Part shown: positions 1 to 64,000 of the stretch, one piece after another
Layout of the letters: each line of letters starts with the position of its first letter
Position numbering within the stretch: position 1 is the stretch's first letter
DNA from: Thermacetogenium phaeum DSM 12270
GTDB lineage: Bacteria > Bacillota > DSM-12270 > Thermacetogeniales > Thermacetogeniaceae
DNA: 64,000 bases
Direction of reading: 5' to 3'
NCBI RefSeq assembly: GCF_000305935.1
Contig: NC_018870.1
Location: forward strand, 2,217,001-2,281,000
Position numbers and translations under genes: made by a program
The notes under the pieces: model-generated
Told to the model about the DNA's origin: nothing
Database searches by the model: none
What the model saw: the letters and a program-made list of their open reading frames with translations, nothing else

Positions 1-454
1 CCAGGGCCAAAACGGCCTCACGCCTCCTGCCGCTGTAGAGATCCTTGACCATGGCCGTTGCCACAGAACCGGCGGCACTACCTCCCACTGCCTGGAAGAC
101 GCGAAAGACGATCAAGAGATAAATGCTCTCGGCACAGGCGCATAAGGAGCTCGCCGCCGTGTAGACGGCCAGACCAATGAGCAGGATGGGCTTTCTCCCG
201 TATTTATCGCTTAAAGGACCCCAGAGCAGCGTGCCGGCGCTGAAAAAAAGGAAAAACAGGATCAGGGTGAGGTTCGTCAGGTGTACGGAAGCCCGGAAGT
301 ACTCCGCGATACCGGGCAGGGACGGAAGATAGAGGTCCGTGGAAAGAGGAACGAAGGCGCTCAGCAGACCGAGCAGGGCGAGCAATCCCTTTTCCCCTAA
401 GTATTTCTGCTTGCGGTTGATGTTGACGTCCGGAATCGACTCGGTTCTTAGCAT
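1..454 (-). CDS. Bcr/CflA-family MFS drug efflux transporter (partial, 3' end outside window)
   Basis: The minus-strand reading frame opens at ATG 454, eight bases after a GAAGGAG ribosome binding site, and runs off the left edge with about 151 residues visible. The N-terminus reads MLRTESIPDVN, then a first membrane helix followed by STDLYLPSLP, which is typical of helix 1 in Bcr/CflA exporters. MFS motif A (GPLSDKYGRKP) lies between helices 2 and 3, followed by a helix 4 segment with VFRVFQAVGGS. The family exports drugs or small metabolites by proton antiport in the cytoplasmic membrane. The substrate cannot be told from sequence. It stands alone here, with a decayed ABC ATPase upstream. 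Confidence 0.85.
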   Translation of the reverse strand, partial: MLRTESIPDVNINRKQKYLGEKGLLALLGLLSAFVPLSTDLYLPSLPGIAEYFRASVHLTNLTLILFFLFFSAGTLLWGPLSDKYGRKPILLIGLAVYTAASSLCACAESIYLLIVFRVFQAVGGSAAGSVATAMVKDLYSGRRREAVLAL

Positions 455-633
455 TTCTTCTCCTTCATACAGTTAAGATAAATATATTTCATGAAACTCG
501 AACGTTAACAGTTAACCCCATCATTTCTGACTAAAGATGTCACTAGAAAATTGTAATCAGATAAAAAAATAAAATCAATGGTAAGAGATCTACACGAGGG
601 CACCTCACCGCATCTCACTCCGTTCGTTATCCT

Positions 634-868
634 GTGCATTGTTTATTTCGTGGTTGGGATCTGCTGAAGCAGGAAAAAACCGGGGCAGGGGTTCTGATGT
701 CCGCACACGCCCTAGATACAGCAGAAAAGGTATGTGATTCCATTTATATTGATCTCAAAAGGAAAACTGCTGATGAGAGAAAACCTGACACAAATTCGGC
801 AAACCTGCGGACTGCCGGAGGGATCCCTGCTGAAGTGTTTTAATAAACTGCTGGAAAACAGCCGATGA
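634..868 (+). pseudogene. Remnant of an ABC-2 type transporter ATP-binding subunit (C-terminal part)
   Basis: Two reading frames together resemble the C-terminus of an ABC exporter ATPase. The first (about 690-765) gives GVLMSAHALDTAEKVCDSIY, the switch (H-loop) region that follows the D-loop. A second frame from 773 to 868 gives LTQIRQTCGLPEGSLLKCF, like the usual tail of such subunits. Walker A, the signature motif and Walker B are absent, and a frameshift separates the pieces. It is a dead fragment. The 317 bases that follow (869-1185) contain no convincing gene. Confidence 0.55.
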
Positions 869-1185
869 CACCAAAACAGCTTTTTTACAATGGCTTCGAT
901 CAGTGTGAAAATTAAAATACACCGCATGGAGCACAAGCATTGATTGGGCAGCAGCTCTCTACATCATTATCCCAGGTCTTATCATAGCAGCTATCTGCGA
1001 CTGTGGAGCCACCTACCTGCCTGGTCAGTGGGGCCGTCCACAAACACACCTTCACTGCTATTATGTAACAAAATGGGTGGCATGGAAACATTTCGTTTGC
1101 CACCATACAGAATAGGGAATGTAACTTCAAACAGAAAATGCTGCCCGCTAATAGTAATAACAATAATACAAGCCCTGACGCATTA

Positions 1186-1626
1186 TTAGTATTTACGCAG
1201 GTAATAGATATAATGCCCGAAATAGATAACAACCACAGCCAGGAGAAAGATACACGCCTCTATGGGGACCTTTCCGCTGCTGCCTGTTTCACCACCGATA
1301 TAAGCCAGAAGAAGCAGGCACCCCCAAAGAATAGTGACATGGGCTGTTTTCCCGGTGATATACTCGGCGCGTTCATCGGGCTGGAGGGAAGCAGCACTCA
1401 CAGCACCAGATTTTAGTTTGACTACCTTTTTGGCGGAAACCAGCATCATAATGATGTAAATTATCGCACCCGCAAGCCAGAAGAGTGTTACAGGAGAATC
1501 AAGTTCATTTCGGAAATAAGAGATCACAAACCAGATCACTGCTCCCAACAGATAGATTCCCCCGAAAATGATATAGGTGTAAAGAGCTTTAAGTGTGCTT
1601 TCCTTCTTTCTCATCTTCCCATTCAC
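1186..1626 (-). CDS. Four-helix integral membrane protein partnered with XRE regulator
   Basis: A 146-residue protein with a basic N-terminus (MNGKMRKKES) and four hydrophobic segments, at roughly residues 17-37, 47-64, 97-113 and 123-141. I recognise no enzymatic motif. It starts 11 bases after the stop of the small XRE regulator gene, so the two almost surely share one transcript. Pairs of a short XRE repressor and a small four-helix membrane protein are common in Firmicutes, but their job is mostly unknown. The function is left open; the pairing and autoregulated promoter suggest a stress or membrane-state response. Confidence 0.6.
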   Translation of the reverse strand: MNGKMRKKESTLKALYTYIIFGGIYLLGAVIWFVISYFRNELDSPVTLFWLAGAIIYIIMMLVSAKKVVKLKSGAVSAASLQPDERAEYITGKTAHVTILWGCLLLLAYIGGETGSSGKVPIEACIFLLAVVVIYFGHYIYYLRKY

Positions 1627-1637
1627 CTCTCTCAGTC

Positions 1638-1844
1638 CTATTCCCAGTCAGTGCTTTCCAGTTGAAAAACCTCTTCCAAAGGCACCTTGAAAACATGTGC
1701 CAATTTTAGGGCAAGCACAATAGAGGGTTTGTACCGGCCCGCCTCCAGGGAGTTGATGGTTTGACGTGAAACCTGGACTAAAGATGCCAAATGTTCCTGT
1801 GTCCAACCTCTTTGCTCACGCATTGCGCGGATGTTATTGATCAA
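1638..1844 (-). CDS. Small XRE-family helix-turn-helix repressor
   Basis: A short regulator, nearly all one HTH_3 domain: IRAMREQRGWTQEHLA, then VSRQTINSLEAGRYKPS, the helix-turn-helix core. I place the start at TTG 1844 (68 residues, MINNIRAMREQ) because a GGTGGTG ribosome site lies six bases upstream. The longer reading from 1871 would begin inside the downstream palindrome. Two identical-spacing palindromes overlap its promoter, so it likely represses itself and the membrane protein gene that follows. Confidence 0.8.
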   Translation of the reverse strand: MINNIRAMREQRGWTQEHLASLVQVSRQTINSLEAGRYKPSIVLALKLAHVFKVPLEEVFQLESTDWE

Positions 1845-1861
1845 TATTTCACCACCACACT

Positions 1862-1923
1862 TGTAAAGCATGCTTTACATCATTATAGCAAAGAGGACGA
1901 TCTATGTAAAGTCTGTTTTACAT
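1862..1923. promoter_or_regulatory. Twin operators TGTAAA-N6-TTTACA
   Basis: Two inverted repeats with the same half-sites and the same 6-base spacer lie at 1862-1879 and 1905-1922, with centres 43 bases apart (about four helical turns). The first is a perfect 18-base palindrome sitting around the expected transcription start; the second overlaps the -35 box. This is a layout expected for cooperative autorepression by the adjacent XRE protein; the assignment to that protein is inference. Confidence 0.7.
1882..1910 (-). promoter_or_regulatory. Sigma-A type promoter of the XRE/membrane protein operon
   Basis: On the minus strand, -35 TTTACA (1910-1905) and a perfect -10 TATAAT (1887-1882) are separated by exactly 17 bases. 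It lies about 40 bases upstream of the XRE start codon. The -35 box is itself one arm of the upstream operator. Confidence 0.75.
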
Positions 1924-2325
1924 CTCCAGTGCATTTTTTCTTAAGAGGCAAAAACTCTTCACGCTTGGTGGTCTATACTACCTTTCTTCCCGGTGGCTTA
2001 TCCTTCTACAAGATAAATGTTCCCCACTTTAAAACCTCAGATAGTGCAGGTAAACATGTTAATGGGGTCATATAGAGAAATATGTCAATATATCACCAGG
2101 TAGTTATATCACCGTGTAACTTTACCACTATATCACTAAAAAACAATATGCTGACTTGCTGGAATGTGACTATGCTGAAAAAAATTATAAAGGTATGAGC
2201 AACGTGAAAAACAACCTCACACCACCTGCTAAACCCAGTAATTACTATTGAAAATATAAGCCCAGCGATAACTATTTTTCAAAGGTTACATGAACGAGCC
2301 TTTTCCCTCTCACTTCCACCCGGGT
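1924..2325. other. Gene-free stretch with short TATATCAC direct repeats
   Basis: No convincing gene. TATATCACY occurs three times at 2089-2097, 2105-2113 and 2129-2137 in an AT-rich segment. It may be a regulator site cluster or chance. Confidence 0.35.
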
Positions 2326-2844
2326 TTAGATAGACTTTTCGCACGTCCAGGCGAAACGCCAGTATTCAGGATCCTTCCACCAGCACCAGTTATTAGGCAT
2401 TCCCCAACGCCTGATCGCCGGAAAACCGGACATGCTTCCAATTAGGATCAGCCGCTGAACGAGCTTAGGATGTTCTATCGCAAAAGCCAGGGCGCATAGA
2501 CTACCCATACTGTGGCCAATTACGTCCACACTTCCAGAAACTTGGCAGGCATTCAAGGTCTCCTCCGCGCATGCCAACATCTCCGGCAAATCCACTTGGG
2601 CAGGTCTTGTGGATCGGTATGCACCCAGTGGATCAAAAGTGATTACCTTTCTATCCAAGCTTACAAGCAGACTTGTCAATGCCCCTTCGGCCATAGATGT
2701 TGTCGTAAAACCATGTGGATAGGGCATAAGCAATATTGGATCGTCTTGTCCAATACAATAGATTGCTAAACCATCCTTGATTATGGTTGGTTCGACAGAA
2801 GTGTTATTGGCTTTGTCAAAAGCAACATTTTGCATGCCAATCAT
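2326..2844 (-). pseudogene. Truncated alpha/beta hydrolase
   Basis: 172 residues with a clear alpha/beta-hydrolase core: an HGF turn near the oxyanion region (PYPHGFTTTSMAEG), FDPLGAYRST, and the nucleophile elbow GHSMGS with its serine. The family usually runs 250-300 residues with a downstream Asp and His. Here the frame stops soon after SGFPAIRRWG, so the catalytic Asp and His are missing. No other frame downstream restores them. It is most likely a 3'-truncated gene; a short non-catalytic relict cannot be excluded. Confidence 0.6.
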
Positions 2845-3008
2845 TAGTATTCACCTTCACCATATGTTTCATAGAATAATTCAACTTCGTCTAATGTTTT
2901 TAAGATCATTTCGTTACCATCCAAGCTTTCAAGATTTGCTGATCTTGGTCATCAGTCGGGAAGCCCATCTATCTGAAGATCCAAGCGAGCCCTTATCACT
3001 AACTTGTC

Positions 3009-4508
3009 TCAACTGCTTTCTCTTTCCCAAAAAGCGGTCAGCAGGTCCAGGACGATAAAGAAAATCATTCCTGCCAGGCATAGCCACCCGACCCAGTCAC
3101 CCAGAAAGATGGCAGGCGCGTTTGCTGTTCCCAACGGAACATCAGCCACCAGCGTTGCCGGCTCAGAGACAGGCTTGACTGCCCGCTTAATGATGCGCCC
3201 GTAAGGGTCAATGATAGCCGAGTCGAAGGCAATATCAGCCTTGACCATCGCAACACGGTTCTCTACGGCGCGGAAGACAACGTGACTGTAATGCTTGGCA
3301 GCGATGGCCGGCCAGTCAAAGGATGGTACGGCAATGAGTTGCACTCCGTTACGGGCCACCCGGCGCGCCGTGTCGGTGAAGTCCAGGTCGTAACAGATGA
3401 TGGTACCCAGTCGGCCGAGGGTTGTGTTGTAGACCGGGTAACTGCCGCGGGTCAGGCTGGTCTCACCGGCAAAGGCAACTGGATGGTCCTTGCCGTAAAC
3501 GCCCAGGAACTCACCTTCTGGTGCAAGAACCGTCACCTCGTTCCGCAGCCCCTGTTCGGTCCGTATTCCGTAGCCTATGACCAGGTAGGTCCCGGTTTCA
3601 AACGCGAGCGCTCGTAATTCTTCGGTATGTTCCACTTGCGGGTCAAATGGCAACGCACCCTCGTTCCAGACAATCAACTTCGCACCCTGTGCGGCAGCCC
3701 GGCGGGTCTGAGCGTATAACCATTGCAGACCTTCTTCGCTGCGAATACGGATGGCGGGTTGGACGGCCGCCACTCGGACGTCCGGTGCCGGAGCGTCCAG
3801 CAACGCCATGCTCAGCCCGATCCAGGCTGCCAGGGCAGCCCCCACGCCAACCAGCCAGCTCCGCGCATGATGGAGGGCGACTGGTTGAAAAGCGGAATCA
3901 AGCCGCCAGCACCGGTCAAAGAGGGCCAGCGTTACCTGAGCCAGGGCGTAGTTTGTCAGCAGGATAAGCAGGCTGAGACCGTAGATGCCGAAGACGCTCA
4001 CCGGTTGAATCAGCCAGGGCTGCTCGTAGAGAGCGTAGGCAGCAAAGCCCCATGTGCCTATCACCGGCACGAAGCCCCGGATCATCTCAATACCCACCCA
4101 GAGCGCCGCCCCCTGGAATACAAACCAGCGGTAACAGGTACGCTCGTGAAAGGCACGCTCGCGCCCGCCGACCAGTGCGGCAACGATACCGATCATTAGC
4201 GGCAGCCAGCGCATGTACCAGACGCTGTTGGCAAACATATTGCTAAAGTAGCCCCAGAAAAAGCCGCCGACGCTCACACCCGTGGCCAGGCCGGAGAGGC
4301 AGCGGGGAAGGATCCGGTGCTGGGCCACGAGCATCGGCACAAGCCCGACCCAGATCAGCAACCACAGGTCATAGGGCGGAAAAGCCAGGATGAACAAAGC
4401 AGCGCTTAGTGCAGCCAAAACCAGGCCAATTACGCTCCGCACCCAGAATTGTCGTCGATATGTCTTTTCGGTAGCACTATCAGTTACTATAGCTGTTTTC
4501 ATTCTCAA
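3009..4508 (-). CDS. lnt: Apolipoprotein N-acyltransferase-like protein (membrane CN hydrolase)
   Basis: A 499-residue protein with about six to eight membrane helices in the first 235 residues, then a carbon-nitrogen hydrolase domain (about 243-460), and a last helix at 470-492. This is the Lnt architecture. The nitrilase triad is visible: E283 in IVWNEGALPFD, K340 in VYGKDHPVAF, and C372 in TIICYDLDF. Lnt adds the third acyl chain to the lipoprotein N-terminal cysteine on the outer face of the membrane. Classical Lnt is rare in Firmicutes, which usually use Lit or Lns, so an Lnt-like acyltransferase of other specificity is possible. The gene stands alone among mobile debris, which suggests it was acquired. 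Confidence 0.75.
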   Translation of the reverse strand: MRMKTAIVTDSATEKTYRRQFWVRSVIGLVLAALSAALFILAFPPYDLWLLIWVGLVPMLVAQHRILPRCLSGLATGVSVGGFFWGYFSNMFANSVWYMRWLPLMIGIVAALVGGRERAFHERTCYRWFVFQGAALWVGIEMIRGFVPVIGTWGFAAYALYEQPWLIQPVSVFGIYGLSLLILLTNYALAQVTLALFDRCWRLDSAFQPVALHHARSWLVGVGAALAAWIGLSMALLDAPAPDVRVAAVQPAIRIRSEEGLQWLYAQTRRAAAQGAKLIVWNEGALPFDPQVEHTEELRALAFETGTYLVIGYGIRTEQGLRNEVTVLAPEGEFLGVYGKDHPVAFAGETSLTRGSYPVYNTTLGRLGTIICYDLDFTDTARRVARNGVQLIAVPSFDWPAIAAKHYSHVVFRAVENRVAMVKADIAFDSAIIDPYGRIIKRAVKPVSEPATLVADVPLGTANAPAIFLGDWVGWLCLAGMIFFIVLDLLTAFWERESS

Positions 4509-4620
4509 CTCCCCGGGGTTGCAGTAACCACCTAGTTGCCCCTGAAAAAAAACGATTTAAAACTCATCTTCCCTTGACATTGTTTTACAAAATCATCGGG
4601 TATCTCCTTCGGGGTTTTTC

Positions 4621-4773
4621 CTACATCAGGCTGGCTATTCTCTGTAGGTTATAGACAAATATCCCGTTTGTCACCCAGGTTTTGGTTCCCTCATAGCCTC
4701 TGGACAGACTACGCCTGAGGCGTCCCAAGACCTGCAATATAAGCAGCACTTTTACATCCGTGATCGGTTTACC
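4621..4773 (-). pseudogene. C-terminal remnant of a DDE transposase
   Basis: A minus-strand open stretch without a start codon reads GKPITDVKVLLILQ, then RRSLSRGYEGTKTWVTNGIF and YNLQRIASLM before a TAG. The tail pattern (residues such as KTWV..GIF.YNL) is that of the C-terminus of a DDE transposase. The rest of the gene is missing. With the IS66 fragment directly upstream it marks nested transposon decay. The flanking gap (4509-4620) shows nothing else. Confidence 0.45.
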
Positions 4774-4831
4774 AGCTAATGTTATTCAGTGCCATTAAAT
4801 CCCTGGGAATTAGCCGCTGTCACCTTGTCCT

Positions 4832-5825
4832 TTACCCAGGATCCGATGCACATGATCTTGAACCGGCGGTCCTGCCGGGATAGATCCTGATGCTCTTTGT
4901 GTTGCCCGTGATCCCGAGCACGGTGTGTATCTTAAGCTCGGCTTTGCCCCTTGCCCGGGGAACTGTTTGGCCAGCTTCGTGGAAGGGATTTAACCCGTTT
5001 TCTTTTGCCGTTTCTATGATACTGTAGGTAATGGCACTGGCTTTAGCACCCCGCGGGGTGTTGGCAAACAACCAGTTCTTGCGGCCAATGACGAAGGGCT
5101 TGATGGAGCGCTCGCTGCGTTTGTTGTCGAGTTCCAGACGCCCGTCTTGCAAAAAGGCTACGAGTTTATCCCACTGGCCCAGGCAATAGTAAATCGCCTG
5201 CCCAAAAGTGCTTTTGGGCAGTACCCGGGATTTCTGGGTTTTTAGCCATGCCAAAAAGGCGTCCAGCACTGGTTTGCTGCGCACCTGGCGGTTTTGATAT
5301 CGTTCTTCCGGCGTTTTATCTTTCAACTCGCCCTCTATGGCAAAAAGCCGGTTGCAGTAATCCAGCCCCTCCCGGGCGGCTACGGGTGCATTGCGTTTAT
5401 CTTCCGGCAGGGCCTTTAAGGCTTCGTCGAACTTGCGCCGGGCATGGACCCAGCAGCCGACCAGGGTGACATTGACAAGCTCATTGTAGCCAGCATAGCC
5501 GTCAACGTGCAAATAACCCTTAAAACCTGCCAGGAAGCGGCGGGGGTGTTTGCCGGCCCGGGTGGTCTGGTAGTCGTAAAGGATTATAGGAGGTCCGTCC
5601 CGCCCGGTACGATCTCTTCCTTCTCGCAGCGGCGGCAGGAATAGACGTAGCGCACATGTTTAACCACTTTCACCTGGGCCGGGATGACCTTAAGTTCCTG
5701 CCGCACCTCGGTGCTCATCTCATGCAGGGGACCGCCGCAGCACGGGCAGACCCGCTCTTCTTCCGGCAGGCGGTGCTCTACTACGTCGGATCGGTCCTGG
5801 AAAAGATAACGGAAATCTTTTCTTG
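4832..5825 (-). pseudogene. IS66-family transposase, internally deleted
   Basis: The C-terminal part (4832-5512, 226 residues) is a good IS66 DDE domain: VDGYAGYNELV, WVHARRKFDEA, LDNKRSERSIKPFVIGRKNW and TPRGAKASAITYSIIETAKEN. Upstream, separate frames give LYDYQTTRAGKHPRRFLAGF, continuing into the catalytic domain. Before that comes the IS66 zinc-finger segment (CPCCGG, then [13 protein letters not shown]). About 90 residues that normally lie between these parts are missing, and a stop follows the zinc-finger segment. The element is therefore dead. I do not see IS66 accessory orfs or clear terminal repeats. Confidence 0.75.
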
Positions 5826-5933
5826 CAATTCAGCGGCGTACAACATTCCTCGGGAGTGCCTTGGGTTACCAGCGCTCTCCAACTGTTTAGATATTCTATC
5901 CCTTGATTCAAAGGTCCGTGCTGTCATACATTA

Positions 5934-6070
5934 TGTGACACAGCTTGAGCCCTTGTCTCTCAAGGTTTTTCGACGCTTTTGTGATACATCAGCCCTCTTT
6001 TGCGAGGTTCGGTGTGACACATCCCTATTCCTTGTGCCGCCAGGGGACCCTGCGCTTCCTGTGACACATG
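5934..6070 (+). repeat. Four direct copies of TGTGAYACAK
   Basis: TGTGACACAG at 5934, TGTGATACATC at 5980, TGTGACACATC at 6013 and TGTGACACATG at 6060, spaced 46, 33 and 47 bases. Several repeats of this type in one end are typical of IS21/IS481-like transposon termini, so this may be a leftover transposon end. No associated transposase survives here. Confidence 0.45.
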
Positions 6071-6094
6071 ATTGTTTATGAAAGCTCTTCTTTA

Positions 6095-6286
6095 TCAGGA
6101 CTGCCTTGAACCTCTTCTTACGGTTTCTTCTACGCTGCTCAGCTGTCCGTCGATTTCGTTGAGCGTCTTCTTGATGGCCAGCCAGCGAACTGGGTGTAAA
6201 GGGATTGCATGGAGCTGCTCTTCAAGATTGACAAACCTGTCTTTGAGATTTTTGCATAATGCCAGCGTTTTCTTAACGGCAAATGA
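6095..6286 (-). pseudogene. Headless coding fragment, function unknown
   Basis: A 63-codon minus-strand frame with protein-like composition (KKTLALCKNLKDRFVNLEEQ, then LAIKKTLNEIDGQLSSVEET) but a stop directly before it and no start codon inside. The pattern is amphipathic helix, possibly coiled coil. I take it as the tail of a lost gene. Confidence 0.3.
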
Positions 6287-6306
6287 TACCTAAAATTTTT
6301 TGTATG

Positions 6307-6480
6307 CTACTCCAATAGGCTGAAATTATTTCTATGCCGGTCAAACTTCGGGCGTAGCGCCACCGTGCCGTCTGCCCTGACGTTGCAAAAGTTGATAGTG
6401 TACCGTCCCGCGTTTTCCTGCAGTTTGCCGAAAGAAGCAGTGCTGCGAAAAGTGCGGCCTTCATGTCCAGTATCTCTCAC
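6307..6480 (-). CDS. Small 57-residue protein translationally coupled to the upstream gene
   Basis: The GTG start at 6480 overlaps the TGA stop of the 229-residue gene upstream (GTGA arrangement), with a GGAAGGGGC stretch about a dozen bases before it. The product begins MRDTGHEGRTFRSTAS and contains LQENAGRYTINFCNVRADG and ALRPKFDRH. It is basic, has no membrane segment, and reads like a genuine small folded protein rather than random sequence. I recognise no family. The overlap implies it is made together with, and may act with, its neighbour. Confidence 0.5.
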   Translation of the reverse strand: MRDTGHEGRTFRSTASFGKLQENAGRYTINFCNVRADGTVALRPKFDRHRNNFSLLE

Positions 6481-7166
6481 GGATTTTCGCCCCTTCCAAG
6501 GACAGCTCTCGTAAGCTCCTGGACTTCCCCCGCGGGGGATTCGAAGAGACGCCGCAATTCGGAATTAATTCCAGTATAAGGTCTTCTCCAGGGAGATAAG
6601 CCCTTCCATGCCCTCAATTGGCCTGCCAACCACAGGTACCGGTCGAGTTCCCGGGTGGTCACGGGAAAATCCAGGGCATCCTTCAACGCTGAAAAGCCCG
6701 CCGCAAACTGCTCATACGAGAGCCCTTCCCTGCCCTTCCCATTCAAATGGTATGTGAGCATCTTAACCGCATACGAGTCGTAAATCGGAAATTGATTCGG
6801 ATCAATAAAAAAGTGGGCGAATTTGGACGCAAAACTCCGAAACGTCCATGTTATGTGCTTTGACCCCCTGACAAATTTCACCTTTGCCAGCTCCTCTACG
6901 AGGGCGGGTGTAGCCGGTACCGCGGTATTTCCCAAGACGCTGCATAAGTGTTCGGCCAACTCTGCTACGGCGTAAACCTGGGTTCCGTAGAGGGCGTTGA
7001 CGGCTGCCGCTTTGAGCAGGATCGATTTAAAATCGAAGCCCGGAAAAGACCGGGCAAGGGAATCCAGCGCCTCATCCGTCGCCTGCCACCCCTTGCATTT
7101 CTGGTACAACTGCAGGGCAGCTTCCATCTGCCGGCGCTGGAGAGGAACGGCCGGTTTTTTAGCCAT
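6477..7166 (-). CDS. Uncharacterised 229-residue protein
   Basis: Basic N-terminus (MAKKPAVPLQRRQ), mostly helical, no signal peptide or membrane segment. The most distinctive stretch is SFASKFAHFFIDPNQFPIYD followed by SYAVKML, a pattern I associate with uncharacterised DNA-glycosylase-like helical proteins, but I cannot assign it. A second conserved-looking motif is RELDRYLWLAGQLRAWK. The gene sits alone in an accessory zone with a coupled 57-residue gene downstream. No function is claimed. Confidence 0.55.
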   Translation of the reverse strand: MAKKPAVPLQRRQMEAALQLYQKCKGWQATDEALDSLARSFPGFDFKSILLKAAAVNALYGTQVYAVAELAEHLCSVLGNTAVPATPALVEELAKVKFVRGSKHITWTFRSFASKFAHFFIDPNQFPIYDSYAVKMLTYHLNGKGREGLSYEQFAAGFSALKDALDFPVTTRELDRYLWLAGQLRAWKGLSPWRRPYTGINSELRRLFESPAGEVQELTRAVLGRGENP

Positions 7167-7273
7167 TACTCACTTCATCTCTTCCTGATACGATCTTCGT
7201 TTTTGGGCAATAAAAAAAGCCCCTCACCTGAACAGTGAAGAGTGTCGGAACAGAGACTATTCGGAGTAAGGAA

Positions 7274-7372
7274 TCACCTTATCCAGCGGAACGCGATATC
7301 TTCCCTGGTAGCAATAAGGTCGAACTCATGGTGATCCGCAGATGCAAGGCTGGCACCGATCCTTTTCCAATT
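7274..7372 (-). pseudogene. C-terminal scrap of a PIN-domain (VapC-like) toxin
   Basis: In the frame next to the antitoxin's tail the sequence reads ASLASADHHEFDLIATREDI then AFRWIR and stops. The ADHHEFD segment and the FRWIR end match the C-terminus of PIN-domain toxins. The N-terminal two thirds, including the first acidic residues, are gone. This is the broken partner of the upstream AbrB-like gene. Confidence 0.5.
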
Positions 7373-7553
7373 GCTTGGACTGCAGGTATTTTTCTACGTT
7401 AAAGCCCTTTCCCTTCAAAATCCCCCGTACCTCACGAATTGGATCTTCCACAGGTTTGAGAAGAAATCCCTCGCGCACCTCCACAATGGTTACTTGCTTG
7501 CCTTTCAGTTTTCGCGTTACCTCTGCCGGCAAATTTAGTTCGTCCGCATTCAC
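7326..7553 (-). CDS. AbrB/MazE-like antitoxin, tail fused to toxin remnant out of frame
   Basis: A GTG start at 7553 after AAAAGGAAT. The first 55 residues look like a swapped-hairpin AbrB-type antitoxin: LPAEVTRKLKGKQVTIVEVREG, then LLKPVEDPIREVRGILKGKG, the usual linker to a PIN toxin gene. The last residues (DRCQPCICGSP) are the toxin remnant read in the wrong frame, so the real C-terminus has been lost by deletion. The module is probably inactive, although the DNA-binding half may still be made. Confidence 0.6.
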   Translation of the reverse strand: MNADELNLPAEVTRKLKGKQVTIVEVREGFLLKPVEDPIREVRGILKGKGFNVEKYLQSKQLEKDRCQPCICGSP

Positions 7554-7580
7554 TTCGTGGATTCCTTTTAACGCCTACGG

Positions 7581-7940
7581 TTAAGGGTTATTTTTCATCC
7601 AGGTCCGAATGGCGACAAGTACTTCTTTTAAATCAGTCTCAGACGAGGCCAGTACGTTTTTCTCGTTATAAACATGCTTGTGATGTGGGTAGGTTTCTAT
7701 CTCTGGCCAATGCGGCGCATTGTCCCATCAAACTAGTAGTTTATCATTCTTGTCCTGCCAGTGATAGACGTATTTGCGTTTTTGGGCATCAAAAATGTAG
7801 TCCCGTACATGCAGTTTACTACCGTCATTAAAGGTAATTTCCAGTTGCAGAGCGCTGTCATTGCCCTCAACTTCAAAACGTAGAACTTCCAGGTGAGCAA
7901 TGATATCCGAAAACGATTTTAATATATTACCGATATGCAT
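7581..7940 (-). pseudogene. TumE-family (DUF6516) toxin with an in-frame TGA
   Basis: The first 70 codons (MHIGNILKSF ... RKYVYHWQDKNDKLLV) end at a TGA (7730-7728). The same frame continues without interruption for 47 more codons, WDNAPHWPEIETYPHHKHVY to TWMKNNP. The joined product of about 118 residues has the normal length and the conserved YHWQD...WDNAPHWPE...HHKH pattern of TumE-type toxins. The position of the TGA is usually Arg, so one C-to-T change in CGA explains it. The gene overlaps its partner by 14 bases. I treat it as a nonsense-mutated toxin. Confidence 0.65.
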
Positions 7941-8244
7941 TTTTTAGAACCTCTAATCGCTTCTGCCACAAAGCGAGGGTATTTTCCGCAAACTCCCAGT
8001 CCATTAAGTCGTTTTCTTCTTCAAAGACTTCTGCTCCAACAATACTATTTACCTTGCGTTGAAATTCCTGGAACGTTAGGCCATATTTCTTCCTGAATTT
8101 TGCACATTCGCGTTCATATCTACTAATCTTTGCAAGGGCGACCATTAAAGAAATCTCGCGGGTAGCCTCCTTCTCAGAAGCAAAACCGCCTTCGGCCAGA
8201 GTGCGAGCAATCACTTGATTAAGCTCAAAATTAAAACTTTCCAT
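7927..8244 (-). CDS. Probable antitoxin partner of the TumE-like toxin
   Basis: A 105-residue, charged, all-helical protein (MESFNFELNQVIARTLAEGG ... WQKRLEVLKNAYR) whose gene overlaps the start of the TumE-like gene by 14 bases. That is the usual order for these two-gene modules. The middle (SRYERECAKFRKKYGLTFQE) is typical of the partners encoded beside DUF6516 toxins. No DNA-binding motif is obvious to me. It remains intact although the toxin is nonsense-mutated, as expected when toxin loss is tolerated but antitoxin loss is not. Confidence 0.6.
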   Translation of the reverse strand: MESFNFELNQVIARTLAEGGFASEKEATREISLMVALAKISRYERECAKFRKKYGLTFQEFQRKVNSIVGAEVFEEENDLMDWEFAENTLALWQKRLEVLKNAYR

Positions 8245-8297
8245 TCGGACTTCACCACCCTTTCACGGCCCATTGGAAATCCTTCCTGGTCGATACT

Positions 8298-8555
8298 TCA
8301 CTTTAATTTTATATCACGTTTAATTTTTGGGCAACAGCGGCTTGTGTAACCTTCGGTCGGCGTAGGCAAATGATGATAGGGCGCTTTGTGCTCTCTGGCG
8401 ATCTTTTCGATCTCGTCAGAAGTCAGACGCCTGCCAGAAGCTTCCGCTACCTTCTTAAAAGCCGCTTTTATGTTCGCGGCCTGGAAAAGTTCACTTTTGC
8501 TTGTCTTGCGGTGTTGTGAACCTACTCTTTCCCATCGACCAAAGCACGAAGCCTT
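8298..8555 (-). pseudogene. Headless coding fragment, function unknown
   Basis: A minus-strand frame with protein-like sequence (CFGRWERVGSQHRKTSKSEL, then IKAAFKKVAEASGRRLTSDE and EHKAPYHHLPTPTEGYTSR) ending at TGA 8300. No credible start codon or ribosome site is present. It is probably the tail of a lost gene, cut at about 8555 by the repeated leader segment. Confidence 0.35.
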
Positions 8556-8712
8556 TAATGGTAATTATTTCTCCCCGGGTCGTCCATAGACGCCTCCAGC
8601 ATAAACTGAATTAATGAAAAAAGTGCAGTTATTTGCTTGATAATTGGAATCTGCTTCGAGGTACCGGTAGGCTTAGAGGTGAAAGGGTTTTTGCCCGTCA
8701 CCGGGCCTTAAT
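8548..8712 (+). repeat. Diverged leader repeat, copy A (before the recombinase unit)
   Basis: This segment aligns over its whole length with 9482-9693: both contain ATGGTAATTATTTCTCC, then CGTCCAT, AATTAATGAAAA, GTGCAG, TTGCTTGATA, GGAAT, GATACCGGTA/GGTACCGGTA, CTTAGAG and TTTTTGCCC, and both finish with TTAATAGG just before a gene. The copies are clearly paralogous but diverged. Confidence 0.6.
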
Positions 8713-8726
8713 AGGAGGTGGGGGCC

Positions 8727-8900
8727 ATGGCAAGGCGGGAATTTGAGGTGATCATAACCCGCACCGGCTCCCAGGATGAACGCGAACAAGCCTACCGGGA
8801 AGCGATTCGCTTTCTTCTGTTCCGCCTTCCTGAACAGAGCAGGAAATTCCCGCAAGCACGTCAAAGTAAAGTTACGCTGAAGGAGGAACAGGGAACGTGA
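8727..8900 (+). CDS. Small protein upstream of serine recombinase
   Basis: 57 residues from ATG 8727, six bases after AGGAGGTG: MARREFEVIITRTGSQDERE and so on, charged, with no known motif. Its TGA overlaps the GTG start of the recombinase (GTGA), so the two are translationally coupled. Small genes of this kind often precede large serine recombinases of integrative elements. Function unknown. Confidence 0.6.
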   Translation: MARREFEVIITRTGSQDEREQAYREAIRFLLFRLPEQSRKFPQARQSKVTLKEEQGT

Positions 8901-9435
8901 CCGCTGCACTGATATATTTACGAGTGTCCACTGAGGAACAGGCCGAACGCGGCTATTCCATTGCGGCGCAGCGGGAGGAATGCAGGGCCAAGGCCCGGGA
9001 ATTAGGCGCAACTGAAATAACAGAATTTGTAGACGAAGGGGTCTCGGGCTCAATCTTAGAGCGCCCCGCCCTGGTGGCGGCACTGGAAAAGCTTAAGGCC
9101 GGCGGCATCCGCTGGTTTATTTGTTTAGACACCAGCGTTTGTCGCGCAGCGTAGCCCACCAGCTTTTATTGATTGACGAGATAAAAAAAGCAGGAGCGGA
9201 ACTCATTTTTGTCAAATCCAAGTTTACCGACACCCCTGAAGACCGTTTCCATTTAACCGTACTTAGCGCCGTTGACGAATACGAACGCGCCAGGACCAGG
9301 CTCCGTTCCTTAATTGGTAAGAGAGCCAAGGCAAAAGCGGGGAAACTTACTCACAGTCCTGGACTTTACGGCTATGAATTTGATAAAGAAACAGATACCC
9401 TCGGCGGAAACTTATACCAGACCCTTCACCAGTAA
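8897..9435 (+). pseudogene. Large serine recombinase, frameshifted and 3'-truncated
   Basis: Frame 1 (8897-9154) carries the resolvase N-terminus: AALIYLRVSTEEQAERGYSI with the catalytic Ser, then FVDEGVSGSILERPAL and RWFICLDTSVCRAA. The conserved stretch LDTSRLSRSVAHQL is split by a frameshift near 9130-9150. Frame 2 continues with IDEIKKAGAELIFVKSKFTD, TPEDRFHLTVLSAVDEYERA and LYGYEFDKETDTL, the beginning of the Recombinase domain. The remaining 250 or more residues are missing and the frame ends in the loop of a terminator. The protein cannot be active. Confidence 0.8.
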
Positions 9436-9450
9436 GGTGAAGGGGTTTTT
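9422..9450 (+). terminator. Rho-independent terminator closing the recombinase fragment
   Basis: CCCTTCACC (9422-9430) and GGTGAAGGG (9436-9444) form a perfect 9-bp stem with loop AGTAA, followed by GTTTTTG. The recombinase stop codon TAA lies inside the loop. Confidence 0.8.
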
Positions 9451-9481
9451 GTTACCTCCCGCCTTGCCGTCTCAACGATCC

Positions 9482-9693
9482 AAGGCTTAAGAATGGTAAT
9501 TATTTCTCCCAAGACCGTCCATGGCCGCTTTGAGCAATTAATGAAAAGGTGCAGTTTTTTGCTTGATAGTTTGGAATTACTAGGAGATACCGGTAAACTT
9601 AGAGATGGAAGGATTTTTGCCCTTTCGGATTGCAATCTTTCGGCCGCGCTTTAACTTTTTTAACCCCCTACGCCGCTTTTTTTAATAGGATAA
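9482..9693 (+). repeat. Diverged leader repeat, copy B (before the excisionase)
   Basis: Paralogue of 8548-8712 (see that entry), with an AT/GC-rich insertion of about 40 bases before the shared TTAATAGG end. It immediately precedes the excisionase gene, so the two copies may be related promoter/operator regions of two integration modules, or the ends of an inserted unit. Confidence 0.6.
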
Positions 9694-9706
9694 CAAGGAA
9701 AGGAGC

Positions 9707-9928
9707 GTGAACATCGTGCTTGAACTTAAAAAGCAAAAAAGCATTATGGCAGAAAATTTACCGTTAGTATTAACCGTTCAAGAAGTTGCCCGTTACTTGC
9801 GAATAGGAAAAAGTCTCGCCTACGAACTAACTAAACGCAAGGACTTTCCCGCGCTTCGGATAGGTCGCACTGTTCGAGTGCATAGAGACGCTTTCTTGCT
9901 CTGGCTGGAGGAAAACCTCAAAAAGTAG
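9707..9928 (+). CDS. Excisionase / MerR-like helix-turn-helix (Xis)
   Basis: 73 residues from a GTG after AAGGAAAGGAGC. The core LVLTVQEVARYLRIGKSLAY followed by ELTKRKDFPALRIGRTVRVH is the HTH_17 excisionase/DNA-binding fold: winged helix with recognition helix GKSLAYEL and wing RIGRTVRV. The gene lies 90 bases before the tyrosine integrase. Such proteins direct the integrase towards excision and often repress the integrase promoter. Confidence 0.8.
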   Translation: MNIVLELKKQKSIMAENLPLVLTVQEVARYLRIGKSLAYELTKRKDFPALRIGRTVRVHRDAFLLWLEENLKK

Positions 9929-10018
9929 AAAAAATAGAAGGCATTCTCCCCGATCAACAAGAAATATATATTGTTTTGGCCGGGGAGCCCCGGAAGGGGA
10001 GTAAGTGTAAACAAGAAA

Positions 10019-11185
10019 ATGGAAGGGAGTATAGAAAAAAGAGGAAAAAATACCTGGCGAATCAGGTATGAACTGCCGCGAGACCCCAAGACCGGCAAGC
10101 GGCGTCAGGGGTCCAGAACCGTTCATGGAACGAAAAAAGACGCTGAAAAAGTTCTTAGAGACATACTTACTCAAATTGACCAGGGAACGCACATTGAGCC
10201 TTCTGATTTGCCTTTAGAGAAATTTCTCAATCAGTGGCTCCAAATGCACCGCGCCAACATTCGAGATAAAACTTTCTATCGCTACGAAAGCATAATCAGA
10301 AATCATATCAATCCAACGCTGGGGAAAATACCTCTCAGTAAACTAACACCATATCATATTCAGTGTCTATACACTGAAAAACTAGCGGGAAACAGGTCAG
10401 ACGGGGAAAAAGGCGGTTTAAGCAAGGCCTCAGTGCGCTACATTCACAGCGTTCTCCATAAGGCTCTGGAAACCGCTGTAAATCTGGACATGATTCCACG
10501 AAATCCGGCGGATAAAGTTCACCCGCCGTCGCCGGAAGACATTGAAATTACCCCACTGACGGAAGAAATAGCACGTTTCTTAGACGCAGCCAAAGGAAAC
10601 CGTTTTGAGGCGCTGTTCATCACGGTCCTGGGAACCGGCTTGAGAAGAGGAGAAGTGTTGGGCTTACGGTGGGAGGATATTGACCTTCAGAACGGACTTT
10701 TGACGGACCAGAGGACGCTTGAAACGGCAAAAGGGAAGCTCCAATTCGTTCCGCCGAAAACTAAAACTTCTAAGCGAACAATTTTATTGCCGTCATCCGT
10801 CGTTGAAGCATTGAAAAAACACCGCATACAGCAAATGCGGCATAAACTTCGCCTGGGGCCGATGTATGAGGACCAAGGGCTGGTATTCCCCAGCGAAACG
10901 GGTACACCTTTAAACCCCGACAACCTGGACCGCTATTTCAAGCCGATACTAAAAAAAGCAGGGCTGCCGAACATCCACTTTCATGACTTGAGGCACACCC
11001 ACGCAACCCTGCTAATAAAGCGCGGTGAAGACATAAAGATGGTGAGCCAGCGTTTGGGCCACAGCGACGTGGCCTTCACCATCAGGGTTTACCACCACGT
11101 AATGCCCAATGTCGAACGCGAGGCCATGCTCCGTTTCGACGAAGTGCTCCAAGGAAGCGGGCAAAAAAATAGGACAGGATATTAA
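10019..11185 (+). CDS. int: Tyrosine recombinase / phage-type integrase
   Basis: A site-specific recombinase of 388 residues from ATG 10019 (MEGSIEKRGKNTWRIRYELP). A longer reading from TTG 9971 is possible, but its first 16 residues look unlike the family. Order of domains: an arm-binding AP2-like domain (GTKKDAEKVL), a SAM-like core-binding domain (DLPLEKFLNQWLQMH ... SVRYIHSVLHKAL), then the catalytic domain with Arg in TGLRRGEVLGLRW, His-x-x-Arg in HDLRHTHATLL, LGHSD, and the Tyr in IRVYHHVMP. The gene ends 107 bases from the 3' end of tRNA-Thr, which is the classical attachment position. It is the obvious candidate for mobilising DNA at this tRNA. Confidence 0.9.
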   Translation: MEGSIEKRGKNTWRIRYELPRDPKTGKRRQGSRTVHGTKKDAEKVLRDILTQIDQGTHIEPSDLPLEKFLNQWLQMHRANIRDKTFYRYESIIRNHINPTLGKIPLSKLTPYHIQCLYTEKLAGNRSDGEKGGLSKASVRYIHSVLHKALETAVNLDMIPRNPADKVHPPSPEDIEITPLTEEIARFLDAAKGNRFEALFITVLGTGLRRGEVLGLRWEDIDLQNGLLTDQRTLETAKGKLQFVPPKTKTSKRTILLPSSVVEALKKHRIQQMRHKLRLGPMYEDQGLVFPSETGTPLNPDNLDRYFKPILKKAGLPNIHFHDLRHTHATLLIKRGEDIKMVSQRLGHSDVAFTIRVYHHVMPNVEREAMLRFDEVLQGSGQKNRTGY

Positions 11186-11291
11186 CCCTGTCCGCATCTT
11201 TGCGGCTCGTGACCAAACGGTGACCAAAACCCATTTACTTCCAACATAGTCACCGCTCCGTGTCCCGCAAGCCGCACCATTACTAGCTTTT

Positions 11292-11358
11292 CTGGAGCTG
11301 ATGGTGGGATTTGAACCCACGACCTGCGCATTACGAGTGCGCTGCTCTACCGCTGAGC
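11292..11358. repeat. 67-bp direct repeat, left copy (att-like, inside tRNA-Thr)
   Basis: Exactly identical to 29742-29808 over 67 bases, covering the tRNA from CCA through the T, variable and anticodon arms to the D arm. The sequences diverge immediately outside. This is what integration into a tRNA 3' part leaves behind, so it may be an attachment site bounding the BREX island. Two ordinary tRNA paralogues are the alternative. Confidence 0.6.
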
Positions 11359-11367
11359 TACATCAGC
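11293..11367 (-). tRNA. tRNA-Thr (anticodon CGT)
   Basis: A full 75-base cloverleaf with encoded CCA. Acceptor arms GCTGATG/CATCAGC pair perfectly. D arm GCTC/GAGC. Anticodon arm GCGCA-CTCGTAA-TGCGC with CGT. T arm GTGGG-TTCAAAT-CCCAC, discriminator T, then CCA. The 3' end faces the integrase gene. A second, slightly different copy lies at 29743-29817 in the same orientation. Confidence 0.95.
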
Positions 11368-11447
11368 ACTTATGTTTTTCAGGGATATTATACAGCACGA
11401 ACGCCGTCGTAGCAAGATGCTTAAAGAAACCGCCTCACCTTTATGAC

Positions 11448-13496
11448 CTAATCAACAACTGCCTTAACAAAAGCATCTGACGCATCAGCATAGAACTCGA
11501 TGTTGATCTTCGTAGCCATCTCATCAGGAAGATCGAAGAGCTGCCTTCGAGAAGAGATGGGCATTAACAACGTCGTAGCTCCTTTCTCAAGGGCCAGTTC
11601 GGCTACAGCTACTGGATTTGTTATCATCTCAATTGAGCCACCAAGGTTTAAGGCTCCGACTATGATCAATCCCCCCTTAACGCTGCGCTCGATCAGAGCG
11701 CTGCAAAGGGCAATCAGCACCGGTAAACCGAGCCCCTGGCCGGAACGTTCCGCGTCCATGGCTCTCAGCTGAATGGAAAACTCATGGGCGCGCGGATCGC
11801 GGTCCCCGACCAGTTCTTTGGCCCTAACATACAGGTTCTGTTCACCGTAACGCACGCTCTCCCGAAAGGCAGGCGGAACGGGCGCATTAAGTATTTTTAC
11901 CCCACTGCCGGGACCAACGGTAACCTCTATCCGATATAAAGCCGGGGAAGCGTTCTGACCGCCGGGGCTGATCGCCCATACCTGCCCCGGTGGCAACGGA
12001 TCACTGTCAATGGCTTTGTCGCTGTGGAGTTCCGGAGTGGAAACAAACTGTTCCACTCCATCCACTCCCATAGAGTAGCTGAAATGCGTATTCCGAAATT
12101 CTGTCATCAGACAGCGCTTTTGCTGTTCCTTCACCCTGCGACGCGATTCCAGGGCCATACGGACGATCTTTTCCAGCTCTTCATCAGGTATCGGCATCTC
12201 GGGATCGGGGAATAGCAGCTTGATAAGGCCGCTAACGGTTTTATTAACGGCTTCAATATCCCGACCGCTGAGAGCACCCCCCCAGTTAACACGCCCCTGC
12301 AGCACGGAAACCCGGCTACCATCACGGAGTTTGTGCCAGCATTCCGACAGAAAGTCGCTGACCAAACCAAAGTGATCCGTGAGCTGAATATTTGGATTGA
12401 GTTTGGGAAACTCCCATCCCGGAACATAGGAATGAATACGGTCCATAAATGCTGTATCATCCCGCATTTCCGGCGGGAGGAGGCTAAATAGATGGCCGAT
12501 GCGCTGCTGCTGCTGAACATCGACATCAAAGTTCCCGAGCATCACAATACTGCCGGAAGCACGGATGCTTTCCTTACCGCGGGAGAATTCACCGGAAGCC
12601 ATGTATCCTTTCATAATGTTGACTCCGTCTTTCTGATCGAAGGATATGCCGGATACTTCATCAAAGCACACCACATCATAGTGGCAGACAAGACCACGCT
12701 GTCCTGTGGCATTATTCACAAACATTTTGGCCACTGTGGCTTTACCCCCTGAAATTAAATGGGAGTAAGGAGAGACTTGCTGGAATAAATGGCTTTTGCC
12801 GGTCCCCCGGGGGCCTATTTCAACAAGATTGTAGTTTCGCTCTACAAAAGGCACCATTCGCAACAAGGCGATACTCTGAGCCCGTTCCGAAAGCGCCTCC
12901 GGTTCTAAGCCTATGGAACGTATTAGAAGACGTTTCCATTCGTCAGTGGTAAATTGTCTCCTCCCTCGCTGTAGCACTGCCAGTGCATCAACTTTTGAAA
13001 GTTGGATGGGTCGTAAACTCTCGATCGCAAATGGACGACCGTACTTCTCCTGGGCAATGGCAGCATCATAGATGAGGGTAATTTCTGCATAAAACCCATC
13101 GGTCAGCATGCGCTCATTTTTATGCACCAAGTCATCGTCAATTCGGACCTCTTTCAGCCCCAAGCTCGGCAGCTCGGCAATAAAACAATCGTTCTTGGTA
13201 TCCAATCGAGCCTTGATGAGATCGATTAGTTTGATCGAACCAATCTCTCTTGCCCGTGCTTTAAAAAGCTCTTCTTCACCGGTCCTAACCGTGCGATCCC
13301 TTAACTGCCTCTCCACAATCTCCAGACCTTCCTCGATCTCCTTTTCATCGACACTTGCACAATACCTGCCCAGCAGGAATTCTACCACGTATGTAGGCAC
13401 AGGATACTGCCGGCTGTATTTTCGCACCAGGTCTTTCCGAACTATATACCCATCGAATACAGAAGCTGCCAGTTTATCGAGGGCGTCAAGCTCCAT
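11448..13496 (-). CDS. brxL: BREX protein BrxL (AAA+ ATPase with Lon-like domain)
   Basis: 682 residues, the normal BrxL length. After an N-terminal helical domain comes an AAA+ module: Walker A GPRGTGKS (228-235) and Walker B VVCFDEVS (D279, E280), with VMLGNFDVD and PEMRDDTAFMDRIHSYVPGW following. A C-terminal Lon-protease-like domain starts at about 560. At the position of the Lon catalytic Ser motif the sequence reads SGQGLGLPV, and the region of the catalytic Lys reads GGSIEMITNPVAVAE, so I see neither residue. BrxL forms DNA-binding barrels and is needed for phage restriction but not host methylation in type I BREX. It is last in the operon, 3 bases after pglZ. Confidence 0.92.
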   Translation of the reverse strand: MELDALDKLAASVFDGYIVRKDLVRKYSRQYPVPTYVVEFLLGRYCASVDEKEIEEGLEIVERQLRDRTVRTGEEELFKARAREIGSIKLIDLIKARLDTKNDCFIAELPSLGLKEVRIDDDLVHKNERMLTDGFYAEITLIYDAAIAQEKYGRPFAIESLRPIQLSKVDALAVLQRGRRQFTTDEWKRLLIRSIGLEPEALSERAQSIALLRMVPFVERNYNLVEIGPRGTGKSHLFQQVSPYSHLISGGKATVAKMFVNNATGQRGLVCHYDVVCFDEVSGISFDQKDGVNIMKGYMASGEFSRGKESIRASGSIVMLGNFDVDVQQQQRIGHLFSLLPPEMRDDTAFMDRIHSYVPGWEFPKLNPNIQLTDHFGLVSDFLSECWHKLRDGSRVSVLQGRVNWGGALSGRDIEAVNKTVSGLIKLLFPDPEMPIPDEELEKIVRMALESRRRVKEQQKRCLMTEFRNTHFSYSMGVDGVEQFVSTPELHSDKAIDSDPLPPGQVWAISPGGQNASPALYRIEVTVGPGSGVKILNAPVPPAFRESVRYGEQNLYVRAKELVGDRDPRAHEFSIQLRAMDAERSGQGLGLPVLIALCSALIERSVKGGLIIVGALNLGGSIEMITNPVAVAELALEKGATTLLMPISSRRQLFDLPDEMATKINIEFYADASDAFVKAVVD

Positions 13497-13499
13497 CTT

Positions 13500-15854
13500 T
13501 TAATCCTCACCTCCAACGGTGGTTGCCTGCTTTGCAAGCACGCGTCCTGATGGGTCGAGCAGGACAAGACTGACCGTAGTTCCTTCCAGGGAATCATCCG
13601 CCACAAGAAGTCCTACCCGTCCGGTGGAATCAATCTGCTTGGGCGTAGTAATGCTGGAATTCGGATCATTGGGTTTTGTTCGCAGGTCGGCCATGACTTC
13701 GCTGCTAACGGCGTCGACTGCAACGCGGCAACGCATCCCCAACCATTGAATTTCCCTTATACTAACAGCTACCGAAGGCAGCTCGAACGAATTAAAGGTC
13801 AGGTCAGGGATAAGGCACTCCTGAAGGCTGACACCTCCGTGGGCATACTCATTACCTTTGACGAAACAATAGACCCCAGGTGCAAAGGCAAAGTACTGAC
13901 AGGCATTCCAATACCATCCGGCAGTCGGCACATCAACGCAGGTTCCCTGTCTGATGGCGGCGCATCTCGTCCAGCGGCTTTCGGTGAGGTATTTGGGTAG
14001 CTTCATGGCCGGCAGCCCACCCGGAACCAAAAGCCACCCATGGTCTGTGACAATGCGTACCTGCTTCCAGCCGGCCTCCAACAAATCCTGGACTCGCTCC
14101 AGAACCAGCTCCAGCTGTTCATCAATGCGGGCAGCGAGCCTGCTTTGCAAGGTATGACCCAATCTGTCAAATTCGCCAAATTCCGTCCACCCACGTGCTC
14201 CACGCTCACCCGGGTGGCCCGTTTCAAAGGAATTAAACACCTGATAGCCTGCTTCCGCTAAGAGCTTGCGAAACCGGTCGGTAGTTAGGGGAAGGTTGGT
14301 CTCACCGACCTCCGGTACAAATTCATCGCCGGGCAGGTCGCCGGAAAGCTTTCCTGCGAGAGGAGAGACTGCCGGTTTGCACGTTGCAGTTACCGTGGGC
14401 AGTCCCGCCCAGCGCCAGTCTACATTTACCTGGAGCTGTCTTTCCTCGGCCATCGCAACCATTCGCCGGGCGATGTCGAACCGAAGTCCGTCCACAAAGA
14501 GCAAACACTGCCCGGGGTCGGCGGCCACTAAGGCCTGGTCTTTGCCGATGGCGTCCGGAAAAGGAAAGGTCGTAATCAAATCTTGGTAATGCCGGGCTGC
14601 ATCATCCAGCCAGGGGAGGTAAATGCTGCGAACAGCAGCCTGGATCGCCCTGGCATCATCTGCTGATTTCACGCTGCCTATTGCCCTCAACACGGCATCA
14701 TCGGCCAGATACCCACTCTCTGTATACAGATCGGCCATTGCCTTGGGCGAGCCGCCTCCAAGGCCTTGAGATGTTCTTCGGGCCAGGGTTACGAGGTGTT
14801 TTAAAGCCTCGGCTAACGGGCTCTGTCCCAACCGCGCCCAAACCCACTCCCTACGCATGCCGTGTTTTTCCTCGAGCTCCTCGATCTTTTGCCTGGCAGC
14901 AGCCGGAGACAATCCTTCCAATTCCAAAAGGCTTCGTCTCAGCAAATTTTCATCCTTCTCGTTTTCGTCCGGCCAGGGCTCCCTGTCAAATATCAACCTT
15001 GCCGGTTTGGCGCGCCGCAAGATTTCAGGAATGCCCGGGTAAATTGCCGCCGATTCGGCATATCTTTCCCATAAAGCCTTCCACTCTTCTTTTTCCCGCA
15101 ACCCCAGTTTTTCAGCTGCGACAAGCTCGCCCTCCCCTTCCGGGTCGAAACCATACTCGGCCTTGCAACGGGAACAAAATGCTTCCCACTTCTCATTCCC
15201 CCATTTCTCACGCACCTGAACCGGGTCGTTCAGCCATAACAGCAAATCCCGGGATGTATCAGCAACAATCAACTTATCAAAGTCCTCGGACTCCAGGCGT
15301 TTGCCTCGCAAGCGCGAAACAGGGGTGATGGCCAATTGCGGCAGTGCCCGAAGCATCGCCTGGCGGGTCTGCTTGTCTTTAGCAACATCCAGACCCAGCC
15401 CCTCTTCAGAAACAAGAAACGCCTCAACTGTCCAGTCTTTGCCGTTGCGCTGCGTCCAAACCGTCCCGCGATACTGCAGCTCCACCAGCGGCTTGAGGCC
15501 GTTCGGACACTCCTCACCGGCCCGGAGTATCTGCCGGCCAACGTTCGGCAGGTATATGATGGGGATGACATTCTCCGGCAGCTCTAATTCCGGTAGCATC
15601 CGTTCAATGACACACCGCAACCAAACTGCCGGGCCGGTTTTTTCTCCCGGATTATAATCTCCCAGGGTCAAAAGCTCCGGCATAAGATGGCGCAATTGGG
15701 ATACCAGAGGCTGCCATTGGCCGTCGGCATCGGTCCAGAGAATCGCTGCCGGCGGGACAAGGGTACCCGGATCATACCGAGCGGCTCGAAGCAAAGACCG
15801 GCGCACGGCTTCTAGAAGGGTATTCGCCGACATTTCACTTGTTCTATTCGACAT
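13500..15854 (-). CDS. pglZ: BREX alkaline-phosphatase superfamily protein PglZ
   Basis: 784 residues. The N-terminal half carries the BREX-specific region (WTDADGQWQPLVSQLRHLMP, YLPNVGRQILRAGEE). The PglZ phosphatase-like domain follows in the second half, with the metal-site pattern LLFVDGLRFDIAR near 445-460, LPTVTATCKPAVSPLAG, and RIVTDHGWLLVPGGLPAMKL with the DHG histidine. PglZ is essential for BREX defence and works with PglX; its true substrate is not settled. The length and order suggest the shorter (type B) PglZ subgroup. Two bases separate it from pglX and three from brxL, so it is cotranscribed and probably translationally coupled. Confidence 0.9.
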   Translation of the reverse strand: MSNRTSEMSANTLLEAVRRSLLRAARYDPGTLVPPAAILWTDADGQWQPLVSQLRHLMPELLTLGDYNPGEKTGPAVWLRCVIERMLPELELPENVIPIIYLPNVGRQILRAGEECPNGLKPLVELQYRGTVWTQRNGKDWTVEAFLVSEEGLGLDVAKDKQTRQAMLRALPQLAITPVSRLRGKRLESEDFDKLIVADTSRDLLLWLNDPVQVREKWGNEKWEAFCSRCKAEYGFDPEGEGELVAAEKLGLREKEEWKALWERYAESAAIYPGIPEILRRAKPARLIFDREPWPDENEKDENLLRRSLLELEGLSPAAARQKIEELEEKHGMRREWVWARLGQSPLAEALKHLVTLARRTSQGLGGGSPKAMADLYTESGYLADDAVLRAIGSVKSADDARAIQAAVRSIYLPWLDDAARHYQDLITTFPFPDAIGKDQALVAADPGQCLLFVDGLRFDIARRMVAMAEERQLQVNVDWRWAGLPTVTATCKPAVSPLAGKLSGDLPGDEFVPEVGETNLPLTTDRFRKLLAEAGYQVFNSFETGHPGERGARGWTEFGEFDRLGHTLQSRLAARIDEQLELVLERVQDLLEAGWKQVRIVTDHGWLLVPGGLPAMKLPKYLTESRWTRCAAIRQGTCVDVPTAGWYWNACQYFAFAPGVYCFVKGNEYAHGGVSLQECLIPDLTFNSFELPSVAVSIREIQWLGMRCRVAVDAVSSEVMADLRTKPNDPNSSITTPKQIDSTGRVGLLVADDSLEGTTVSLVLLDPSGRVLAKQATTVGGED

Positions 15855-15856
15855 AG

Positions 15857-18800
15857 TTATCTACTCCTGTTCGCATTCTCACGCGCTTTCCTCTTTTCTT
15901 CATTGGTTAAGTGCACGTCGTTGACCCGGTCGCCGGTAAACTGACCATTATTCCAGAACCAGGGAAACTGTTCTTGAGGGCGCCTAGGCTCTTTGCCGCG
16001 ATCCTTTCTCCAATTGATATTCGGCTTCCACCGGAGGATGCCAGCACCTTTCCGGCCGCCGGGAAGGTCAGAAGCCATAAACGGCCGGATGTTGACCCTG
16101 ACTCCGTCATTGATGTCCGGTTCCCAGCCGATGGGCTGCTGTTCGATAGGCTTCCAGCGAACGAAAATGTCGAAAGGAGGTTCCCCTTCGAGGATGGCGA
16201 TGAGGCGTTTCTGCAGTTCCAATGCCGCCGCCAGTCGATCCTCGGCACCCCCTTCGCCCCGTTTCACCCCATCTTTCTGCCGGGTAATCCACTCACCGAG
16301 ATAACTATAAGTGAGGCTTTCTAAAACCTGCCTGCCCTTGCCGTTGCCCCCGGCCAGCTTGTGGTAGTTGACCAGGGCATGGAAACCGTCGCGCCGGCGC
16401 CCGTCCCAGATATGCCAGATGAAGGGTCGGTGGTGAAAGAGCTTGCAGTGCTGTTCAAAGAAATCGCTGCGGAGCCACTCGTCAAGCTCCTTCGCTTCAG
16501 AGCCCGTTGCTGCGATAAGTTCCCGCTCTTTTTCCGGCGACCAGTCATCACCATAGGCAGCGGCAAGTAAAGCCCGCAGGCGTTCGGCAGCCGGGTCTTC
16601 TCCGCGGACGGCGGGAAGGCAGACTATTCCTTCGTTATCAGCGTAACTTTCCAGTTCCCTGCACCGCCGTACCAACCGGCGTGCCTCCGCAGACAACCGC
16701 ATCGAGTCATCCAGCTCCGCCGGCCAGCGGTAGCCCAAAAGGCGGGCCACCGCCACCTGAAGGGGGCTGGTAGAAACTGTCGGGTGCCCGTGGAAGATCC
16801 ATTGGGTTGGGTCATCCGAGTAAGGTTCGGGGAGGCCCTTTGGATACTTCTCGGCGGCGACTTTCTGCCAGTATTCCAGGTCGAAAGGAACGTTCGCAAA
16901 TACCCCAGGAGTTACAAGAATTTTCTGGTCAAGTTTCCTAACTTCTCTTTCAAAGACATCAGATTCTAGAAAAGCCCAGATAGCAAGTTTGTTTAAAGAA
17001 TTGAAGGGGATTATCGTCGCAAGTACCTTGCTATAAAATTCTCCATTGTATATTGATGCCGTAATACGCCTAGAACCAGAAACAAAAAAACCTTGTTTAC
17101 CTATAGCCTCAAGACCTTGGATTCGTGCGCCATCTGATTTAGCGAGCTCACAATTATCATTTGGCCAATCCCATACATGGCTTCGTCCCGAATACACGCC
17201 TTCATCAGGTGCAGATAATAAAAGCTTCCATCGCACGTTGAAGCTATTGAATTCCCAAAAACAACGGACAAACCTAGGCTCATCACCGGTCGATGACCCT
17301 TGAAGTATTGAACAATACTGCCCTAGCGTTTCATCGACCAATGGTATTTCTGTAATTGTAACTCTTGCTTCTGGATTTTTAAACTGATTGCTCTGATCCA
17401 CAGTCCGAAGCTCTCCTATACAAAGAAACCGATCTTTCTCCCGTGCCGTGCGGGGGGCGGTGGCGTCGAGGCCGGCGAAGGTGTGACCATCTGACGGAGC
17501 AGAGGTGGAAATGGCAAGTAAAACAACATTCACTACCTCGCCTGATATAGTCTCGAATGCACCCGGGCCAAGTTTAGCAACGATATCCCATCGTCTTGTT
17601 TTCAGCATACGGGTTCGAAACTTCTTATAGGCGGTCAAAAAAAGCCAGTTCTGCGGCAAAACTAAAGCCGTTGTGCCTTCAGGCGAATTGAGTCGGAGCA
17701 GGCGGTTTAGAAAAACAGTGGCAATATCATTTTTAGCTTCGTTATAATACTTGAGGCAAAATTCCTTAAGCTTATTGGCCTGCTTCCCCCGGGCCAGGTA
17801 CGGCACATTGGTGATTATCAAGTGGTAGCGCCCGCCGAGAATCTGAACTGCATCAGCGATGCCGCAGGCGGCAACGCCTAACTCATGCTGCTCGTAGTCG
17901 TCTTTCTCCACAGACATAGCCTTCTCCAACAAAGGGCGGAGTTCATCAAATCCGGCTTCAAACAGGTTATTTTCTATAGCGGAACCCGGATCGATGAGGC
18001 TCCCTAAAATGGGAGCATCCTGGAAAAGCTCATAAAGCCGGGCCATGCCGTTGCGCAGGCGCTCGTCATCTCCCGCCAGGGCGAGCCAGTCTTCCTTTTT
18101 GGCATTAGGGGCGATGCCGGAACAGGCTATTCGCATCTGAGGCAAGGAACGGTATCCGCCGGCGCCGGGATAGGTCCAGGCCGCCAAGGCCAGGGCAAAG
18201 GCGGCGATCTGCGTGCAGCGCTCATCGATCTCCAGGCCGTGGAGATTATCTCTCAGGACGGCATCGCATGCCTCCCGGGCCGTCAGGCCTTCCTCGGCCA
18301 TACGAATCGGGACCAGGTGGTAGAGCGCCGCGACCAGGAAATGTCCCGAGCCGCAGCAGGGGTCCAGGATTTTAAGACCGGCCGCCCGTTTCGGCCATTC
18401 TTTGAAGGTCCCGGCGGCGGGGCGCCACGGCCCCTCCCCATCGCCGGTGCGGACAAAACGAAGGTAATCCCAGGTTACACCGGGTAATGAAACCGCCCTG
18501 CGAAGCTCTTCCTCACTTTCTGCCTGCCCGGCCAGCTGCGGATTTTCCGCCAGTACCCTGCCGGCGTACCAGGCGCCAATGGTGTTGTGAATAAGGAAAT
18601 TGACCATATAAGGCTCCGTAAAGAGTTGGGTAACGGCCGGCAATTCATCGGCGCCGATTTTATTGCCCGACTCGTTGACCTGTTTCTTCCTCTTGCTCTG
18701 CCAGAACTGGTAGACCCATCCGAGGGCATCGCTGGCTTTAAAGATATCCGGCTCCAGGTCGTCGAGCAACTGCTCCAGCTTTAATTGATATTCGTACGGA

Positions 18801-19261
18801 AAAGCAACCTGCAGCACCGGGTCATCCGGACGAAAGATCTGCGGCAGCATCTGCTGGGCAAAACGGCTGGCCAGGGTCCAAAGATCGCTGCCTTCCTCCC
18901 GGGCCAGTTCATCACACTCATCCAGGCTGACGGCCACCCCCATCTCCGGCTCGATAAGGAGGTCATTTTCCGCCAGGAAACGGGCAAAGAGCATCCGATG
19001 CCAGTATTCGTAAGCACACTCCTGGATCAGATGGATAATTTCCAGTTTTCCGCTTTTGTCCTGCTTATCCCCCAGCTGCCGCGCCCGGGCACGGAGGTGG
19101 TTGCGAAGCCGGCGCTGTTCCGAACTCATATGGCTGTAAGGCTCGTGATGGTGCACAGCTAAAGCCTCCAGGGCCGCCCTGGCTCCGGCCTCGGCAACAT
19201 CCCGGGCTTCGACGACAGTACGTTCAAGTTTATTTCGCTGTTCTGCTGACAGTACCGGCAT
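15857..19261 (-). CDS. pglX: BREX adenine-specific DNA methyltransferase PglX
   Basis: 1134 residues. N6-adenine methyltransferase that marks one strand of a short asymmetric site so the BREX system can tell self from phage DNA. SAM motif I is DPCCGSG (300-306) in KILDPCCGSGHFLVAALYHL. Catalytic motif IV is NVPY (485-488) in LIITNVPYLARGK, where the usual form is NPPY/F. Target recognition is expected in the C-terminal half (about 700-1000). Start ATG 19261; the brxC stop lies 13 bases upstream. Length and order fit type I BREX. No frameshift is visible across 3.4 kb, so the methylase should be functional unless the motif IV change matters. Confidence 0.92.
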   Translation of the reverse strand: MPVLSAEQRNKLERTVVEARDVAEAGARAALEALAVHHHEPYSHMSSEQRRLRNHLRARARQLGDKQDKSGKLEIIHLIQECAYEYWHRMLFARFLAENDLLIEPEMGVAVSLDECDELAREEGSDLWTLASRFAQQMLPQIFRPDDPVLQVAFPYEYQLKLEQLLDDLEPDIFKASDALGWVYQFWQSKRKKQVNESGNKIGADELPAVTQLFTEPYMVNFLIHNTIGAWYAGRVLAENPQLAGQAESEEELRRAVSLPGVTWDYLRFVRTGDGEGPWRPAAGTFKEWPKRAAGLKILDPCCGSGHFLVAALYHLVPIRMAEEGLTAREACDAVLRDNLHGLEIDERCTQIAAFALALAAWTYPGAGGYRSLPQMRIACSGIAPNAKKEDWLALAGDDERLRNGMARLYELFQDAPILGSLIDPGSAIENNLFEAGFDELRPLLEKAMSVEKDDYEQHELGVAACGIADAVQILGGRYHLIITNVPYLARGKQANKLKEFCLKYYNEAKNDIATVFLNRLLRLNSPEGTTALVLPQNWLFLTAYKKFRTRMLKTRRWDIVAKLGPGAFETISGEVVNVVLLAISTSAPSDGHTFAGLDATAPRTAREKDRFLCIGELRTVDQSNQFKNPEARVTITEIPLVDETLGQYCSILQGSSTGDEPRFVRCFWEFNSFNVRWKLLLSAPDEGVYSGRSHVWDWPNDNCELAKSDGARIQGLEAIGKQGFFVSGSRRITASIYNGEFYSKVLATIIPFNSLNKLAIWAFLESDVFEREVRKLDQKILVTPGVFANVPFDLEYWQKVAAEKYPKGLPEPYSDDPTQWIFHGHPTVSTSPLQVAVARLLGYRWPAELDDSMRLSAEARRLVRRCRELESYADNEGIVCLPAVRGEDPAAERLRALLAAAYGDDWSPEKERELIAATGSEAKELDEWLRSDFFEQHCKLFHHRPFIWHIWDGRRRDGFHALVNYHKLAGGNGKGRQVLESLTYSYLGEWITRQKDGVKRGEGGAEDRLAAALELQKRLIAILEGEPPFDIFVRWKPIEQQPIGWEPDINDGVRVNIRPFMASDLPGGRKGAGILRWKPNINWRKDRGKEPRRPQEQFPWFWNNGQFTGDRVNDVHLTNEEKRKARENANRSR

Positions 19262-19274
19262 CCATTTCCCCCTC

Positions 19275-22200
19275 CTACGAGATCACAATGGGGCCGCTCT
19301 TAATCCTTTCTAGAAGCTCTCTCTCAATTTCAGCCACCCAGGCTTTAACATCATTTTCTGTCCTCAGAATGCTGCTGGTCAGTTTTACCTTTTGCGTTTT
19401 TGGCTCAAGCAGCTTGGCAGCCGCCATGGCAGCATTGCTAAACTGCTGAGGAAGGGCATCCGTCCTGGTTTTCCAGCTGGACAGAGGGGCCTCCTGGAGA
19501 CTTCGAAGCAAGGATTCATCATCTTCTACGGAAAGTTGGGGAACGCTGGCAATACCTTCAGCCGCAAGAATTTGTTGCTGCCGTTCCGGAGATAGCTTCT
19601 GCCAGTTCTCATTACCCTCGAGAGCTGCTTTCTCCCGGTTATATACCGCCTCAAAGTTGTTATAAGCCTGCCTGACAGCGCTGCGGAGCGCTTTAACGGC
19701 TGCCCTGTAAATGTCCGGAACCGGATCGGGTTCCTCTAACAAGCGACGTTCAGAGCACACAGCATTGGCCTGTTTTTGCAGTTCTTCTCCTTCAGGGAGG
19801 CCATGGGCGTGTTTTAACAGGAGCTGAAGTCTATCCCAGACAGGCTTGCGCTTTGCCGCCAAGTCCGCCAATGCTGACCACCTCTGCAGTTGTTGGGCTA
19901 AGGTGTCAAACTGTTCCAGTATCGCTGCCAGCTGTTCATTACCGGCCAGCCCCCGCATTGCTTCCAAATGGGCCTTAGATGGACGCTCGGGCAGTGGCGG
20001 ATCGCCGCCGGCACGATCGGCCAGATCCATAAGCCTGGCAAGAAATTGCCCGGCAACAGAAGATTCCTCCCCCGCCTTGTAGCGAAGGCCTGCCGTTTGA
20101 AAGAGCTTGCGCAGCTTCATGCGGCTGCGGGCATCTATGGTTACCGTTTCCACCCGGAAGTCGGTAGCCGGAATCTTGGCCTGATCCAATTGACCGCGCT
20201 CTAGCTGGGCACCTTTATAGACAGCGCGCAGATGTCCGGTGGCGAAAAGCGTGATCAAAGCAGCGTCAATAGCATCACGCGGCCAGCCGTAAGGTGCTTT
20301 TTCAAAGGTTTCGCGAATTTCCTTCCCTGTCTTGCCGGATCCGATTGCGGAAAGAATTGCTGAACAGACAGGGTGTTTTTCGGGCGCATCGTTCCAGCCT
20401 ACGGCCTGGAAGGCGTCTTCGTTGCCGTTCTTTGCCCTATCGAGAACAATCGGCCAGCGGTCGTCGTCGGCTTCCCGGAAGTTCGGAAAGAGGCGGTCCA
20501 AGGATGCTTCTGCGGCTGCCAGCACTTTTTCTTTGATGGAGAACTCAAAACGCTCTTGCCCCCCGCCTTGAAACACCCTGGCCGCATTAATCACATCCCG
20601 GATAATGCTGTCCCGGGCAGCCTCTGCCGCTTTCATACGGGTGGACATAGCATCACGAGCATCCCGTCCCTCATCTGTTGTGGGTGTACCCTTGAATTCA
20701 ATGGTGGCCTTAGCCGCCTCATATTCAATAATCGCTTTCTTTAAGTCTTCAGCACTTTCTTTCGGGATATAGACGAAAATAGTCGGGTCGTCATTACCTG
20801 CCGCCCGTGCATCGGCCAAGACAGTACTTTCATTTTCTCCCCAGCCGTCGCGGATCCAAACCGGGACTTTGAAGCCTTGCGTTTTTGGCGGCTCGCTGCC
20901 AAAGTGAATTTCCAGCTTGCGCCGCTCAGTGCATTTCCCCTGGCACAATTTAATATTGTTTAGAATATCCATACAAGCAGCATTCAACAGAGCCGAACGC
21001 CTACTGGACAAAGCCGTAAGATCATTATTGAGTCTGGTTTGCCGGTTTCGGAATTCCCGGTCCCATTCGCTGCTCTCTCGGGTCTGAAGGCTGTATTCCT
21101 CGTCCAGCTTGATAAGCTTTCCTTCCTCAACCAGTTTCTCGAGGACCCGTGGAATCTCTCCGCGCAGGACAGGGCCATCATTGGCCAGGTCGCTTACCAA
21201 AAGATCTGCCAACATATCCGCGGTAGCACGGACCCCAATATCAACGATGCTTTCACGAGGGAGTTTGCGGATGAGGAATATAAGTGCGCAAATTCGCTTG
21301 GCTAACAAACCTTCCGGAGTTCCATCGTCCAGATTACGAATGGTTTCGTCAATTTCCCGTAAAAGAAACCCCGTGCGAAGCAAGTCCGGCTGGAGCTGGT
21401 CAAATATGAAATCAGCCGGCACGACCGTCCCCACAGGTTTTTCAGCAATCTCCCGAACAGCATCGTGAACAATACGGAGTTGCGTACGAAGCTGGCTCCT
21501 GGTTCCTGAAACGTCGACGGCCCGTAGGACATGCTCCCAGAACCGGCGGCGGACGGGTAAAAGGGGATAGTCTTCGACGATAATGCTCCGGTCTTCACTT
21601 CGGGGAGCAATTCGCGTACCGATAAGATGCCGGTCAATTTCACCGGCGTAAGCAGTTAACACTTCTTCGATGGCCTTACGCTTATCTGCTTTTTTGGCCA
21701 GCACCACCCGGCGGGTCACAGTTTCAACATCCGTATCCGAGAGTTCAACAGGTATCGTAAAACGATCCTTCAATCGCTGGAGAAGCGGGAGATTACCGCT
21801 CAGCGCGGTCTGACCTGCCCCTATAAGCAGTATGCGGCTATCAAGCTGCTTGCATAGGGCTTCCGCCACTTCTTGCACATCGTAGGAACGGGCTGCGCTG
21901 TCGCCTATGAAGAGTTGGACTTCGTCGAGCACAATCGCTGTGCAGGGGAGCTGACCGTTCAGAGAAAGGACATCGCGTATGATCTGGATGAACTCGGATG
22001 TCGAAATATCGTCCACAGCGGGAAACTGGGCACGAATAGTGGCTCGTACCTGCTTGAGATCGGAGGCAAAATCAGGGTCAGCCTCCAACAGCGCTGTGGC
22101 TATTACCGGACTGGCATATAAATGGCGCAGTTCCTGCCAAAAGTCCTTGCCCGAATCCTCCACAGCCTTTTTAACCTGACCGTAGATGCCATTTTTTTGA

Positions 22201-22721
22201 AGCCAAAGACAAAATTGGGCTTGGGGAAGAGACTCGGGCAGGCCTTTCGAGCGAAAGATAATGCTGAGAACGGCCAGACGAAGGCTTTTCCCTCCACCGG
22301 ACGGCAGCGTTCCCCCCGCAGCATGAAGCCCGCCACACCTTTTCCCTAACGTGTCCAATTCTTTAAGCAAATCTTTTACTTCCACTGGCAGCCGCGCTAA
22401 TTCACGGGCAGTCGACCCATCAGACTCAAATTTGGTGTTGACCCATAAATGGCGGAGCATCTTTAATAGATGCGATTTACCGCTGCCAAAAAAACCACTT
22501 ACCCAAACGGCTGGCTGGCTTGTCGAATCCGCATTACTCAAGTAAGACTCGAGAATGCGTATAAGTCCGTCTTTATACTGCCCCTCGCAAACAAAATGCT
22601 CCAGTTCATAGCGAAGGGTTTCCATCTCTTTAGAAGTGGCCGCTTCAGCAACAGTGGCAACACCGTCATTGGGTAATTTGGAAACAACAGGGTCGCGCTG
22701 GAAGATCTCACGGTTCTTCAT
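19275..22721 (-). CDS. brxC: BREX P-loop ATPase BrxC
   Basis: 1148 residues. The start MKNREIFQRDPVVSKLPNDG is typical for BrxC. The P-loop is GFFGSGKS (76-83) in VWVSGFFGSGKSHLLKMLRH. A Walker B-like CTAIVLDEVQLFIGD follows, then an ORC/STAND-like core and long helical, coiled-coil-rich C-terminal regions (about 560-1130). BrxC is a large ATPase required for both BREX methylation and defence. Its ATG overlaps the brxB stop by four bases (ATGA), so the two are translationally coupled. Confidence 0.93.
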   Translation of the reverse strand: MKNREIFQRDPVVSKLPNDGVATVAEAATSKEMETLRYELEHFVCEGQYKDGLIRILESYLSNADSTSQPAVWVSGFFGSGKSHLLKMLRHLWVNTKFESDGSTARELARLPVEVKDLLKELDTLGKRCGGLHAAGGTLPSGGGKSLRLAVLSIIFRSKGLPESLPQAQFCLWLQKNGIYGQVKKAVEDSGKDFWQELRHLYASPVIATALLEADPDFASDLKQVRATIRAQFPAVDDISTSEFIQIIRDVLSLNGQLPCTAIVLDEVQLFIGDSAARSYDVQEVAEALCKQLDSRILLIGAGQTALSGNLPLLQRLKDRFTIPVELSDTDVETVTRRVVLAKKADKRKAIEEVLTAYAGEIDRHLIGTRIAPRSEDRSIIVEDYPLLPVRRRFWEHVLRAVDVSGTRSQLRTQLRIVHDAVREIAEKPVGTVVPADFIFDQLQPDLLRTGFLLREIDETIRNLDDGTPEGLLAKRICALIFLIRKLPRESIVDIGVRATADMLADLLVSDLANDGPVLRGEIPRVLEKLVEEGKLIKLDEEYSLQTRESSEWDREFRNRQTRLNNDLTALSSRRSALLNAACMDILNNIKLCQGKCTERRKLEIHFGSEPPKTQGFKVPVWIRDGWGENESTVLADARAAGNDDPTIFVYIPKESAEDLKKAIIEYEAAKATIEFKGTPTTDEGRDARDAMSTRMKAAEAARDSIIRDVINAARVFQGGGQERFEFSIKEKVLAAAEASLDRLFPNFREADDDRWPIVLDRAKNGNEDAFQAVGWNDAPEKHPVCSAILSAIGSGKTGKEIRETFEKAPYGWPRDAIDAALITLFATGHLRAVYKGAQLERGQLDQAKIPATDFRVETVTIDARSRMKLRKLFQTAGLRYKAGEESSVAGQFLARLMDLADRAGGDPPLPERPSKAHLEAMRGLAGNEQLAAILEQFDTLAQQLQRWSALADLAAKRKPVWDRLQLLLKHAHGLPEGEELQKQANAVCSERRLLEEPDPVPDIYRAAVKALRSAVRQAYNNFEAVYNREKAALEGNENWQKLSPERQQQILAAEGIASVPQLSVEDDESLLRSLQEAPLSSWKTRTDALPQQFSNAAMAAAKLLEPKTQKVKLTSSILRTENDVKAWVAEIERELLERIKSGPIVIS

Positions 22722-23299
22722 CGGTCGCTCACTCCATTATGTAATGTGATGGGTATGGCCAGGTAATTCCACCCATCGCGTGCACCGAGAAGACGATAAT
22801 TGTTGTTTTCGAATTCGCCTGGAAAAAAGACTACCAACCGCCCGCGAACATCTCTGGCGACTTCTTTGAGAACCTGGGATACTTTTGTGAACCCGTACAG
22901 GCTGGCAATGCCGTAAACAGCAATAACAGTGTTAGAGTCAACATCTTCTGCAGTAAGTACTTTACGTAGTTCGGCGGCTGCAAAATGCGGGAATTCACCC
23001 TCAAGGGGTATCGTCAGACTGTCGGGCTCCTCGAAATAAATCTCCTTATATTCCAAGTTGCTCATCCATCGGGCGAAAGTTTGAGTAAAGTCAAATGATT
23101 TCCATTTATGTCCAGATTCAATGGTCGCCATCTCGAACAATTCCAACCTGGCACGGAGCTTACGCTCGTCGACTGGAGGATAAACAACAAAAATCATCCT
23201 TTGCTCGCCGGCCAGATTATGCTGCCATGGCGCAGCAATATGGCTGCGATAGCGGTTTGCCAGTTCCTCAATTCTACTCACGCAGCAACATCCTTTCAT
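22718..23299 (-). CDS. brxB: BREX protein BrxB (DUF1788)
   Basis: 193 residues as read from 23299; the family-like sequence starts at about residue 8 (VSRIEELANRYRSHI), so the GTG there is a plausible alternative start. DUF1788 features: FVVYPPVDERKLRARLELFE, then IAVYGIASLYGFTKVSQVLK and GRLVVFFPGEFENNNYRLLG with DGWNYLAIPI near the end. BrxB is a small core component of BREX; its biochemical role is unknown, though it is needed together with BrxC. It overlaps brxA by 26 bases and brxC by four. Confidence 0.9.
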   Translation of the reverse strand: MKGCCCVSRIEELANRYRSHIAAPWQHNLAGEQRMIFVVYPPVDERKLRARLELFEMATIESGHKWKSFDFTQTFARWMSNLEYKEIYFEEPDSLTIPLEGEFPHFAAAELRKVLTAEDVDSNTVIAVYGIASLYGFTKVSQVLKEVARDVRGRLVVFFPGEFENNNYRLLGARDGWNYLAIPITLHNGVSDR

Positions 23300-24098
23300 T
23301 CTCGGTTAACATCCGATCAACTAATACTTCGACCATGCCTCCGGAATAACACACATCCAATAGACCAAGGCGCTTCGCATCTATTGCCAAAGAAATTAAT
23401 TCTTCCGGAGATGTATCAAGCACCTTTGTCCATAACGTTTTGAATAAACCGGGGCCCCGCACTCCAAGCAGGTACCCCAAAAGGAGAGCATATGCGGTGA
23501 CGACAGGTGTGGGCACTACTTTTTGGCGAAACTTACGAACGCGGCCTTTTAAGTGTCCCGACTTGGTCCAGGATGCAGAAGCGTTACGAACGACCTTATC
23601 AAGCGTTCTGTCATTTAGCCGGTTTCCGATGCTTTGGCGCAGCTCATCTGTCATCACTTGCCGGGCCAGTTCATCACCCGGCTTCATCCGGAGAATAGTA
23701 AGTGAAGTAATTCTTAAAAGAGGATCTCTGGCCATAGCGGTAAGCAAGGCCAAAAGCGGGCGGCCTTTCTCATCTGCGTACCAGCAATAACGCAAAACTC
23801 TAAATATTAGCAGCGACGGATCAAGCCCATATAACTCCCGCATACGCTGGCAGGAAAGTCTTCGGGTCGCGGCCGTCCGCTTGCCCAGGCAATTGTAGTC
23901 AACAATTGCTTTTATATAGTCATCACGAGAAGCATCTTCTGAACATTCATGGAGTAATAACGATAACTCTTCCAGCATGATGGTTCTGCTCGTATGGGTT
24001 CCTTTGTCCCCAAAGCGAAATCCCATCTCTTCCCAGAGGAAGTATGGTAATGAGTTTGCATCCTGTTTTATATCGGCTAAAATTGGGTCATTCTTCAT
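23274..24098 (-). CDS. brxA: BREX protein BrxA (DUF1819-like)
   Basis: First gene of the operon. The frame is open from 24254, but the promoter identified here (TTGCCA at 24172, TATGAT at 24149) would start transcription near 24136, inside that extension, so I choose ATG 24098 (MKNDPILADIKQDANSLPYF, 274 residues) after AGGTTGGTG. The centre (ATRRLSCQRMRELYGLDPSL, LLALLTAMARDPLLRITSLT) resembles the winged-helix core of BrxA, a small DNA-binding BREX component. The protein is longer than the roughly 200-residue classical BrxA, so assignment rests partly on position. Confidence 0.75.
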   Translation of the reverse strand: MKNDPILADIKQDANSLPYFLWEEMGFRFGDKGTHTSRTIMLEELSLLLHECSEDASRDDYIKAIVDYNCLGKRTAATRRLSCQRMRELYGLDPSLLIFRVLRYCWYADEKGRPLLALLTAMARDPLLRITSLTILRMKPGDELARQVMTDELRQSIGNRLNDRTLDKVVRNASASWTKSGHLKGRVRKFRQKVVPTPVVTAYALLLGYLLGVRGPGLFKTLWTKVLDTSPEELISLAIDAKRLGLLDVCYSGGMVEVLVDRMLTENERMLLRE

Positions 24099-24115
24099 GT
24101 GTTTTAGCACCAACC

Positions 24116-24141
24116 TTTTGCCGGCAAATATGCCGGCAAAA
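24116..24141. promoter_or_regulatory. Perfect 11-bp-arm palindrome at the BREX transcription start
   Basis: TTTTGCCGGCA (24116-24126), spacer AATA, TGCCGGCAAAA (24131-24141). It begins right after the -10 box and covers the expected start point. It is either a repressor operator or a hairpin at the 5' end of the BREX mRNA. Confidence 0.65.
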
Positions 24142-24143
24142 TT

Positions 24144-24172
24144 ATCATACCTTATTCTGGTAGTGCTGGCAA
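24144..24172 (-). promoter_or_regulatory. Predicted sigma-A promoter of the BREX operon
   Basis: Minus strand: -35 TTGCCA (24172-24167), 17-base spacer, -10 TATGAT (24149-24144), about 46 bases upstream of the chosen brxA ATG. No other convincing promoter is seen nearer to brxA. Confidence 0.6.
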
Positions 24173-24343
24173 GCTGAATTATTATGAAGTCTCGCGCCAA
24201 GAAAAAACGCCGCCAGAACCCGGGCAGCAGTGTCAAACGATGCTTATCAAGCAAAATTCATTATTCTTTCCAACAGCAACGCACCAGCGTTTTTCAAGAG
24301 ATCAACCGATCCCTCACCGGTTCCAAAGATGCTCAGGGCTTTT

Positions 24344-24585
24344 TCAATATCCCCAGCCGTGCGCTATACCGGCCTGGCAAGCTCTTCTCTTAGCGTCTCC
24401 GCTCTCACTCCCGGCGCGTTCAGGTTCAGAAGCCATATGCCGTTCCAGAGCGCCTATCCTTGCCTCCAGGTCTTCGACCCTCCGCTCCAGACTGCTCACC
24501 TGGCCCGCCTCTGCAGTTGCTTCCAAAAACAGTATACTACACCACCGAGGGCGGTAGTCACCGCCGCAACCGTGAAAACGACCAA
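24344..24585 (-). pseudogene. Possible frameshifted small membrane/coiled-coil protein
   Basis: One frame from TTG 24585 encodes a single membrane helix (LVVFTVAAVTTALGGVVYCF, then WKQLQRRAR) and stops at TGA 24496. The next frame carries a heptad stretch (LERRVEDLEARIGALERHMA) to 24344. Read together they would make a small membrane-anchored coiled-coil protein, joined by one frameshift near 24510. No ribosome site is convincing. It lies just upstream of the BREX promoter on the same strand. Confidence 0.35.
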
Positions 24586-24589
24586 TGGT

Positions 24590-25140
24590 TATTGCTCGCA
24601 GGGGAGCCTCGCATTGCTCACATGTTAGCTGGCAGAAATCTAAGAAATCTTGAAGGAGGTCCTGTTCCAGGCGGGAGTGCAAAGAAAACCAGCAACTCTT
24701 TCATGATGGTTTTAGTGGATGGAGTCTTGGCAGTTGCCCAAGGTTAATACGCTCTCACGCCGGACTCTCTGATGTATCGACGTACCCGGTAGTATCAAAA
24801 GGCTGGTCAATATACTGAAGCATCCCTAAAAAAGGAGAAATATAAACGACATTATTTCCTATAATCTCTGATTTTATATGGAAGGAAAAAGAAGGAGAGT
24901 AAAGAAATAAAAGGAAATAGATGTGTGCCAATGCTACATTTAAATTATTGTCCAAGATCATCCGTAAATAGATGGTAAACATTTTTTTGGGGGGGAGCTA
25001 CTTCGATTCACACCAAACAGGTAAAACAAGGGGGTGCTAGTAATAAACTGAAACAAGGCAGTGATTATGTTTCATAAAACATAGGTTAGGTTAAAAGTTG
25101 TTGGAAGAAAAACATAATCTTTATAAAGGGAGTGTTTTTA
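24590..25140. other. Gene-poor AT-rich stretch
   Basis: No gene I would defend. A 41-codon plus-strand frame (24621-24746, MLAGRNLRNLEGGPVPGG and on) and a minus-strand frame at 24755-24982 lack ribosome sites and family-like features. Confidence 0.4.
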
Positions 25141-25354
25141 ATGAGAAAAAATATGTTTATTACTGTCTAGCCCGTACAGTGGTGTATATGCCCGTAGTTA
25201 TGTAGCTCTTTATAGCTATACCCAGTCGAACCAACCACAAATCAGGATTGGTAATATAGATTATAGACCAACCTCATCCATTTATACGAATTGGTTAACT
25301 GGTGAATGTGATCCAAATCCTAATGGGTCTTATACTCATACTTACGGATATTAA
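25141..25354 (+). pseudogene. Broken gene for a small Tyr-rich, probably secreted peptide
   Basis: After AAAGGGAGTG the ATG at 25141 starts MRKNMFITV, like the first residues of a signal peptide, but a TAG follows at once. The next frame, 25172-25354, is open for 60 codons: PYSGVYARSYVALYSYTQSN, QPQIRIGNIDYRPTSSIYTN, WLTGECDPNP and a GSYTHTYGY end. It has 11 Tyr, one Cys and few charges, consistent with an exported peptide. The hydrophobic core of the signal is missing, so a deletion has destroyed the gene. The toroid-repeat protein gene lies about 60 bases downstream once the IS is removed, so the two likely formed an operon. Confidence 0.45.
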
Positions 25355-25381
25355 AGGAATTAAGATAAAAAATTAAAAATG

Positions 25382-26824
25382 CGGGCACACATGGTCAAGT
25401 CCAAATTTGTGTGTAAATTCCCTCTGGCAGATAAGATCACCCCGTTTTAAGCTACATTTACCTGGGTATCGGCATTATTCACCTCCTTCTGCTGTTTTTC
25501 TGTGTTAGCCTTCCACTCCCAATACTCTGCCATATCAAAGTAGCGCTTTCCTGTGGTCCACACCTCGTCGATCTCTACAAGCACTGCTCCGATCAGTCTC
25601 ACAGCCGACTCCTCGTTAGGGAAGATTCGGATCACCCGCTCCCGCCGGCGGATCTCCTGGTTGAGCCGCTCGACTCCATTGGTGGTGCGCAGCCGCTTCC
25701 GGTAGCGCCCTGGTAGTGCCATCACCGCCATTGCGTCCTCGAAACCAGCTTCAAGTCGCTCTACCGCCTTTGGCGCCCGGGCGCCAAAGGCCTCTATCGT
25801 TTCGTTCAGCAACCGCCTGGCCGTCTCCATATCCGGCGCGTCGAAGATCAACCGCAGTCGCCCGTGCAGGTCGCCCTGGAGGCTCTTAGGACAGGCGTCC
25901 AGGATGTTCCGGATAAAGTGGGTCTGGCACCGCTGCCATGTCGCTCCTTGGAAGTGGGTTTCTATCGCATTGATCAAGCCCTTGTGATCATCCGAAACAA
26001 CCAAGTCCACTCCCTTGAGACCGCGCTCCTTGAGCCGGCCGAAGAACTCCGACCAAGCAGCCTCTGATTCGCTATCCCCGAGCATAAGCCCTAAAATCTC
26101 CCGGTATCCCTCCCGGTTGATCCCTGTAGCGAGAAGTACGCTTGAAAGCCGTACCCGGCCGCCTTTACGCACCCGGATGACAATGGCATCTACCAGGAGA
26201 AATGGGTATTCCTGGCTGCTCAAATCTCGCTCGTTCCACTCCTTTACGATGTCGTCCAGTCTTTTGCACAGGCTGGATACGGTGGATTTGGAGAACTCCG
26301 TGCCGCATAGTTCATCAACAACCGCCCTTACCTTCCTGGTGGATACGCCGTTCACGACCATCTCGACCATGGCCAGCAAGAGCGCCTGCTCGCTCCGCTG
26401 GTACCGCTCGAAAAGCTCCGTGGAGAAGTGCCCGCTCCGGAGACGGGGAACCATAAGCGTAAGTTCTCCTACGCGAGACTTGAGCAGCTTATCCCGATAC
26501 CCGTTGCGGTACCCCTGCCGCTCTTCGGTACGTTCGTATGGCTTGGCCCTGAGTTGTTCGGTAGCCTGAGCATCGAGTATCTGATTCACGATGTTCTCCA
26601 CCAACCGAGCCAATCCATCATCCCGAATAAATAATCCTTGCAAGAGATCACAGTCTACGGTAACCTGGTAGTGAGCCATCTTTTCTCCCTCCTGATGATT
26701 AAGATTAAGCCACTTCTTATCTACCAGAGGGAGGGGTGGCTCTCCTGCTTCAAGCCATCAATTTTACACCATCATAATGGACACTACTGGCACACATTGG
26801 GTATTTTTCACGAATGTGTGCCCG
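25382..26824 (-). mobile_element. IS256-family insertion sequence
   Basis: About 1443 bp bounded by 11-bp terminal inverted repeats CGGGCACACAT (25382-25392) and ATGTGTGCCCG (26814-26824), with a second TGTGTG/CACACA copy inside each end. It carries one transposase gene. The expected 8-bp target duplication is not visible (TAAAAATG against TATAACAT), so the insertion is old or its flanks have recombined. Confidence 0.85.
25447..26679 (-). CDS. IS256-family (Mutator type) transposase
   Basis: 410 residues, the usual length. The DDE residues fall in LLVDAIVIRV (D164), LVVSDDHKGL (D230/231) and TTNGVERLNQEIRRRERVIR (E337), with the CQTHFIRNIL motif in the insertion domain. The N-terminal part ELTLMVPRLRSGHFSTELFE is typical of the family. 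The frame is intact and the terminal repeats are present, so the element could still move. No partner gene is needed. Confidence 0.93.
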   Translation of the reverse strand: MAHYQVTVDCDLLQGLFIRDDGLARLVENIVNQILDAQATEQLRAKPYERTEERQGYRNGYRDKLLKSRVGELTLMVPRLRSGHFSTELFERYQRSEQALLLAMVEMVVNGVSTRKVRAVVDELCGTEFSKSTVSSLCKRLDDIVKEWNERDLSSQEYPFLLVDAIVIRVRKGGRVRLSSVLLATGINREGYREILGLMLGDSESEAAWSEFFGRLKERGLKGVDLVVSDDHKGLINAIETHFQGATWQRCQTHFIRNILDACPKSLQGDLHGRLRLIFDAPDMETARRLLNETIEAFGARAPKAVERLEAGFEDAMAVMALPGRYRKRLRTTNGVERLNQEIRRRERVIRIFPNEESAVRLIGAVLVEIDEVWTTGKRYFDMAEYWEWKANTEKQQKEVNNADTQVNVA

Positions 26825-26855
26825 TATAACATCTGTTTTGGAGGTATAGAAAAGT

Positions 26856-28784
26856 ATGTATAAACATACCAAGAATTTTATTATATATTTATCGATTTCA
26901 TTGTTAATAATAGTTTGTAGTATAGTTACAGTATTAGAGCGTGCCTGTATGACAAACGATAAGAAGCAAGCAATTGATGAAGGAATAATAGGTGATAATC
27001 AAAAACAACAACTAAAATCTTTATTTTACTTATATCATAATGATGATGGTGGATTTGCCCCATTACCTCCTGCAACTGCCAGAGAACCAGATTTGTATGC
27101 CACTTATTATTCATTAATGTCTCTTGATGAGTTGTCATCATTATCTTTGTTAGAGGATCATAGAAAAAAAACTGTTAAATGGTTACATTCCTCACGGCCA
27201 GAGAATTATACAGGTTATAATGTATTACCTGACATTTTTTATAACGTAATGAGTCTCGATTTGCTAAATGAAGAACCTTTGAACAAGTCTTTAATCATAC
27301 AAAAGGTAAAGAGTTATATTCAACCAAACGGCGCTTTTTTAGATTTGGATTTAAGTAAGACAAAATCTATTCGCGATGAAGACTACCTATTACCAACATA
27401 TATGGCATTATGCGTTATTAAGAAGTTAGATGGTTCTATAGATAATAGTACTATTGAATGGTTATGTAATATGTGGAACAAGTGTAATGTATTAGATATA
27501 TCTAACTACTATAACTACCAATTGCTGTATAAAAGTATGCAGTTAGCAGGAATTGATATGGAAAATAAAATAGGAAAACAAGTTCTATCTGTCGGTGAAA
27601 AATCAGTAACTGTGGAAATTATTAAAGACAAAGGCCGCTATGTTGTAACATGTAAAGATCCTAATATGGATAAAGCAAATACCGAAGAGTTAAAAAAGTT
27701 TGAAGAAGCAATTGATAAATTATCTAATGACTTGAATAATTTAGACTACTATAGAGAAAAAGTCAAATCCGCTCGTTCTTTAGCTGAGATAAGGGCTATT
27801 GTAGAATTCGTTCCTGATGTAGCAGCAATTAGACATGAAGTACTTTCTCTACTGAATAATATGCAGTTGAATAACGGGGGGTTTAGCTTTATTATACCGC
27901 CCGAAAACGATGATATCCAGGGGACTTATTATGCGCTTAGTATTTATAACAAGTTTGATATACTTCCTAAGAAGGATAAAATAATAAGTTTAATTTTATC
28001 AAATAAATCTGATAAGGGTGGTTTTTTTAATTCCTGGCATTGCCATTCCCTTGGAATTACTACGTACTATGTGTTGTCCTCCATGAAAATGCTTGGGTTA
28101 CCTATAGAACCGGAAATCAAAAGTAAGGTAATAAGTTATGTTAATAATGCATACGAAATTGAAGATCGGTCAAACTACTTGTTTTCTCTTATTAGAAATG
28201 CTCAATTATTAGGAATACAACTTGAACCCAAACCCGATGTTATAAAAAAGCTAACCAATCAAGTAATAGTGGAGATAAAAAATAATAATCTTGAAGAAAT
28301 ATATTTTATTTGTTATGTTTTAAATTACTTGAACCATCCTGTTCAGAATAGTACTGTTATAGAAATAAGAAATACACTGAAATCCTTACAGAATAAAGAT
28401 GGTGGTTTTGGATCAGAAAAATCAAGTTTAATTGATACTTATTATGCAATTAAGATATACAAAACATTGGGCATAGAAGTTCCCAACCGCGATAAAACGG
28501 TTCAATGGCTTATAAATCATCAATCTACTGAAGGAATTTTTAAGATTCAAGATCATTCAGATATGGTAATTAATTATTTCTTTGTGGATAGCCTTAATTC
28601 ACTAAACCATGAAATACCAAACAAGGAAAATATAATAAGATGGGTTATGAAATGCAAAAATGATCAATATGGAACTTTCAAAATGTTACCTGGTAATGTT
28701 CCAAATCCAAATAATGATAGTGACCCTCTTCTATCAACGTATTCAGCACTATTTCTATTAAATTTGATGCAGAAGAAAGCATAG
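26856..28784 (+). CDS. Membrane-anchored alpha/alpha-toroid repeat protein (squalene cyclase / prenyltransferase beta-like fold)
   Basis: 642 residues; GGAGG lies 11 bases before the ATG. An N-terminal hydrophobic segment (about 8-27) anchors or exports it; the following ERAC is not a good lipobox. The rest is repeats of a helical-hairpin type with DGGF-like turns near residues 65, 340, 386 and 515, each followed by TYY and a helix (DLYATYYSLMSLDEL, GTYYALSIYNKF, DTYYAIKIYKTL). This is the pattern of alpha/alpha toroids. I see no DxDD or DCTAE catalytic motif of terpene cyclases and no CaaX-type zinc site, so enzymatic activity is not supported. GC content is far below its neighbours, indicating transfer. 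Function unknown. Confidence 0.6.
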   Translation: MYKHTKNFIIYLSISLLIIVCSIVTVLERACMTNDKKQAIDEGIIGDNQKQQLKSLFYLYHNDDGGFAPLPPATAREPDLYATYYSLMSLDELSSLSLLEDHRKKTVKWLHSSRPENYTGYNVLPDIFYNVMSLDLLNEEPLNKSLIIQKVKSYIQPNGAFLDLDLSKTKSIRDEDYLLPTYMALCVIKKLDGSIDNSTIEWLCNMWNKCNVLDISNYYNYQLLYKSMQLAGIDMENKIGKQVLSVGEKSVTVEIIKDKGRYVVTCKDPNMDKANTEELKKFEEAIDKLSNDLNNLDYYREKVKSARSLAEIRAIVEFVPDVAAIRHEVLSLLNNMQLNNGGFSFIIPPENDDIQGTYYALSIYNKFDILPKKDKIISLILSNKSDKGGFFNSWHCHSLGITTYYVLSSMKMLGLPIEPEIKSKVISYVNNAYEIEDRSNYLFSLIRNAQLLGIQLEPKPDVIKKLTNQVIVEIKNNNLEEIYFICYVLNYLNHPVQNSTVIEIRNTLKSLQNKDGGFGSEKSSLIDTYYAIKIYKTLGIEVPNRDKTVQWLINHQSTEGIFKIQDHSDMVINYFFVDSLNSLNHEIPNKENIIRWVMKCKNDQYGTFKMLPGNVPNPNNDSDPLLSTYSALFLLNLMQKKA

Positions 28785-28789
28785 ACCGC

Positions 28790-29700
28790 GTTGCTTAATA
28801 AGTATAGTATCAACAGAGATATGTCCACCTGACAACTGGAAATAGATTTGGGGATCGGCCAGATTACGCCGGACCCCCGGACCCAGCGCTGCAGCAGGGC
28901 ATAAATCAGTAAGGCCATCAGGAAGACGTAGCCTATAGCCACCACCCGTTCCGGGTTCTTGACGTAAATCCCATCCACATAAACCGGAGTCTAAAGACAA
29001 GCAAAACGACAGCTCCACTGCAGTCTGGTTTTTGCATTCCCGCAATACATCGGCGGAAGAAAGCTCTTTATCTTCAAGAATGTTTGTAATCAACACGAAA
29101 GTAGCGGCTTTTGCCTTGAGATCCTTGACAAACTCTTCATTGACAGAGACTAGAGAGGGAACGACTCGATAATGAACCTGATAGTTCACCGGATCAACCC
29201 CTGCGGGGCCGCCTCACCCGGCGTTTGATCACCCGTTCCTCTTTGATTTCAACCTCTTTATTCCATTTCTTATCGCTCATATTGCCATCACGCATTTCCC
29301 CAAAGATGGGGATCCCTTCGCCGGTAGTGATGAGGCCGTAAAGAAACTGCTTCAGGTCAGGGCGGCGGTCTTTGCTGTAGCCGTAGGTGATATCGATTAA
29401 ATGACCAGCTTCATCTTACTGTTCATACTCTCCGGCAACTGAGATGGAAGTGGTATCGGCATGAACAACTGTGGTTTCAATCTGGTGCACTTTAATGGCC
29501 GATAAGGCCAGAGCCAGGTCCCGCCGCACTCCGTCCTTATCCAGGCGCCTGCCCGGGCCGGCGGTGGCCGCATCGCTCAACCGCTCCCCCTTCGGCAATG
29601 GCATCCGCTTCGCCTCTTCGATAGACTCGAAGTCGGCTGGGCTGAACTGATATTGACTGGCGCCTTTGCCCATGCCGGGTGCACCCCATGCCGGGCGCAC
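28790..29700 (-). pseudogene. IS1634-like (IS4 superfamily) transposase, heavily frameshifted
   Basis: Pieces in several frames give the order of one transposase: ALSAIKVHQIETTVVHADTT then SISVAGEYEQ and a stop; LIDITYGYSKDRRPDLKQFL then YGLITTGEGIPIFGEMRDGN; KAATFVLITNILEDKELSSA; and VDGIYVKNPERVVAIGYVFL then MALLIYALLQRWVR. The HADTTS and DITYGYSKDRRPD motifs hold the first catalytic Asp. At least three frame breaks or stops make it dead. Its N-terminal part runs up to the second tRNA-Thr copy, at the island's right edge. Confidence 0.75.
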
Positions 29701-29741
29701 AAAAATGGCTTCCGGGTCGATCTCCGGAAGCCTTGATTTTC

Positions 29742-29808
29742 CTGGAGCTGATGGTGGGATTTGAACCCACGACCTGCGCATTACGAGTGCGCTGCTCTAC
29801 CGCTGAGC
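29742..29808. repeat. 67-bp direct repeat, right copy (att-like, inside tRNA-Thr)
   Basis: Identical to 11292-11358. Divergence begins at the 5' end of the tRNA (D-arm border and acceptor 5' strand), while the 3' side including CCA is identical. It marks the right boundary of the island with BREX. Confidence 0.6.
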
Positions 29809-29817
29809 CACATTAGC
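29743..29817 (-). tRNA. tRNA-Thr (CGT), second copy with an acceptor-stem mismatch
   Basis: It has the same anticodon, D, T and 3' sequences as the first copy. The 5' strand of the acceptor stem reads GCTAATG against 3' CATCAGC, leaving an A-C mismatch at the fourth pair, and the base after the acceptor strand differs (TGGCTC instead of TAGCTC). The gene may be a weak tRNA or a chimeric pseudo-tRNA created by recombination at the attachment site. Confidence 0.7.
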
Positions 29818-29842
29818 AGTGACGTTTTAAGCTCAGACCGCC

Positions 29843-30745
29843 CTACCCGCCGGAAAGCCCCTTACCTTCCGCCGCCTTCCCGGCGGCAGACGCCTTTTCC
29901 TCCGTGGCGTTGCCGGCCAGTTCGCTGACGATGATTCCTGCCAGGATCAAGGCACACCCCAGGATCTTCTGGGGTCCGAAGGCCTCGCTGCCGAAAAAGT
30001 AGCTGAAGATCCCCGCAAAAACTGGCTCCATCGCCAGGATCACGGCAACCCTGTCCGGGCTGGTGAAGCGCTGCGCCCAGCTCTGGGCCAGGAAGGCCGC
30101 AGCAGTGGCAGGAATCGAGGTGACCCCCAGCGCCCACAAGACTGCCGGAGACCACCGGACGCCGCCGCCGTCCACGGCCCAGATCCCGAAGCTGAGCAGG
30201 GACACCATCCCCAGCTGGATCAGGGTAAGGTTTGAAGCCCTCATGGTTTTCGCGGCCTCCTTCACCGCCAGGATCTGGAGGGCGAAGAAAACGGCGCAGC
30301 AGAAAACCAGCAGGTCCCCTTTTCCCGGCAGAAACGCCCCCTCCAGGGTCAGGAACCCCAGGCCGGATGCGGCCAGCAGGGCCCCACAGCACGCCCCCCA
30401 GGCCGGGAGCTTTCTCTCCCGGACGGCGGCCAAAAAAGGGACCAGGATGACGCTCAGCCCGGTGATGAAGGCGGCTTTGCCGGGCGTCGTCCAGATCAGC
30501 CCGATCGTTTGGAAGGCGTATCCGCCGAAAAGATAGCATCCCGCCCTGAAGGCGGCGGGATGGCAGCGCCACCCCCCTCTCCAGAGGGGAAGCAGGAACA
30601 AAAAGGCGATTAAAAAGCGGACGGCCAAAAAGGGATAGGCGTCGATGTCGGCCAGGGCGTCCTTGACCAGCTGAAAGGTCGTGCCCCAGACAAAGGCAAC
30701 TCCCAGCAGAGCCAGGTCTGCCAGATACTGCTTCTTCAGCCCCAT
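29843..30745 (-). CDS. EamA/DMT-family transporter
   Basis: 300 residues from ATG 30745 with AGGGTGAAG upstream. Ten predicted membrane helices form two EamA halves. The first begins LADLALLGVAFVWGTTFQLV with PFLAVRFLIAFL; the second has VKEAAKTMRASNLTLIQLGM and PDRVAVILAMEPVFAGIFSY, a family hallmark, followed by GCALILAGIIVSEL. The family exports metabolites or amino acids. Substrate is unknown. It is divergently transcribed from the amino acid ABC transporter, which could hint at amino acid export, but this is only context. Confidence 0.85.
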   Translation of the reverse strand: MGLKKQYLADLALLGVAFVWGTTFQLVKDALADIDAYPFLAVRFLIAFLFLLPLWRGGWRCHPAAFRAGCYLFGGYAFQTIGLIWTTPGKAAFITGLSVILVPFLAAVRERKLPAWGACCGALLAASGLGFLTLEGAFLPGKGDLLVFCCAVFFALQILAVKEAAKTMRASNLTLIQLGMVSLLSFGIWAVDGGGVRWSPAVLWALGVTSIPATAAAFLAQSWAQRFTSPDRVAVILAMEPVFAGIFSYFFGSEAFGPQKILGCALILAGIIVSELAGNATEEKASAAGKAAEGKGLSGG

Positions 30746-30877
30746 CAAACTTCACCCTGTAAAAAATATCATTTATTTTTATGAAAGGAATTTTATAATA
30801 ACCAGCGAATAAATATACTTGGCGCAACCGGCGATATCATTATTTTAACAAAAAATCAACTTGGGAGGAGAAGTATT

Positions 30878-31714
30878 GTGCAGAAAACGTTAAAAGGCTT
30901 GCTTATCCTGTTGTTGATCGGACTTGTCGGTTTGTTTGCGGTGGGCTGCTCACAAAAGGAAAAGGGCACGCCCACAGGCGGCACAAACGGCGCAGAGGAC
31001 GAAAACGCCAAACCCAAATACACAGTGGCTTTTGAGGCGACATTCGCCCCCTTCGAGTTCCGGGATGAAAAAACGGGGGAATTCACCGGCTTCGACATCG
31101 AACTGATCAAGGCCATCGGCGAGGTGGAGGGCTTTGACGTCGAGCTGAAAGAGATGGGCTTCCAGGGGATTGTGGCTGCAGTGAAAACCGGGAACATCGA
31201 CATCGGGTGCTCCGGTATAACGATCAAAGAAGACCGCTTAAAAGAAGTGGACTTTTCCATACCTTACTATCAAGCGGGTTTGGGCATCGTCGTCAGGGCG
31301 AATGAAACCAGGATCAACGGCGTCGAGGATTTGAAGGGCAAAAGGATCGCCGTGCAGATCGGCACCACAGGAGCGGATTTCGCAAGAACGATTGAAGGCG
31401 CCACGGTCATAGACTTCGACCAGGTCACCGATGCCCTGATGGAAGTGAAGAACGGCGGAGCCGACGCCCTCGTCAACGACTACCCGGTCAACCTCTACTA
31501 CGTCAACAAAAGCCCGAAGGACTACAAGATGGTCGGCGGGATTCTGGAAAGTGAGTACTACGGCATCGCCGTCCGGAAGGGGAACACGGAGCTGTTAGAA
31601 AAAATAAACAGCGGCCTGATGAAGCTGAAAGAAAACGGAGAGTACGCCAGGTTGTACAAAAAGTGGATCGGAGTCGAGCCGCCGGAGTTCCTGCCCGGCG
31701 AACCGGAAGCATAG
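30878..31714 (+). CDS. Polar amino acid ABC transporter, substrate-binding lipoprotein
   Basis: 278 residues from GTG 30878 (GGGAGGAGAAG upstream). Lipoprotein signal with lipobox FAVGC at about residue 23-27. SBP_bac_3 domain: FAPFEFRDEKTGEFTGFDIE, LKEMGFQGIVAAVKTGNIDI, SGITIKEDRLKEVDFSIPYY, LKGKRIAVQIGTTGADFA and NDYPVNLYYVNK. The binding-site Arg and Asp typical of amino acid binders are present (EDRLKEVDFS; NDYPV). It delivers amino acids to the permease and ATPase encoded next. Ligand (Gln, His, Arg or cystine group) is not decided by sequence. Confidence 0.9.
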   Translation: MQKTLKGLLILLLIGLVGLFAVGCSQKEKGTPTGGTNGAEDENAKPKYTVAFEATFAPFEFRDEKTGEFTGFDIELIKAIGEVEGFDVELKEMGFQGIVAAVKTGNIDIGCSGITIKEDRLKEVDFSIPYYQAGLGIVVRANETRINGVEDLKGKRIAVQIGTTGADFARTIEGATVIDFDQVTDALMEVKNGGADALVNDYPVNLYYVNKSPKDYKMVGGILESEYYGIAVRKGNTELLEKINSGLMKLKENGEYARLYKKWIGVEPPEFLPGEPEA

Positions 31715-31734
31715 CCAAGCGCAGGGAATTGAGT

Positions 31735-31771
31735 CTGCGTAGTCTGTTGGCGGCTACGCAGATCTTTTTTT
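31735..31771 (+). terminator. Intra-operon terminator after the binding-protein gene
   Basis: CTGCGTAG (31735-31742) pairs perfectly with CTACGCAG (31754-31761), followed by ATCTTTTTTT. It likely stops most transcripts, giving more binding protein than permease. Confidence 0.85.
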
Positions 31772-31829
31772 GGTGATCACAAAAAAATTTAAAACCGGCC
31801 AATTCGGTACAAGCGAGGTGCCTTAAAGC

Positions 31830-32543
31830 TTGGACTTAATCATCCGGTCTCTGCCATTCCTGCTCACAGGAGTTCTGCAAACACTCAAAGTAACGATAAT
31901 CGCCGTGGCAATAGGCTGCGTTCTCGGCCTCTTCGGAGGGATGGGGCGTCTTTCCAACAGCCGGTTCTTGCGTGCCCTGGCCACCTGTTACGTCGACTTC
32001 GTGCGCGGCACCCCTTTACTCGTTCAGTTATTTATCGTCTACTTCGGGCTGCCGCAGGTAATCCAGGAATTCAAAGAGTTCCTGGAAGTCTCTTTTGCCC
32101 TCGGCCCCTTTTCGTCCACTTCCCACATCCCCCCCTTCATCGCCGCCGTGGTGGCCTGCGGCATCAACAGCGGGGCCTACGTTTCGGAGATCTTCCGGGC
32201 GGGGATCCAGTCCATTGAAAAGGGACAGCGGGAGGCCGCCCTTTCCCTGGGGATGACGCCGAAGCAGGCCATGCGCTACGTGATCCTTCCCCAGGCCTTC
32301 CGGAGGGTGGTGCCCCCTTTGGGGAACGAATTCATCGCCATGCTCAAAGACACCTCCCTCTTGGTCTGCATTGGGTACGCCGAGCTCACCCGCCAGGGGC
32401 AGCTGATCATCGGCAACACCTTCAGGCCCTTTGAGATCTGGTTTGCCGTGGCCTTCCTCTACCTGATCATGACCTTAAGCATCTCCCGGCTGGTGGACTT
32501 CACAGAAAGGAGGCTCGGTGTCCGTGGCCATCATCAGAGTTAG
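31830..32543 (+). CDS. Amino acid ABC transporter permease
   Basis: 237 residues from TTG 31830 with GAGGTG about ten bases upstream. HisM/GlnP-type permease: [40 protein letters not shown], then the EAA loop [20 protein letters not shown] which docks on the ATPase, and [20 protein letters not shown]. About five membrane helices. The 3' end overlaps the ATPase gene by 26 bases. Confidence 0.92.
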
Positions 32544-33252
32544 AAACTTAGAAAAGAGCTTCGGAAAGCTCCACGTCCTGCGCGGCATCGATCTGGACGT
32601 GAAGGAGGGGGAAAAGCTGGTCATCATCGGGCCGAGCGGTTCGGGGAAGAGCACCCTCCTCCGCTGTCTCAACATGCTGGAGGTGCCGACGAAGGGAACC
32701 ATTGAATTTGCCGGGGAGGTCATCACCGACCCCCAAGCCGACCTCCCGCGGATTCGGAAGGACATCGGCATGGTCTTCCAGAGCTTCAACCTCTTTCCCC
32801 ACAAGAACGTCCTGGAGAACATCACCATGGCCCTGGTGATCGTCAAGAAAATGGAGCAGGCCAAGGCCGAAGAGCTCGCCCTCTCCCTCCTGGAAAAAGT
32901 GGGCTTGAGCGATAAGGCCCGAAACTATCCGGCACAGCTTTCCGGGGGGCAGCAGCAGAGGGTGGCCATCGCCCGCGCCCTGGCCATGCAGCCCAAGGTG
33001 ATGCTCTTCGACGAGCCGACCTCCGCCCTCGATCCGGAGATGGTGGGGGAGGTTCTGGAGGTGATGGGCGCCCTGGCCCGGGAGGGAATGACAATGGTGG
33101 TGGTGACCCACGAGATGAAGTTCGCCCGGGAGATCGGCGATCGGGTCATCTTCATGGACGAAGGGGTGATCGTCGAGGAAGGAACCCCGGAGCAGATCTT
33201 CACAGAGCCGCGCAATCCCAGAACGCGCTCCTTCCTGACGCGGGTGATGTAA
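32518..33252 (+). CDS. Amino acid ABC transporter ATP-binding protein
   Basis: 244 residues from a GTG after AAAGGAGG. Walker [11 protein letters not shown]-loop [13 protein letters not shown], signature [15 protein letters not shown], Walker [15 protein letters not shown], and the H-loop [13 protein letters not shown]. It is a GlnQ/HisP-type ATPase powering uptake with the two preceding genes. The C-terminal [16 protein letters not shown] is usual for the family. Confidence 0.94.
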
Positions 33253-33274
33253 TCAGACGAAAAAAAGAAGCATT

Positions 33275-33312
33275 AAAGCCGGGCTGATAAAGCATCAGCT
33301 CCGGCTTTCTTC
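33275..33312. terminator. Bidirectional terminator between ABC transporter and flagellar genes
   Basis: Nested stems AAAGCCGG/CCGGCTTT and GCTGAT/ATCAGC, followed by TTCTTCTT on the plus strand and, on the minus strand, by a run ending TTCTTTTTTT. It serves both converging units. Confidence 0.85.
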
Positions 33313-33386
33313 TTCCTGCAGGCAACCCTTTCCCTGCTTCCCGGGGACACGGCCAGCAGCCGGTCCTGCGACGTTCGGTCCACCCG

Positions 33387-33956
33387 TCAAGCAAAAGTGT
33401 CGAGGAGGGAACCGACGGCCCGGATGTGCAGTTCGGGTGCCCGGCGCAGGTACCCCCGCACAACGCCGGCCTCCAGTCTCCCCCGGACTTCCCCCTTTTC
33501 CAGCTGTACCAGAACGCGCCCCTCCTCAAACTCCCTCTCCCCGCTTATCACCCGAAACTCGATCTTCGGCAGATGGGCCGGGACGAGTTCTACACTCAGC
33601 TCCGGATCGAAGCTGTTTTCCCAGGCGATGGCGGCAATGGCATCCCTTTCGCCGCTCTCAATTGCGGCAAGGCGATCCCCCTGGGAAGCGGTATCGGCGA
33701 TGTGCTCAAGCACACGCCTCTTCGCCCTGGCAGCGTATACCCGGGCGAATTCCTCCGGTTCGTACATCTGAAGGTCCGCCCGGCACTCCCGGGAGTCTAT
33801 CTTCAGCTCCACACGGCCCGGTTTGACCTTCAGAACCGGATGTTCGATCTCGAGCCTTAATGAGGGTTTTTTTACGTCCAGCCGCAGGAAAGGCCGGGAC
33901 TGCTCGATCCCCAACCGTCCCCATACCTGGTCGATCGACAAACGCAAAGCGAACAT
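33387..33956 (-). CDS. DUF6470 family protein (flagellar locus)
   Basis: 189 residues, beta-rich. Repeated short strands LDVKKPSLRLEIEHPVLKVK and GRVELKIDSRECRADLQMYE at the N-terminus are typical of DUF6470 (YviE) proteins, which occur in flagellar gene clusters near fliW, flgL or the cap genes. No signal peptide. Role unknown. It is last in the fliD-flaG-fliS-chaperone series, 24 bases after the preceding gene. Confidence 0.65.
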   Translation of the reverse strand: MFALRLSIDQVWGRLGIEQSRPFLRLDVKKPSLRLEIEHPVLKVKPGRVELKIDSRECRADLQMYEPEEFARVYAARAKRRVLEHIADTASQGDRLAAIESGERDAIAAIAWENSFDPELSVELVPAHLPKIEFRVISGEREFEEGRVLVQLEKGEVRGRLEAGVVRGYLRRAPELHIRAVGSLLDTFA

Positions 33957-33980
33957 CCCCCCGCAGAGGAAGCGGCTTCT

Positions 33981-34406
33981 CTAGCGCCTGTTATCGATGA
34001 AAGCACCGAAGGGCAGGGGTCCTTCGGCCGCGTAGGCCCGCTGCGCCCGCCGGAGCCGCCGCACCCTGTCCAGCTCTTCCCTGACGGCAGCCCTTCTTTC
34101 CTCCAGAATCCGGCGGATGCGATCATCCTCGCCGGCGACGCGCCGGAAGATCTCCCCGATCTCCCGGGAAGCATCAGCAGCGGCGGGCAGTGCCTGCACC
34201 CCTTCCGTCCAGGAAGGGATACCCCATTCGGAGCGCAGCCGGTCCAGCCGCTCGCAGATCTGCTGCCGCCTCCCAAGGAGAGCAGGCAGTTCCTCCACCT
34301 GCCCTCCGGCGGCCTTCTCTGCCAGCCGCCGCGTTATCTCTTCCAACAGCTCCGCCAGCCTTCTTGCCTCCTGCCAGACGGCAGCCTCCCCACCGCTTGC
34401 ACCCAT
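33981..34406 (-). CDS. FliT/FlgN-like flagellar export chaperone
   Basis: 141 residues, almost entirely helical and coiled-coil forming (WQEARRLAELLEEITRRLAE, EERRAAVREELDRVRRLRRA), with the tail PFGAFIDNRR that resembles the C-terminal FIDKK/R end of FliT-like proteins in Firmicutes. Position directly after fliS supports the call; sequence alone would not. Such chaperones bind FliD or hook-associated proteins before export. Confidence 0.6.
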   Translation of the reverse strand: MGASGGEAAVWQEARRLAELLEEITRRLAEKAAGGQVEELPALLGRRQQICERLDRLRSEWGIPSWTEGVQALPAAADASREIGEIFRRVAGEDDRIRRILEERRAAVREELDRVRRLRRAQRAYAAEGPLPFGAFIDNRR

Positions 34407-34441
34407 TTCCTTTTAAACTCCCTCTTTTCCGTCCTGAAACC

Positions 34442-34834
34442 TTAACGGGAGGCGCTCACCTTCGACGGTTCGATTATCTGCTCCCAGGTTTCCTTCAGTT
34501 CGGCGACCAGACCGAGAACTTCCTCGATAATCGAAGAGTCCTTTTTGACGTTGGCCTCCACCAGCCGCCCCTTCAAGTAATCATAAATGCGAAAGAGATT
34601 CTTAGCAACCTCATACTTCATGTCCAGGGTGCACATCAGCTCGGTTATTATGTCCTGCGCTCTGATCAGGCAGCGGTGCGCTTCCCCAAATTCGCCGTCC
34701 TTAACCGCCTGGACCGCCTGTTTGAGGAAAACCGTCAGGCCGTCGTAGAGCATCAGCAGGAGCTTACCCGGCCCGGCGGTCTGAACGGCTATCTGCCGGT
34801 ACTGGTCGTAATTGTTGTAGCCTTCCGCGTACAT
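34442..34834 (-). CDS. fliS: Flagellar export chaperone FliS
   Basis: 130 residues with FliS hallmarks: YNNYDQYRQIAVQTAGPGKL, then LLMLYDGLTVFLKQA and FEEAH-like EFGEAHRCLIRAQDIITELM followed by LDMKYEVAKNLFRIYDYLKG. FliS binds the C-terminus of flagellin in the cytosol and prevents premature assembly. It lies in the normal place after flaG. Flagellin itself is not in this window. Confidence 0.93.
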   Translation of the reverse strand: MYAEGYNNYDQYRQIAVQTAGPGKLLLMLYDGLTVFLKQAVQAVKDGEFGEAHRCLIRAQDIITELMCTLDMKYEVAKNLFRIYDYLKGRLVEANVKKDSSIIEEVLGLVAELKETWEQIIEPSKVSASR

Positions 34835-34879
34835 CGTACCACCCCTTTACTGTTGCTTCCCTCCTTAAGCACACACCTC

Positions 34880-35254
34880 TTAGATGCGCTTGTCAAACAG
34901 CAGGCCGATCATCTCCTGTAGCCTTACCGCCAGATCCAGGAGTTCCTCCGGCGGGATTTCGCGAATCACCTTGTTGGTGTCGGGATCGATCACCTTCACC
35001 ACAAGCCGCTGCGTCTCCTTATGAACACAAAAGCTCAGATAGAAACTCAGGTCGTACTCACTTTCTTTAAGCAGCTCGGCCAGCGGCGTCCTGGTGATGT
35101 CCGGCTTCGCCGAAGCAGCTGCCCCTTCCGGCAATTCCCCCCGCTCCTGATGGTGAAGAGGAGGTTGAAGACTTTTTGCTGCATCCCCGACGGAATGCCG
35201 GATCCCGGTCTGTTCCTCACCGGCGGCCGCGCTCTTAAGCCCTTCCACACGCAT
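34880..35254 (-). CDS. flaG: FlaG family flagellar protein
   Basis: 124 residues from ATG 35254 (GGGGGGATCGGG just upstream), shorter than the open frame to 35287. The C-terminal FlaG domain is clear: SFYLSFCVHKETQRLVVKVI then DPDTNKVIREIPPEELLDLA and LQEMIGLLFDKRI. FlaG affects filament length in several bacteria. It follows fliD and precedes fliS. Confidence 0.85.
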   Translation of the reverse strand: MRVEGLKSAAAGEEQTGIRHSVGDAAKSLQPPLHHQERGELPEGAAASAKPDITRTPLAELLKESEYDLSFYLSFCVHKETQRLVVKVIDPDTNKVIREIPPEELLDLAVRLQEMIGLLFDKRI

Positions 35255-36225
35255 CCCGATCCCCCCACGTAGTTCTCGCAAAACCAAAGATCGAACCCAT
35301 ACCTTCCGCCTCTCTCGAAAAAAGTTACTGTCCGCTCACGAAGAACTGCTGAGTAAGCCACATGCTCTGCACGTTCATAGCGGCAATGGCCTGCTCCAAG
35401 GCCGTAAACTGCCGGTAATAGCGGTCCTCCAGCTTCTGCAGGCGCTCTTCCATGACCGCTATATTCTCGTTGATGTCTCTGATCCTGCGGCTGATGTAGC
35501 TGTTGTCGTAGAGGCTCTCAGCGGTGCCCGCCTGTCCTGTAAGCCGGGAGATGGCGCCGTTGATGGCATCGTAGAGCCGAACTGCCAGCCCCTTCTGCTC
35601 GTCATCGGTGATCTCCTTGCCGTCGGCATCCCTCGTCCTGGTAAAAAGCTCCATAACGGCGTCCGGATTGGACTGCAGGGCCTCCCGCAGCCTGCTTTCA
35701 TCCAGGTAAAGCTTGCCCTTCTCAGTCCAAGCGCCGGTAGTGATCCCGATCACGCTGAGCCGGTCGGCAATCGTGGTATAAATCCGGCCGCCGCTGCTGA
35801 CCGTAACCTGACCGGTCACCCCTTCGACAATGCCCGACAGGACGGAGCGCATATCCGCAACGATACCGCTTAAAAGCGGATCCCCCTTAAGAAGACCGCT
35901 TCGGGCTTTATCCTGCCAGGCATCGATCTGCCTGTCCGTCAACTTCCCCTCTTCTATCTGCTCCTCGGTCAGAGGCCGGTAGTCGGGGTAACGCTCCTCA
36001 TAGAGCTTCTTATTGATGGCTTCCAGCACCTCGTTGTACTTGTCCGAGCCAATTGCGATGACCGGAAGTAAAGATGAATAGGACGTTTGAGGGCAATGGC
36101 GAAAAAAATTTACCCCGGTGCGATCCAGGTTTTATGCTGGTTGTGGGTATGGGCAAACGGTCTTTTGGCAAAATTGACCCCACAGAAGAAAAACGAAGGA
36201 ATGGAGAGAAACAACGGGAAATAAA

Positions 36226-36291
36226 AAGGGAAACCTCTCTTTATAGCGAATTCTTTTTTAAACACCCAAAAAACCAAAGGAGGTTTCCCTT
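36226..36291 (+). promoter_or_regulatory. Hairpin sequestering the transposase ribosome binding site
   Basis: AAGGGAAACCTCTCTTT (36226-36242) is complementary to AAAGGAGGTTTCCCTT (36276-36291), with one bulged base. The second arm contains the Shine-Dalgarno AAAGGAGG right before ATG 36292. Transcripts entering from outside the IS would fold and hide the site, the strategy known from IS10 and other elements. Confidence 0.75.
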
Positions 36292-37623
36292 ATGGCTATT
36301 ATACCACAACAACGCCTCTTTGGGTGGCGAGAAATAGATGAACTGGGCGATCTGGAGCGCCTGGCATTGGTACTCCGTCATCTGCCTGATGAAGAGCTGA
36401 TGCGCAAACTGGAGCGGGAACGGGCAAAAGGCCGAAATGATTACCCGATTCGTGCGGTCTGGAACTCGGTAGTGGCGGGGGTAGTCTTCCAACATCCATC
36501 CATTGAGAGCCTGCGGCGGGAACTGGCCCGCAACGCCCAACTGCGGGACATTTGTGGCTTCGACCCGTGTTTGGGAGAGCGGGCAGTTCCACCGGCTTAC
36601 GTATACAGCCGCTTTCTGGGGAAACTTATGTGGTACTCCGGCGAAATAGAAAGAATGTTTGACCGGCTGGTGGAAAAAGTGAGCACACTGCTACCGGATT
36701 TCGGGCGGGTTTTGGCAATGGACAGCAAACCCATAAATAGTCTGGCCCGGGGCAGAAAAAAGGACGAAGAAGAAAAGCCCCGAAAGCCCGATGGGCGCCG
36801 CGACACCGATGCCGACTTTGGCAAGAAAACGTACCGGGGGCGAAGAAAAGACGGAACACTGTGGGAGAAAGTAGTTTCATGGTTTGGCTATAAGCTTCAT
36901 CTTATAGTTGATGCTGTCTATGAATTACCCGTAAGCTTTTCAGTAACGAAAGCATCTGCCAGCGATATCCAAGAGGGGCATCAACTGATTGCGCGACTAG
37001 AAGAACAACAGCCGGAGATTATAGAACGTTGTGAAGTGCTAACAGCGGATAAAGGGTACGACGACACGAAACTAATCGTGAACCTGTGGGACGAACACCA
37101 GATCAAGCCGGTGATTGACATCCGCGACATGTGGCGGGACGGTGAAGACACACGGCTTTTAACAGGGAAAGACAATATCGTTTACGACTGCAGGGGAACG
37201 GTCTATTGCTACTGTCCCGAAACCAACAAGCGCCGGGAGATGGCCTTTGGGGGTTTTGAAAAGGGCAGGGAAACTCTGAAGTATCGCTGTCCGGCCCGGC
37301 ACTACGGGGTGGAATGTCAGGGGATGGAGCGATGCCCCGCAGCTTGCGGTGTACGCGTTCCTCTTGCTGAAGACCGGCGGATCTTCACCCCCTTGGCGCG
37401 GTCCAGCTACAAGTGGAAGAGAACCTACAAGAAGCGTACAGCCGTGGAAAGAGTGAACGCCCGCCTGGACGAGGCCTTTGGATTTGAAAAACACTTCATC
37501 CGGGGCCTGCAAAAAATGAAGCTGCGCTGTGCGTTAGCGCTAACCATAATGCTGGCCATGGCGGTGGGCCGGATACAGGAAAAACAAGGAATGAATATGA
37601 GGAGCCTGGTGAAGGCGGCCTGA
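36292..37623 (+). CDS. DDE transposase of the fliD insertion sequence
   Basis: 443 residues. N-terminal DUF772-like helical domain (GDLERLALVLRHLPDEELMR, HPSIESLRRELARNAQL). Catalytic residues by pattern: D144 in VLAMDSKPINS, D253 in LTADKGYDDTK, E386 in KKRTAVERVNARLDEAFG. Two CxxC-like clusters (YCYCPE, CPARHYGVECQGMERCPAAC) between the second Asp and the Glu suggest a zinc-binding insertion. The gene is transcribed opposite to fliD and is intact. Confidence 0.85.
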   Translation: MAIIPQQRLFGWREIDELGDLERLALVLRHLPDEELMRKLERERAKGRNDYPIRAVWNSVVAGVVFQHPSIESLRRELARNAQLRDICGFDPCLGERAVPPAYVYSRFLGKLMWYSGEIERMFDRLVEKVSTLLPDFGRVLAMDSKPINSLARGRKKDEEEKPRKPDGRRDTDADFGKKTYRGRRKDGTLWEKVVSWFGYKLHLIVDAVYELPVSFSVTKASASDIQEGHQLIARLEEQQPEIIERCEVLTADKGYDDTKLIVNLWDEHQIKPVIDIRDMWRDGEDTRLLTGKDNIVYDCRGTVYCYCPETNKRREMAFGGFEKGRETLKYRCPARHYGVECQGMERCPAACGVRVPLAEDRRIFTPLARSSYKWKRTYKKRTAVERVNARLDEAFGFEKHFIRGLQKMKLRCALALTIMLAMAVGRIQEKQGMNMRSLVKAA

Positions 37624-38699
37624 CGCCGGCACTCTAGAAAAACAAAAAAACAAATGGATGATGCACCAAGGGGTAAGTATGCCCTTTTCGTGGAAATAAT
37701 GTTTAATATCGGTTTGAAAGTGCTGCATTTTTGCTCAAAAAACCGCAGTGTTGGTGTTTGCTGTTTACACCGAAGTTAAAAAATGTTTACAGCGCAAATA
37801 GCTTACTTGTCCACAAAGCTCTTGACGGTATCCACCACAGCGTCGACATCGTGGGCCACCGAAACGGTTACGGTCCTGCCCGGATCGGCGCCCCAGAAGT
37901 TAAAGGTTACCCCGTTTACCGTATAGCTGTTGGTGTGGCTGGTTATTGCAAGGCCGTTGATCTCGAAACTGGCATCGGTGCCACCTTTTTCGTTGGCCTC
38001 CTCAATCTGCAATACGCCAGTCATAAAAGAACCTGTTACGTCTTCTACCTGTATCTCTGCCCCCTCCTGGTTATCCCCCGTCTTGATGGTGGAAATGGCG
38101 ATCCTATCCGTAGTAGCATCGTAAAACATGCTGACACCTGCTGCCTTATTGGCATTAACCGTTGCGATCACTTTATTCAAAGAGTCGGTATCACCGTCAA
38201 AGGTAAATGTCTGTCCGTTAATGGTGAATGAAAATGTGTGGTCTGTATCCCAGCCAAAACTGTTCGCGAACTTACTCTCCTGTGAAGCCAGAGGAGCATC
38301 GGGATCAATAACAAACCCCTCTTTGGTTATCGCGGCAGCGCTGGCATTAGTGGCTATAGTAGCCAAACTCTCAACTTTTACCAGATAGCTGGTAGAAACA
38401 GCATTACCTCCCGCCGCAGCCGTCACGATGCCCTCATCGCTTGATGTCGCCTTCTTAGCCAAGAAGCTGCTCTGCAGCCTGAGGTTAGAGACCACGTTCC
38501 GCAGGCTCAAGAGGCTGGCGTTGAGCGACCGGTAGTCCTCCTGCTTCCACTGCCAGATCTGCCTGTCCTGAATTACCTTATCCAGGCGCATCCTCTGCGC
38601 CTTCATCAGATCGGAGACGATTTGGTCGACATCCAATCCCGATGCCAGACCGCTTACCCGGTTGATTCCTGCCATCCGGTTCCCCTCTTTCCGAACCAA

Positions 38700-38840
38700 T
38701 TTTCTATCTTTATTTAATTAATCGAAAAAGACCGGCGGAAACTTTAGCCTATTTTTTCCGCAGCCAACGAAGGAAAGAATTATAAAAGCCCCCACCTCAG
38801 GCGGAAGTTCCCCTACGGCATTCCCGCCGCAAGGTCCGGG
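38700..38840. other. Short intergenic region upstream of fliD
   Basis: AT-rich upstream flank of fliD. A GAAAGAGGGGA ribosome site lies at 38678-38692. No sigma-28 consensus that I would defend. Confidence 0.35.
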
Positions 38841-38878
38841 AAAGAACAAACAACCGGCAGCACACAAACGCTGCCGGC
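38841..38878 (-). terminator. Terminator of the small coat-like gene pair
   Basis: On the minus strand GGCAGC-type arms GCCGGCAGC and GCTGCCGG form an 8-bp stem with an 8-base loop, followed by TTGTTTGTTCTTT. Confidence 0.7.
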
Positions 38879-38902
38879 CTCATCTAAAATTTTACTTTAG
38901 AT

Positions 38903-39235
38903 TTACTTTCCTTCTTTATCCTTCTCAGTGTACGGTATCGGATCGAGCACAGGGTCGTGCTTGTAGTCGGGCCTGTACCCCGGTCTGTACCCGGGATCAT
39001 AACCGGGATAAGGCGGGCAGACCGGAGGCCGCAGCCTCTCATCGGGGTCACAGACGCCCTCCTCCCTGAGCAGTGACCGCAGGGCCTCCATCTCTTCCCT
39101 CTCACTTTGGATCATCATCTGGAGAACGGCCCCACAGTCGGCCGGCACCATCCCGGCTATCCTCCTCCAGAGTTCGACTTCCTCTTCGTCGAGCCTGAGA
39201 ACGCGCCTCACATAATCCTGCCAAACCCCCGTCAT
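38903..39235 (-). CDS. Small Pro/Tyr-tailed protein, possibly spore coat associated
   Basis: 110 residues from ATG 39235, after GGAGGGGTC and overlapping the TGA of the upstream gene (ATGA). An acidic helical N-terminal half (MTGVWQDYVRRVLRLDEEEV, MIQSEREEMEALRSLLREEG) is followed by a repetitive tail PPYPGYDPGYRPGYRPDYKH. Tyr/Pro/Gly tails like this occur in spore coat and exosporium proteins, where Tyr may be crosslinked. The family is not recognised; coat role is inference. Confidence 0.5.
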   Translation of the reverse strand: MTGVWQDYVRRVLRLDEEEVELWRRIAGMVPADCGAVLQMMIQSEREEMEALRSLLREEGVCDPDERLRPPVCPPYPGYDPGYRPGYRPDYKHDPVLDPIPYTEKDKEGK

Positions 39236-39507
39236 TTTGACCCCTCCTCCTTCGTTTGATCGGAACCCTCCTGGTAAGGATAGCAATCGCCGGGCGGCTG
39301 GTATCCAGGATCAGGATAATACGGCATTCTATCACAGCAGCAAGCCAGGAGCGTATTCCAAAAGTGAGCCGTCTTCACCTCTTCCATTATGACGCCCAAC
39401 AGCTGTTGAGCGACCGCAGGCGGAGCGGAAACGACGGCCATTGACAGAAGACGTATTTCCTCCAGGTCATATTCCAGGGCTTTTCTCGCCATATGCTGGT
39501 AGCTCAT
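39232..39507 (-). CDS. Small helical-hairpin protein with Tyr/Pro tail, possibly spore coat associated
   Basis: 91 residues. First half two amphipathic helices (YDLEEIRLLSMAVVSAPPAV, QQLLGVIMEEVKTAHFWNTL), a short ferritin-like hairpin with a Glu-x2-x-His pattern, then CCCDRMPYYPDPGYQPPGDC YPY. It is translationally coupled to the next gene, whose layout (helices plus PGY tail) matches, so the two are probably diverged paralogues acting together. Function not established. Confidence 0.5.
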   Translation of the reverse strand: MSYQHMARKALEYDLEEIRLLSMAVVSAPPAVAQQLLGVIMEEVKTAHFWNTLLACCCDRMPYYPDPGYQPPGDCYPYQEGSDQTKEEGSK

Positions 39508-39876
39508 GCATAATCCCCCTTTACATGCAGATATTTTTATTAATGATAATGTATGACACTTGCTGGATTATCGTGCCAGTTTTAAGAACATTTAAGAAGG
39601 GGCTTCTTGCAGCAACCCGGGCAGATGACGGCGCAATGTCTTAACGGGATGCTGTTGAACTAATCACGGGCAGCGGCCGTCCGATTACCAAACACTAAGG
39701 GGTTGACCTGATTTCTCTTTGACGCTTAATCATTTTAAGAAAAGCGGCCGGCAGGAGGGGTGATGATCAAAAACGAATGCGCTTCTGTTCTGGTAAGGGA
39801 GGTCTTCCTCCTGAGGGCGAAGAAGCATCTGCCTGGCGGGAGGCGGCAGCAGAGGCCAGATATCAGATAACTGTCA
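39508..39876. other. Gene-free region between coat-like genes and the riboswitch promoter
   Basis: I see no gene or RNA here. The minus-strand frame at 39735-40043 runs antisense through the riboswitch and is not credible. Confidence 0.4.
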
Positions 39877-39905
39877 TTGACACATGTTATATCAGATAGT
39901 ATAAT
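39877..39905 (+). promoter_or_regulatory. Consensus sigma-A promoter of the c-di-AMP riboswitch transcript
   Basis: Perfect TTGACA (39877-39882), 17-base spacer, perfect TATAAT (39900-39905). Transcription should start near 39912, just ahead of the aptamer. Confidence 0.85.
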
Positions 39906-39921
39906 ATTTAATAAAAAAACC

Positions 39922-40130
39922 GGTAACGCTGAATTCTCTTCGGAGAAGCGGGGAAACCAATTTTTGGGGTGAATCCCGGCGCTCGAAACGTTCGGCAAGG
40001 CTGTGAGGCACACCTGCGGGCGGTGCCGCCGAATGGGCAGCATTAACAGAGTTGCCGGGTAGGGTTACCTTGCGACCCGAACCCGTCAGCTAACCTCGTA
40101 AGCGTAGGAAGGAAGGCCAGTTCAGGTTTG
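39922..40130 (+). ncRNA. c-di-AMP riboswitch (ydaO/yuaA type)
   Basis: The conserved blocks of the ydaO aptamer appear in order: CGCTGAATTCTCTTCGGAG, GCGGGGAAACCAA, GGGGTGAATCC, then after a variable stem AGGGTTACC, CCGAACCCGTCAGCTAACC and TCGTAAGCG, with GGAAGG at the end. The known ligand of this class is cyclic di-AMP, and binding usually favours termination. A terminator follows 15 bases later. The first downstream gene is glutamate 2,3-aminomutase. Confidence 0.88.
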
Positions 40131-40144
40131 GTTTTGCGTGAATC

Positions 40145-40178
40145 ACTGCCCACCTTGCGCTTTCCGGGCAGTTTTTTG
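40145..40178 (+). terminator. Expression-platform terminator of the c-di-AMP riboswitch
   Basis: ACTGCCC (40145-40151) and GGGCAGT (40166-40172) with a 14-base loop, followed by six T. Readthrough would be needed to express the aminomutase 280 bases downstream. Confidence 0.85.
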
Positions 40179-40457
40179 CTACTATGGTATATATTTGCAA
40201 ATCGCCCTTCCTTGCCGGATGCCTCCGTGCGTAATTTGACGTGATTTCACAAAGCTAATCGAAACAGAACCGTTCAGCGGAATGGCAGTTGTGAATCGAC
40301 TCCGGAAAAGCCTCAAACGTCCCTGCCGCAGTGGAGCTTTTTCGTGGTCGTGAGAGAACCACATTAAATTTTCAAAAGTTTCAAAAGAAGGATACCGTTC
40401 GGTTAGAAAGGCATAACCGGAGTCAAAAACAAGAACCAAAGAAAGGAAGGTGGACGC

Positions 40458-41744
40458 ATGGCAATCAGGTTCGAGAATATTTCTTTCGAACAGCCGGAAG
40501 TCTTGAACACCAACTCTACCGGTGAAGAGCGCAGGCAGTTCGCCATAAAAAGAGCTGCTGAGCTGAGGGAGAAAATCAGAGATTATCTGGATGTTAAGGG
40601 AAAAATACCTACCGGATTCGACAGAATCGACGAATACGAAAGGGAGCGCCGGCGCATTTTGGATTCTCTGCAGGCAGGAGAAGATGACTGGAACGACTGG
40701 CGCTGGCAGCTGCGCCACAGGGTATCCGACGTAGAGACCTTAAGCCGCTACGTCGAACTGAGCAAGGAAGAAAGGGAGGAAATCGCCGAGGTCAGCAAGC
40801 AGTTTCGGTGGGCGCTGTCACCTTACTACTTAGCCCTGGTGATGGCCGACGAGCCTCATGGAGCGCTCTGGAAGCAGTCCATACCAAGCATTCAGGAAGT
40901 CACCGATAAAAACGGCAGCGAAGACCCAATGGCCGAGCAGTGGACCTCACCCGCACCGGGCGTAACCAGGCGCTACCCGGACCGCATGATCATCAACGTC
41001 ACCAACAGGTGCGCCATGTTTTGCCGCCACTGCCAGCGGAGGCGCAACATCGGAAATAAAGACCGTCATCAAACGAGAGCCACCCTGGAGGCGGCGCTGC
41101 AGTACGTGCGCGACAACGAAGAGATACGGGACGTCCTGGTCACCGGCGGTGACGCCCTTCTGCTCAGCAACCGCACTCTGGACTGGCTACTCAGGGAGCT
41201 GCACAGCATTCCTCACGTCGAGATCAAGCGGTTAGGAACGCGCACCCCAGTGACGCTTCCGCAGAGGATCACACCAGAGCTCTGTCGGATCCTGGAGAAG
41301 TATCCTCCCATCTACATCAACACTCAGTTCAACCACCCGCTGGAGGTGACACCGGAGGCCAAGAGAGCCTGCGACATGCTCGTCAAAGCGGGGGTGGTAT
41401 TAGGAAATCAGGCCGTGCTCCTGCGGGGGGTTAACAACGATCCCCACGTGATGAAAAAGCTCAACCAGGAACTCCTGAAAATCCGGGTGCGGCCCTACTA
41501 CATCTTCCATGCCAAGAACGTCAAGGGCACCAGCCACTTCATTACCTCGGTGAAAGAAGGACTGGAGATTATGGAACACCTGCGGGGCTACACGTCAGGT
41601 CTGGCGGTACCAACTTACATCATCAATGCCCCGTACGGCAACGGAAAAACACCTATCGCCCCCAATTACCTGCTCGGCAGAAAGGGGAACCAGATTCTCC
41701 TCCGCACCTGGGAGAACAAGATCATCCCTTACGAAACGCCCTAA
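40458..41744 (+). CDS. eam: Glutamate 2,3-aminomutase (radical SAM, PLP)
   Basis: 428 residues, AAGGAAGGTGG before the ATG. Converts L-glutamate to beta-glutamate, a compatible solute, with SAM, a 4Fe-4S cluster and PLP. The cluster motif is C185-x3-C189-x2-C192 (RCAMFCRHCQRRR). The PLP lysine is expected at K397 in GNGKTP. Lysine 2,3-aminomutase uses two Asp residues to bind the substrate side chain; here they are K353 (FHAKNVKG) and N390 (IINAPYG), 37 residues apart. This is the Lys/Asn pair reported to define glutamate 2,3-aminomutase. The leader carries a c-di-AMP riboswitch, so osmotic signalling likely controls it. Confidence 0.85.
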   Translation: MAIRFENISFEQPEVLNTNSTGEERRQFAIKRAAELREKIRDYLDVKGKIPTGFDRIDEYERERRRILDSLQAGEDDWNDWRWQLRHRVSDVETLSRYVELSKEEREEIAEVSKQFRWALSPYYLALVMADEPHGALWKQSIPSIQEVTDKNGSEDPMAEQWTSPAPGVTRRYPDRMIINVTNRCAMFCRHCQRRRNIGNKDRHQTRATLEAALQYVRDNEEIRDVLVTGGDALLLSNRTLDWLLRELHSIPHVEIKRLGTRTPVTLPQRITPELCRILEKYPPIYINTQFNHPLEVTPEAKRACDMLVKAGVVLGNQAVLLRGVNNDPHVMKKLNQELLKIRVRPYYIFHAKNVKGTSHFITSVKEGLEIMEHLRGYTSGLAVPTYIINAPYGNGKTPIAPNYLLGRKGNQILLRTWENKIIPYETP

Positions 41745-42025
41745 AACGGTTCTCCCGCCGATTGAGGGTTTAACGCCGCAGCAGTGCACTCAGAAGCGGG
41801 GAACAGCTGACTCGCCGGAGGCAAGCCGGGTCGGCGGCAGTCGTCGGACCGGAGAGCGGGACAAGCAGGAGGAGGCACCCGAGCGGCAGCCACCCCTGCA
41901 GCTGAGCGTCCCGGCGCAGATCTCAGTGCCTACGGCGCTCCTAGCCGGAGAACTGCTTTCCGCCGCTTAAGCGCGGATGTTTCTACAAGACATCGGTTCT
42001 AAAACAGTAGTCCGAGGACAATAAT
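41745..42025. other. Intergenic region after eam
   Basis: An open frame continues in another register (PPIEGLTPQQCTQKRGTA and on) but lacks a ribosome site. I see no supported gene. Confidence 0.35.
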
Positions 42026-42054
42026 AAGCGCCTGTGTTAAAGCAGGCGCTTTTT
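42026..42054. terminator. Bidirectional terminator overlapping the gatD stop
   Basis: AAGCGCCTG (42026-42034) and CAGGCGCTT (42043-42051) with loop TGTTAAAG, followed by TTT on the plus strand. On the minus strand the stem encodes the last codons of gatD (K-K-R-L-L-stop), with the stop in the loop. Confidence 0.8.
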
Positions 42055-42792
42055 CACTGCGTCGTGGGCGTAGATCTCCAGACCGTCATCGAGCGGCTCC
42101 AGGCGCACCTCACCGTAGCGGCGGGAGAGCGCCCTGGCAATTAAAAGGTCGGCAAAGTGGGGATTCTTCGACAGAAGGGGGCCGTGCAGGTAAGTGCCGA
42201 AAGCATTCCTGTAACAGGCTCCCTCTGTGCGGTCTTTCCCGTTGTTACCTTTCCCTTTCAGGACCCTGCCGAGTGGACTGGCGCCCTCCCCCAGGAAGGT
42301 GCGCCCGGAGTGGTTTTCAAACCCTACGAGAGTTGGCAGGGGGCGGCAGCCCACCTGCTCCATCTCCTTCAGGAGAGCGGGCTCTACCTCCAAGAGGATA
42401 TTCCCCCGCAGCCGCTTCTCCCCGGCTTCGGTATGAACATCAAAGAGGCCCACACCGGGCAGCAGCGAGCCATCGCGGGCGCGGTAATATCTCCCCAGAA
42501 GCTGGTAGCCCCCGCAGATACTCAAGACAACAACGCCCTGCTCGACGGCCTCCCGCAACAGAGGTCCCTTCTCTTTCAGATCCCTGCTCACCAGCCCCTG
42601 CTCCTGGTCGGCCCCTCCTCCCAGAAAAACAAAGTCGTAATCCGTGAAATTCACGCGGTCGCCTAGAGAAATCCGGTCCAGCTCCACATCGATACCGCGC
42701 CATTCGGCACGACGGCAGATGATCAGCACATTCCCCCGATCACCGTAGAGGTTGAGAAGGTCAGGGTAAAGATGGCATACCTTGAGGCGCAC
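42037..42792 (-). CDS. gatD: Lipid II glutaminyl amidotransferase, glutamine amidotransferase subunit GatD
   Basis: 251 residues from GTG 42792, chosen because VRLKVCHLYPDLLNLYGDRG is the family's start and GAGAGGTGG precedes it; the open frame further upstream is murT in another register. Class I amidotransferase of the CobQ/GatD type: FVFLGGGADQEQ, nucleophile C93 in LSICGGYQLLG, and H203 in GTYLHGPLLSKNP. GatD makes ammonia from glutamine and passes it to MurT, which amidates D-Glu of peptidoglycan precursors. It overlaps murT by 32 bases. Confidence 0.92.
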   Translation of the reverse strand: MRLKVCHLYPDLLNLYGDRGNVLIICRRAEWRGIDVELDRISLGDRVNFTDYDFVFLGGGADQEQGLVSRDLKEKGPLLREAVEQGVVVLSICGGYQLLGRYYRARDGSLLPGVGLFDVHTEAGEKRLRGNILLEVEPALLKEMEQVGCRPLPTLVGFENHSGRTFLGEGASPLGRVLKGKGNNGKDRTEGACYRNAFGTYLHGPLLSKNPHFADLLIARALSRRYGEVRLEPLDDGLEIYAHDAVKKRLL

Positions 42793-44248
42793 CCTTTTCC
42801 ACCACCTCTCCCAGCAGCCGCAGCAGCCGCGCATAGTCGAAAAGTCTGGTATACGTCGCCAGGATGTAAAGCTCTTCCGCATCCTGATCCCCGAGGAGCC
42901 GCAGGCTCTCCTGCGGCTCCGGAGCGATGACGAGCCTCTCCAAAGGAACCCCGGCATACTTCAGGCAGACGGCCATGTCCCCCGCCCGGCGCCCGGAGCA
43001 AACGATCTTCTTAATACGGGGATCTCCGAGCACGGCAAAACCTGCATCCCAGAGCCAGGAGACATCCCTCCCGTCTGCCGCCAGGTCATTGACTGCGATC
43101 ACCAGCGCCTTTTTCTTTTCCGTCCCCAGAATCGTTTTCAAAACCTCGTTCGCTCCGGTGGGGTTTTTAATCAGAGCCAGGACGCAGGGGCGCCCCCGAA
43201 AGATGAATTCCTCCATCCTGCCGGTGGCAGTCTTGTAGTCGAGGAGCGATCTTTTGACTTCATCGACCGACACCCCGCACATCAGAGCCGCTGCCGTCGC
43301 CGCCAGAACGTTGTATGTGTTGTAGAAGCCGCGGAGAGGAGCCTGGAGGGTGCGGCGGCCTCCCCTTCCTGCTTCATCCCCGGCAGGATACTCACCGCCA
43401 AGGTCTTCGGGGCGCGCCACCAGATCAAAGGTCAAACACTCATCAGAGCGCACCCTTTCAGCGGTGAACCGCAGCTCCGGCCGTCTGAAGTCACACCGCG
43501 GGCAGTAGTAATCACCGAGCTGCCCGTAATAGTAGCAGCGGTAAGAAAGGGCTTCCCCACACCGGGGGCAGTAGCCGCTCTCTTTGACCTCCTCCAGCTC
43601 CCCAGACACTCCCTCCCACGCGCCCGTGAGCCGGGCGTCAGCGGCGCCTATACCGTAATAGCTCACCTTTTCCCGCCCATACCCCACAGCCGCCGTCAGG
43701 GGATCGTCGGCGTTGAGGAGCAGGGACGGCTGCGGGAGCCCGTCCAGGGTGCGGCGCAGGAGGGCAATGGTGCGCTCCAGCTCCTCGTAACGGTCGAGCT
43801 GGTCCCGGAAGTAGTTGGTAACCAGCACCAGATCCGGTTCGGCGGCGGGAAAAACCTTCCCCACACTCCCCTCATCCACCTCCAGGAGGGCGACCCTGCT
43901 GCGCGGCCTGCCGGCCAGGGTGCAGTCCCTGATCATGGCCGTCGCCACCCCGGGCAGCATATTGGCACCCTCGGCATTATTCGCCGCTGTACGGCCCGAG
44001 GAACGCAGGATGTGGGCCAGGAGGTTTGCCGTCGTGGTCTTTCCGTTGGTGCCGGTCACAGCAATAACCTTTTCGTAAGCAGGGGCCAGGAAGGAAACAA
44101 GATGCGGGAAGAATCTCAAGGCCACTGCGCCCGGCAGGGAGGTTCCCGGCCAGCCGCAAAGGCGGCAGAGGAAGGAGACAAAACGCCCAGCCGCAAGGGC
44201 TAAAAGAAAGCGCAGTCTTGTCAGCAAACCAGATGAGGTTTTATTCAT
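42761..44248 (-). CDS. murT: Lipid II isoglutaminyl synthase, Mur ligase-like subunit MurT
   Basis: 495 residues. Mur-ligase fold: P-loop VTGTNGKTTTANLLAHILRS, NAEGANMLPGVATA, LLEVDEGSVGKVFPAAEPD, then a four-cysteine zinc ribbon (CPRCGEALSYRCYYYGQL, YYCPRCDFRRPEL) that separates MurT from other Mur ligases. The C-terminal DUF1727 region includes IKNPTGANEVL and VLGDPRIKKIVCSGRRAGDM. With GatD it amidates lipid II on the cytoplasmic side, a Gram-positive trait. murT-gatD form a two-gene operon. Confidence 0.93.
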   Translation of the reverse strand: MNKTSSGLLTRLRFLLALAAGRFVSFLCRLCGWPGTSLPGAVALRFFPHLVSFLAPAYEKVIAVTGTNGKTTTANLLAHILRSSGRTAANNAEGANMLPGVATAMIRDCTLAGRPRSRVALLEVDEGSVGKVFPAAEPDLVLVTNYFRDQLDRYEELERTIALLRRTLDGLPQPSLLLNADDPLTAAVGYGREKVSYYGIGAADARLTGAWEGVSGELEEVKESGYCPRCGEALSYRCYYYGQLGDYYCPRCDFRRPELRFTAERVRSDECLTFDLVARPEDLGGEYPAGDEAGRGGRRTLQAPLRGFYNTYNVLAATAAALMCGVSVDEVKRSLLDYKTATGRMEEFIFRGRPCVLALIKNPTGANEVLKTILGTEKKKALVIAVNDLAADGRDVSWLWDAGFAVLGDPRIKKIVCSGRRAGDMAVCLKYAGVPLERLVIAPEPQESLRLLGDQDAEELYILATYTRLFDYARLLRLLGEVVEKGAPQGMPSLP

Positions 44249-44391
44249 CCGCTCACACCCTTAATAAGGTTCCAAGTGAACACCAGGGATGCATAATCAC
44301 CGATCCACCGGACCGATCGGTAATAGCATGTCTGACATTAAAACATCAGAATCCAGATCCTCAACGGAATCTTCTCCCTTGCTCCTTCAAT

Positions 44392-44823
44392 TCACAGTTC
44401 ATAACCCTTGCACGCGGGACCGCATCGTAAATGCGTCTGTTTAAACCCTTCGACTTTTCTATGATATGCCACATTACAGCCGGCCGCAAGATTCTCTGTC
44501 ATACTCGACAATAAATCAACCACAAAAAAGTGCTCTCCAAAACCACGAGCGGGATGGTGCACTTGTGCCCATCCCGCTCTCAGGAAGCGCTTTGCCGCAA
44601 GGCGATCAATCCCCAGCCGGGACGCCAGTTCAGAAGCGGTCAGGCCCCCTTCCGCCAGGATTGTGAAGATACCCACTTCAACAGCAGTAAAGAGAAGCTC
44701 CGAATACCAGTAGGCGGTGGCCAGGTCCTCCAGATACTGGGGGAAAGTGGCCCGGGGATCATGGACAAAAGGACCGGGCTTCATACCTGCTACACCAGCG
44801 ACTTGTTCCTGACACCCCCGCAT
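44392..44823 (-). pseudogene. bzaC: Truncated bzaC-like O-methyltransferase (dimerisation domain only)
   Basis: From M14 (ATG 44784) the sequence KPGPFVHDPRATFPQYLEDL, ATAYWYSELLFTAVEVGIFT and ILAEGGLTASELASRLGIDR is the N-terminal dimerisation/winged-helix domain of SAM O-methyltransferases. After AAKRFL the sequence turns into unrelated residues, and the SAM-binding domain (about 230 residues) is absent. In Moorella-type loci bzaC follows bzaAB and methylates 5-hydroxybenzimidazole, so this is most likely a deleted bzaC. The 167 bases before bzaB hold only a short frame (MSIVEGAAAVIGKMMTFEEC) of unknown origin. Confidence 0.65.
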
Positions 44824-44990
44824 TCTTCAAAGGTCATCATTTTCCCGATCACTGCAGCGGCGCCCTCTACAATGCTCATCGCGAACTTCTTTCTCCACTC
44901 CGGGCTGACGGAAATAATCCTGCAGCCACATCTTCAAGCCGCAATCCCACTACCACAACATCCCGAAACCGAATTATTAAGGTATGAACC

Positions 44991-46271
44991 TCAAGAAATC
45001 CCAAAAAAACCGGCAGCCACACAAGCGGCGCAGTTTTCACCGCAGGCAGCACACCGGTAGTCACCATCGGCGCCACCGAGGGCTGTCCTGGCTGTCTCCG
45101 GATCAATCGCCAGTTTGATCTGTTTCTCCACATCACCCCTCACCCGGGCGCGGGCCATCTCCAGGTCCCGCTCCCAGGCTGCCCTGTTCCCATTTGCCAG
45201 GTCGGCCGCGTGAGCAGCTATCCTGGTGGCGATCACACCTGCTCTCACGTCCTCCTCCGTGGGCAGCCCAAGGTGCTCAGCAGGGGTTACATAACAGAGA
45301 AAATTAGCTCCAACCATACCGGCAAGGGCACCGCCGATGGCAGCAGCAATATGGTCATAACCGGCGGCAACATCGGTAGCCAGTGTCCCTAGGATGTAAT
45401 ACGGTACATTATGGCAGAGACTCTTCTGCAGCTTCATGGTTGCCTCAACATGGTCAAGCGGCACATGCCCGGGGCCTTCCACCATCACCTGGACACCCGC
45501 CTCCAGTGCCCGGGCCACCAGTTCCCCGGCAACAATTAATCCCTTCATCTGGGCGGCATCAAGGGAATCAGCAATAGAACCGGGGCGGATGGCGTCCCCG
45601 ATGCTCAAGGTCACGTCATATCTGAGCAGGATCTCCAGCAGCCTGTCAAACTGTTCATAAAGGGGATTCTCCTTCTGATTATGAAGCATCCATCCGGTCA
45701 GGAATGCGCCTCCCCTGCTGACGATATCGGTCACCCTGCCGTTCTGCTGAAGGCATTCCAGGATTTCAAAATTCAGAGCGCTGTGCACCGCCATAAAATC
45801 GATGCCATCTGCTGCTTGTTTTTCAATAACTGCAAACATGTCATCGGGGGTCATGCCCACAACACTACCGTGCCGTTCGATGGCCTCTATACCCGCCTGA
45901 TAGATGGGCACACACCCTACCGGAACACCGGCATTGGTGAGTGTTTTCTTTCTCATCGCGTCGATATCCCCGCCTGTGCTCAAATCCATGAAGGAATCAC
46001 ACCCGGCTGCCTCCGCAGCCGCGATCTTGCGCAACTCCATCTCCGGGTCATTCCAGTCGGTGGAAGTGCCGATCAAAGCGTTTACTTTGACACGCAGCCC
46101 TTTGCCGATACCGCATAACCTGATCTTCTTACGCCGTATATTTTTGGGGATCACAATCGTTCCTTCGGCCACCCCCTGCATAATTTCCTCCACAGGGAGA
46201 CCTTCCGCAGCGGCAACAGCCTCCATCTCCGGAGTAACCCTGCCCATACGAGCGTGCTGAACCTGAGTCAT
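44991..46271 (-). CDS. bzaB: ThiC-paralogous 5-hydroxybenzimidazole synthase subunit BzaB
   Basis: 426 residues from ATG 46271 (GGGAGGGG upstream; the frame to 46295 lacks support). Radical SAM of the ThiC type: LCGIGKGLRVKVNALIGTST, EAAGCDSFMDLSTGGDIDAM, VEGPGHVPLDH, YYILGTLATDVAAGYDHIAA, FLCYVTPAEHLGLPTEEDVR and the C-terminal cluster motif CAACGENC. With BzaA it rearranges aminoimidazole ribotide to 5-hydroxybenzimidazole, the lower ligand of a cobamide. It lies 13 bases after bzaA under a cobalamin riboswitch, not a TPP riboswitch. The cluster motif is C-x2-C-x3-C, one residue shorter than ThiC's C-x2-C-x4-C. The A/B naming follows gene order. Confidence 0.8.
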   Translation of the reverse strand: MTQVQHARMGRVTPEMEAVAAAEGLPVEEIMQGVAEGTIVIPKNIRRKKIRLCGIGKGLRVKVNALIGTSTDWNDPEMELRKIAAAEAAGCDSFMDLSTGGDIDAMRKKTLTNAGVPVGCVPIYQAGIEAIERHGSVVGMTPDDMFAVIEKQAADGIDFMAVHSALNFEILECLQQNGRVTDIVSRGGAFLTGWMLHNQKENPLYEQFDRLLEILLRYDVTLSIGDAIRPGSIADSLDAAQMKGLIVAGELVARALEAGVQVMVEGPGHVPLDHVEATMKLQKSLCHNVPYYILGTLATDVAAGYDHIAAAIGGALAGMVGANFLCYVTPAEHLGLPTEEDVRAGVIATRIAAHAADLANGNRAAWERDLEMARARVRGDVEKQIKLAIDPETARTALGGADGDYRCAACGENCAACVAAGFFGIS

Positions 46272-46284
46272 CACTACCCCTCCC

Positions 46285-47583
46285 TTAACAAACATGCCTT
46301 TTCGTTCTCAAATATTTCGAAACTATCTCCATCGCACAGTACCTGCCACACATGGCACAGCCGGATTCTCCCCTTCCCCTTCTGGCATTCTTCACTTTTC
46401 TGGCACGCTCAGGGTCAAGGGCGAGTTCCATTTGCCGTTCCCAGTCCAGATCCTTACGCGCCATGGATAGCTGAAAATCCCATTCCCGGGCACCCGGCAG
46501 CCCTTTGGCCACATCTCCGGCGTGGGCGGCTATCCTGGCAGCAATCACGCCCTCCCGCACTTGCTCCCGGTCCGGAATCCCCACATGCTCAGCAGAGGTC
46601 ACATAACAGAGGAAATCCGCCCTCGCCCAGGCACTGAGAGCACCGCCGATAGCCGCATTGATCTGGTCGTAGCCAACGGCGATGTCGGTAACCAGTGGGC
46701 CGAAGACAAAATACGGCGCTCCGTGACAGAGGTTCTTCTCCAAGACCACAGTCTCCTTAACTTTATGCAGAGGTAGATGACCTGGCCCTTTTACCATTAC
46801 CTGAACACCGTTATTCCGGGACTTCCTGACAAGTTCCCCAAAAATCGTCATCTCATCAACCTGGGCGGCATCCATGGCGTCTGCCAGACATCCCGGCCTC
46901 ATCCCATCCGCAAGACTCAATACAACATCGTACTTTCTGGCAATATCCAGAACCCGATCAAAATTTTCGTAGAGAGGATTCTCCCTGTTGTTGGCCACCA
47001 TCCAGCCGCTGAGGTGGGCCCCCCCGTAGCTGACCAGGGGATCCAGCCTTCCTGCCCTTTTGGCCCGCTCCACAATACCCATCGTCAAACCGCAGTGCAG
47101 GGCGAGAAAACCCACACCTGCAGCAGCATGACGCTCAATTACCTCAAACAATAACTCAACATCCATCTGCACCGAAGACCCAAATTTTCTGCTGGCCTCC
47201 GCCAGGGCCTGGTAAAGAGGAAGAGTGCCCACAGGAGTTGAAGCAACATCCAAAGTTTTCTGAAGCATCTGGTCGATATCACCGCTTACACTCAAGTCCA
47301 TGATCGTGTCCGTGCCGGCCTCTTCAGCAATACGGATTTTTGCAACCTCGAGGTCAATGCTGCTCTCCTCACCGTAGAGGCCGATACTAGCGCTCACCTT
47401 GGTCCTCAATCCCTTGCCTACACCCACCGGCCGGACATTCCGGTTGCGGTTGCCGCCAAGAATAACAATTGTCCCCTCGGCCACCCCCTTCCTGACAAAT
47501 TCCGGGGCGACCCCCTCCTGCAAAGCAACCTGCTCCATCTCATCTGTAATCCTGCCCTGCAAAGCAGTTTCCAATAGAGTCAT
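46285..47583 (-). CDS. bzaA: ThiC-paralogous 5-hydroxybenzimidazole synthase subunit BzaA
   Basis: 432 residues. Same family as its neighbour: PVGVGKGLRTKVSASIGLYG, EEAGTDTIMDLSVSGDIDQM, VKGPGHLPLHKVKETVVLEK, FVFGPLVTDIAVGYDQINAA, FLCYVTSAEHVGIPDREQVR and cluster motif CAMCGRYC (again C-x2-C-x3-C). First gene after the cobalamin riboswitch and its terminator. Tandem ThiC paralogues under B12 control are the signature of anaerobic benzimidazole synthesis (bzaA-bzaB). A plain ThiC duplication for thiamine is the alternative, but the riboswitch and the bzaC remnant argue against it. Confidence 0.8.
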   Translation of the reverse strand: MTLLETALQGRITDEMEQVALQEGVAPEFVRKGVAEGTIVILGGNRNRNVRPVGVGKGLRTKVSASIGLYGEESSIDLEVAKIRIAEEAGTDTIMDLSVSGDIDQMLQKTLDVASTPVGTLPLYQALAEASRKFGSSVQMDVELLFEVIERHAAAGVGFLALHCGLTMGIVERAKRAGRLDPLVSYGGAHLSGWMVANNRENPLYENFDRVLDIARKYDVVLSLADGMRPGCLADAMDAAQVDEMTIFGELVRKSRNNGVQVMVKGPGHLPLHKVKETVVLEKNLCHGAPYFVFGPLVTDIAVGYDQINAAIGGALSAWARADFLCYVTSAEHVGIPDREQVREGVIAARIAAHAGDVAKGLPGAREWDFQLSMARKDLDWERQMELALDPERARKVKNARRGRGESGCAMCGRYCAMEIVSKYLRTKRHVC

Positions 47584-47658
47584 AGAACCACCGTCCTCCT
47601 TTTGTTTTTACGCGCAGCTCAACCCACAGTTCCCCCACTGGGGCAAGCTCACCTTAAA

Positions 47659-47692
47659 ATAAAAAATCCACACTGATTTCAGCGTGGATTTT
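47659..47692 (-). terminator. Expression-platform terminator of the cobalamin riboswitch
   Basis: Minus strand: AAAATCCACGCTGA and TCAGTGTGGATTTT form a stem of about 13 bp, followed by TTATTTT. It lies between the aptamer and bzaA. Confidence 0.8.
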
Positions 47693-47737
47693 GCCATCAT
47701 CCCGCTTAACACTACCCCACCTCGAGGTAGGATTAAG

Positions 47738-47905
47738 ATTTTTCAGGCAGGTCTCCTGACTTCGCAGCTTAACCTCCCCCGGCCCTTCCCGGCATGGTAG
47801 GCCATACCAGTGGTTCCGCCGGGTTTGTATCTGCTTACAGTGGCGGGTCCGTCCGGGAATCTCACCCGGTTCCCTATTCTCCCTTTAAGGGCACCTGAAA
47901 AATTT
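47738..47905 (-). ncRNA. Cobalamin (AdoCbl) riboswitch
   Basis: Minus-strand blocks in order: CAGGTGCCC, GGAGAATAGGGAA, CCGGGTGAGATTCCCGGAC, GGACCCGCCACTGTAA, GCCTACCATGCCGGGAAGG, and the B12-box part GAAGTCAGGAGACCTGCCTG, closed by a P1 stem (TTTTTCAGG/CCTGAAAAAT). It controls bzaA-bzaB, so cobamide level feeds back on lower-ligand synthesis. Confidence 0.95.
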
Positions 47906-47973
47906 GCTATGAAATTTTTTAAATTATTATAATCCATAAGATAAATCTGTCAAGCCCTGATTGCAAATGATGG

Positions 47974-49329
47974 CTACAGCACCAGCGTCCCCGCTGGCGT
48001 CTTCAGCAGCTTGAAGATGTGCTCCTCCTGGCCGGTTTGTGCATTAACATAAACCAGGAAGGTTTCACCATCCATTTCCGCCTTGAATTCGTAGGTCAGC
48101 ACCTCATGCTTCCCGGACGTAGGGACGACGGCCATCCGTTCCGCCAGCACCTTGAGCTGCGGGTTGAGCTTCTGGCGCGCTTCGTCCGCCGTCAGAGCCG
48201 GCTCGGGCAGGTCGCGCCGGTGGTGGGACATGAGAAAGCCAAGGGCATCGTAACCCAGGATCTGCCCGTTGTCCAGGGCCACCTGCACCTTGATCAGATC
48301 GGGATAGACGATCACATCCCCCTGCCGGTAGGCAAAGGAAACGGTCAGGATATTCTGCCTCCTCAAGGTGTAGGTGGGCACCATGTCCTCGATTCCCCGG
48401 GACTTCAGGAACTCCTGCGCCAGAGCCAGTCCTTTCTGATCGTCGATCTTAGTAGATTCAACCGAACGGGGGTTGATGTAATACACCACATGGCCTCCCT
48501 TTTTGGCAACGTTGGCGGTGATCACGTTTTCCTGCCGCCCGTCGGTGCTGAACTCAAAGCTGTAGGCCGGTATTTTCCCTTTTACCGTCCCGGTGCTTTT
48601 GACACCGGTAACTTCGGCACCCTTGAAGTCAATAAAACGCCTGGCAATCTTCCGGGCCTGGGCTTCGGTCACGGTATCTCCCGTCAGCCCGAGGGGCTCA
48701 GCCCGTTCGAGGTGGTCGGAAAAGGGACCGTCATAAATCAGAACCGGAAGCTCCTGCAGCTGGCTGTCCACCCTGCGGAAGCTGGTGTCTGCAGTCGCCA
48801 GGGTTCCCCTGGGAAATACCCGGCCCAGCCCCTCCCGCACCTCCGTCCATCGGAAGCGCCCGTCGGCGGCCTGGCGCTCCACGGTAGCCAGCTCGCGGTT
48901 CAACGAGCGCGCCCTTTCATAGAGCTGGCGCATGGTCTGACGATCCTGCTCGCTGAATTTTTCCCCCTGATCGCGCTTCGTTATCGAATAGGCATAATCC
49001 CCGACCTGCGTTAAAAATTTGGCCGTCCGGGCCACAACCTGATGAGAAAGCGGCAGCTGGAGCAGGTTCTCCTGGGCGGCATTGGCATTGTACCAGAGGT
49101 CGGAGAACAGGGTGTCCATATGCTCCGGTGAAGCTGTGGCCAGTCCCTTCGAGAGAAGAGCCTCCACATTCTTGCTGCGCTGCAGCGATTCGTAAAAGGC
49201 CCGGTTGTACTTGTTTACCAGCAATGTTTCCGCCCTGCGCCGCGCCTGCACCTGAGTAACGCCCCAAAAAGCCGTCACTCCCCAGAGTACTGCCAGAGCC
49301 ACAATTGCCGCTGTCAAACGCCTGGTCAT
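47974..49329 (-). CDS. ypeB: Germination protein YpeB
   Basis: 451 residues. Signal-anchor helix at 5-24 (LTAAIVALAVLWGVTAFWGV), a helical N-terminal domain (LLVNKYNRAFYESLQRSKNV), then three PepSY-like domains from about 205 (VTEAQARKIARRFIDFKGAE, KGLALAQEFLKSRGIEDM, LTADEARQKLNPQLKVLAER). YpeB sits at the inner spore membrane and keeps the lytic enzyme SleB inactive until germination. It follows sleB by 21 bases, the conserved order. Confidence 0.93.
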   Translation of the reverse strand: MTRRLTAAIVALAVLWGVTAFWGVTQVQARRRAETLLVNKYNRAFYESLQRSKNVEALLSKGLATASPEHMDTLFSDLWYNANAAQENLLQLPLSHQVVARTAKFLTQVGDYAYSITKRDQGEKFSEQDRQTMRQLYERARSLNRELATVERQAADGRFRWTEVREGLGRVFPRGTLATADTSFRRVDSQLQELPVLIYDGPFSDHLERAEPLGLTGDTVTEAQARKIARRFIDFKGAEVTGVKSTGTVKGKIPAYSFEFSTDGRQENVITANVAKKGGHVVYYINPRSVESTKIDDQKGLALAQEFLKSRGIEDMVPTYTLRRQNILTVSFAYRQGDVIVYPDLIKVQVALDNGQILGYDALGFLMSHHRRDLPEPALTADEARQKLNPQLKVLAERMAVVPTSGKHEVLTYEFKAEMDGETFLVYVNAQTGQEEHIFKLLKTPAGTLVL

Positions 49330-49350
49330 CTTACCATCCCTCCCTGTACT

Positions 49351-49860
49351 TTAAATGGCAAATACGTGATTCCCGATCTGAGTGACGATCTGCCTGGTCC
49401 AGACCCAGGGGTTTACCGGCTTGGACGGGTTCCAGAAGAACAGGGCACCGTATGTGGGGTCCATCCCGTTCAAGGCGTCATTCGCCGCCCGATACGCTTC
49501 CTCCGAAGGAGGAACCTGCCAGATCAGGCCGTTGGAAACCGATTCGAAGGCAAAAGGCTCAAAAATCACGCCGGACAGGGTGTTCGGAAAGCTGGCGCTG
49601 CGCATCCTGTTGAGCATCACCGCTCCCACGGCCACCTTGCCCAGGTAAGGCTCATCCCCCGCCTCACCCTGAATGACCCTGGCCAGCAGTTCCAGATTAT
49701 CGACACCGGATTCCGGGCTGGCCTCGGCCCTGTTTTCCCTCTCCAATCCCTGCAGCGGGAAGTTCCCGTTCCGGTAAAACCCCAGATACAGGATTGTGGA
49801 AAACAGAAGAGCCGCCGCCGTCACGATCGCCAAAGCGTACTGCGGTTTTTTCAGATCCAT
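49351..49860 (-). CDS. sleB: Spore cortex-lytic enzyme SleB (cell wall hydrolase)
   Basis: 169 residues from ATG 49860, eight bases after AAAAGGGGG; a second ATG two codons upstream sits too close to it. N-terminal signal anchor (YALAIVTAAALLFSTILYLG) then a Hydrolase_2 domain: LLARVIQGEAGDEPYLGKVA with the catalytic Glu, VGAVMLNRMRSASFPNTLSG, and LNGMDPTYGALFFWNPSKPV. It is a lytic transglycosylase acting on muramic-lactam cortex. The usual N-terminal peptidoglycan-binding domain is absent, which makes this the short form. Confidence 0.9.
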   Translation of the reverse strand: MDLKKPQYALAIVTAAALLFSTILYLGFYRNGNFPLQGLERENRAEASPESGVDNLELLARVIQGEAGDEPYLGKVAVGAVMLNRMRSASFPNTLSGVIFEPFAFESVSNGLIWQVPPSEEAYRAANDALNGMDPTYGALFFWNPSKPVNPWVWTRQIVTQIGNHVFAI

Positions 49861-49866
49861 TCCCAT

Positions 49867-50386
49867 ACCCCCTTTTCTGCTGGTAAGATTTTTAACCGCC
49901 GGGCTTAAACGACCACCGCTTAAACCTCCACATCCCTGCAGACTGCCCATCCGTGGCTTCCCCCTCTCAGGCCATCCGGAGGGGATACGACTTCAGGTAA
50001 CTTTGTGGAACCCTTGAGCCCGGAGGTGTCTTCACCCCTACTACCTCGATCGGTGGTAAGTTTTTGTCGCTCTTTGCCTCTGCTGCCAGTATATAATGTG
50101 TGAATATCCCCCCTTCTTTATGCAGAAGAAATACCCATTAAACCCATTGAACCTCCGGCTGCCGCCCCCCATCCTCCGCCCCCTACCCATCATTCACTTA
50201 AAAAAGAATGCCCGTGCTTCACCCTTATCCCGACCATCTGAGTCTGCGGCCTTTACCCGGCTACACCCTGCCGTCAATTGGGGATTTTGAAGAAAACGGC
50301 TGCCGAGGCCGAGGAGGAAAAGCATCTTCGACGGCGAAGACTTTTATGATGTGGCTTTGGGAATTCCGGCAAAAGGGGTGACGGCG
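49867..50386. other. Intergenic region, no gene seen
   Basis: Divergent spacer between sleB and the prenyltransferase gene. Short frames on both strands lack ribosome sites and family features. Confidence 0.4.
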
Positions 50387-51295
50387 ATGGCGGTGCTCGA
50401 ATCGAAAATCCGCTCCGGATTGACGAGGCTCAAAATATACGGGGACCTGGTGATGTTCAGCCACAGCCTCTTCGCCCTTCCCTTCGGCCTGATCGGGATG
50501 CTGCTGGCCGCCAACGGCCTCCCGTCGGCCCGGGTCTTTTTCTGGATTCTCGTCGCCCTGGTGGGGGCGCGCAACGCCGCCAACGCCCTCAACCGCTTGA
50601 TCGACGCCCGCTACGATGCCTGGAACCAGAGAACAGCCCACAGGCACCTGCCCCGGGGGATAGTGTCGGGAAGTGAGGTACTGGCGCTGAGCATCGTCGG
50701 CTTTATCCTGCTGCTGGTGGCATCCTGGCAGCTAAATCCTCTCTGTCTGAAGCTCGCCCCCGTAGCGCTCTTTATTCTGGTAATCTATTCCTACACCAAA
50801 AGGTTCACCTCAGCCTGCCATCTGGTGCTGGGCTTTGCCTGCGGCATCGCCCCAACCGCCAGCTGGCTGGCGGTAACCGGGAAGTTCGCCCTCCCCCCCA
50901 TGCTGTTGAGCGCCGCAGTGACGTGCTGGGTTGCCGGGTTTGACATCATCTACGCCACCCAGGATGTGGAATTCGACAGGAGGGTAGGGCTCTATTCCAT
51001 TCCCGCCCGGTTCGGGATACCGAAGGCACTGGGTATCGCCAAACTACTGCATCTGGCAGTAATCCTTTTTCTGCTCCTGGTTCCCCCTTACTCCGCCCCC
51101 CCGCACGCCGTTCCCGGAACGATCTATTACCTGGGGGTGGCAGCAGTGGCCGGGCTTCTCTGCTGGGAGCACCTGATGGTAAAACCCGACGACCTGCACA
51201 GGGTGACCACGGCGGCCTACACCGTCAACCAGATCATCGGCGTCACCCTGCTTTTCTTCACCGTTCTGGATCTGCTGGTAACCAAGATTCTGTAG
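50387..51295 (+). CDS. UbiA-family polyprenyltransferase
   Basis: 302 residues from ATG 50387 (AAAAGGGGTG upstream; the frame opens earlier). Eight to nine membrane helices. Both Asp-rich motifs of the family are present: NALNRLIDARYDAWNQRTAH and YATQDVEFDRRVGLYSIPAR. These bind prenyl diphosphate through magnesium. The short 4-hydroxybenzoate-octaprenyltransferase-like form in clostridia often belongs to menaquinone synthesis by the futalosine route (MqnP), but no mqn gene is in this window, so the substrate is open. It lies 16 bases before the U32 peptidase gene, a frequent neighbour. Confidence 0.85.
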   Translation: MAVLESKIRSGLTRLKIYGDLVMFSHSLFALPFGLIGMLLAANGLPSARVFFWILVALVGARNAANALNRLIDARYDAWNQRTAHRHLPRGIVSGSEVLALSIVGFILLLVASWQLNPLCLKLAPVALFILVIYSYTKRFTSACHLVLGFACGIAPTASWLAVTGKFALPPMLLSAAVTCWVAGFDIIYATQDVEFDRRVGLYSIPARFGIPKALGIAKLLHLAVILFLLLVPPYSAPPHAVPGTIYYLGVAAVAGLLCWEHLMVKPDDLHRVTTAAYTVNQIIGVTLLFFTVLDLLVTKIL

Positions 51296-51311
51296 AGGGA
51301 GTAGAAGCCTG

Positions 51312-53291
51312 ATGTCAAAGACAGAAAAACTGCCCCGGGTGGAGCTGCTGGCCCCCGTGGGCAAGTGGGATGTACTGGAGGCGGTTATCGCCGCAGGCGC
51401 CGATGCCGTCTACCTGGGTGGGAAAAAGTACAATATGCGCCTGCACCGGAAGGACTACAACTTTACCGAGGAGGAGCTCCGTGACGCGGTGGCTTACTCC
51501 CACGAGAGAGGTGTCCGGGTCTACGTGACCGTCAACAACCTGCTCACGAATGACGAGGTCGCAGATCTCCCAGCGTACCTCCGCTTTCTCCAGGAGATCG
51601 CCGCCGACGGCATTATCGTTCAGGATCTGGGGGTCGTCCGCCTCGTCAGGAGGCTCGGCCTCAACATACCCATCCACGCCAGCGTCATGATGAACGCCCA
51701 CAACCTGGAGGGCCTGCAGCTTTTGGAAGAACTCGGCATCACCAGGGTGATCCTGGGGCGGGAGCTGAGCCTCAGCGACATTAAACTGCTGCACTCCAGA
51801 ACGTCTCTGGAGCTGGAGTACTTCACTCACGGAGACATGTGCTTCTCCCAGAGCAGTCAGTGCTATCACAGCGGGATGGTCTTCGGGTTGAGCAGCAATC
51901 GCGGCCGCTGCCTCAAGCCCTGCCGCTGGGCCTTCGAGCTGGTGGATCGGGAAACCGGGGAGACAATTCCGGTTCAGGCGCCCGGCCCCTACTACCTGGC
52001 CGTCAAAGACATCTGCCTGCTGCCCTTCCTCCCGGAGGTGATTTCCTCGGGGATCTGCTCTCTCAAGATCGAAGGGAGGATGCGCACCGCCGATTACCTG
52101 GGGCCGCTCATCGGCTTTTACCGGCGCGCCCTCGACCGGTACTACGCCGATCCCGCGGGATACTGCTTCGACTGGGATGAATTCGACGAGCTCCAAAAGA
52201 TGCGGGTGCGCGACTTCAGCCCCTTATTCGCCTTCGGCAATCCGGGAGCATCCTCAATCGGATACACCGGTGAGAGGGAGCCGCGCTTCTTCAGCCAGGC
52301 GGTCAAGGAGCCCACCATCGGGGAGGAAAATCTTAAGGACTCCCCCCTGCCCGCACCGGAAAAAACGGTGAGCCCAACCAAGCCCGCCCTCGCCGTCAAG
52401 GCGGGCAGCAGCAGAGCCGCCCTGGCAGCCCTGGAAAGCGGCGCCGATCTCCTCTATACCGCCGGGGAATCCTTCATCTCTCAGGACGCTTCCTGGAGCA
52501 CGGACGGCTACCGGGAGGTGATCTCCCGCGCCCGGGAGCTCGGCAAAAAAGTCGTCATCGGGCTGCCGCGCATCACGATGCCCTGGGAAATGGAGCGAAC
52601 GATCATCCTGCTGGAAAAAATTCAGGAGTGGGGCCCCGCCGGCATCCTCGTCACCAACCTGGGTACGGTTTTCGCAGCCTCCAGGTTGACCACACTCCCG
52701 CTCTATGCCGATTACTCCTGCAACACCGCCAATCAGGAGGCGGCGTCCCTCCTGCAAGAATACCGGGTCGTCCAGTTCACCGCACCTTTGGAGTTTTGTT
52801 ACGAAGAGATCCTTGCCCTGCCCGGAGGAGCGCTGCCGGTAGAAGCCGTCGTCCACGGAAACCTTCCGGCAATGGTTTCCGACCACTGCCTCCCCGCCGC
52901 CCTCCTGGATAATAGCACCAGGCACCAGATCTGCAGCGGGCAGTGCCGGAGAAGAAGGTACGGGCTCAAGGATACAGCCGGACAAATACATCCCCTGGAA
53001 GTAGACCAGGACTGCCGCAATCACATCTACCTGGCCAACGAACTGGCACTGCTGCCCTATCTTCGCTCCTTCTACGGAGCGGGGTTTGCCAGCCTCCGGC
53101 TGGAGATACCCCTTTACCTCCCGGAGGAAGCGGCGGCGGTCACCAGGCTCTACCGGGCCGAAATCGACCGGCTTTGGGAGGATCCCGAGGGTTACTCCTT
53201 CCAGGAATCGTGCTGGCGGAAGCTTCTCGCCGTTAGAAAAGGGCCCTTCGGCACCGGGCCCTACACCCAGGGTGTAAAGCAGAACAATTAA
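51312..53291 (+). CDS. U32-family peptidase / YhbU-RlhA-like protein (two-domain)
   Basis: 659 residues. The U32 core starts at VELLAPVGKWDVLEAVIAAG and includes AVYLGGKKYNMR, VNNLLTNDEVADL, IHASVMMNAHN, and the signature ELEYFTHGDMCFSQSSQCYH followed by SNRGRCLKPCRW. The CF..S.QC...G and RG.C..PCR cysteines probably hold an iron-sulfur cluster. A second, weaker repeat follows (about 355-560), ending QICSGQCRRRRYGL, and a C-terminal LRLEIPLYLPEEAAAVTRLY segment. The family includes enzymes for RNA hydroxylation and cofactor-related reactions; peptidase activity is uncertain. Exact role not assigned. Confidence 0.8.
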   Translation: MSKTEKLPRVELLAPVGKWDVLEAVIAAGADAVYLGGKKYNMRLHRKDYNFTEEELRDAVAYSHERGVRVYVTVNNLLTNDEVADLPAYLRFLQEIAADGIIVQDLGVVRLVRRLGLNIPIHASVMMNAHNLEGLQLLEELGITRVILGRELSLSDIKLLHSRTSLELEYFTHGDMCFSQSSQCYHSGMVFGLSSNRGRCLKPCRWAFELVDRETGETIPVQAPGPYYLAVKDICLLPFLPEVISSGICSLKIEGRMRTADYLGPLIGFYRRALDRYYADPAGYCFDWDEFDELQKMRVRDFSPLFAFGNPGASSIGYTGEREPRFFSQAVKEPTIGEENLKDSPLPAPEKTVSPTKPALAVKAGSSRAALAALESGADLLYTAGESFISQDASWSTDGYREVISRARELGKKVVIGLPRITMPWEMERTIILLEKIQEWGPAGILVTNLGTVFAASRLTTLPLYADYSCNTANQEAASLLQEYRVVQFTAPLEFCYEEILALPGGALPVEAVVHGNLPAMVSDHCLPAALLDNSTRHQICSGQCRRRRYGLKDTAGQIHPLEVDQDCRNHIYLANELALLPYLRSFYGAGFASLRLEIPLYLPEEAAAVTRLYRAEIDRLWEDPEGYSFQESCWRKLLAVRKGPFGTGPYTQGVKQNN

Positions 53292-53316
53292 TAAAAACCA
53301 GAGGAGGGGAAACATC

Positions 53317-54612
53317 ATGAAGGAAAAGTTTTGGGGGCCGCAGGAAATTATCAGGAAGAAAAAGGAATACATCATCCCCTGCCTGTACCACTTCTATCAG
53401 GAGCCCATGCAGCTAGTGAAGGGGGAAGGGCAGTACCTTTTCGACCACACCGGGAAGCGGTACCTGGACTTCTTCGCCGGGGTCTCCGTGATCAACTGCG
53501 GCCACTGTCATCCGGTGATTACGGAGCGCATCTGCCGGCAGGTAAAAGAGCTCCAGCACGTCTGCAACATCTACCTCACCCAGCCGATGCTCGAGCTTGC
53601 GGAGAAGCTGGCCGCAATCACCCCCGGCGGGCTCAAAAAGAGCTTTTTCTGCAACAGCGGCACTGAAGCCAACGAGGGCGCTGCCCTCCTTGCCAAAATC
53701 GCTACCGGCAGGAACGAATTCCTGGCGCTCCGGGACGGACTTTACGGGCGCACCTACCTCACGATGAGCCTTACCGGTCTCCGCTTCTGGCGTACGGATA
53801 CCGCGCCGGCGGGGGGGATCTCCTTCGTTCCCAACCCCTACTGCTACCGCTGTCCCTGGAGGCTCGAGTATCCGTCCTGCGACCTGGCCTGTGCCGAAGA
53901 GGTGCGCCAGGTGATCGAATCCTCCACCTCCGGGGAGGTCGCCGCTCTGATTGCCGAGACCATCCAGGGCAACGGGGGAATCATCACCCCACCCCCCGAA
54001 TACTTCTCGCGAATCCGGGAGATCCTCAAAGAATACGGGGCGCTCCTGATCATCGACGAGGTTCAGACCGGCTTCGGGCGTACCGGAAAGTGGTTTGCCA
54101 TAGAACATTACGGCGTCGTGCCCGACATCATGACCATGGCCAAGGCGCTGGGGAACGGTGTTCCCATCGGAGTCTTTACGGCTCTCCCGGAGATCGCCGA
54201 CCGCTACACCAGGCCGGGCGCCTCCACCCTGGGGGGTAACCCGGTTTCCATGACCGCAGGCCTGGCCACTCTGGAGGTTATCGAAAAAGAGGGGTTGATC
54301 CAGAACGCCGCCACCCTGGGCGCCTACCTCAGAGAAAAACTGCTGGAGCTCAAGGAAAAACACCCCCTGATCGGGGATGTGCGCGGCATCGGCCTGATGC
54401 AGGGTGCGGAACTCGTCAAGAACGGCAAGGAACCGGCCGCAGCCGAAACCGACCGCATCCTGGAACTGATGAAAAACAGGGGCATTCTCATCGGGAAGAA
54501 CGGGCGGTACCGCAATGTCCTGGCCTTCCAGCCCCCTCTGGTGATCACCAAAGACAACATCGACGAGGTGAGCGCCAACCTGGACGAGGTGCTGACAGAG
54601 GTCGAAAGCTGA
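53317..54612 (+). CDS. Class III PLP-dependent aminotransferase
   Basis: 431 residues, AGGAGGGGA before the ATG. Fold type I class III enzyme: YLFDHTGKRYLDFFAGVSVI, CNSGTEANEGAALLAKIATG, LLIIDEVQTGFGRTGKWFAI with the PLP-binding Asp, and MTMAKALGNGVPIGVFTALP with the Schiff-base Lys. A cysteine-rich insertion (PNPYCYRCPWRLEYPSCDLA) resembles the alanine-glyoxylate/beta-alanine type subgroup (AGXT2-like). The amino donor cannot be read from sequence. It follows the U32 gene by 25 bases on the same strand. Confidence 0.85.
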   Translation: MKEKFWGPQEIIRKKKEYIIPCLYHFYQEPMQLVKGEGQYLFDHTGKRYLDFFAGVSVINCGHCHPVITERICRQVKELQHVCNIYLTQPMLELAEKLAAITPGGLKKSFFCNSGTEANEGAALLAKIATGRNEFLALRDGLYGRTYLTMSLTGLRFWRTDTAPAGGISFVPNPYCYRCPWRLEYPSCDLACAEEVRQVIESSTSGEVAALIAETIQGNGGIITPPPEYFSRIREILKEYGALLIIDEVQTGFGRTGKWFAIEHYGVVPDIMTMAKALGNGVPIGVFTALPEIADRYTRPGASTLGGNPVSMTAGLATLEVIEKEGLIQNAATLGAYLREKLLELKEKHPLIGDVRGIGLMQGAELVKNGKEPAAAETDRILELMKNRGILIGKNGRYRNVLAFQPPLVITKDNIDEVSANLDEVLTEVES

Positions 54613-54843
54613 GCATCACTCCGCTGCCGATGGGGACGACGATAATTCCGCCCGGCGCAGCAGTTTTAATCCTTCCGGCGCCCAGGAGGCCGGGGGGCAC
54701 CTGCCGGGAAGCAGGGCGGTCCCCCCTACCGCCGGCAACGGTAAGGGTGTGCTTAAATGAGACGAGCGCTTTCCGGCGCCGGGCAAGCAGGTGAAAGATA
54801 CACTGCAGCATTTTAGACAGCAAAGCGAAAAGAGGGTGTAGCT

Positions 54844-55692
54844 ATGCCGTTTGGGGCACATATGTCCATTGCAGGGGGATTCGATCAGGCGATCCGGCGC
54901 GGCCAACAGACCGGGTGCGAAACCGTCCAGATTTTCGTCAAGAACGCCAGCAGATGGCAGGCCAAACCGCTCGACGAAGGGGATATCGAGCGCTTCCGGC
55001 AGGCCCGCCGGGAAACGGGGATCGAGCCGGTGCTGGCCCACAACTCCTACCTTATCAACATCGGCTCACCCGATGAAGACCTGTGGAAAAAGTCCCTCGA
55101 CTCCCTGACGCAGGAAATCGAACGCTGCGCCCTCCTGGAGATCCCTTATCTGGTCATGCATCCGGGGGCGCACTCCGGGGCCGGGGAAGAGGTAGGATTA
55201 AGGCGGATCACCGCCGCCCTCAACGAAGCCTTGAAGAAAACGGAAGAATCGGGAGTGATGATCCTTCTGGAAACCACTGCCGGCCAGGGGTCGGTTCTGG
55301 GTGGAGCTTTCGAACACTTAGCGCAGATCATCGAAGACAGCTTCTTCCCGGAGCGGCTCGGGGTCTGCTTCGACACCTGCCACGCCTTTGCCGCCGGCTA
55401 CGACCTGCGATCCCCGGAAGCCTGCGAGCGGACATTTGCCGAACTGGAAAGTGTTATCGGCATTGCGCGTCTTAAGGCCATCCACCTGAACGACTCCCGC
55501 GGCGGTCTCGGTTCCCGGCGCGACCGCCACGAACACATCGGCATGGGCCAAATCGGCCTCGAAGGCTTCCGCTGGATCGTCAACAACCCGCTCCTCTCCC
55601 ACCTGCCCATGATCCTGGAGACGCCGAAAGGAAAGGACATGAAGGAGGACGTGGAAAACCTGAGAGTGCTCAGAAGCCTTTTAGAAAGATAA
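54844..55692 (+). CDS. nfo: Endonuclease IV (AP endonuclease)
   Basis: 282 residues. TIM barrel with three zinc sites: FGAHMSIAGGF, LAHNSYLINIGSPDEDLWKK, VMHPGAHSGAGEEVGLRRIT, LLETTAGQGSVLGGAFEHLA, GVCFDTCHAFAAGYDLRS, AIHLNDSRGGLGSRRDRHEH and LETPKGKDMKED. All metal ligands I would expect (His, Glu, Asp) are in place. It cuts abasic sites in base-excision repair. GAGGGTG precedes the ATG. The 231 bases upstream hold no gene. Confidence 0.95.
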   Translation: MPFGAHMSIAGGFDQAIRRGQQTGCETVQIFVKNASRWQAKPLDEGDIERFRQARRETGIEPVLAHNSYLINIGSPDEDLWKKSLDSLTQEIERCALLEIPYLVMHPGAHSGAGEEVGLRRITAALNEALKKTEESGVMILLETTAGQGSVLGGAFEHLAQIIEDSFFPERLGVCFDTCHAFAAGYDLRSPEACERTFAELESVIGIARLKAIHLNDSRGGLGSRRDRHEHIGMGQIGLEGFRWIVNNPLLSHLPMILETPKGKDMKEDVENLRVLRSLLER

Positions 55693-55778
55693 AGGGAAAA
55701 CCGGCCTTTCGCAGCCGGTACAAATGGAACCGATTCCAAGGCAGACCCTCACGCCGCCTCCGGCGGCACCAACAGAGT

Positions 55779-56052
55779 ATGAAAATACCCGACGGGTCTA
55801 CCGGCGAGCGACCTATGGAAGGCCGGGTAACAGGACAGGCGAAGCGAGGATGACAGGTCGGGATGCGAGTACAGACACCTCTTGACCTGCGATGGAATGG
55901 ATTTGCTGCGAGGCCAAACGCTGCGTTGACAGAAGCATTTCGCAACTTGTTACGCAGCATCCCAGAGCTGTCCCGAAGCGAGCCGTCGTCCTGTCCGGCC
56001 TGGAATCGGGAGTCGAGCGGTAGACCGGCGGGTGAACTTGATGTATTTTCAT
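55779..56052. repeat. 274-bp imperfect palindromic element before the amidohydrolase gene
   Basis: The ends ATGAAAATAC (55779-55788) and GTATTTTCAT (56043-56052) are exact inverted repeats. Further matched blocks nest inward: GGTCTACCG/CGGTAGACC, GGACAGG/CCTGTCC, GACAG/CTGTC, GGGATGC/GCATCCC. The right end stops a few bases before the AGGAGGTG ribosome site of the next gene. It could be a MITE-like insertion or a large structured RNA; I do not recognise it as a known riboswitch. Confidence 0.7.
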
Positions 56053-56069
56053 GGCAGGAGGTGAAACTG

Positions 56070-57263
56070 TTGCTGGCGCTTGTAAACGGAAAGATTCTTT
56101 CGATGGCGGGCCCCGTTTATGAAAAGGGGATGGTGGTGATCGAAGGACGGAGGATCGCCGCCGTAAGCCCCCATTCAGAACCGCCGGCGGGCGCCCGCCT
56201 CATCGACGTTGCGGGGAAATACGTTCTGCCCGGCTTTATCGACGCCCACACCCACATGGGAATCTACGAAGAGATTTACCGGATCGAGGGGAACGATACC
56301 AACGAAACCAGCGACCCGGTCACCCCTCACCTGCGCGCCCTGGACGCCATCAACATGGAGGATCTGGCCTTTCGAGACGCCTTGGAGGGCGGAGTCACCA
56401 CGGTTATGACCGGTCCGGGAAGCGCCAACGTGATCGGGGGCTTGAGCCTGGTCATGAAAACTTACGGCAGGACGGTCGATGAGGCCGTCGTCAAAAACCC
56501 GGCGGGGCTGAAAGTTGCCCTCGGAGAAAATCCCAAAAGGGTTTACGGCGGCCAGAAGAAATCCCCCATGACCCGGATGTCCACGGCGGCAATCCTGCGG
56601 GAAGCCCTGGTGGCGGCGCACAACTACGCCCTGAAGCTGGAGAAGGGGAAAAACAACCCGGAACAGCAGCCGGACAGAGATCTGAAGCTGGAAGCCCTCC
56701 TGCCGGTGATCAGGGGAGAGATACCCGTCCTGTTGCATGCCCACCGGGTCGACGACATCCTCACCGGGCTCAGGATCACCGACGAGTTCCACCTGAAGGT
56801 AAGCATCCAGCACGGCACGGAAGCCCACAAAATACCGGACGAGCTCGCCCGCAGAGGAATACCGGTAGTGGTAGGGCCTGCCATGGGCAACAGGGCGAAG
56901 GTGGAGCTCAAAGATCGCACCCTGGCAACACCCGGGATCCTCGCCCGCTCAGGCGTACGGGTTGCCCTGATGACCGACCACCCTGTAGTGCCCGGCCAGT
57001 ACCTATCCCTCCTGGCAGCACTGGCGGTGAAAGGGGGAATGGCCGTTGAGGACGCCCTAAAGGCAATCACCATCAACGCGGCGGAGATCCTGGGAGTGGC
57101 CGACCGGGTCGGCAGCCTGGAACCGGGGAAAGACGCCGACGTCATCGTCCTCAGCGGACACCCCCTGGACTGGCTCACCAGAGTGGAACTGGTCATCGTC
57201 AACGGGGAAATCGCCTTTGCCGGCGATTCTTTTGCCGGGATCAGGGGCGGTGAGGAGCGGTGA
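56070..57263 (+). CDS. Amidohydrolase (imidazolonepropionase-like)
   Basis: 397 residues from TTG 56070, six bases after AGGAGGTG; the frame upstream is the palindromic element. Metal-dependent hydrolase: strand-rich start LALVNGKILSMAGPVYEKGM, GKYVLPGFIDAHTHMGIYEE with the HxH ligands, VLLHAHRVDDI, VSIQHGTEAHKIPDELARRG, RVALMTDHPVVPGQYL with the last Asp, and the C-terminal KDADVIVLSGHPLDWLTRVE. Homologues are annotated as imidazolonepropionase-like or peptidase-like; the substrate is unknown. Its TGA overlaps the fdhD GTG. Confidence 0.85.
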   Translation: MLALVNGKILSMAGPVYEKGMVVIEGRRIAAVSPHSEPPAGARLIDVAGKYVLPGFIDAHTHMGIYEEIYRIEGNDTNETSDPVTPHLRALDAINMEDLAFRDALEGGVTTVMTGPGSANVIGGLSLVMKTYGRTVDEAVVKNPAGLKVALGENPKRVYGGQKKSPMTRMSTAAILREALVAAHNYALKLEKGKNNPEQQPDRDLKLEALLPVIRGEIPVLLHAHRVDDILTGLRITDEFHLKVSIQHGTEAHKIPDELARRGIPVVVGPAMGNRAKVELKDRTLATPGILARSGVRVALMTDHPVVPGQYLSLLAALAVKGGMAVEDALKAITINAAEILGVADRVGSLEPGKDADVIVLSGHPLDWLTRVELVIVNGEIAFAGDSFAGIRGGEER

Positions 57264-58069
57264 GCAGTTCCGACGGCGACTACGGGAAGTTGACCTCCCC
57301 CTGTCAGATCGTCAAAGCCGATTCCGGAAGGCACTGGTTGGAGGAGGACCTGGTCGTCAGGGAAACCCCCCTTACCGTTTTTGTGAACTCCCGGGAGATA
57401 GCGACTCTGGTCTGCTCCCCCGTGGATCAGGTATACCTGGCAGTTGGTTTTCTCTGCTCCGAAGGGGTGCTGAAGAAGCGGGAAGACCTCGAATCGGTGG
57501 AGCTCGACGCCGACAGAGGGCTCATCCGGATCAAGACCGCTCCGCTGCCGGGAATCGAGGAGAAAATGTTTCTAAAGCGCCACATCACCCCCAGCGCCGG
57601 CCGCAGCAACATCCGGGTCCACTTTGCCGCCGAGGCCGGACTTCCCCCTCCCGTAACCTCGCAGCTGCAGATCAAAGCGGCAACCGCCACCAGGCTGGCG
57701 GCAGAACTGCAGGAGAGAGCGCACCTCTTCCGGAGAACCGGCGGCGTCCACAATGCCGCCCTGGTACAGGGAGAAGAGATCCTCATCTTCCAGGAAGACA
57801 TCGGGCGCCACAATACAATTGATAAGATCCACGGACGGTGTTTCCTGGAGGGAATACCCCGCAGCGACAAGATGGTCGTCTTCAGCGGCCGCGTCTCCTC
57901 GGAAATAGTCCTCAAGGTGGCCAGGATGAGGGTGCCGGTTCTGATTTCCCGCTCCGCCCCCACCGATCTCGCCTTGAAGCTGGCGGAGGAGCTCCAGATC
58001 ACCCTCCTCGGGTTCGTGCGGGAAAACCGGCTGAGCGTTTACGCCCACGGGGAAAGGGTGCTTTTTTAG
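57260..58069 (+). CDS. fdhD: Formate dehydrogenase accessory sulfurtransferase FdhD-like
   Basis: 269 residues from GTG 57260 (GTGA overlap with the amidohydrolase). FdhD features: VVRETPLTVFVNSREIATLV, LAVGFLCSEGVL, HLFRRTGGVHNAALVQGEEI, IFQEDIGRHNTIDKIHGRCF and GRVSSEIVLKVARMRVPVLI. FdhD passes sulfur from a desulfurase to the Mo/W cofactor of formate dehydrogenase. The loop that normally carries the catalytic CxxC pair (between about 110 and 125) reads RHITPSAGRSNI with no cysteine. It may use another sulfur route or a different role. Confidence 0.85.
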   Translation: MSSSDGDYGKLTSPCQIVKADSGRHWLEEDLVVRETPLTVFVNSREIATLVCSPVDQVYLAVGFLCSEGVLKKREDLESVELDADRGLIRIKTAPLPGIEEKMFLKRHITPSAGRSNIRVHFAAEAGLPPPVTSQLQIKAATATRLAAELQERAHLFRRTGGVHNAALVQGEEILIFQEDIGRHNTIDKIHGRCFLEGIPRSDKMVVFSGRVSSEIVLKVARMRVPVLISRSAPTDLALKLAEELQITLLGFVRENRLSVYAHGERVLF

Positions 58070-58155
58070 CAGCACGCGGGTTCGTTCGAGGATATTTGTT
58101 CAAGCTGCCGGCAACAATAGCACCGGTAGATCATTTTTAGAAAGAGGTTGTTGCC

Positions 58156-58323
58156 TTGGAGTCACTGCGCGACAAGCTGATTGCCATCATCAAGAACCTC
58201 CCGGAGGATAAGCTACAGGCCGTCCTCGACTTTGTCAACCGCATCAACTACGAAGGGTACGGAAACGAGGACTACGACGAACTCCTCATGGGAGATAAGA
58301 TCGCCCCCAACCGCTTCTGCTGA
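58156..58323 (+). CDS. Small acidic 55-residue protein
   Basis: TTG start at 58156 after AGAGGTTG. The product LESLRDKLIAIIKNLPEDKL, QAVLDFVNRINYEGYGNEDY and DELLMGDKIAPNRFC resembles the short DUF2281-like helical proteins that begin with a helix, NLPEDKLQEVLDFV. Too short for many gene finders. No partner toxin is visible next to it. Function unknown. Confidence 0.55.
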   Translation: MESLRDKLIAIIKNLPEDKLQAVLDFVNRINYEGYGNEDYDELLMGDKIAPNRFC

Positions 58324-58584
58324 CCCGGTGGCGGCAGCAGCCGGGGGAGCCTCTCCGTCCGCCCGTTTCCCTCCGGGAAACGGCGGTGTTTCGAGGCTGA
58401 CTTTAAGCATCCGCGAGAGAAGGGGGCAAGCGCTTCCAGAGCAGCAGCGGCAGCCAGGGTGGTCCCCAGCTGTTTCCAGCAGAACCCTTCGGGCTGCCGT
58501 CCTGCCCAAGGGCAGCTGCCGGAGGCGCAGAAAATTAGTTGAAGGCACCTCTCTTCGGCGCCTTCATAAAAGCCTCGTTGCTTC

Positions 58585-59202
58585 CTACCCCGCCACCCGC
58601 GACCGGTACTCCTCGCTGCAGGGGATGCAGACGATCTTTCCGTCGCGCACCCGGGCACGGGGTTCCATCACCTGCTCCCCACAGGCGGTACAGGTAACGG
58701 ACCGGAAGATCCGGGCTTTCTCCGGCAAATCCAGCTGTACCTCCTGCACCCGGAAGAGCTCCTCCGCGGGGGCCTGAAGGATCTTGGCCACAGCCTCCAG
58801 CTGGGCTCTCTTCAACCGCTCCTTTTCTTCCTCAGTTGCCCGCCCCTGGCGGGCTCGGTCCCTGATGGCCCGGATCTCCCCGGAAAAAACTTCGTCACCA
58901 ACGGGGTTGACCGCAATGCGAAATGCCTTCCCGGTATCCCGGGACCCGAAGGTGTAGACATTCTTCCCGTAATCCCGGAAGATCAGGTTTCCCTTCCCCA
59001 TCGTGCATCCCGTCACGACCTGAACGGCATCCACACCGCAGTTGTCGGTCTCGGCAATCACCACCAGTTCCTCGTCAGGGGAGCGGCGTGCTCCCAACAG
59101 CTCCATCCCAGCCTTCGCTGCCCGATACCCCAGGGCGAGGCCGACGCAGATGTGCCCGTGAAATTCCATTGCTTTTTCCCAATCCGTCTTTTCCCGGCAC
59201 AC
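58585..59202 (-). CDS. FmdE-family protein with C-terminal zinc finger
   Basis: 205 residues from GTG 59202, which has GGAGGG nine bases upstream; the longer frame from 59241 lacks a ribosome site. FmdE domain: MEFHGHICVGLALGYRAAKA, with the metal-binding HGHxC, then IAETDNCGVDAVQVVTGCTM, GKGNLIFRDYGKNVYTFGSR. A TraR/DksA-like C4 finger (CTACGEQVMEPRARVRDGKI VCIPC) ends the protein. The family is linked to molybdenum/tungsten formylmethanofuran or formate enzymes, which fits the nearby fdhD, but the role is unproven. Confidence 0.85.
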   Translation of the reverse strand: MCREKTDWEKAMEFHGHICVGLALGYRAAKAGMELLGARRSPDEELVVIAETDNCGVDAVQVVTGCTMGKGNLIFRDYGKNVYTFGSRDTGKAFRIAVNPVGDEVFSGEIRAIRDRARQGRATEEEKERLKRAQLEAVAKILQAPAEELFRVQEVQLDLPEKARIFRSVTCTACGEQVMEPRARVRDGKIVCIPCSEEYRSRVAG

Positions 59203-59241
59203 ATGCCTTCCCTCCTTCGATTCCCATTCTTCGATTCCCAT

Positions 59242-59698
59242 TCAGAAAAAAAACAGGAAGTATCCCTTCTCCCTGAAGAGCACCACACCTTCATGGTGTT
59301 TTTCAAGGGTATTATTCGCCGTTAAAGGGCGGGATTCCTGCTTGAGAAGCGTCCGTCAGCGAAAATGAGCGCTTCGCCGGGACCAGGCGGAATCAGGCCA
59401 TCCGCCAGGTACGGGCAGCTCCAAACAATAATATACTGTCAAAAAAAGGGGGGGGGCTTGCTGCCGTGATCAATATACCCGGCCTTCACAACGGCCGAAT
59501 GATACTGACTGCGGTGCGGAAATACCTCTATCTGCCAGCCCATCCCCGGAGTAGCTTCCCACATCGCTGCAGATAATATTAAAGACGCCGAAGGCATAAA
59601 AGCCCGGGTTGGCGGAGCAAAGGCTACCCAAAATCCGTTCCCGGGGGCTTACGGTAAAAGTTTCCTTTCCAATACTTAAAGCGAAGAGGAGGAGAGGC
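59242..59698. other. Gene-free region with A7G9 tract and a GC-rich hairpin
   Basis: A run of seven A then nine G lies at 59441-59456. A long hairpin with AAGCCCGGG (about 59600) and CCCGGGGGCTT (about 59640) precedes the small downstream gene. A plus-strand stem ACACC/GGTGT with TTTTT sits near 59288. I cannot assign the region to a known RNA class. Confidence 0.4.
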
Positions 59699-59965
59699 AT
59701 GCGGGAAATCAACATCGACCTCGGCCCTTCCATCGGAACCGGAGACATAGAAATCATTAAGGCGGCGACATCAAAACTGGCGCCGGGGGACCACCTGCTG
59801 CTCCATCTGGAGGCGGCAGATGCCCACGAAACCGACAGGATTCTGAGCCTGCTGGAAAAAGAGAATCTGGATTATCAGACTCACGGCAGCCACAGCGGCC
59901 GCCACTTTACGATCATCGCCACACCCCGCGAGAAAAAGCAGGAGGCCACTAAGCGTCCTCACTGA
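59699..59965 (+). CDS. Small conserved-looking protein, function unknown
   Basis: 88 residues from ATG 59699 directly after GAGGAGGAGAGG. MREINIDLGPSIGTGDIEII, LAPGDHLLLHLEAADAHETD and RHFTIIATPREKKQ suggest a small alpha/beta fold of TusA-like size, with beta strands alternating with helices, but the TusA CPxP motif is absent. It ends overlapping the 3' end of the convergent znuB by seven bases. Confidence 0.55.
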   Translation: MREINIDLGPSIGTGDIEIIKAATSKLAPGDHLLLHLEAADAHETDRILSLLEKENLDYQTHGSHSGRHFTIIATPREKKQEATKRPH

Positions 59966-60816
59966 GGCTCCGGCTTCTCCTTAAGTATACTTCGCCTTCT
60001 GTAGACACCGACCAGCGCCCTGCTGACATAGAAAGCCAAAAACAGGCCGCAGGCAACCATCACTACGCAGCCGCCCGCCGCCAGCCCAAACCGGTAAGAG
60101 GCAGTCAGGCCCAGCAGGGTGGAAACGAGCCCCAGCGCCAGGGAGAGGAGAAAAACCTGGCGAAAACTGCGTCCGAGGAGTATCGCAGCCAGAACAGGTA
60201 CGACCATCAAGGCTCCTACGAGCAGCGTCCCCACAACCCGCAGGCTCACCCCTACGGTCAGAGCAACGAGAAAGATGAAGAGGCGGTTGATCCTGTCCAC
60301 CGGCAGCCCGGAAACCCGAGCCGATTCCTCATCGGAGCAGATAAAGAAAAGCTCTTTGAAGAACAGAGCGAGGAAGGAGCCCACCACCACAGCCACCGCC
60401 AGGATCAGCCAGAGGTCGGCTGCGCTGACGGTGATCAGGCTTCCAAAGAGGTAAGAGGTGATGTCCAGGGCTCCGCTGCCCGCCAGTCCGAAGAAGATTA
60501 CGGCCAGAGCAAGGCCGGCGCTCATGATAAAAGCCAGCAGCGCGTCGGCGGAAAACCCCCGGCGCACCCGGAGGTGTTCCGCTAAAAGCACACCCAGAAC
60601 GGCAACGGCGATTATCACCAAGGGAACGAAGGACGAATCGAGCCCGATCCAGAGCCCGAAGGCTACCCCGGCCAGGGAGATGTGGGCAACGGTATCGGCC
60701 AAAAAGGAATAACGCCTGAGGACGAGAAAAACGCCCAGGGCCGGGCAGATCAAACCCGTTGCCGCACCCGCCGCCAGAGCGCGCAACATAAAATCATACT
60801 GCAGCATGGAAAGCAC
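59959..60816 (-). CDS. znuB: Zinc/manganese ABC transporter permease ZnuB-like
   Basis: 285 residues from GTG 60816 after GGAGAAGGGGGA; the longer frame would overlap znuC. ABC-3 permease with about eight membrane helices: MLQYDFMLRALAAGAATGLI, CPALGVFLVLRRYSFLADTV, AHISLAGVAFG (a family hallmark), DEESARVSGLPVDRINRLFI and VGTLLVGALMVVPVLAAILL. Last gene of zur-znuA-znuC-znuB, 17 bases after znuC. Confidence 0.9.
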   Translation of the reverse strand: MLSMLQYDFMLRALAAGAATGLICPALGVFLVLRRYSFLADTVAHISLAGVAFGLWIGLDSSFVPLVIIAVAVLGVLLAEHLRVRRGFSADALLAFIMSAGLALAVIFFGLAGSGALDITSYLFGSLITVSAADLWLILAVAVVVGSFLALFFKELFFICSDEESARVSGLPVDRINRLFIFLVALTVGVSLRVVGTLLVGALMVVPVLAAILLGRSFRQVFLLSLALGLVSTLLGLTASYRFGLAAGGCVVMVACGLFLAFYVSRALVGVYRRRSILKEKPEPQ

Positions 60817-60833
60817 AGACAATCCCCCTTCTC

Positions 60834-61592
60834 CTACGATAAGTGCAACCTGGAAATGGAGTAAGAACCGGCGGCTTTCCCCGACAGGCCGTTTAAGTCC
60901 AGCCGCGCCGGAATGGGCGGCGGCCCCTGATAGAGCAGGCACCTGTCAAGAAGGGCGATGCGGTTCGCCCAATTCACCGGCATATCAGCGTCATGAGAAA
61001 CCATCAGGATGGTGATCCCCTGCTCACAGTTCAGGCGGTGAAGCAACCGGTAAAAATCGCGCCTGGTGCCGTCATCCAGCCCGGACTGGGGTTCGTCGAG
61101 GATGAGCACATCCGGGCGGCCGGCCAGCGCCCTTGCGATAAAGGCACGCTGCCGCTGCCCACCGGACAGCTCTGTGAGGAGATTATCCCGGAGATGGCTA
61201 AGTCCCACCAAATCGATGGCCTCCTCCACCGCCTGCCAGTCCTCCCTGTGGAGACGGTGGCACCTACCGATCCGTCCGAAGCGCCCGGTAGCAACGATCT
61301 CTTTCACCGTAGCCGGAAAGCCGGCAGCAAGGGCAGGGGTTTGGGGAACATAGCCTATCCTGTACCAGTCCCGGAACTTCCTGATACTGTCTCCGAACAA
61401 AAGGATCTCCCCCTGGACAGGGTGCAAAAGCCCCAAAAACAGCCGGACCAGCGTTGTCTTTCCCGATCCGTTGCGGCCAACCAGAATAAGAAAATCCCCT
61501 TCTTCCACCGCTATCGTGATATCCTCCAGGATGACGTCGCTGCCGTAGGAAAAATAAACTCCCTGCATTTCAAGAACTTTCACGCCGTTCAC
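60834..61592 (-). CDS. znuC: Zinc ABC transporter ATP-binding protein ZnuC-like
   Basis: 252 residues. Walker A GRNGSGKTTLVRL, signature LSGGQRQRAFIARALAGRPD, Walker B LILDEPQSGLDDGTRRDFYR, H-loop ILMVSHDADMPVNWANRIAL. The MTGFG-like GRFGRIGRCHRLHREDWQAV region is usual in metal ABC ATPases. The start overlaps the end of znuA by 23 bases, so coupling is likely. Confidence 0.93.
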   Translation of the reverse strand: MNGVKVLEMQGVYFSYGSDVILEDITIAVEEGDFLILVGRNGSGKTTLVRLFLGLLHPVQGEILLFGDSIRKFRDWYRIGYVPQTPALAAGFPATVKEIVATGRFGRIGRCHRLHREDWQAVEEAIDLVGLSHLRDNLLTELSGGQRQRAFIARALAGRPDVLILDEPQSGLDDGTRRDFYRLLHRLNCEQGITILMVSHDADMPVNWANRIALLDRCLLYQGPPPIPARLDLNGLSGKAAGSYSISRLHLS

Positions 61593-62622
61593 CTTCGCTT
61601 CCCAGGGCTTTTTGAAGACTTTCCAGATTTTGACGCATTAAGCCGAAATAATCGAGGCCTTTTTTGCTCTCCTGTTCGGTTATTCCCCCAATGGGGTTGA
61701 GCACAAGCGTTTGGGCGCCGGCCTCCCGGGCAACCGTTTCGGCAACCCTGGGGCTCACCGCCGCCTCAAAAAAGACGCACTCTATCCCCTGGTCCCGGCA
61801 GTAATCGACGACTCGCGCCAGGGTGGCGGCATCAGGCTCCTGCTCCGGGGTCAGCCCGAGCAAAGGTATCTGGCGCAGCCCATAGCGCCGCGCCAGGTAA
61901 CCGAAGGCTGCGTGGGAGACCACAAGATCCCTGCTGCTGAAGTGCTGCACCGCTTTAAGATACTCCTGGTGAATCCGGTCCAGCTCCTTTTGTGCTGCCT
62001 GGGCATTGCGCATGTAGTCGGATGATCCAGCGGGATCGGCAGCGATCAGTTCCCTCGCCAGATGCGCTACGATTCTTTTGGCCAGAACGGGATCCAGCCA
62101 GACGTGAGGATCAACATCCTCCTGCTGGTGGCGGTGCCCGGCATCGGCGGACGCCTTGCCTTCTCCCTCCCGACCCGGCATCACCGTTACTCCGAGCCTT
62201 TCTTCTTCGGCAAAGGTGAGCAGGTCAAGACCTTCGGTGGCCTTTACGATCTTGACTCCCCGGGCACGAAGGGCAGGGAGGATCTTCTCCACCCACGGTT
62301 CCATCCCCGCACCGTTGTAAAAAAACACCTGCGACCGATAGAGCTGCAGCATATCTGCCGGTGAAGGCTCCCAGTGATGGGGCTCCCTTCCCGGAGGAAT
62401 CAGCTGGACTACCGCTACCCGGTCCCCCCCTACCTGCCGGGCAAACTCCGCCAGGGGGTAAATTGTGGCCACCAGGCGCAGCTTCCCCTGCGAAGTCGCC
62501 TCTTCCGCTTCCCCGCTTCCCATCTCACCGGTTCCACCGCAACCGTTTGCTGCCAGCAGGGCAACCAGCAACAACAAAACAACCGCTATCCGGCAGATGC
62601 TGCTTTCCCTCACCGCTCGCAT
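61570..62622 (-). CDS. znuA: Zinc-binding lipoprotein ZnuA-like
   Basis: 350 residues. Lipoprotein signal (ICRIAVVLLLLVALLAANGC). Cluster A-I metal-binding fold: LRLVATIYPLAEFARQVGGD, PGREPHHWEPSPADMLQLYR (first His), FFYNGAGMEPWVEKILPALR, HRHQQEDVDPHVWLDPVLAK (second His, preceded by a His-containing loop), DLVVSHAAFGYLARRYGLRQ (third His), and ALNPIGG-like LVLNPIGGITEQE. The three-His site and His loop favour zinc over manganese. Gene overlaps the end of zur by 13 bases. Confidence 0.92.
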   Translation of the reverse strand: MRAVRESSICRIAVVLLLLVALLAANGCGGTGEMGSGEAEEATSQGKLRLVATIYPLAEFARQVGGDRVAVVQLIPPGREPHHWEPSPADMLQLYRSQVFFYNGAGMEPWVEKILPALRARGVKIVKATEGLDLLTFAEEERLGVTVMPGREGEGKASADAGHRHQQEDVDPHVWLDPVLAKRIVAHLARELIAADPAGSSDYMRNAQAAQKELDRIHQEYLKAVQHFSSRDLVVSHAAFGYLARRYGLRQIPLLGLTPEQEPDAATLARVVDYCRDQGIECVFFEAAVSPRVAETVAREAGAQTLVLNPIGGITEQESKKGLDYFGLMRQNLESLQKALGSEGERRESS

Positions 62623-63080
62623 AAATCTTCACTGCCCCCTCCCCAACCATCCTGGCATCCGGAGCAGAAACCGTAAATGGTAAAGGTGTGGTCCTGGATT
62701 AAAAAGTCGGGATACTGCAGCTGAGCCTGTTTCAAAACCTCACTAGGGCAAAAAGGGAGCTCCCTCGTCTTTCCGCATCCAAGGCACACCAAATGGTGAT
62801 GGTGTTTCCCTTTGCGGACGAGCTCAAAACGGCGGCACTGGCCACGGAACTGAATCTGGCTGACAAGCCCCTGTTCGACGAAAGTCGCCAGCGTGCGGTA
62901 CACAGTATCCAGGCTGACAGCCGGATAGCGTTCCCGCACCCGTTGCAGAATCTCCTCGGCAGATAGCGGGTGCCCGGCCGCCCTGGTTCCTTCCTGGATC
63001 GCCCGCAGAATCTCCAGGCGCTGCGGGGTGATCCTGATCCTCTTCTGTTTCAGCTGCTCCAGGTAATCCCCCACCATCAT
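62610..63080 (-). CDS. zur: Fur-family zinc regulator (Zur)
   Basis: 156 residues from ATG 63080 (TAGGAGGC upstream). Winged helix: RIRITPQRLEILRAIQEGTR, GHPLSAEEILQRVRERYPAV, SLDTVYRTLATFVEQGLVSQ. Regulatory domain: KHHHHLVCLGCGKTRELPFC and IYGFCSGCQDGW, giving the two CxxC pairs of the structural zinc site. Leading the znu operon makes zinc the likely co-repressor. The C-terminal Gly-rich tail is longer than usual. Confidence 0.92.
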   Translation of the reverse strand: MMVGDYLEQLKQKRIRITPQRLEILRAIQEGTRAAGHPLSAEEILQRVRERYPAVSLDTVYRTLATFVEQGLVSQIQFRGQCRRFELVRKGKHHHHLVCLGCGKTRELPFCPSEVLKQAQLQYPDFLIQDHTFTIYGFCSGCQDGWGGGSEDLCER

Positions 63081-63095
63081 TCCTATGCCTCCTAG

Positions 63096-63112
63096 TTAAG
63101 AATAATTCCTAA
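63096..63112. promoter_or_regulatory. Zur/Fur-box-like operator (7-1-7)
   Basis: TTAAGAATAATTCCTAA is a near-perfect 7-1-7 inverted repeat between the -10 box and the zur start. The operon is probably repressed by its own first product when zinc is sufficient. Confidence 0.65.
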
Positions 63113-63127
63113 ACAGGTTCAACTATT

Positions 63128-63156
63128 AATTTAAAATAACAACCATATCGTGTCAA
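63128..63156 (-). promoter_or_regulatory. Promoter of the zur-znuACB operon
   Basis: Minus strand: perfect -35 TTGACA (63156-63151), 17-base spacer, -10 TAAATT (63133-63128). The Zur-like box follows downstream of the -10. Confidence 0.7.
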
Positions 63157-63548
63157 CAAACAATTCACCCTTGTTTTGAGTTCCCTTTTATTGCCTGCCC
63201 CAAAATATAATTTTATCCCTGCGCTTGCCCCCTGCTCTTTCGGTCGAACTCACCCCAAGACTCGTACAGGCGCATACCGGCTCCTTTGACGGCATATCCG
63301 CCGCAGATTCTCCCTTCTCGACATCCTGTCTCGATTCGGCCGCTCGCGATGCTCCTTCGCCAAGGGCGGATAGCAGACTCAATAATGCCGCTGCGCCGGC
63401 AAGTTTCGACAAAGAAGGGCTTGACGGATCGTTAAAGATGGGGGATCTCCTATTGGGAAGGAAAGGCAGGATGTCTCCGGCGCGGACCAACAAGGCACGG
63501 CGAAGCCCCCGCCGCCTTCGCCCGCACCGAAGAGCCAGATCGGATTTC
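63157..63548. other. Region without a convincing gene
   Basis: A 101-codon minus-strand frame (63188-63493) starts with a non-ATG codon and has low-complexity Ser/Ala-rich sequence. I would not annotate it. Confidence 0.35.
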
Positions 63549-64000
63549 CTAGAAGGGCCAGAGATCGAAAATAATCGTCAAGAAAACCACCACGATAATG
63601 GCAGGCAGCAGGTTACCCACCCTGATGTGGATCTTATCTGTGAGCATGTTCGCCCCGATTGCGAATATCAGAAGGCCTCCTACAGCAGTCATCTCTCTGA
63701 TGATCGCATCGGTCAGCAGGGGTTTGACGTAAGAGGCAGCGAGTGTAATGCTGCCCTGGTAGAGGAAGACAGGAAGGGCGGAAAAGGCGACCCCGACACC
63801 CATGCTAGAGGCGAAAACCACAGAGGTCACCCCGTCGAGGATCGATTTGACGAAGAGAGTGGTGTGGCGCCCGGTAAGGCCGCTCTCAAGGGAGCCCATG
63901 ATGGCCATTGCCCCCACACAGAAGACCAGGCTGGCAGTCACAAACCCTCTGGTAAAGGCGCCGTCCCCGTTACTGAAGCGCTTCTCCAGCCTTCTGCCAA
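63549..64000 (-). CDS. DUF554 family membrane protein (partial, 5' end outside window)
   Basis: The frame is open to the right edge; visible residues start LEKRFSNGDGAFTRGFVTAS and continue VFCVGAMAIMGSLESGLTGR, VKSILDGVTSVVFASSMGVG, AFSALPVFLYQGSI and the C-terminal VGNLLPAIIVVVFLTIIFDL. About 150 of roughly 230 residues are seen, with four to five membrane helices. DUF554 (YdfK-like) proteins are widespread membrane proteins; a transport role is suspected but not shown. Confidence 0.85.
   Translation of the reverse strand, partial: GRRLEKRFSNGDGAFTRGFVTASLVFCVGAMAIMGSLESGLTGRHTTLFVKSILDGVTSVVFASSMGVGVAFSALPVFLYQGSITLAASYVKPLLTDAIIREMTAVGGLLIFAIGANMLTDKIHIRVGNLLPAIIVVVFLTIIFDLWPF

What the first reader, a model, noticed from the sequence alone, without database searches (positions are those of the whole stretch)
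55779..56052. 274-bp nested palindromic element pressed against the amidohydrolase ribosome site
Seen: exact terminal repeats ATGAAAATAC/GTATTTTCAT and several nested matching blocks over the whole 274 bases, ending about ten bases before AGGAGGTG. No coding capacity. It resembles a MITE or a large regulatory RNA that I cannot match to a known class; covariation would decide.
Basis: seen in the sequence. Interest (0 to 1): 0.6.

Follow-up and report, generated by a model that had tools for sequence, protein, structure and literature searches.

The report
Short hairpin mobile repeat, lineage-specific insertion
The 274-base palindrome is the inner part of a 313-base mobile DNA repeat that lacks genes of its own, is present in about 60 copies in this bacterium (Thermacetogenium phaeum), inserts next to sequences that look like its own right end, and only by chance landed beside this gene's ribosome site.

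Summary
The palindrome is real and non-random, but its ends are misplaced. It is the core of a 313-bp element (55745-56057): a left hairpin GCCGCC-TCC-GGCGGC with ACCAACAGAG, one long nested hairpin, and a right end TATTTTCATGGCAG. The T. phaeum genome holds about 63 left ends and some 26 near-full-length copies of this subtype, with internally deleted, swapped or near-empty versions between constant ends. A sister genus has 19-64 left ends per genome. The orthologous locus in six relatives has the same two genes and no element, so it is not a conserved cis-regulatory RNA. Independent insertion sites in two genera match the element's own right end in register (TTTTCAnGGYAG). Covariation is low among recent copies; compensatory changes between subfamilies support a folded single strand. 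Most likely it is a non-autonomous element moved in trans by single-strand (HUH-type) cut-and-join. The enzyme was not found: resident IS605 elements have different ends, and IS110 is absent where the element is abundant. The Shine-Dalgarno AGGAGGTG spans the element/host junction.

The parts
55741..55744 (+). GCAG: host-side motif directly left of the insertion (target consensus TTTTCAnGGYAG)
   Evidence: Position-by-position consensus of 53 T. phaeum and 37 sister-genus non-nested sites
55745..56057 (+). complete mobile element, 313 bp, type A
   Evidence: Conservation boundary among copies; boundaries fixed at interrupted CRISPR repeats and by an empty site
55745..55777 (+). constant left end: ACCCTCAC, hairpin GCCGCC-TCC-GGCGGC (55753-55767), ACCAACAGAG
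   Evidence: 63 sites in this genome with at most 3 mismatches, 0 for the reversed control; stem kept through paired changes in a distant genus
55789..56042 (+). internal nested palindrome (type A module); variable between copies: reader positions 63-163 deleted in six copies, replaced by type B or other modules in others
56044..56057 (+). constant right end TATTTTCATGGCAG, resembles the insertion target
56056..56063 (+). Shine-Dalgarno AGGAGGTG; its first AG is the last two bases of the element
   Evidence: sequence; boundary
54844..55692 (+). upstream gene, AP endonuclease / endonuclease IV-like (host, not part of the element)
   Evidence: PF01261, E = 5.6e-59
56070..57263 (+). downstream amidohydrolase gene, TTG start (host, not part of the element)
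   Evidence: PF01979/PF07969; matches in all 16 genomes searched

Best explanation
This is one copy of a non-autonomous, gene-less mobile repeat with constant ends and exchangeable internal hairpin modules. Shown: multi-copy; mobile (an empty site exists); one-sided insertion immediately 3' of TTTTCAnGGYAG-like sequence; no TSD beyond an ambiguous AG; frequent insertion directly behind another copy's right end. Inferred: a trans-acting enzyme of the HUH (IS200/IS605/RAYT-like) kind recognises the left and right hairpins on a folded single strand, cuts after the right-end GGCAG, and joins the element 3' of a target that looks the same. At this locus the insertion separated the AP-endonuclease gene from the amidohydrolase; any effect on that gene is a side effect. 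Probability of the mobile-element part about 0.95; of the HUH-type mechanism about 0.45.
For: 47 matches in the genome; 63 left ends; sister genus with 64, 62 and 19. Insertion in the middle of identical CRISPR repeats, GTTTCAATTCCTCATAG|GTACGCTGAAAAC, twice. Empty site in a sister species for an in-gene insertion, CTGCTGCAGGGCAG|CTTGAA. Target register identical to the element's right end in two genera: T at -11 and -10, p = 1e-7 and 2e-8 in T. phaeum; TTT enrichment p = 1e-6 and 1e-5 in the two genera; last two bases AG in 40/53 and 34/37. Absent from the orthologous locus in six relatives. Compensatory changes between subfamilies, including the left hairpin.
Against: No HUH enzyme with matching ends was found. 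T. phaeum's IS605 copies have other ends and lie after TTAC; the RAYT of a sister species sits among unrelated repeats; no Y2 hit, but that search had no positive control. A 2-bp AG duplication cannot be excluded. Orientation bias (42 with, 23 against replication) cannot be separated from gene orientation.
Confidence: 0.6

Rival explanations
1. Conventional MITE: a deletion derivative of a DDE insertion sequence, moved through terminal inverted repeats with a target duplication.
For: Size, multi-copy status, intergenic location and palindromic structure.
Against: True ends are not inverted repeats of each other; no TSD longer than AG at CRISPR repeats; target resembles one end only; no coding relative with these ends among about 63 T. 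phaeum and some 40 sister-genus copies inspected.
Confidence: 0.12
2. Element moved by a dinucleotide-core recombinase (IS110/IS1111-like or IS607-like), with AG (CT on the other strand) as the core.
For: AG at both junctions; structured non-coding ends; T. phaeum has 13 IS110 matches.
Against: No IS110 match in the three sister genomes where the element is abundant; no target consensus on the right side; none of the IS110 positions carries a left end.
Confidence: 0.12
3. RNA-borne element: a structured transcript reverse-transcribed and inserted, or a group II intron-like remnant.
For: Strong RNA fold, conserved motifs between stems, excess of copies in the sense of flanking genes (26 against 11 in tandem contexts).
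Against: No Rfam match, even at E up to 5; both 5' and 3' truncations occur; right end GGCAG is not an intron boundary (own knowledge).
Confidence: 0.08
4. Cis-regulatory RNA (riboswitch or attenuator) of the amidohydrolase gene.
For: Position directly before the ribosome site; stable fold.
Against: Not present upstream of the orthologous gene in six relatives with the same gene pair; copies lie beside unrelated genes in all orientations; no Rfam family.
Confidence: 0.03

Closest known systems
BOX elements of Streptococcus pneumoniae (PMC3049150)
   Same: Short, high-copy, non-coding, intergenic, foldable, modular: constant end modules with a variable middle.
   Different: BOX has reported TIRs and TSDs and tandem boxB units; here there are no TIRs at the true ends, no TSD beyond AG, and the middle is an exchangeable or invertible hairpin.
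REPs/REPINs with RAYT transposases, GTAG-tagged palindromes (PMC3733652)
   Same: G(T/C)AG near a GC-rich palindrome; movement in trans by an HUH enzyme is the proposed mechanism.
   Different: REPs are 20-40 bp; here the tag is largely host target and the element is up to 313 bp with two dissimilar ends; the text of that survey does not mention Clostridia or Firmicutes; no RAYT found in T. phaeum.
IS200/IS605 insertion sequences and their derivatives (PMC6006769, PMC5934647; details from own knowledge)
   Same: Subterminal hairpins, insertion 3' of a short target, no TSD, target similar to the right cleavage site.
   Different: No transposase gene inside; recognised stretch about 12 nt rather than a tetranucleotide; resident IS605 copies use other ends and TTAC.
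Bacterial MITEs such as Nezha, NEMIS, RUP (listed in PMC3733652)
   Same: Non-coding, palindromic, about 70-300 bp, many copies.
   Different: Terminal inverted repeats and target duplications are lacking here.

Membership tests
MITE (DDE-type) | terminal inverted repeats | tested here: not met
MITE (DDE-type) | target-site duplication | tested here: not met
   CRISPR repeats interrupted twice: nothing duplicated beyond an ambiguous AG
MITE (DDE-type) | multi-copy, non-coding, short | tested here: met
IS200/IS605-derived (HUH) element | insertion 3' of a short target, no TSD | tested here: met
   an AG duplication cannot be told from none
IS200/IS605-derived (HUH) element | subterminal hairpins at both ends | tested here: met
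   left hairpin with compensatory changes; right end lies at the foot of the long hairpin
IS200/IS605-derived (HUH) element | relative with the same ends encoding a Y1 transposase | tested here: not met
   Y1 genes present but with other ends
REP/REPIN with RAYT | RAYT gene flanked by the repeat | tested here: not met
   no RAYT-like gene among the Y1 hits in T. phaeum; no left end in any Y1 locus scanned
REP/REPIN with RAYT | 20-40 bp palindrome tagged with GTAG | tested here: not met
   element is up to 313 bp and the tag is largely host sequence
IS110-type non-autonomous element | IS110 recombinase in genomes rich in copies | tested here: not met
   no match in G002, G009 and G014
BOX-like modular repeat | constant end modules with variable middle | tested here: met
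   types A, A-deleted, B, mosaic and minimal forms
BOX-like modular repeat | sequence homology to boxA/boxB/boxC | not tested
   BOX sequences were not fetched
cis-regulatory RNA of the amidohydrolase | conserved upstream of the orthologous gene | tested here: not met
   absent in six relatives

The most novel reading that the evidence does not exclude
A modular family of gene-less elements whose insertion is guided by similarity of the target to their own right end over about 12 bases, moved by a transposase of an undescribed kind or a domesticated single-strand enzyme acting in trans, with interchangeable internal hairpins that act only as the folding stem.
Probability: 0.25. Interest if true: 0.65.

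Novelty: new variant of a known kind. Interest (0 to 1): 0.42.

Why it matters
It turns a supposed regulatory RNA into a lineage-specific insertion, so it should not be annotated as a leader of the amidohydrolase gene. The family itself (about 0.5% of the T. phaeum chromosome by my estimate of 63 copies of 200-300 bp) is not mentioned in the genome paper's text as far as a word search shows. The one-sided, self-resembling target and the modular interior make a clean case for finding an unknown or domesticated transposase.

Tried and rejected
Rfam at gathering threshold and at E up to 5: nothing on the element. Phage, plasmid and viral-contig searches: nothing. Resident Y1 (IS605) loci as parents: ends differ. 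RAYT of the sister genus as parent: flanked by other repeats (only one such locus was read before the script stopped). IS91-like Y2: no hit, but the control was empty too, so uninformative. IS110: no match in the sister genus. Longer autonomous copy between the same ends: none in T. phaeum or in some 40 sister-genus copies, though draft contigs often break at the element. Replication-strand bias as support for single-strand transposition: confounded with gene orientation. A second candidate empty site (L116 against L161) aligned too poorly around the junction to use.

Full report
What is there. The window lies in a 2,939,057-bp single-contig genome, the size reported for Thermacetogenium phaeum. 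A genome search with these 274 bases gave 47 matches, 26 of them covering most of the query at 87-100% identity. Reading outward from the copies, identity continues to 55745 on the left and 56057 on the right, so the element is 313 bp.

Anatomy. Left end: ACCCTCAC or ACCACCAT, then hairpin GCCGCC-NNN-GGCGGC, then ACCAACAGAG. Right end: TATTTTCAnGGCAG. Between them lies one long hairpin. The left end occurs 63 times in this genome with up to three mismatches and the reversed control pattern 0 times. Between constant ends the interior varies: type A (about 313 bp), a type A form lacking reader positions 63-163 (six copies), type B of about 270 bp, an A/B mosaic (2066088) and near-empty forms of 59-79 bp. 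In the sister genus type B interiors also occur inverted and longer nested forms exist.

Mobility and target. Two copies split CRISPR repeats at the same point; the repeat is GTTTCAATTCCTCATAGGTACGCTGAAAAC, and left plus right flanks rebuild it exactly, with at most AG duplicated. An insertion in a coding sequence of one sister species has an intact empty counterpart in another, CTGCTGCAGGGCAG|CTTGAA. Non-nested sites in two genera share, in register, T at about -12 to -9, C at -8, A at -7, G at -4, Y or C at -3 and AG at -2/-1, which is the element's own right end. 10 of 63 T. phaeum sites and 30 of 67 sister-genus sites lie directly behind another copy's right end. Some of the 'non-nested' sites may be decayed right ends, but the CRISPR and in-gene cases are not.

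Distribution. Within the family the left end is abundant in three genomes of one sister genus (64, 62, 19), rare in two others, and absent from the rest searched; one left end is in Desulfotomaculum copahuensis. Sister-genus type A copies fall as one group among T. phaeum copies in 88% of bootstrap trees and are up to 98% identical to the window copy, whereas the amidohydrolase is 74-75% identical in protein between T. phaeum and two genomes of that genus. This suggests, but does not prove, transfer between the genera.

Why not a regulatory RNA. The AP-endonuclease/amidohydrolase pair is kept in six relatives, with 69-223 nt between the genes and no element. Copies lie beside unrelated genes in every orientation. 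Covariation among 26 close copies is negligible (3 of 83 pairs). Between divergent subfamilies 6-15 pairs change on both sides and stay paired, but 18-32 pairs break; part of the structure, including the left hairpin, looks maintained. That fits a folded DNA strand as well as an RNA. The counts rest on a structure taken from one sequence and on pairwise mapping through an alignment, so they are indicative only.

How it works. A one-sided target, absence of a duplication and subterminal hairpins are the signature of HUH single-strand transposition (established for IS200/IS605; and own knowledge). I infer this mechanism; I did not find the enzyme. Resident Y1 elements use other ends and TTAC, a sister-species RAYT is surrounded by other repeats, and IS110 is missing where the element is most abundant. 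The enzyme may be a single-copy gene acting in trans, or lost from T. phaeum, whose copies are more diverged.

At this locus. The last AG of the element is the first AG of the Shine-Dalgarno AGGAGGTG (56056-56063). Since the host target also ends in AG, the ribosome site probably predates the insertion (inference).

Noticed in passing
L031 1457-1759 and L032 (T. phaeum 2463465 and 2455399): Two closely similar copies of the element interrupt CRISPR repeats of the same sequence about 8 kb apart; whether these are two insertions or one that was copied was not resolved.
   Followed up: partly
L154 2300-2420 (Clostridia bacterium DTU068) and L036 left flank (T. phaeum 104245): The same left flanking sequence (TTTCCGGTCnATATACTATAATATTTCTCAGCA) precedes a copy in two different genera, suggesting a shared or transferred insertion.
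   Followed up: no
L117, L118, L120 (genome G004): More distant, nested mosaics of the same family with other internal modules.
   Followed up: partly
L138, L155, L186-L203: Type B interior present in inverted orientation between constant ends, as if the long hairpin's loop had flipped by recombination between its arms.
   Followed up: no
window 47729-47913 (-): Cobalamin riboswitch, 128 bits.
   Followed up: no
window 39917-40119 (+): c-di-AMP (ydaO/yuaA) riboswitch, 94 bits.
   Followed up: no
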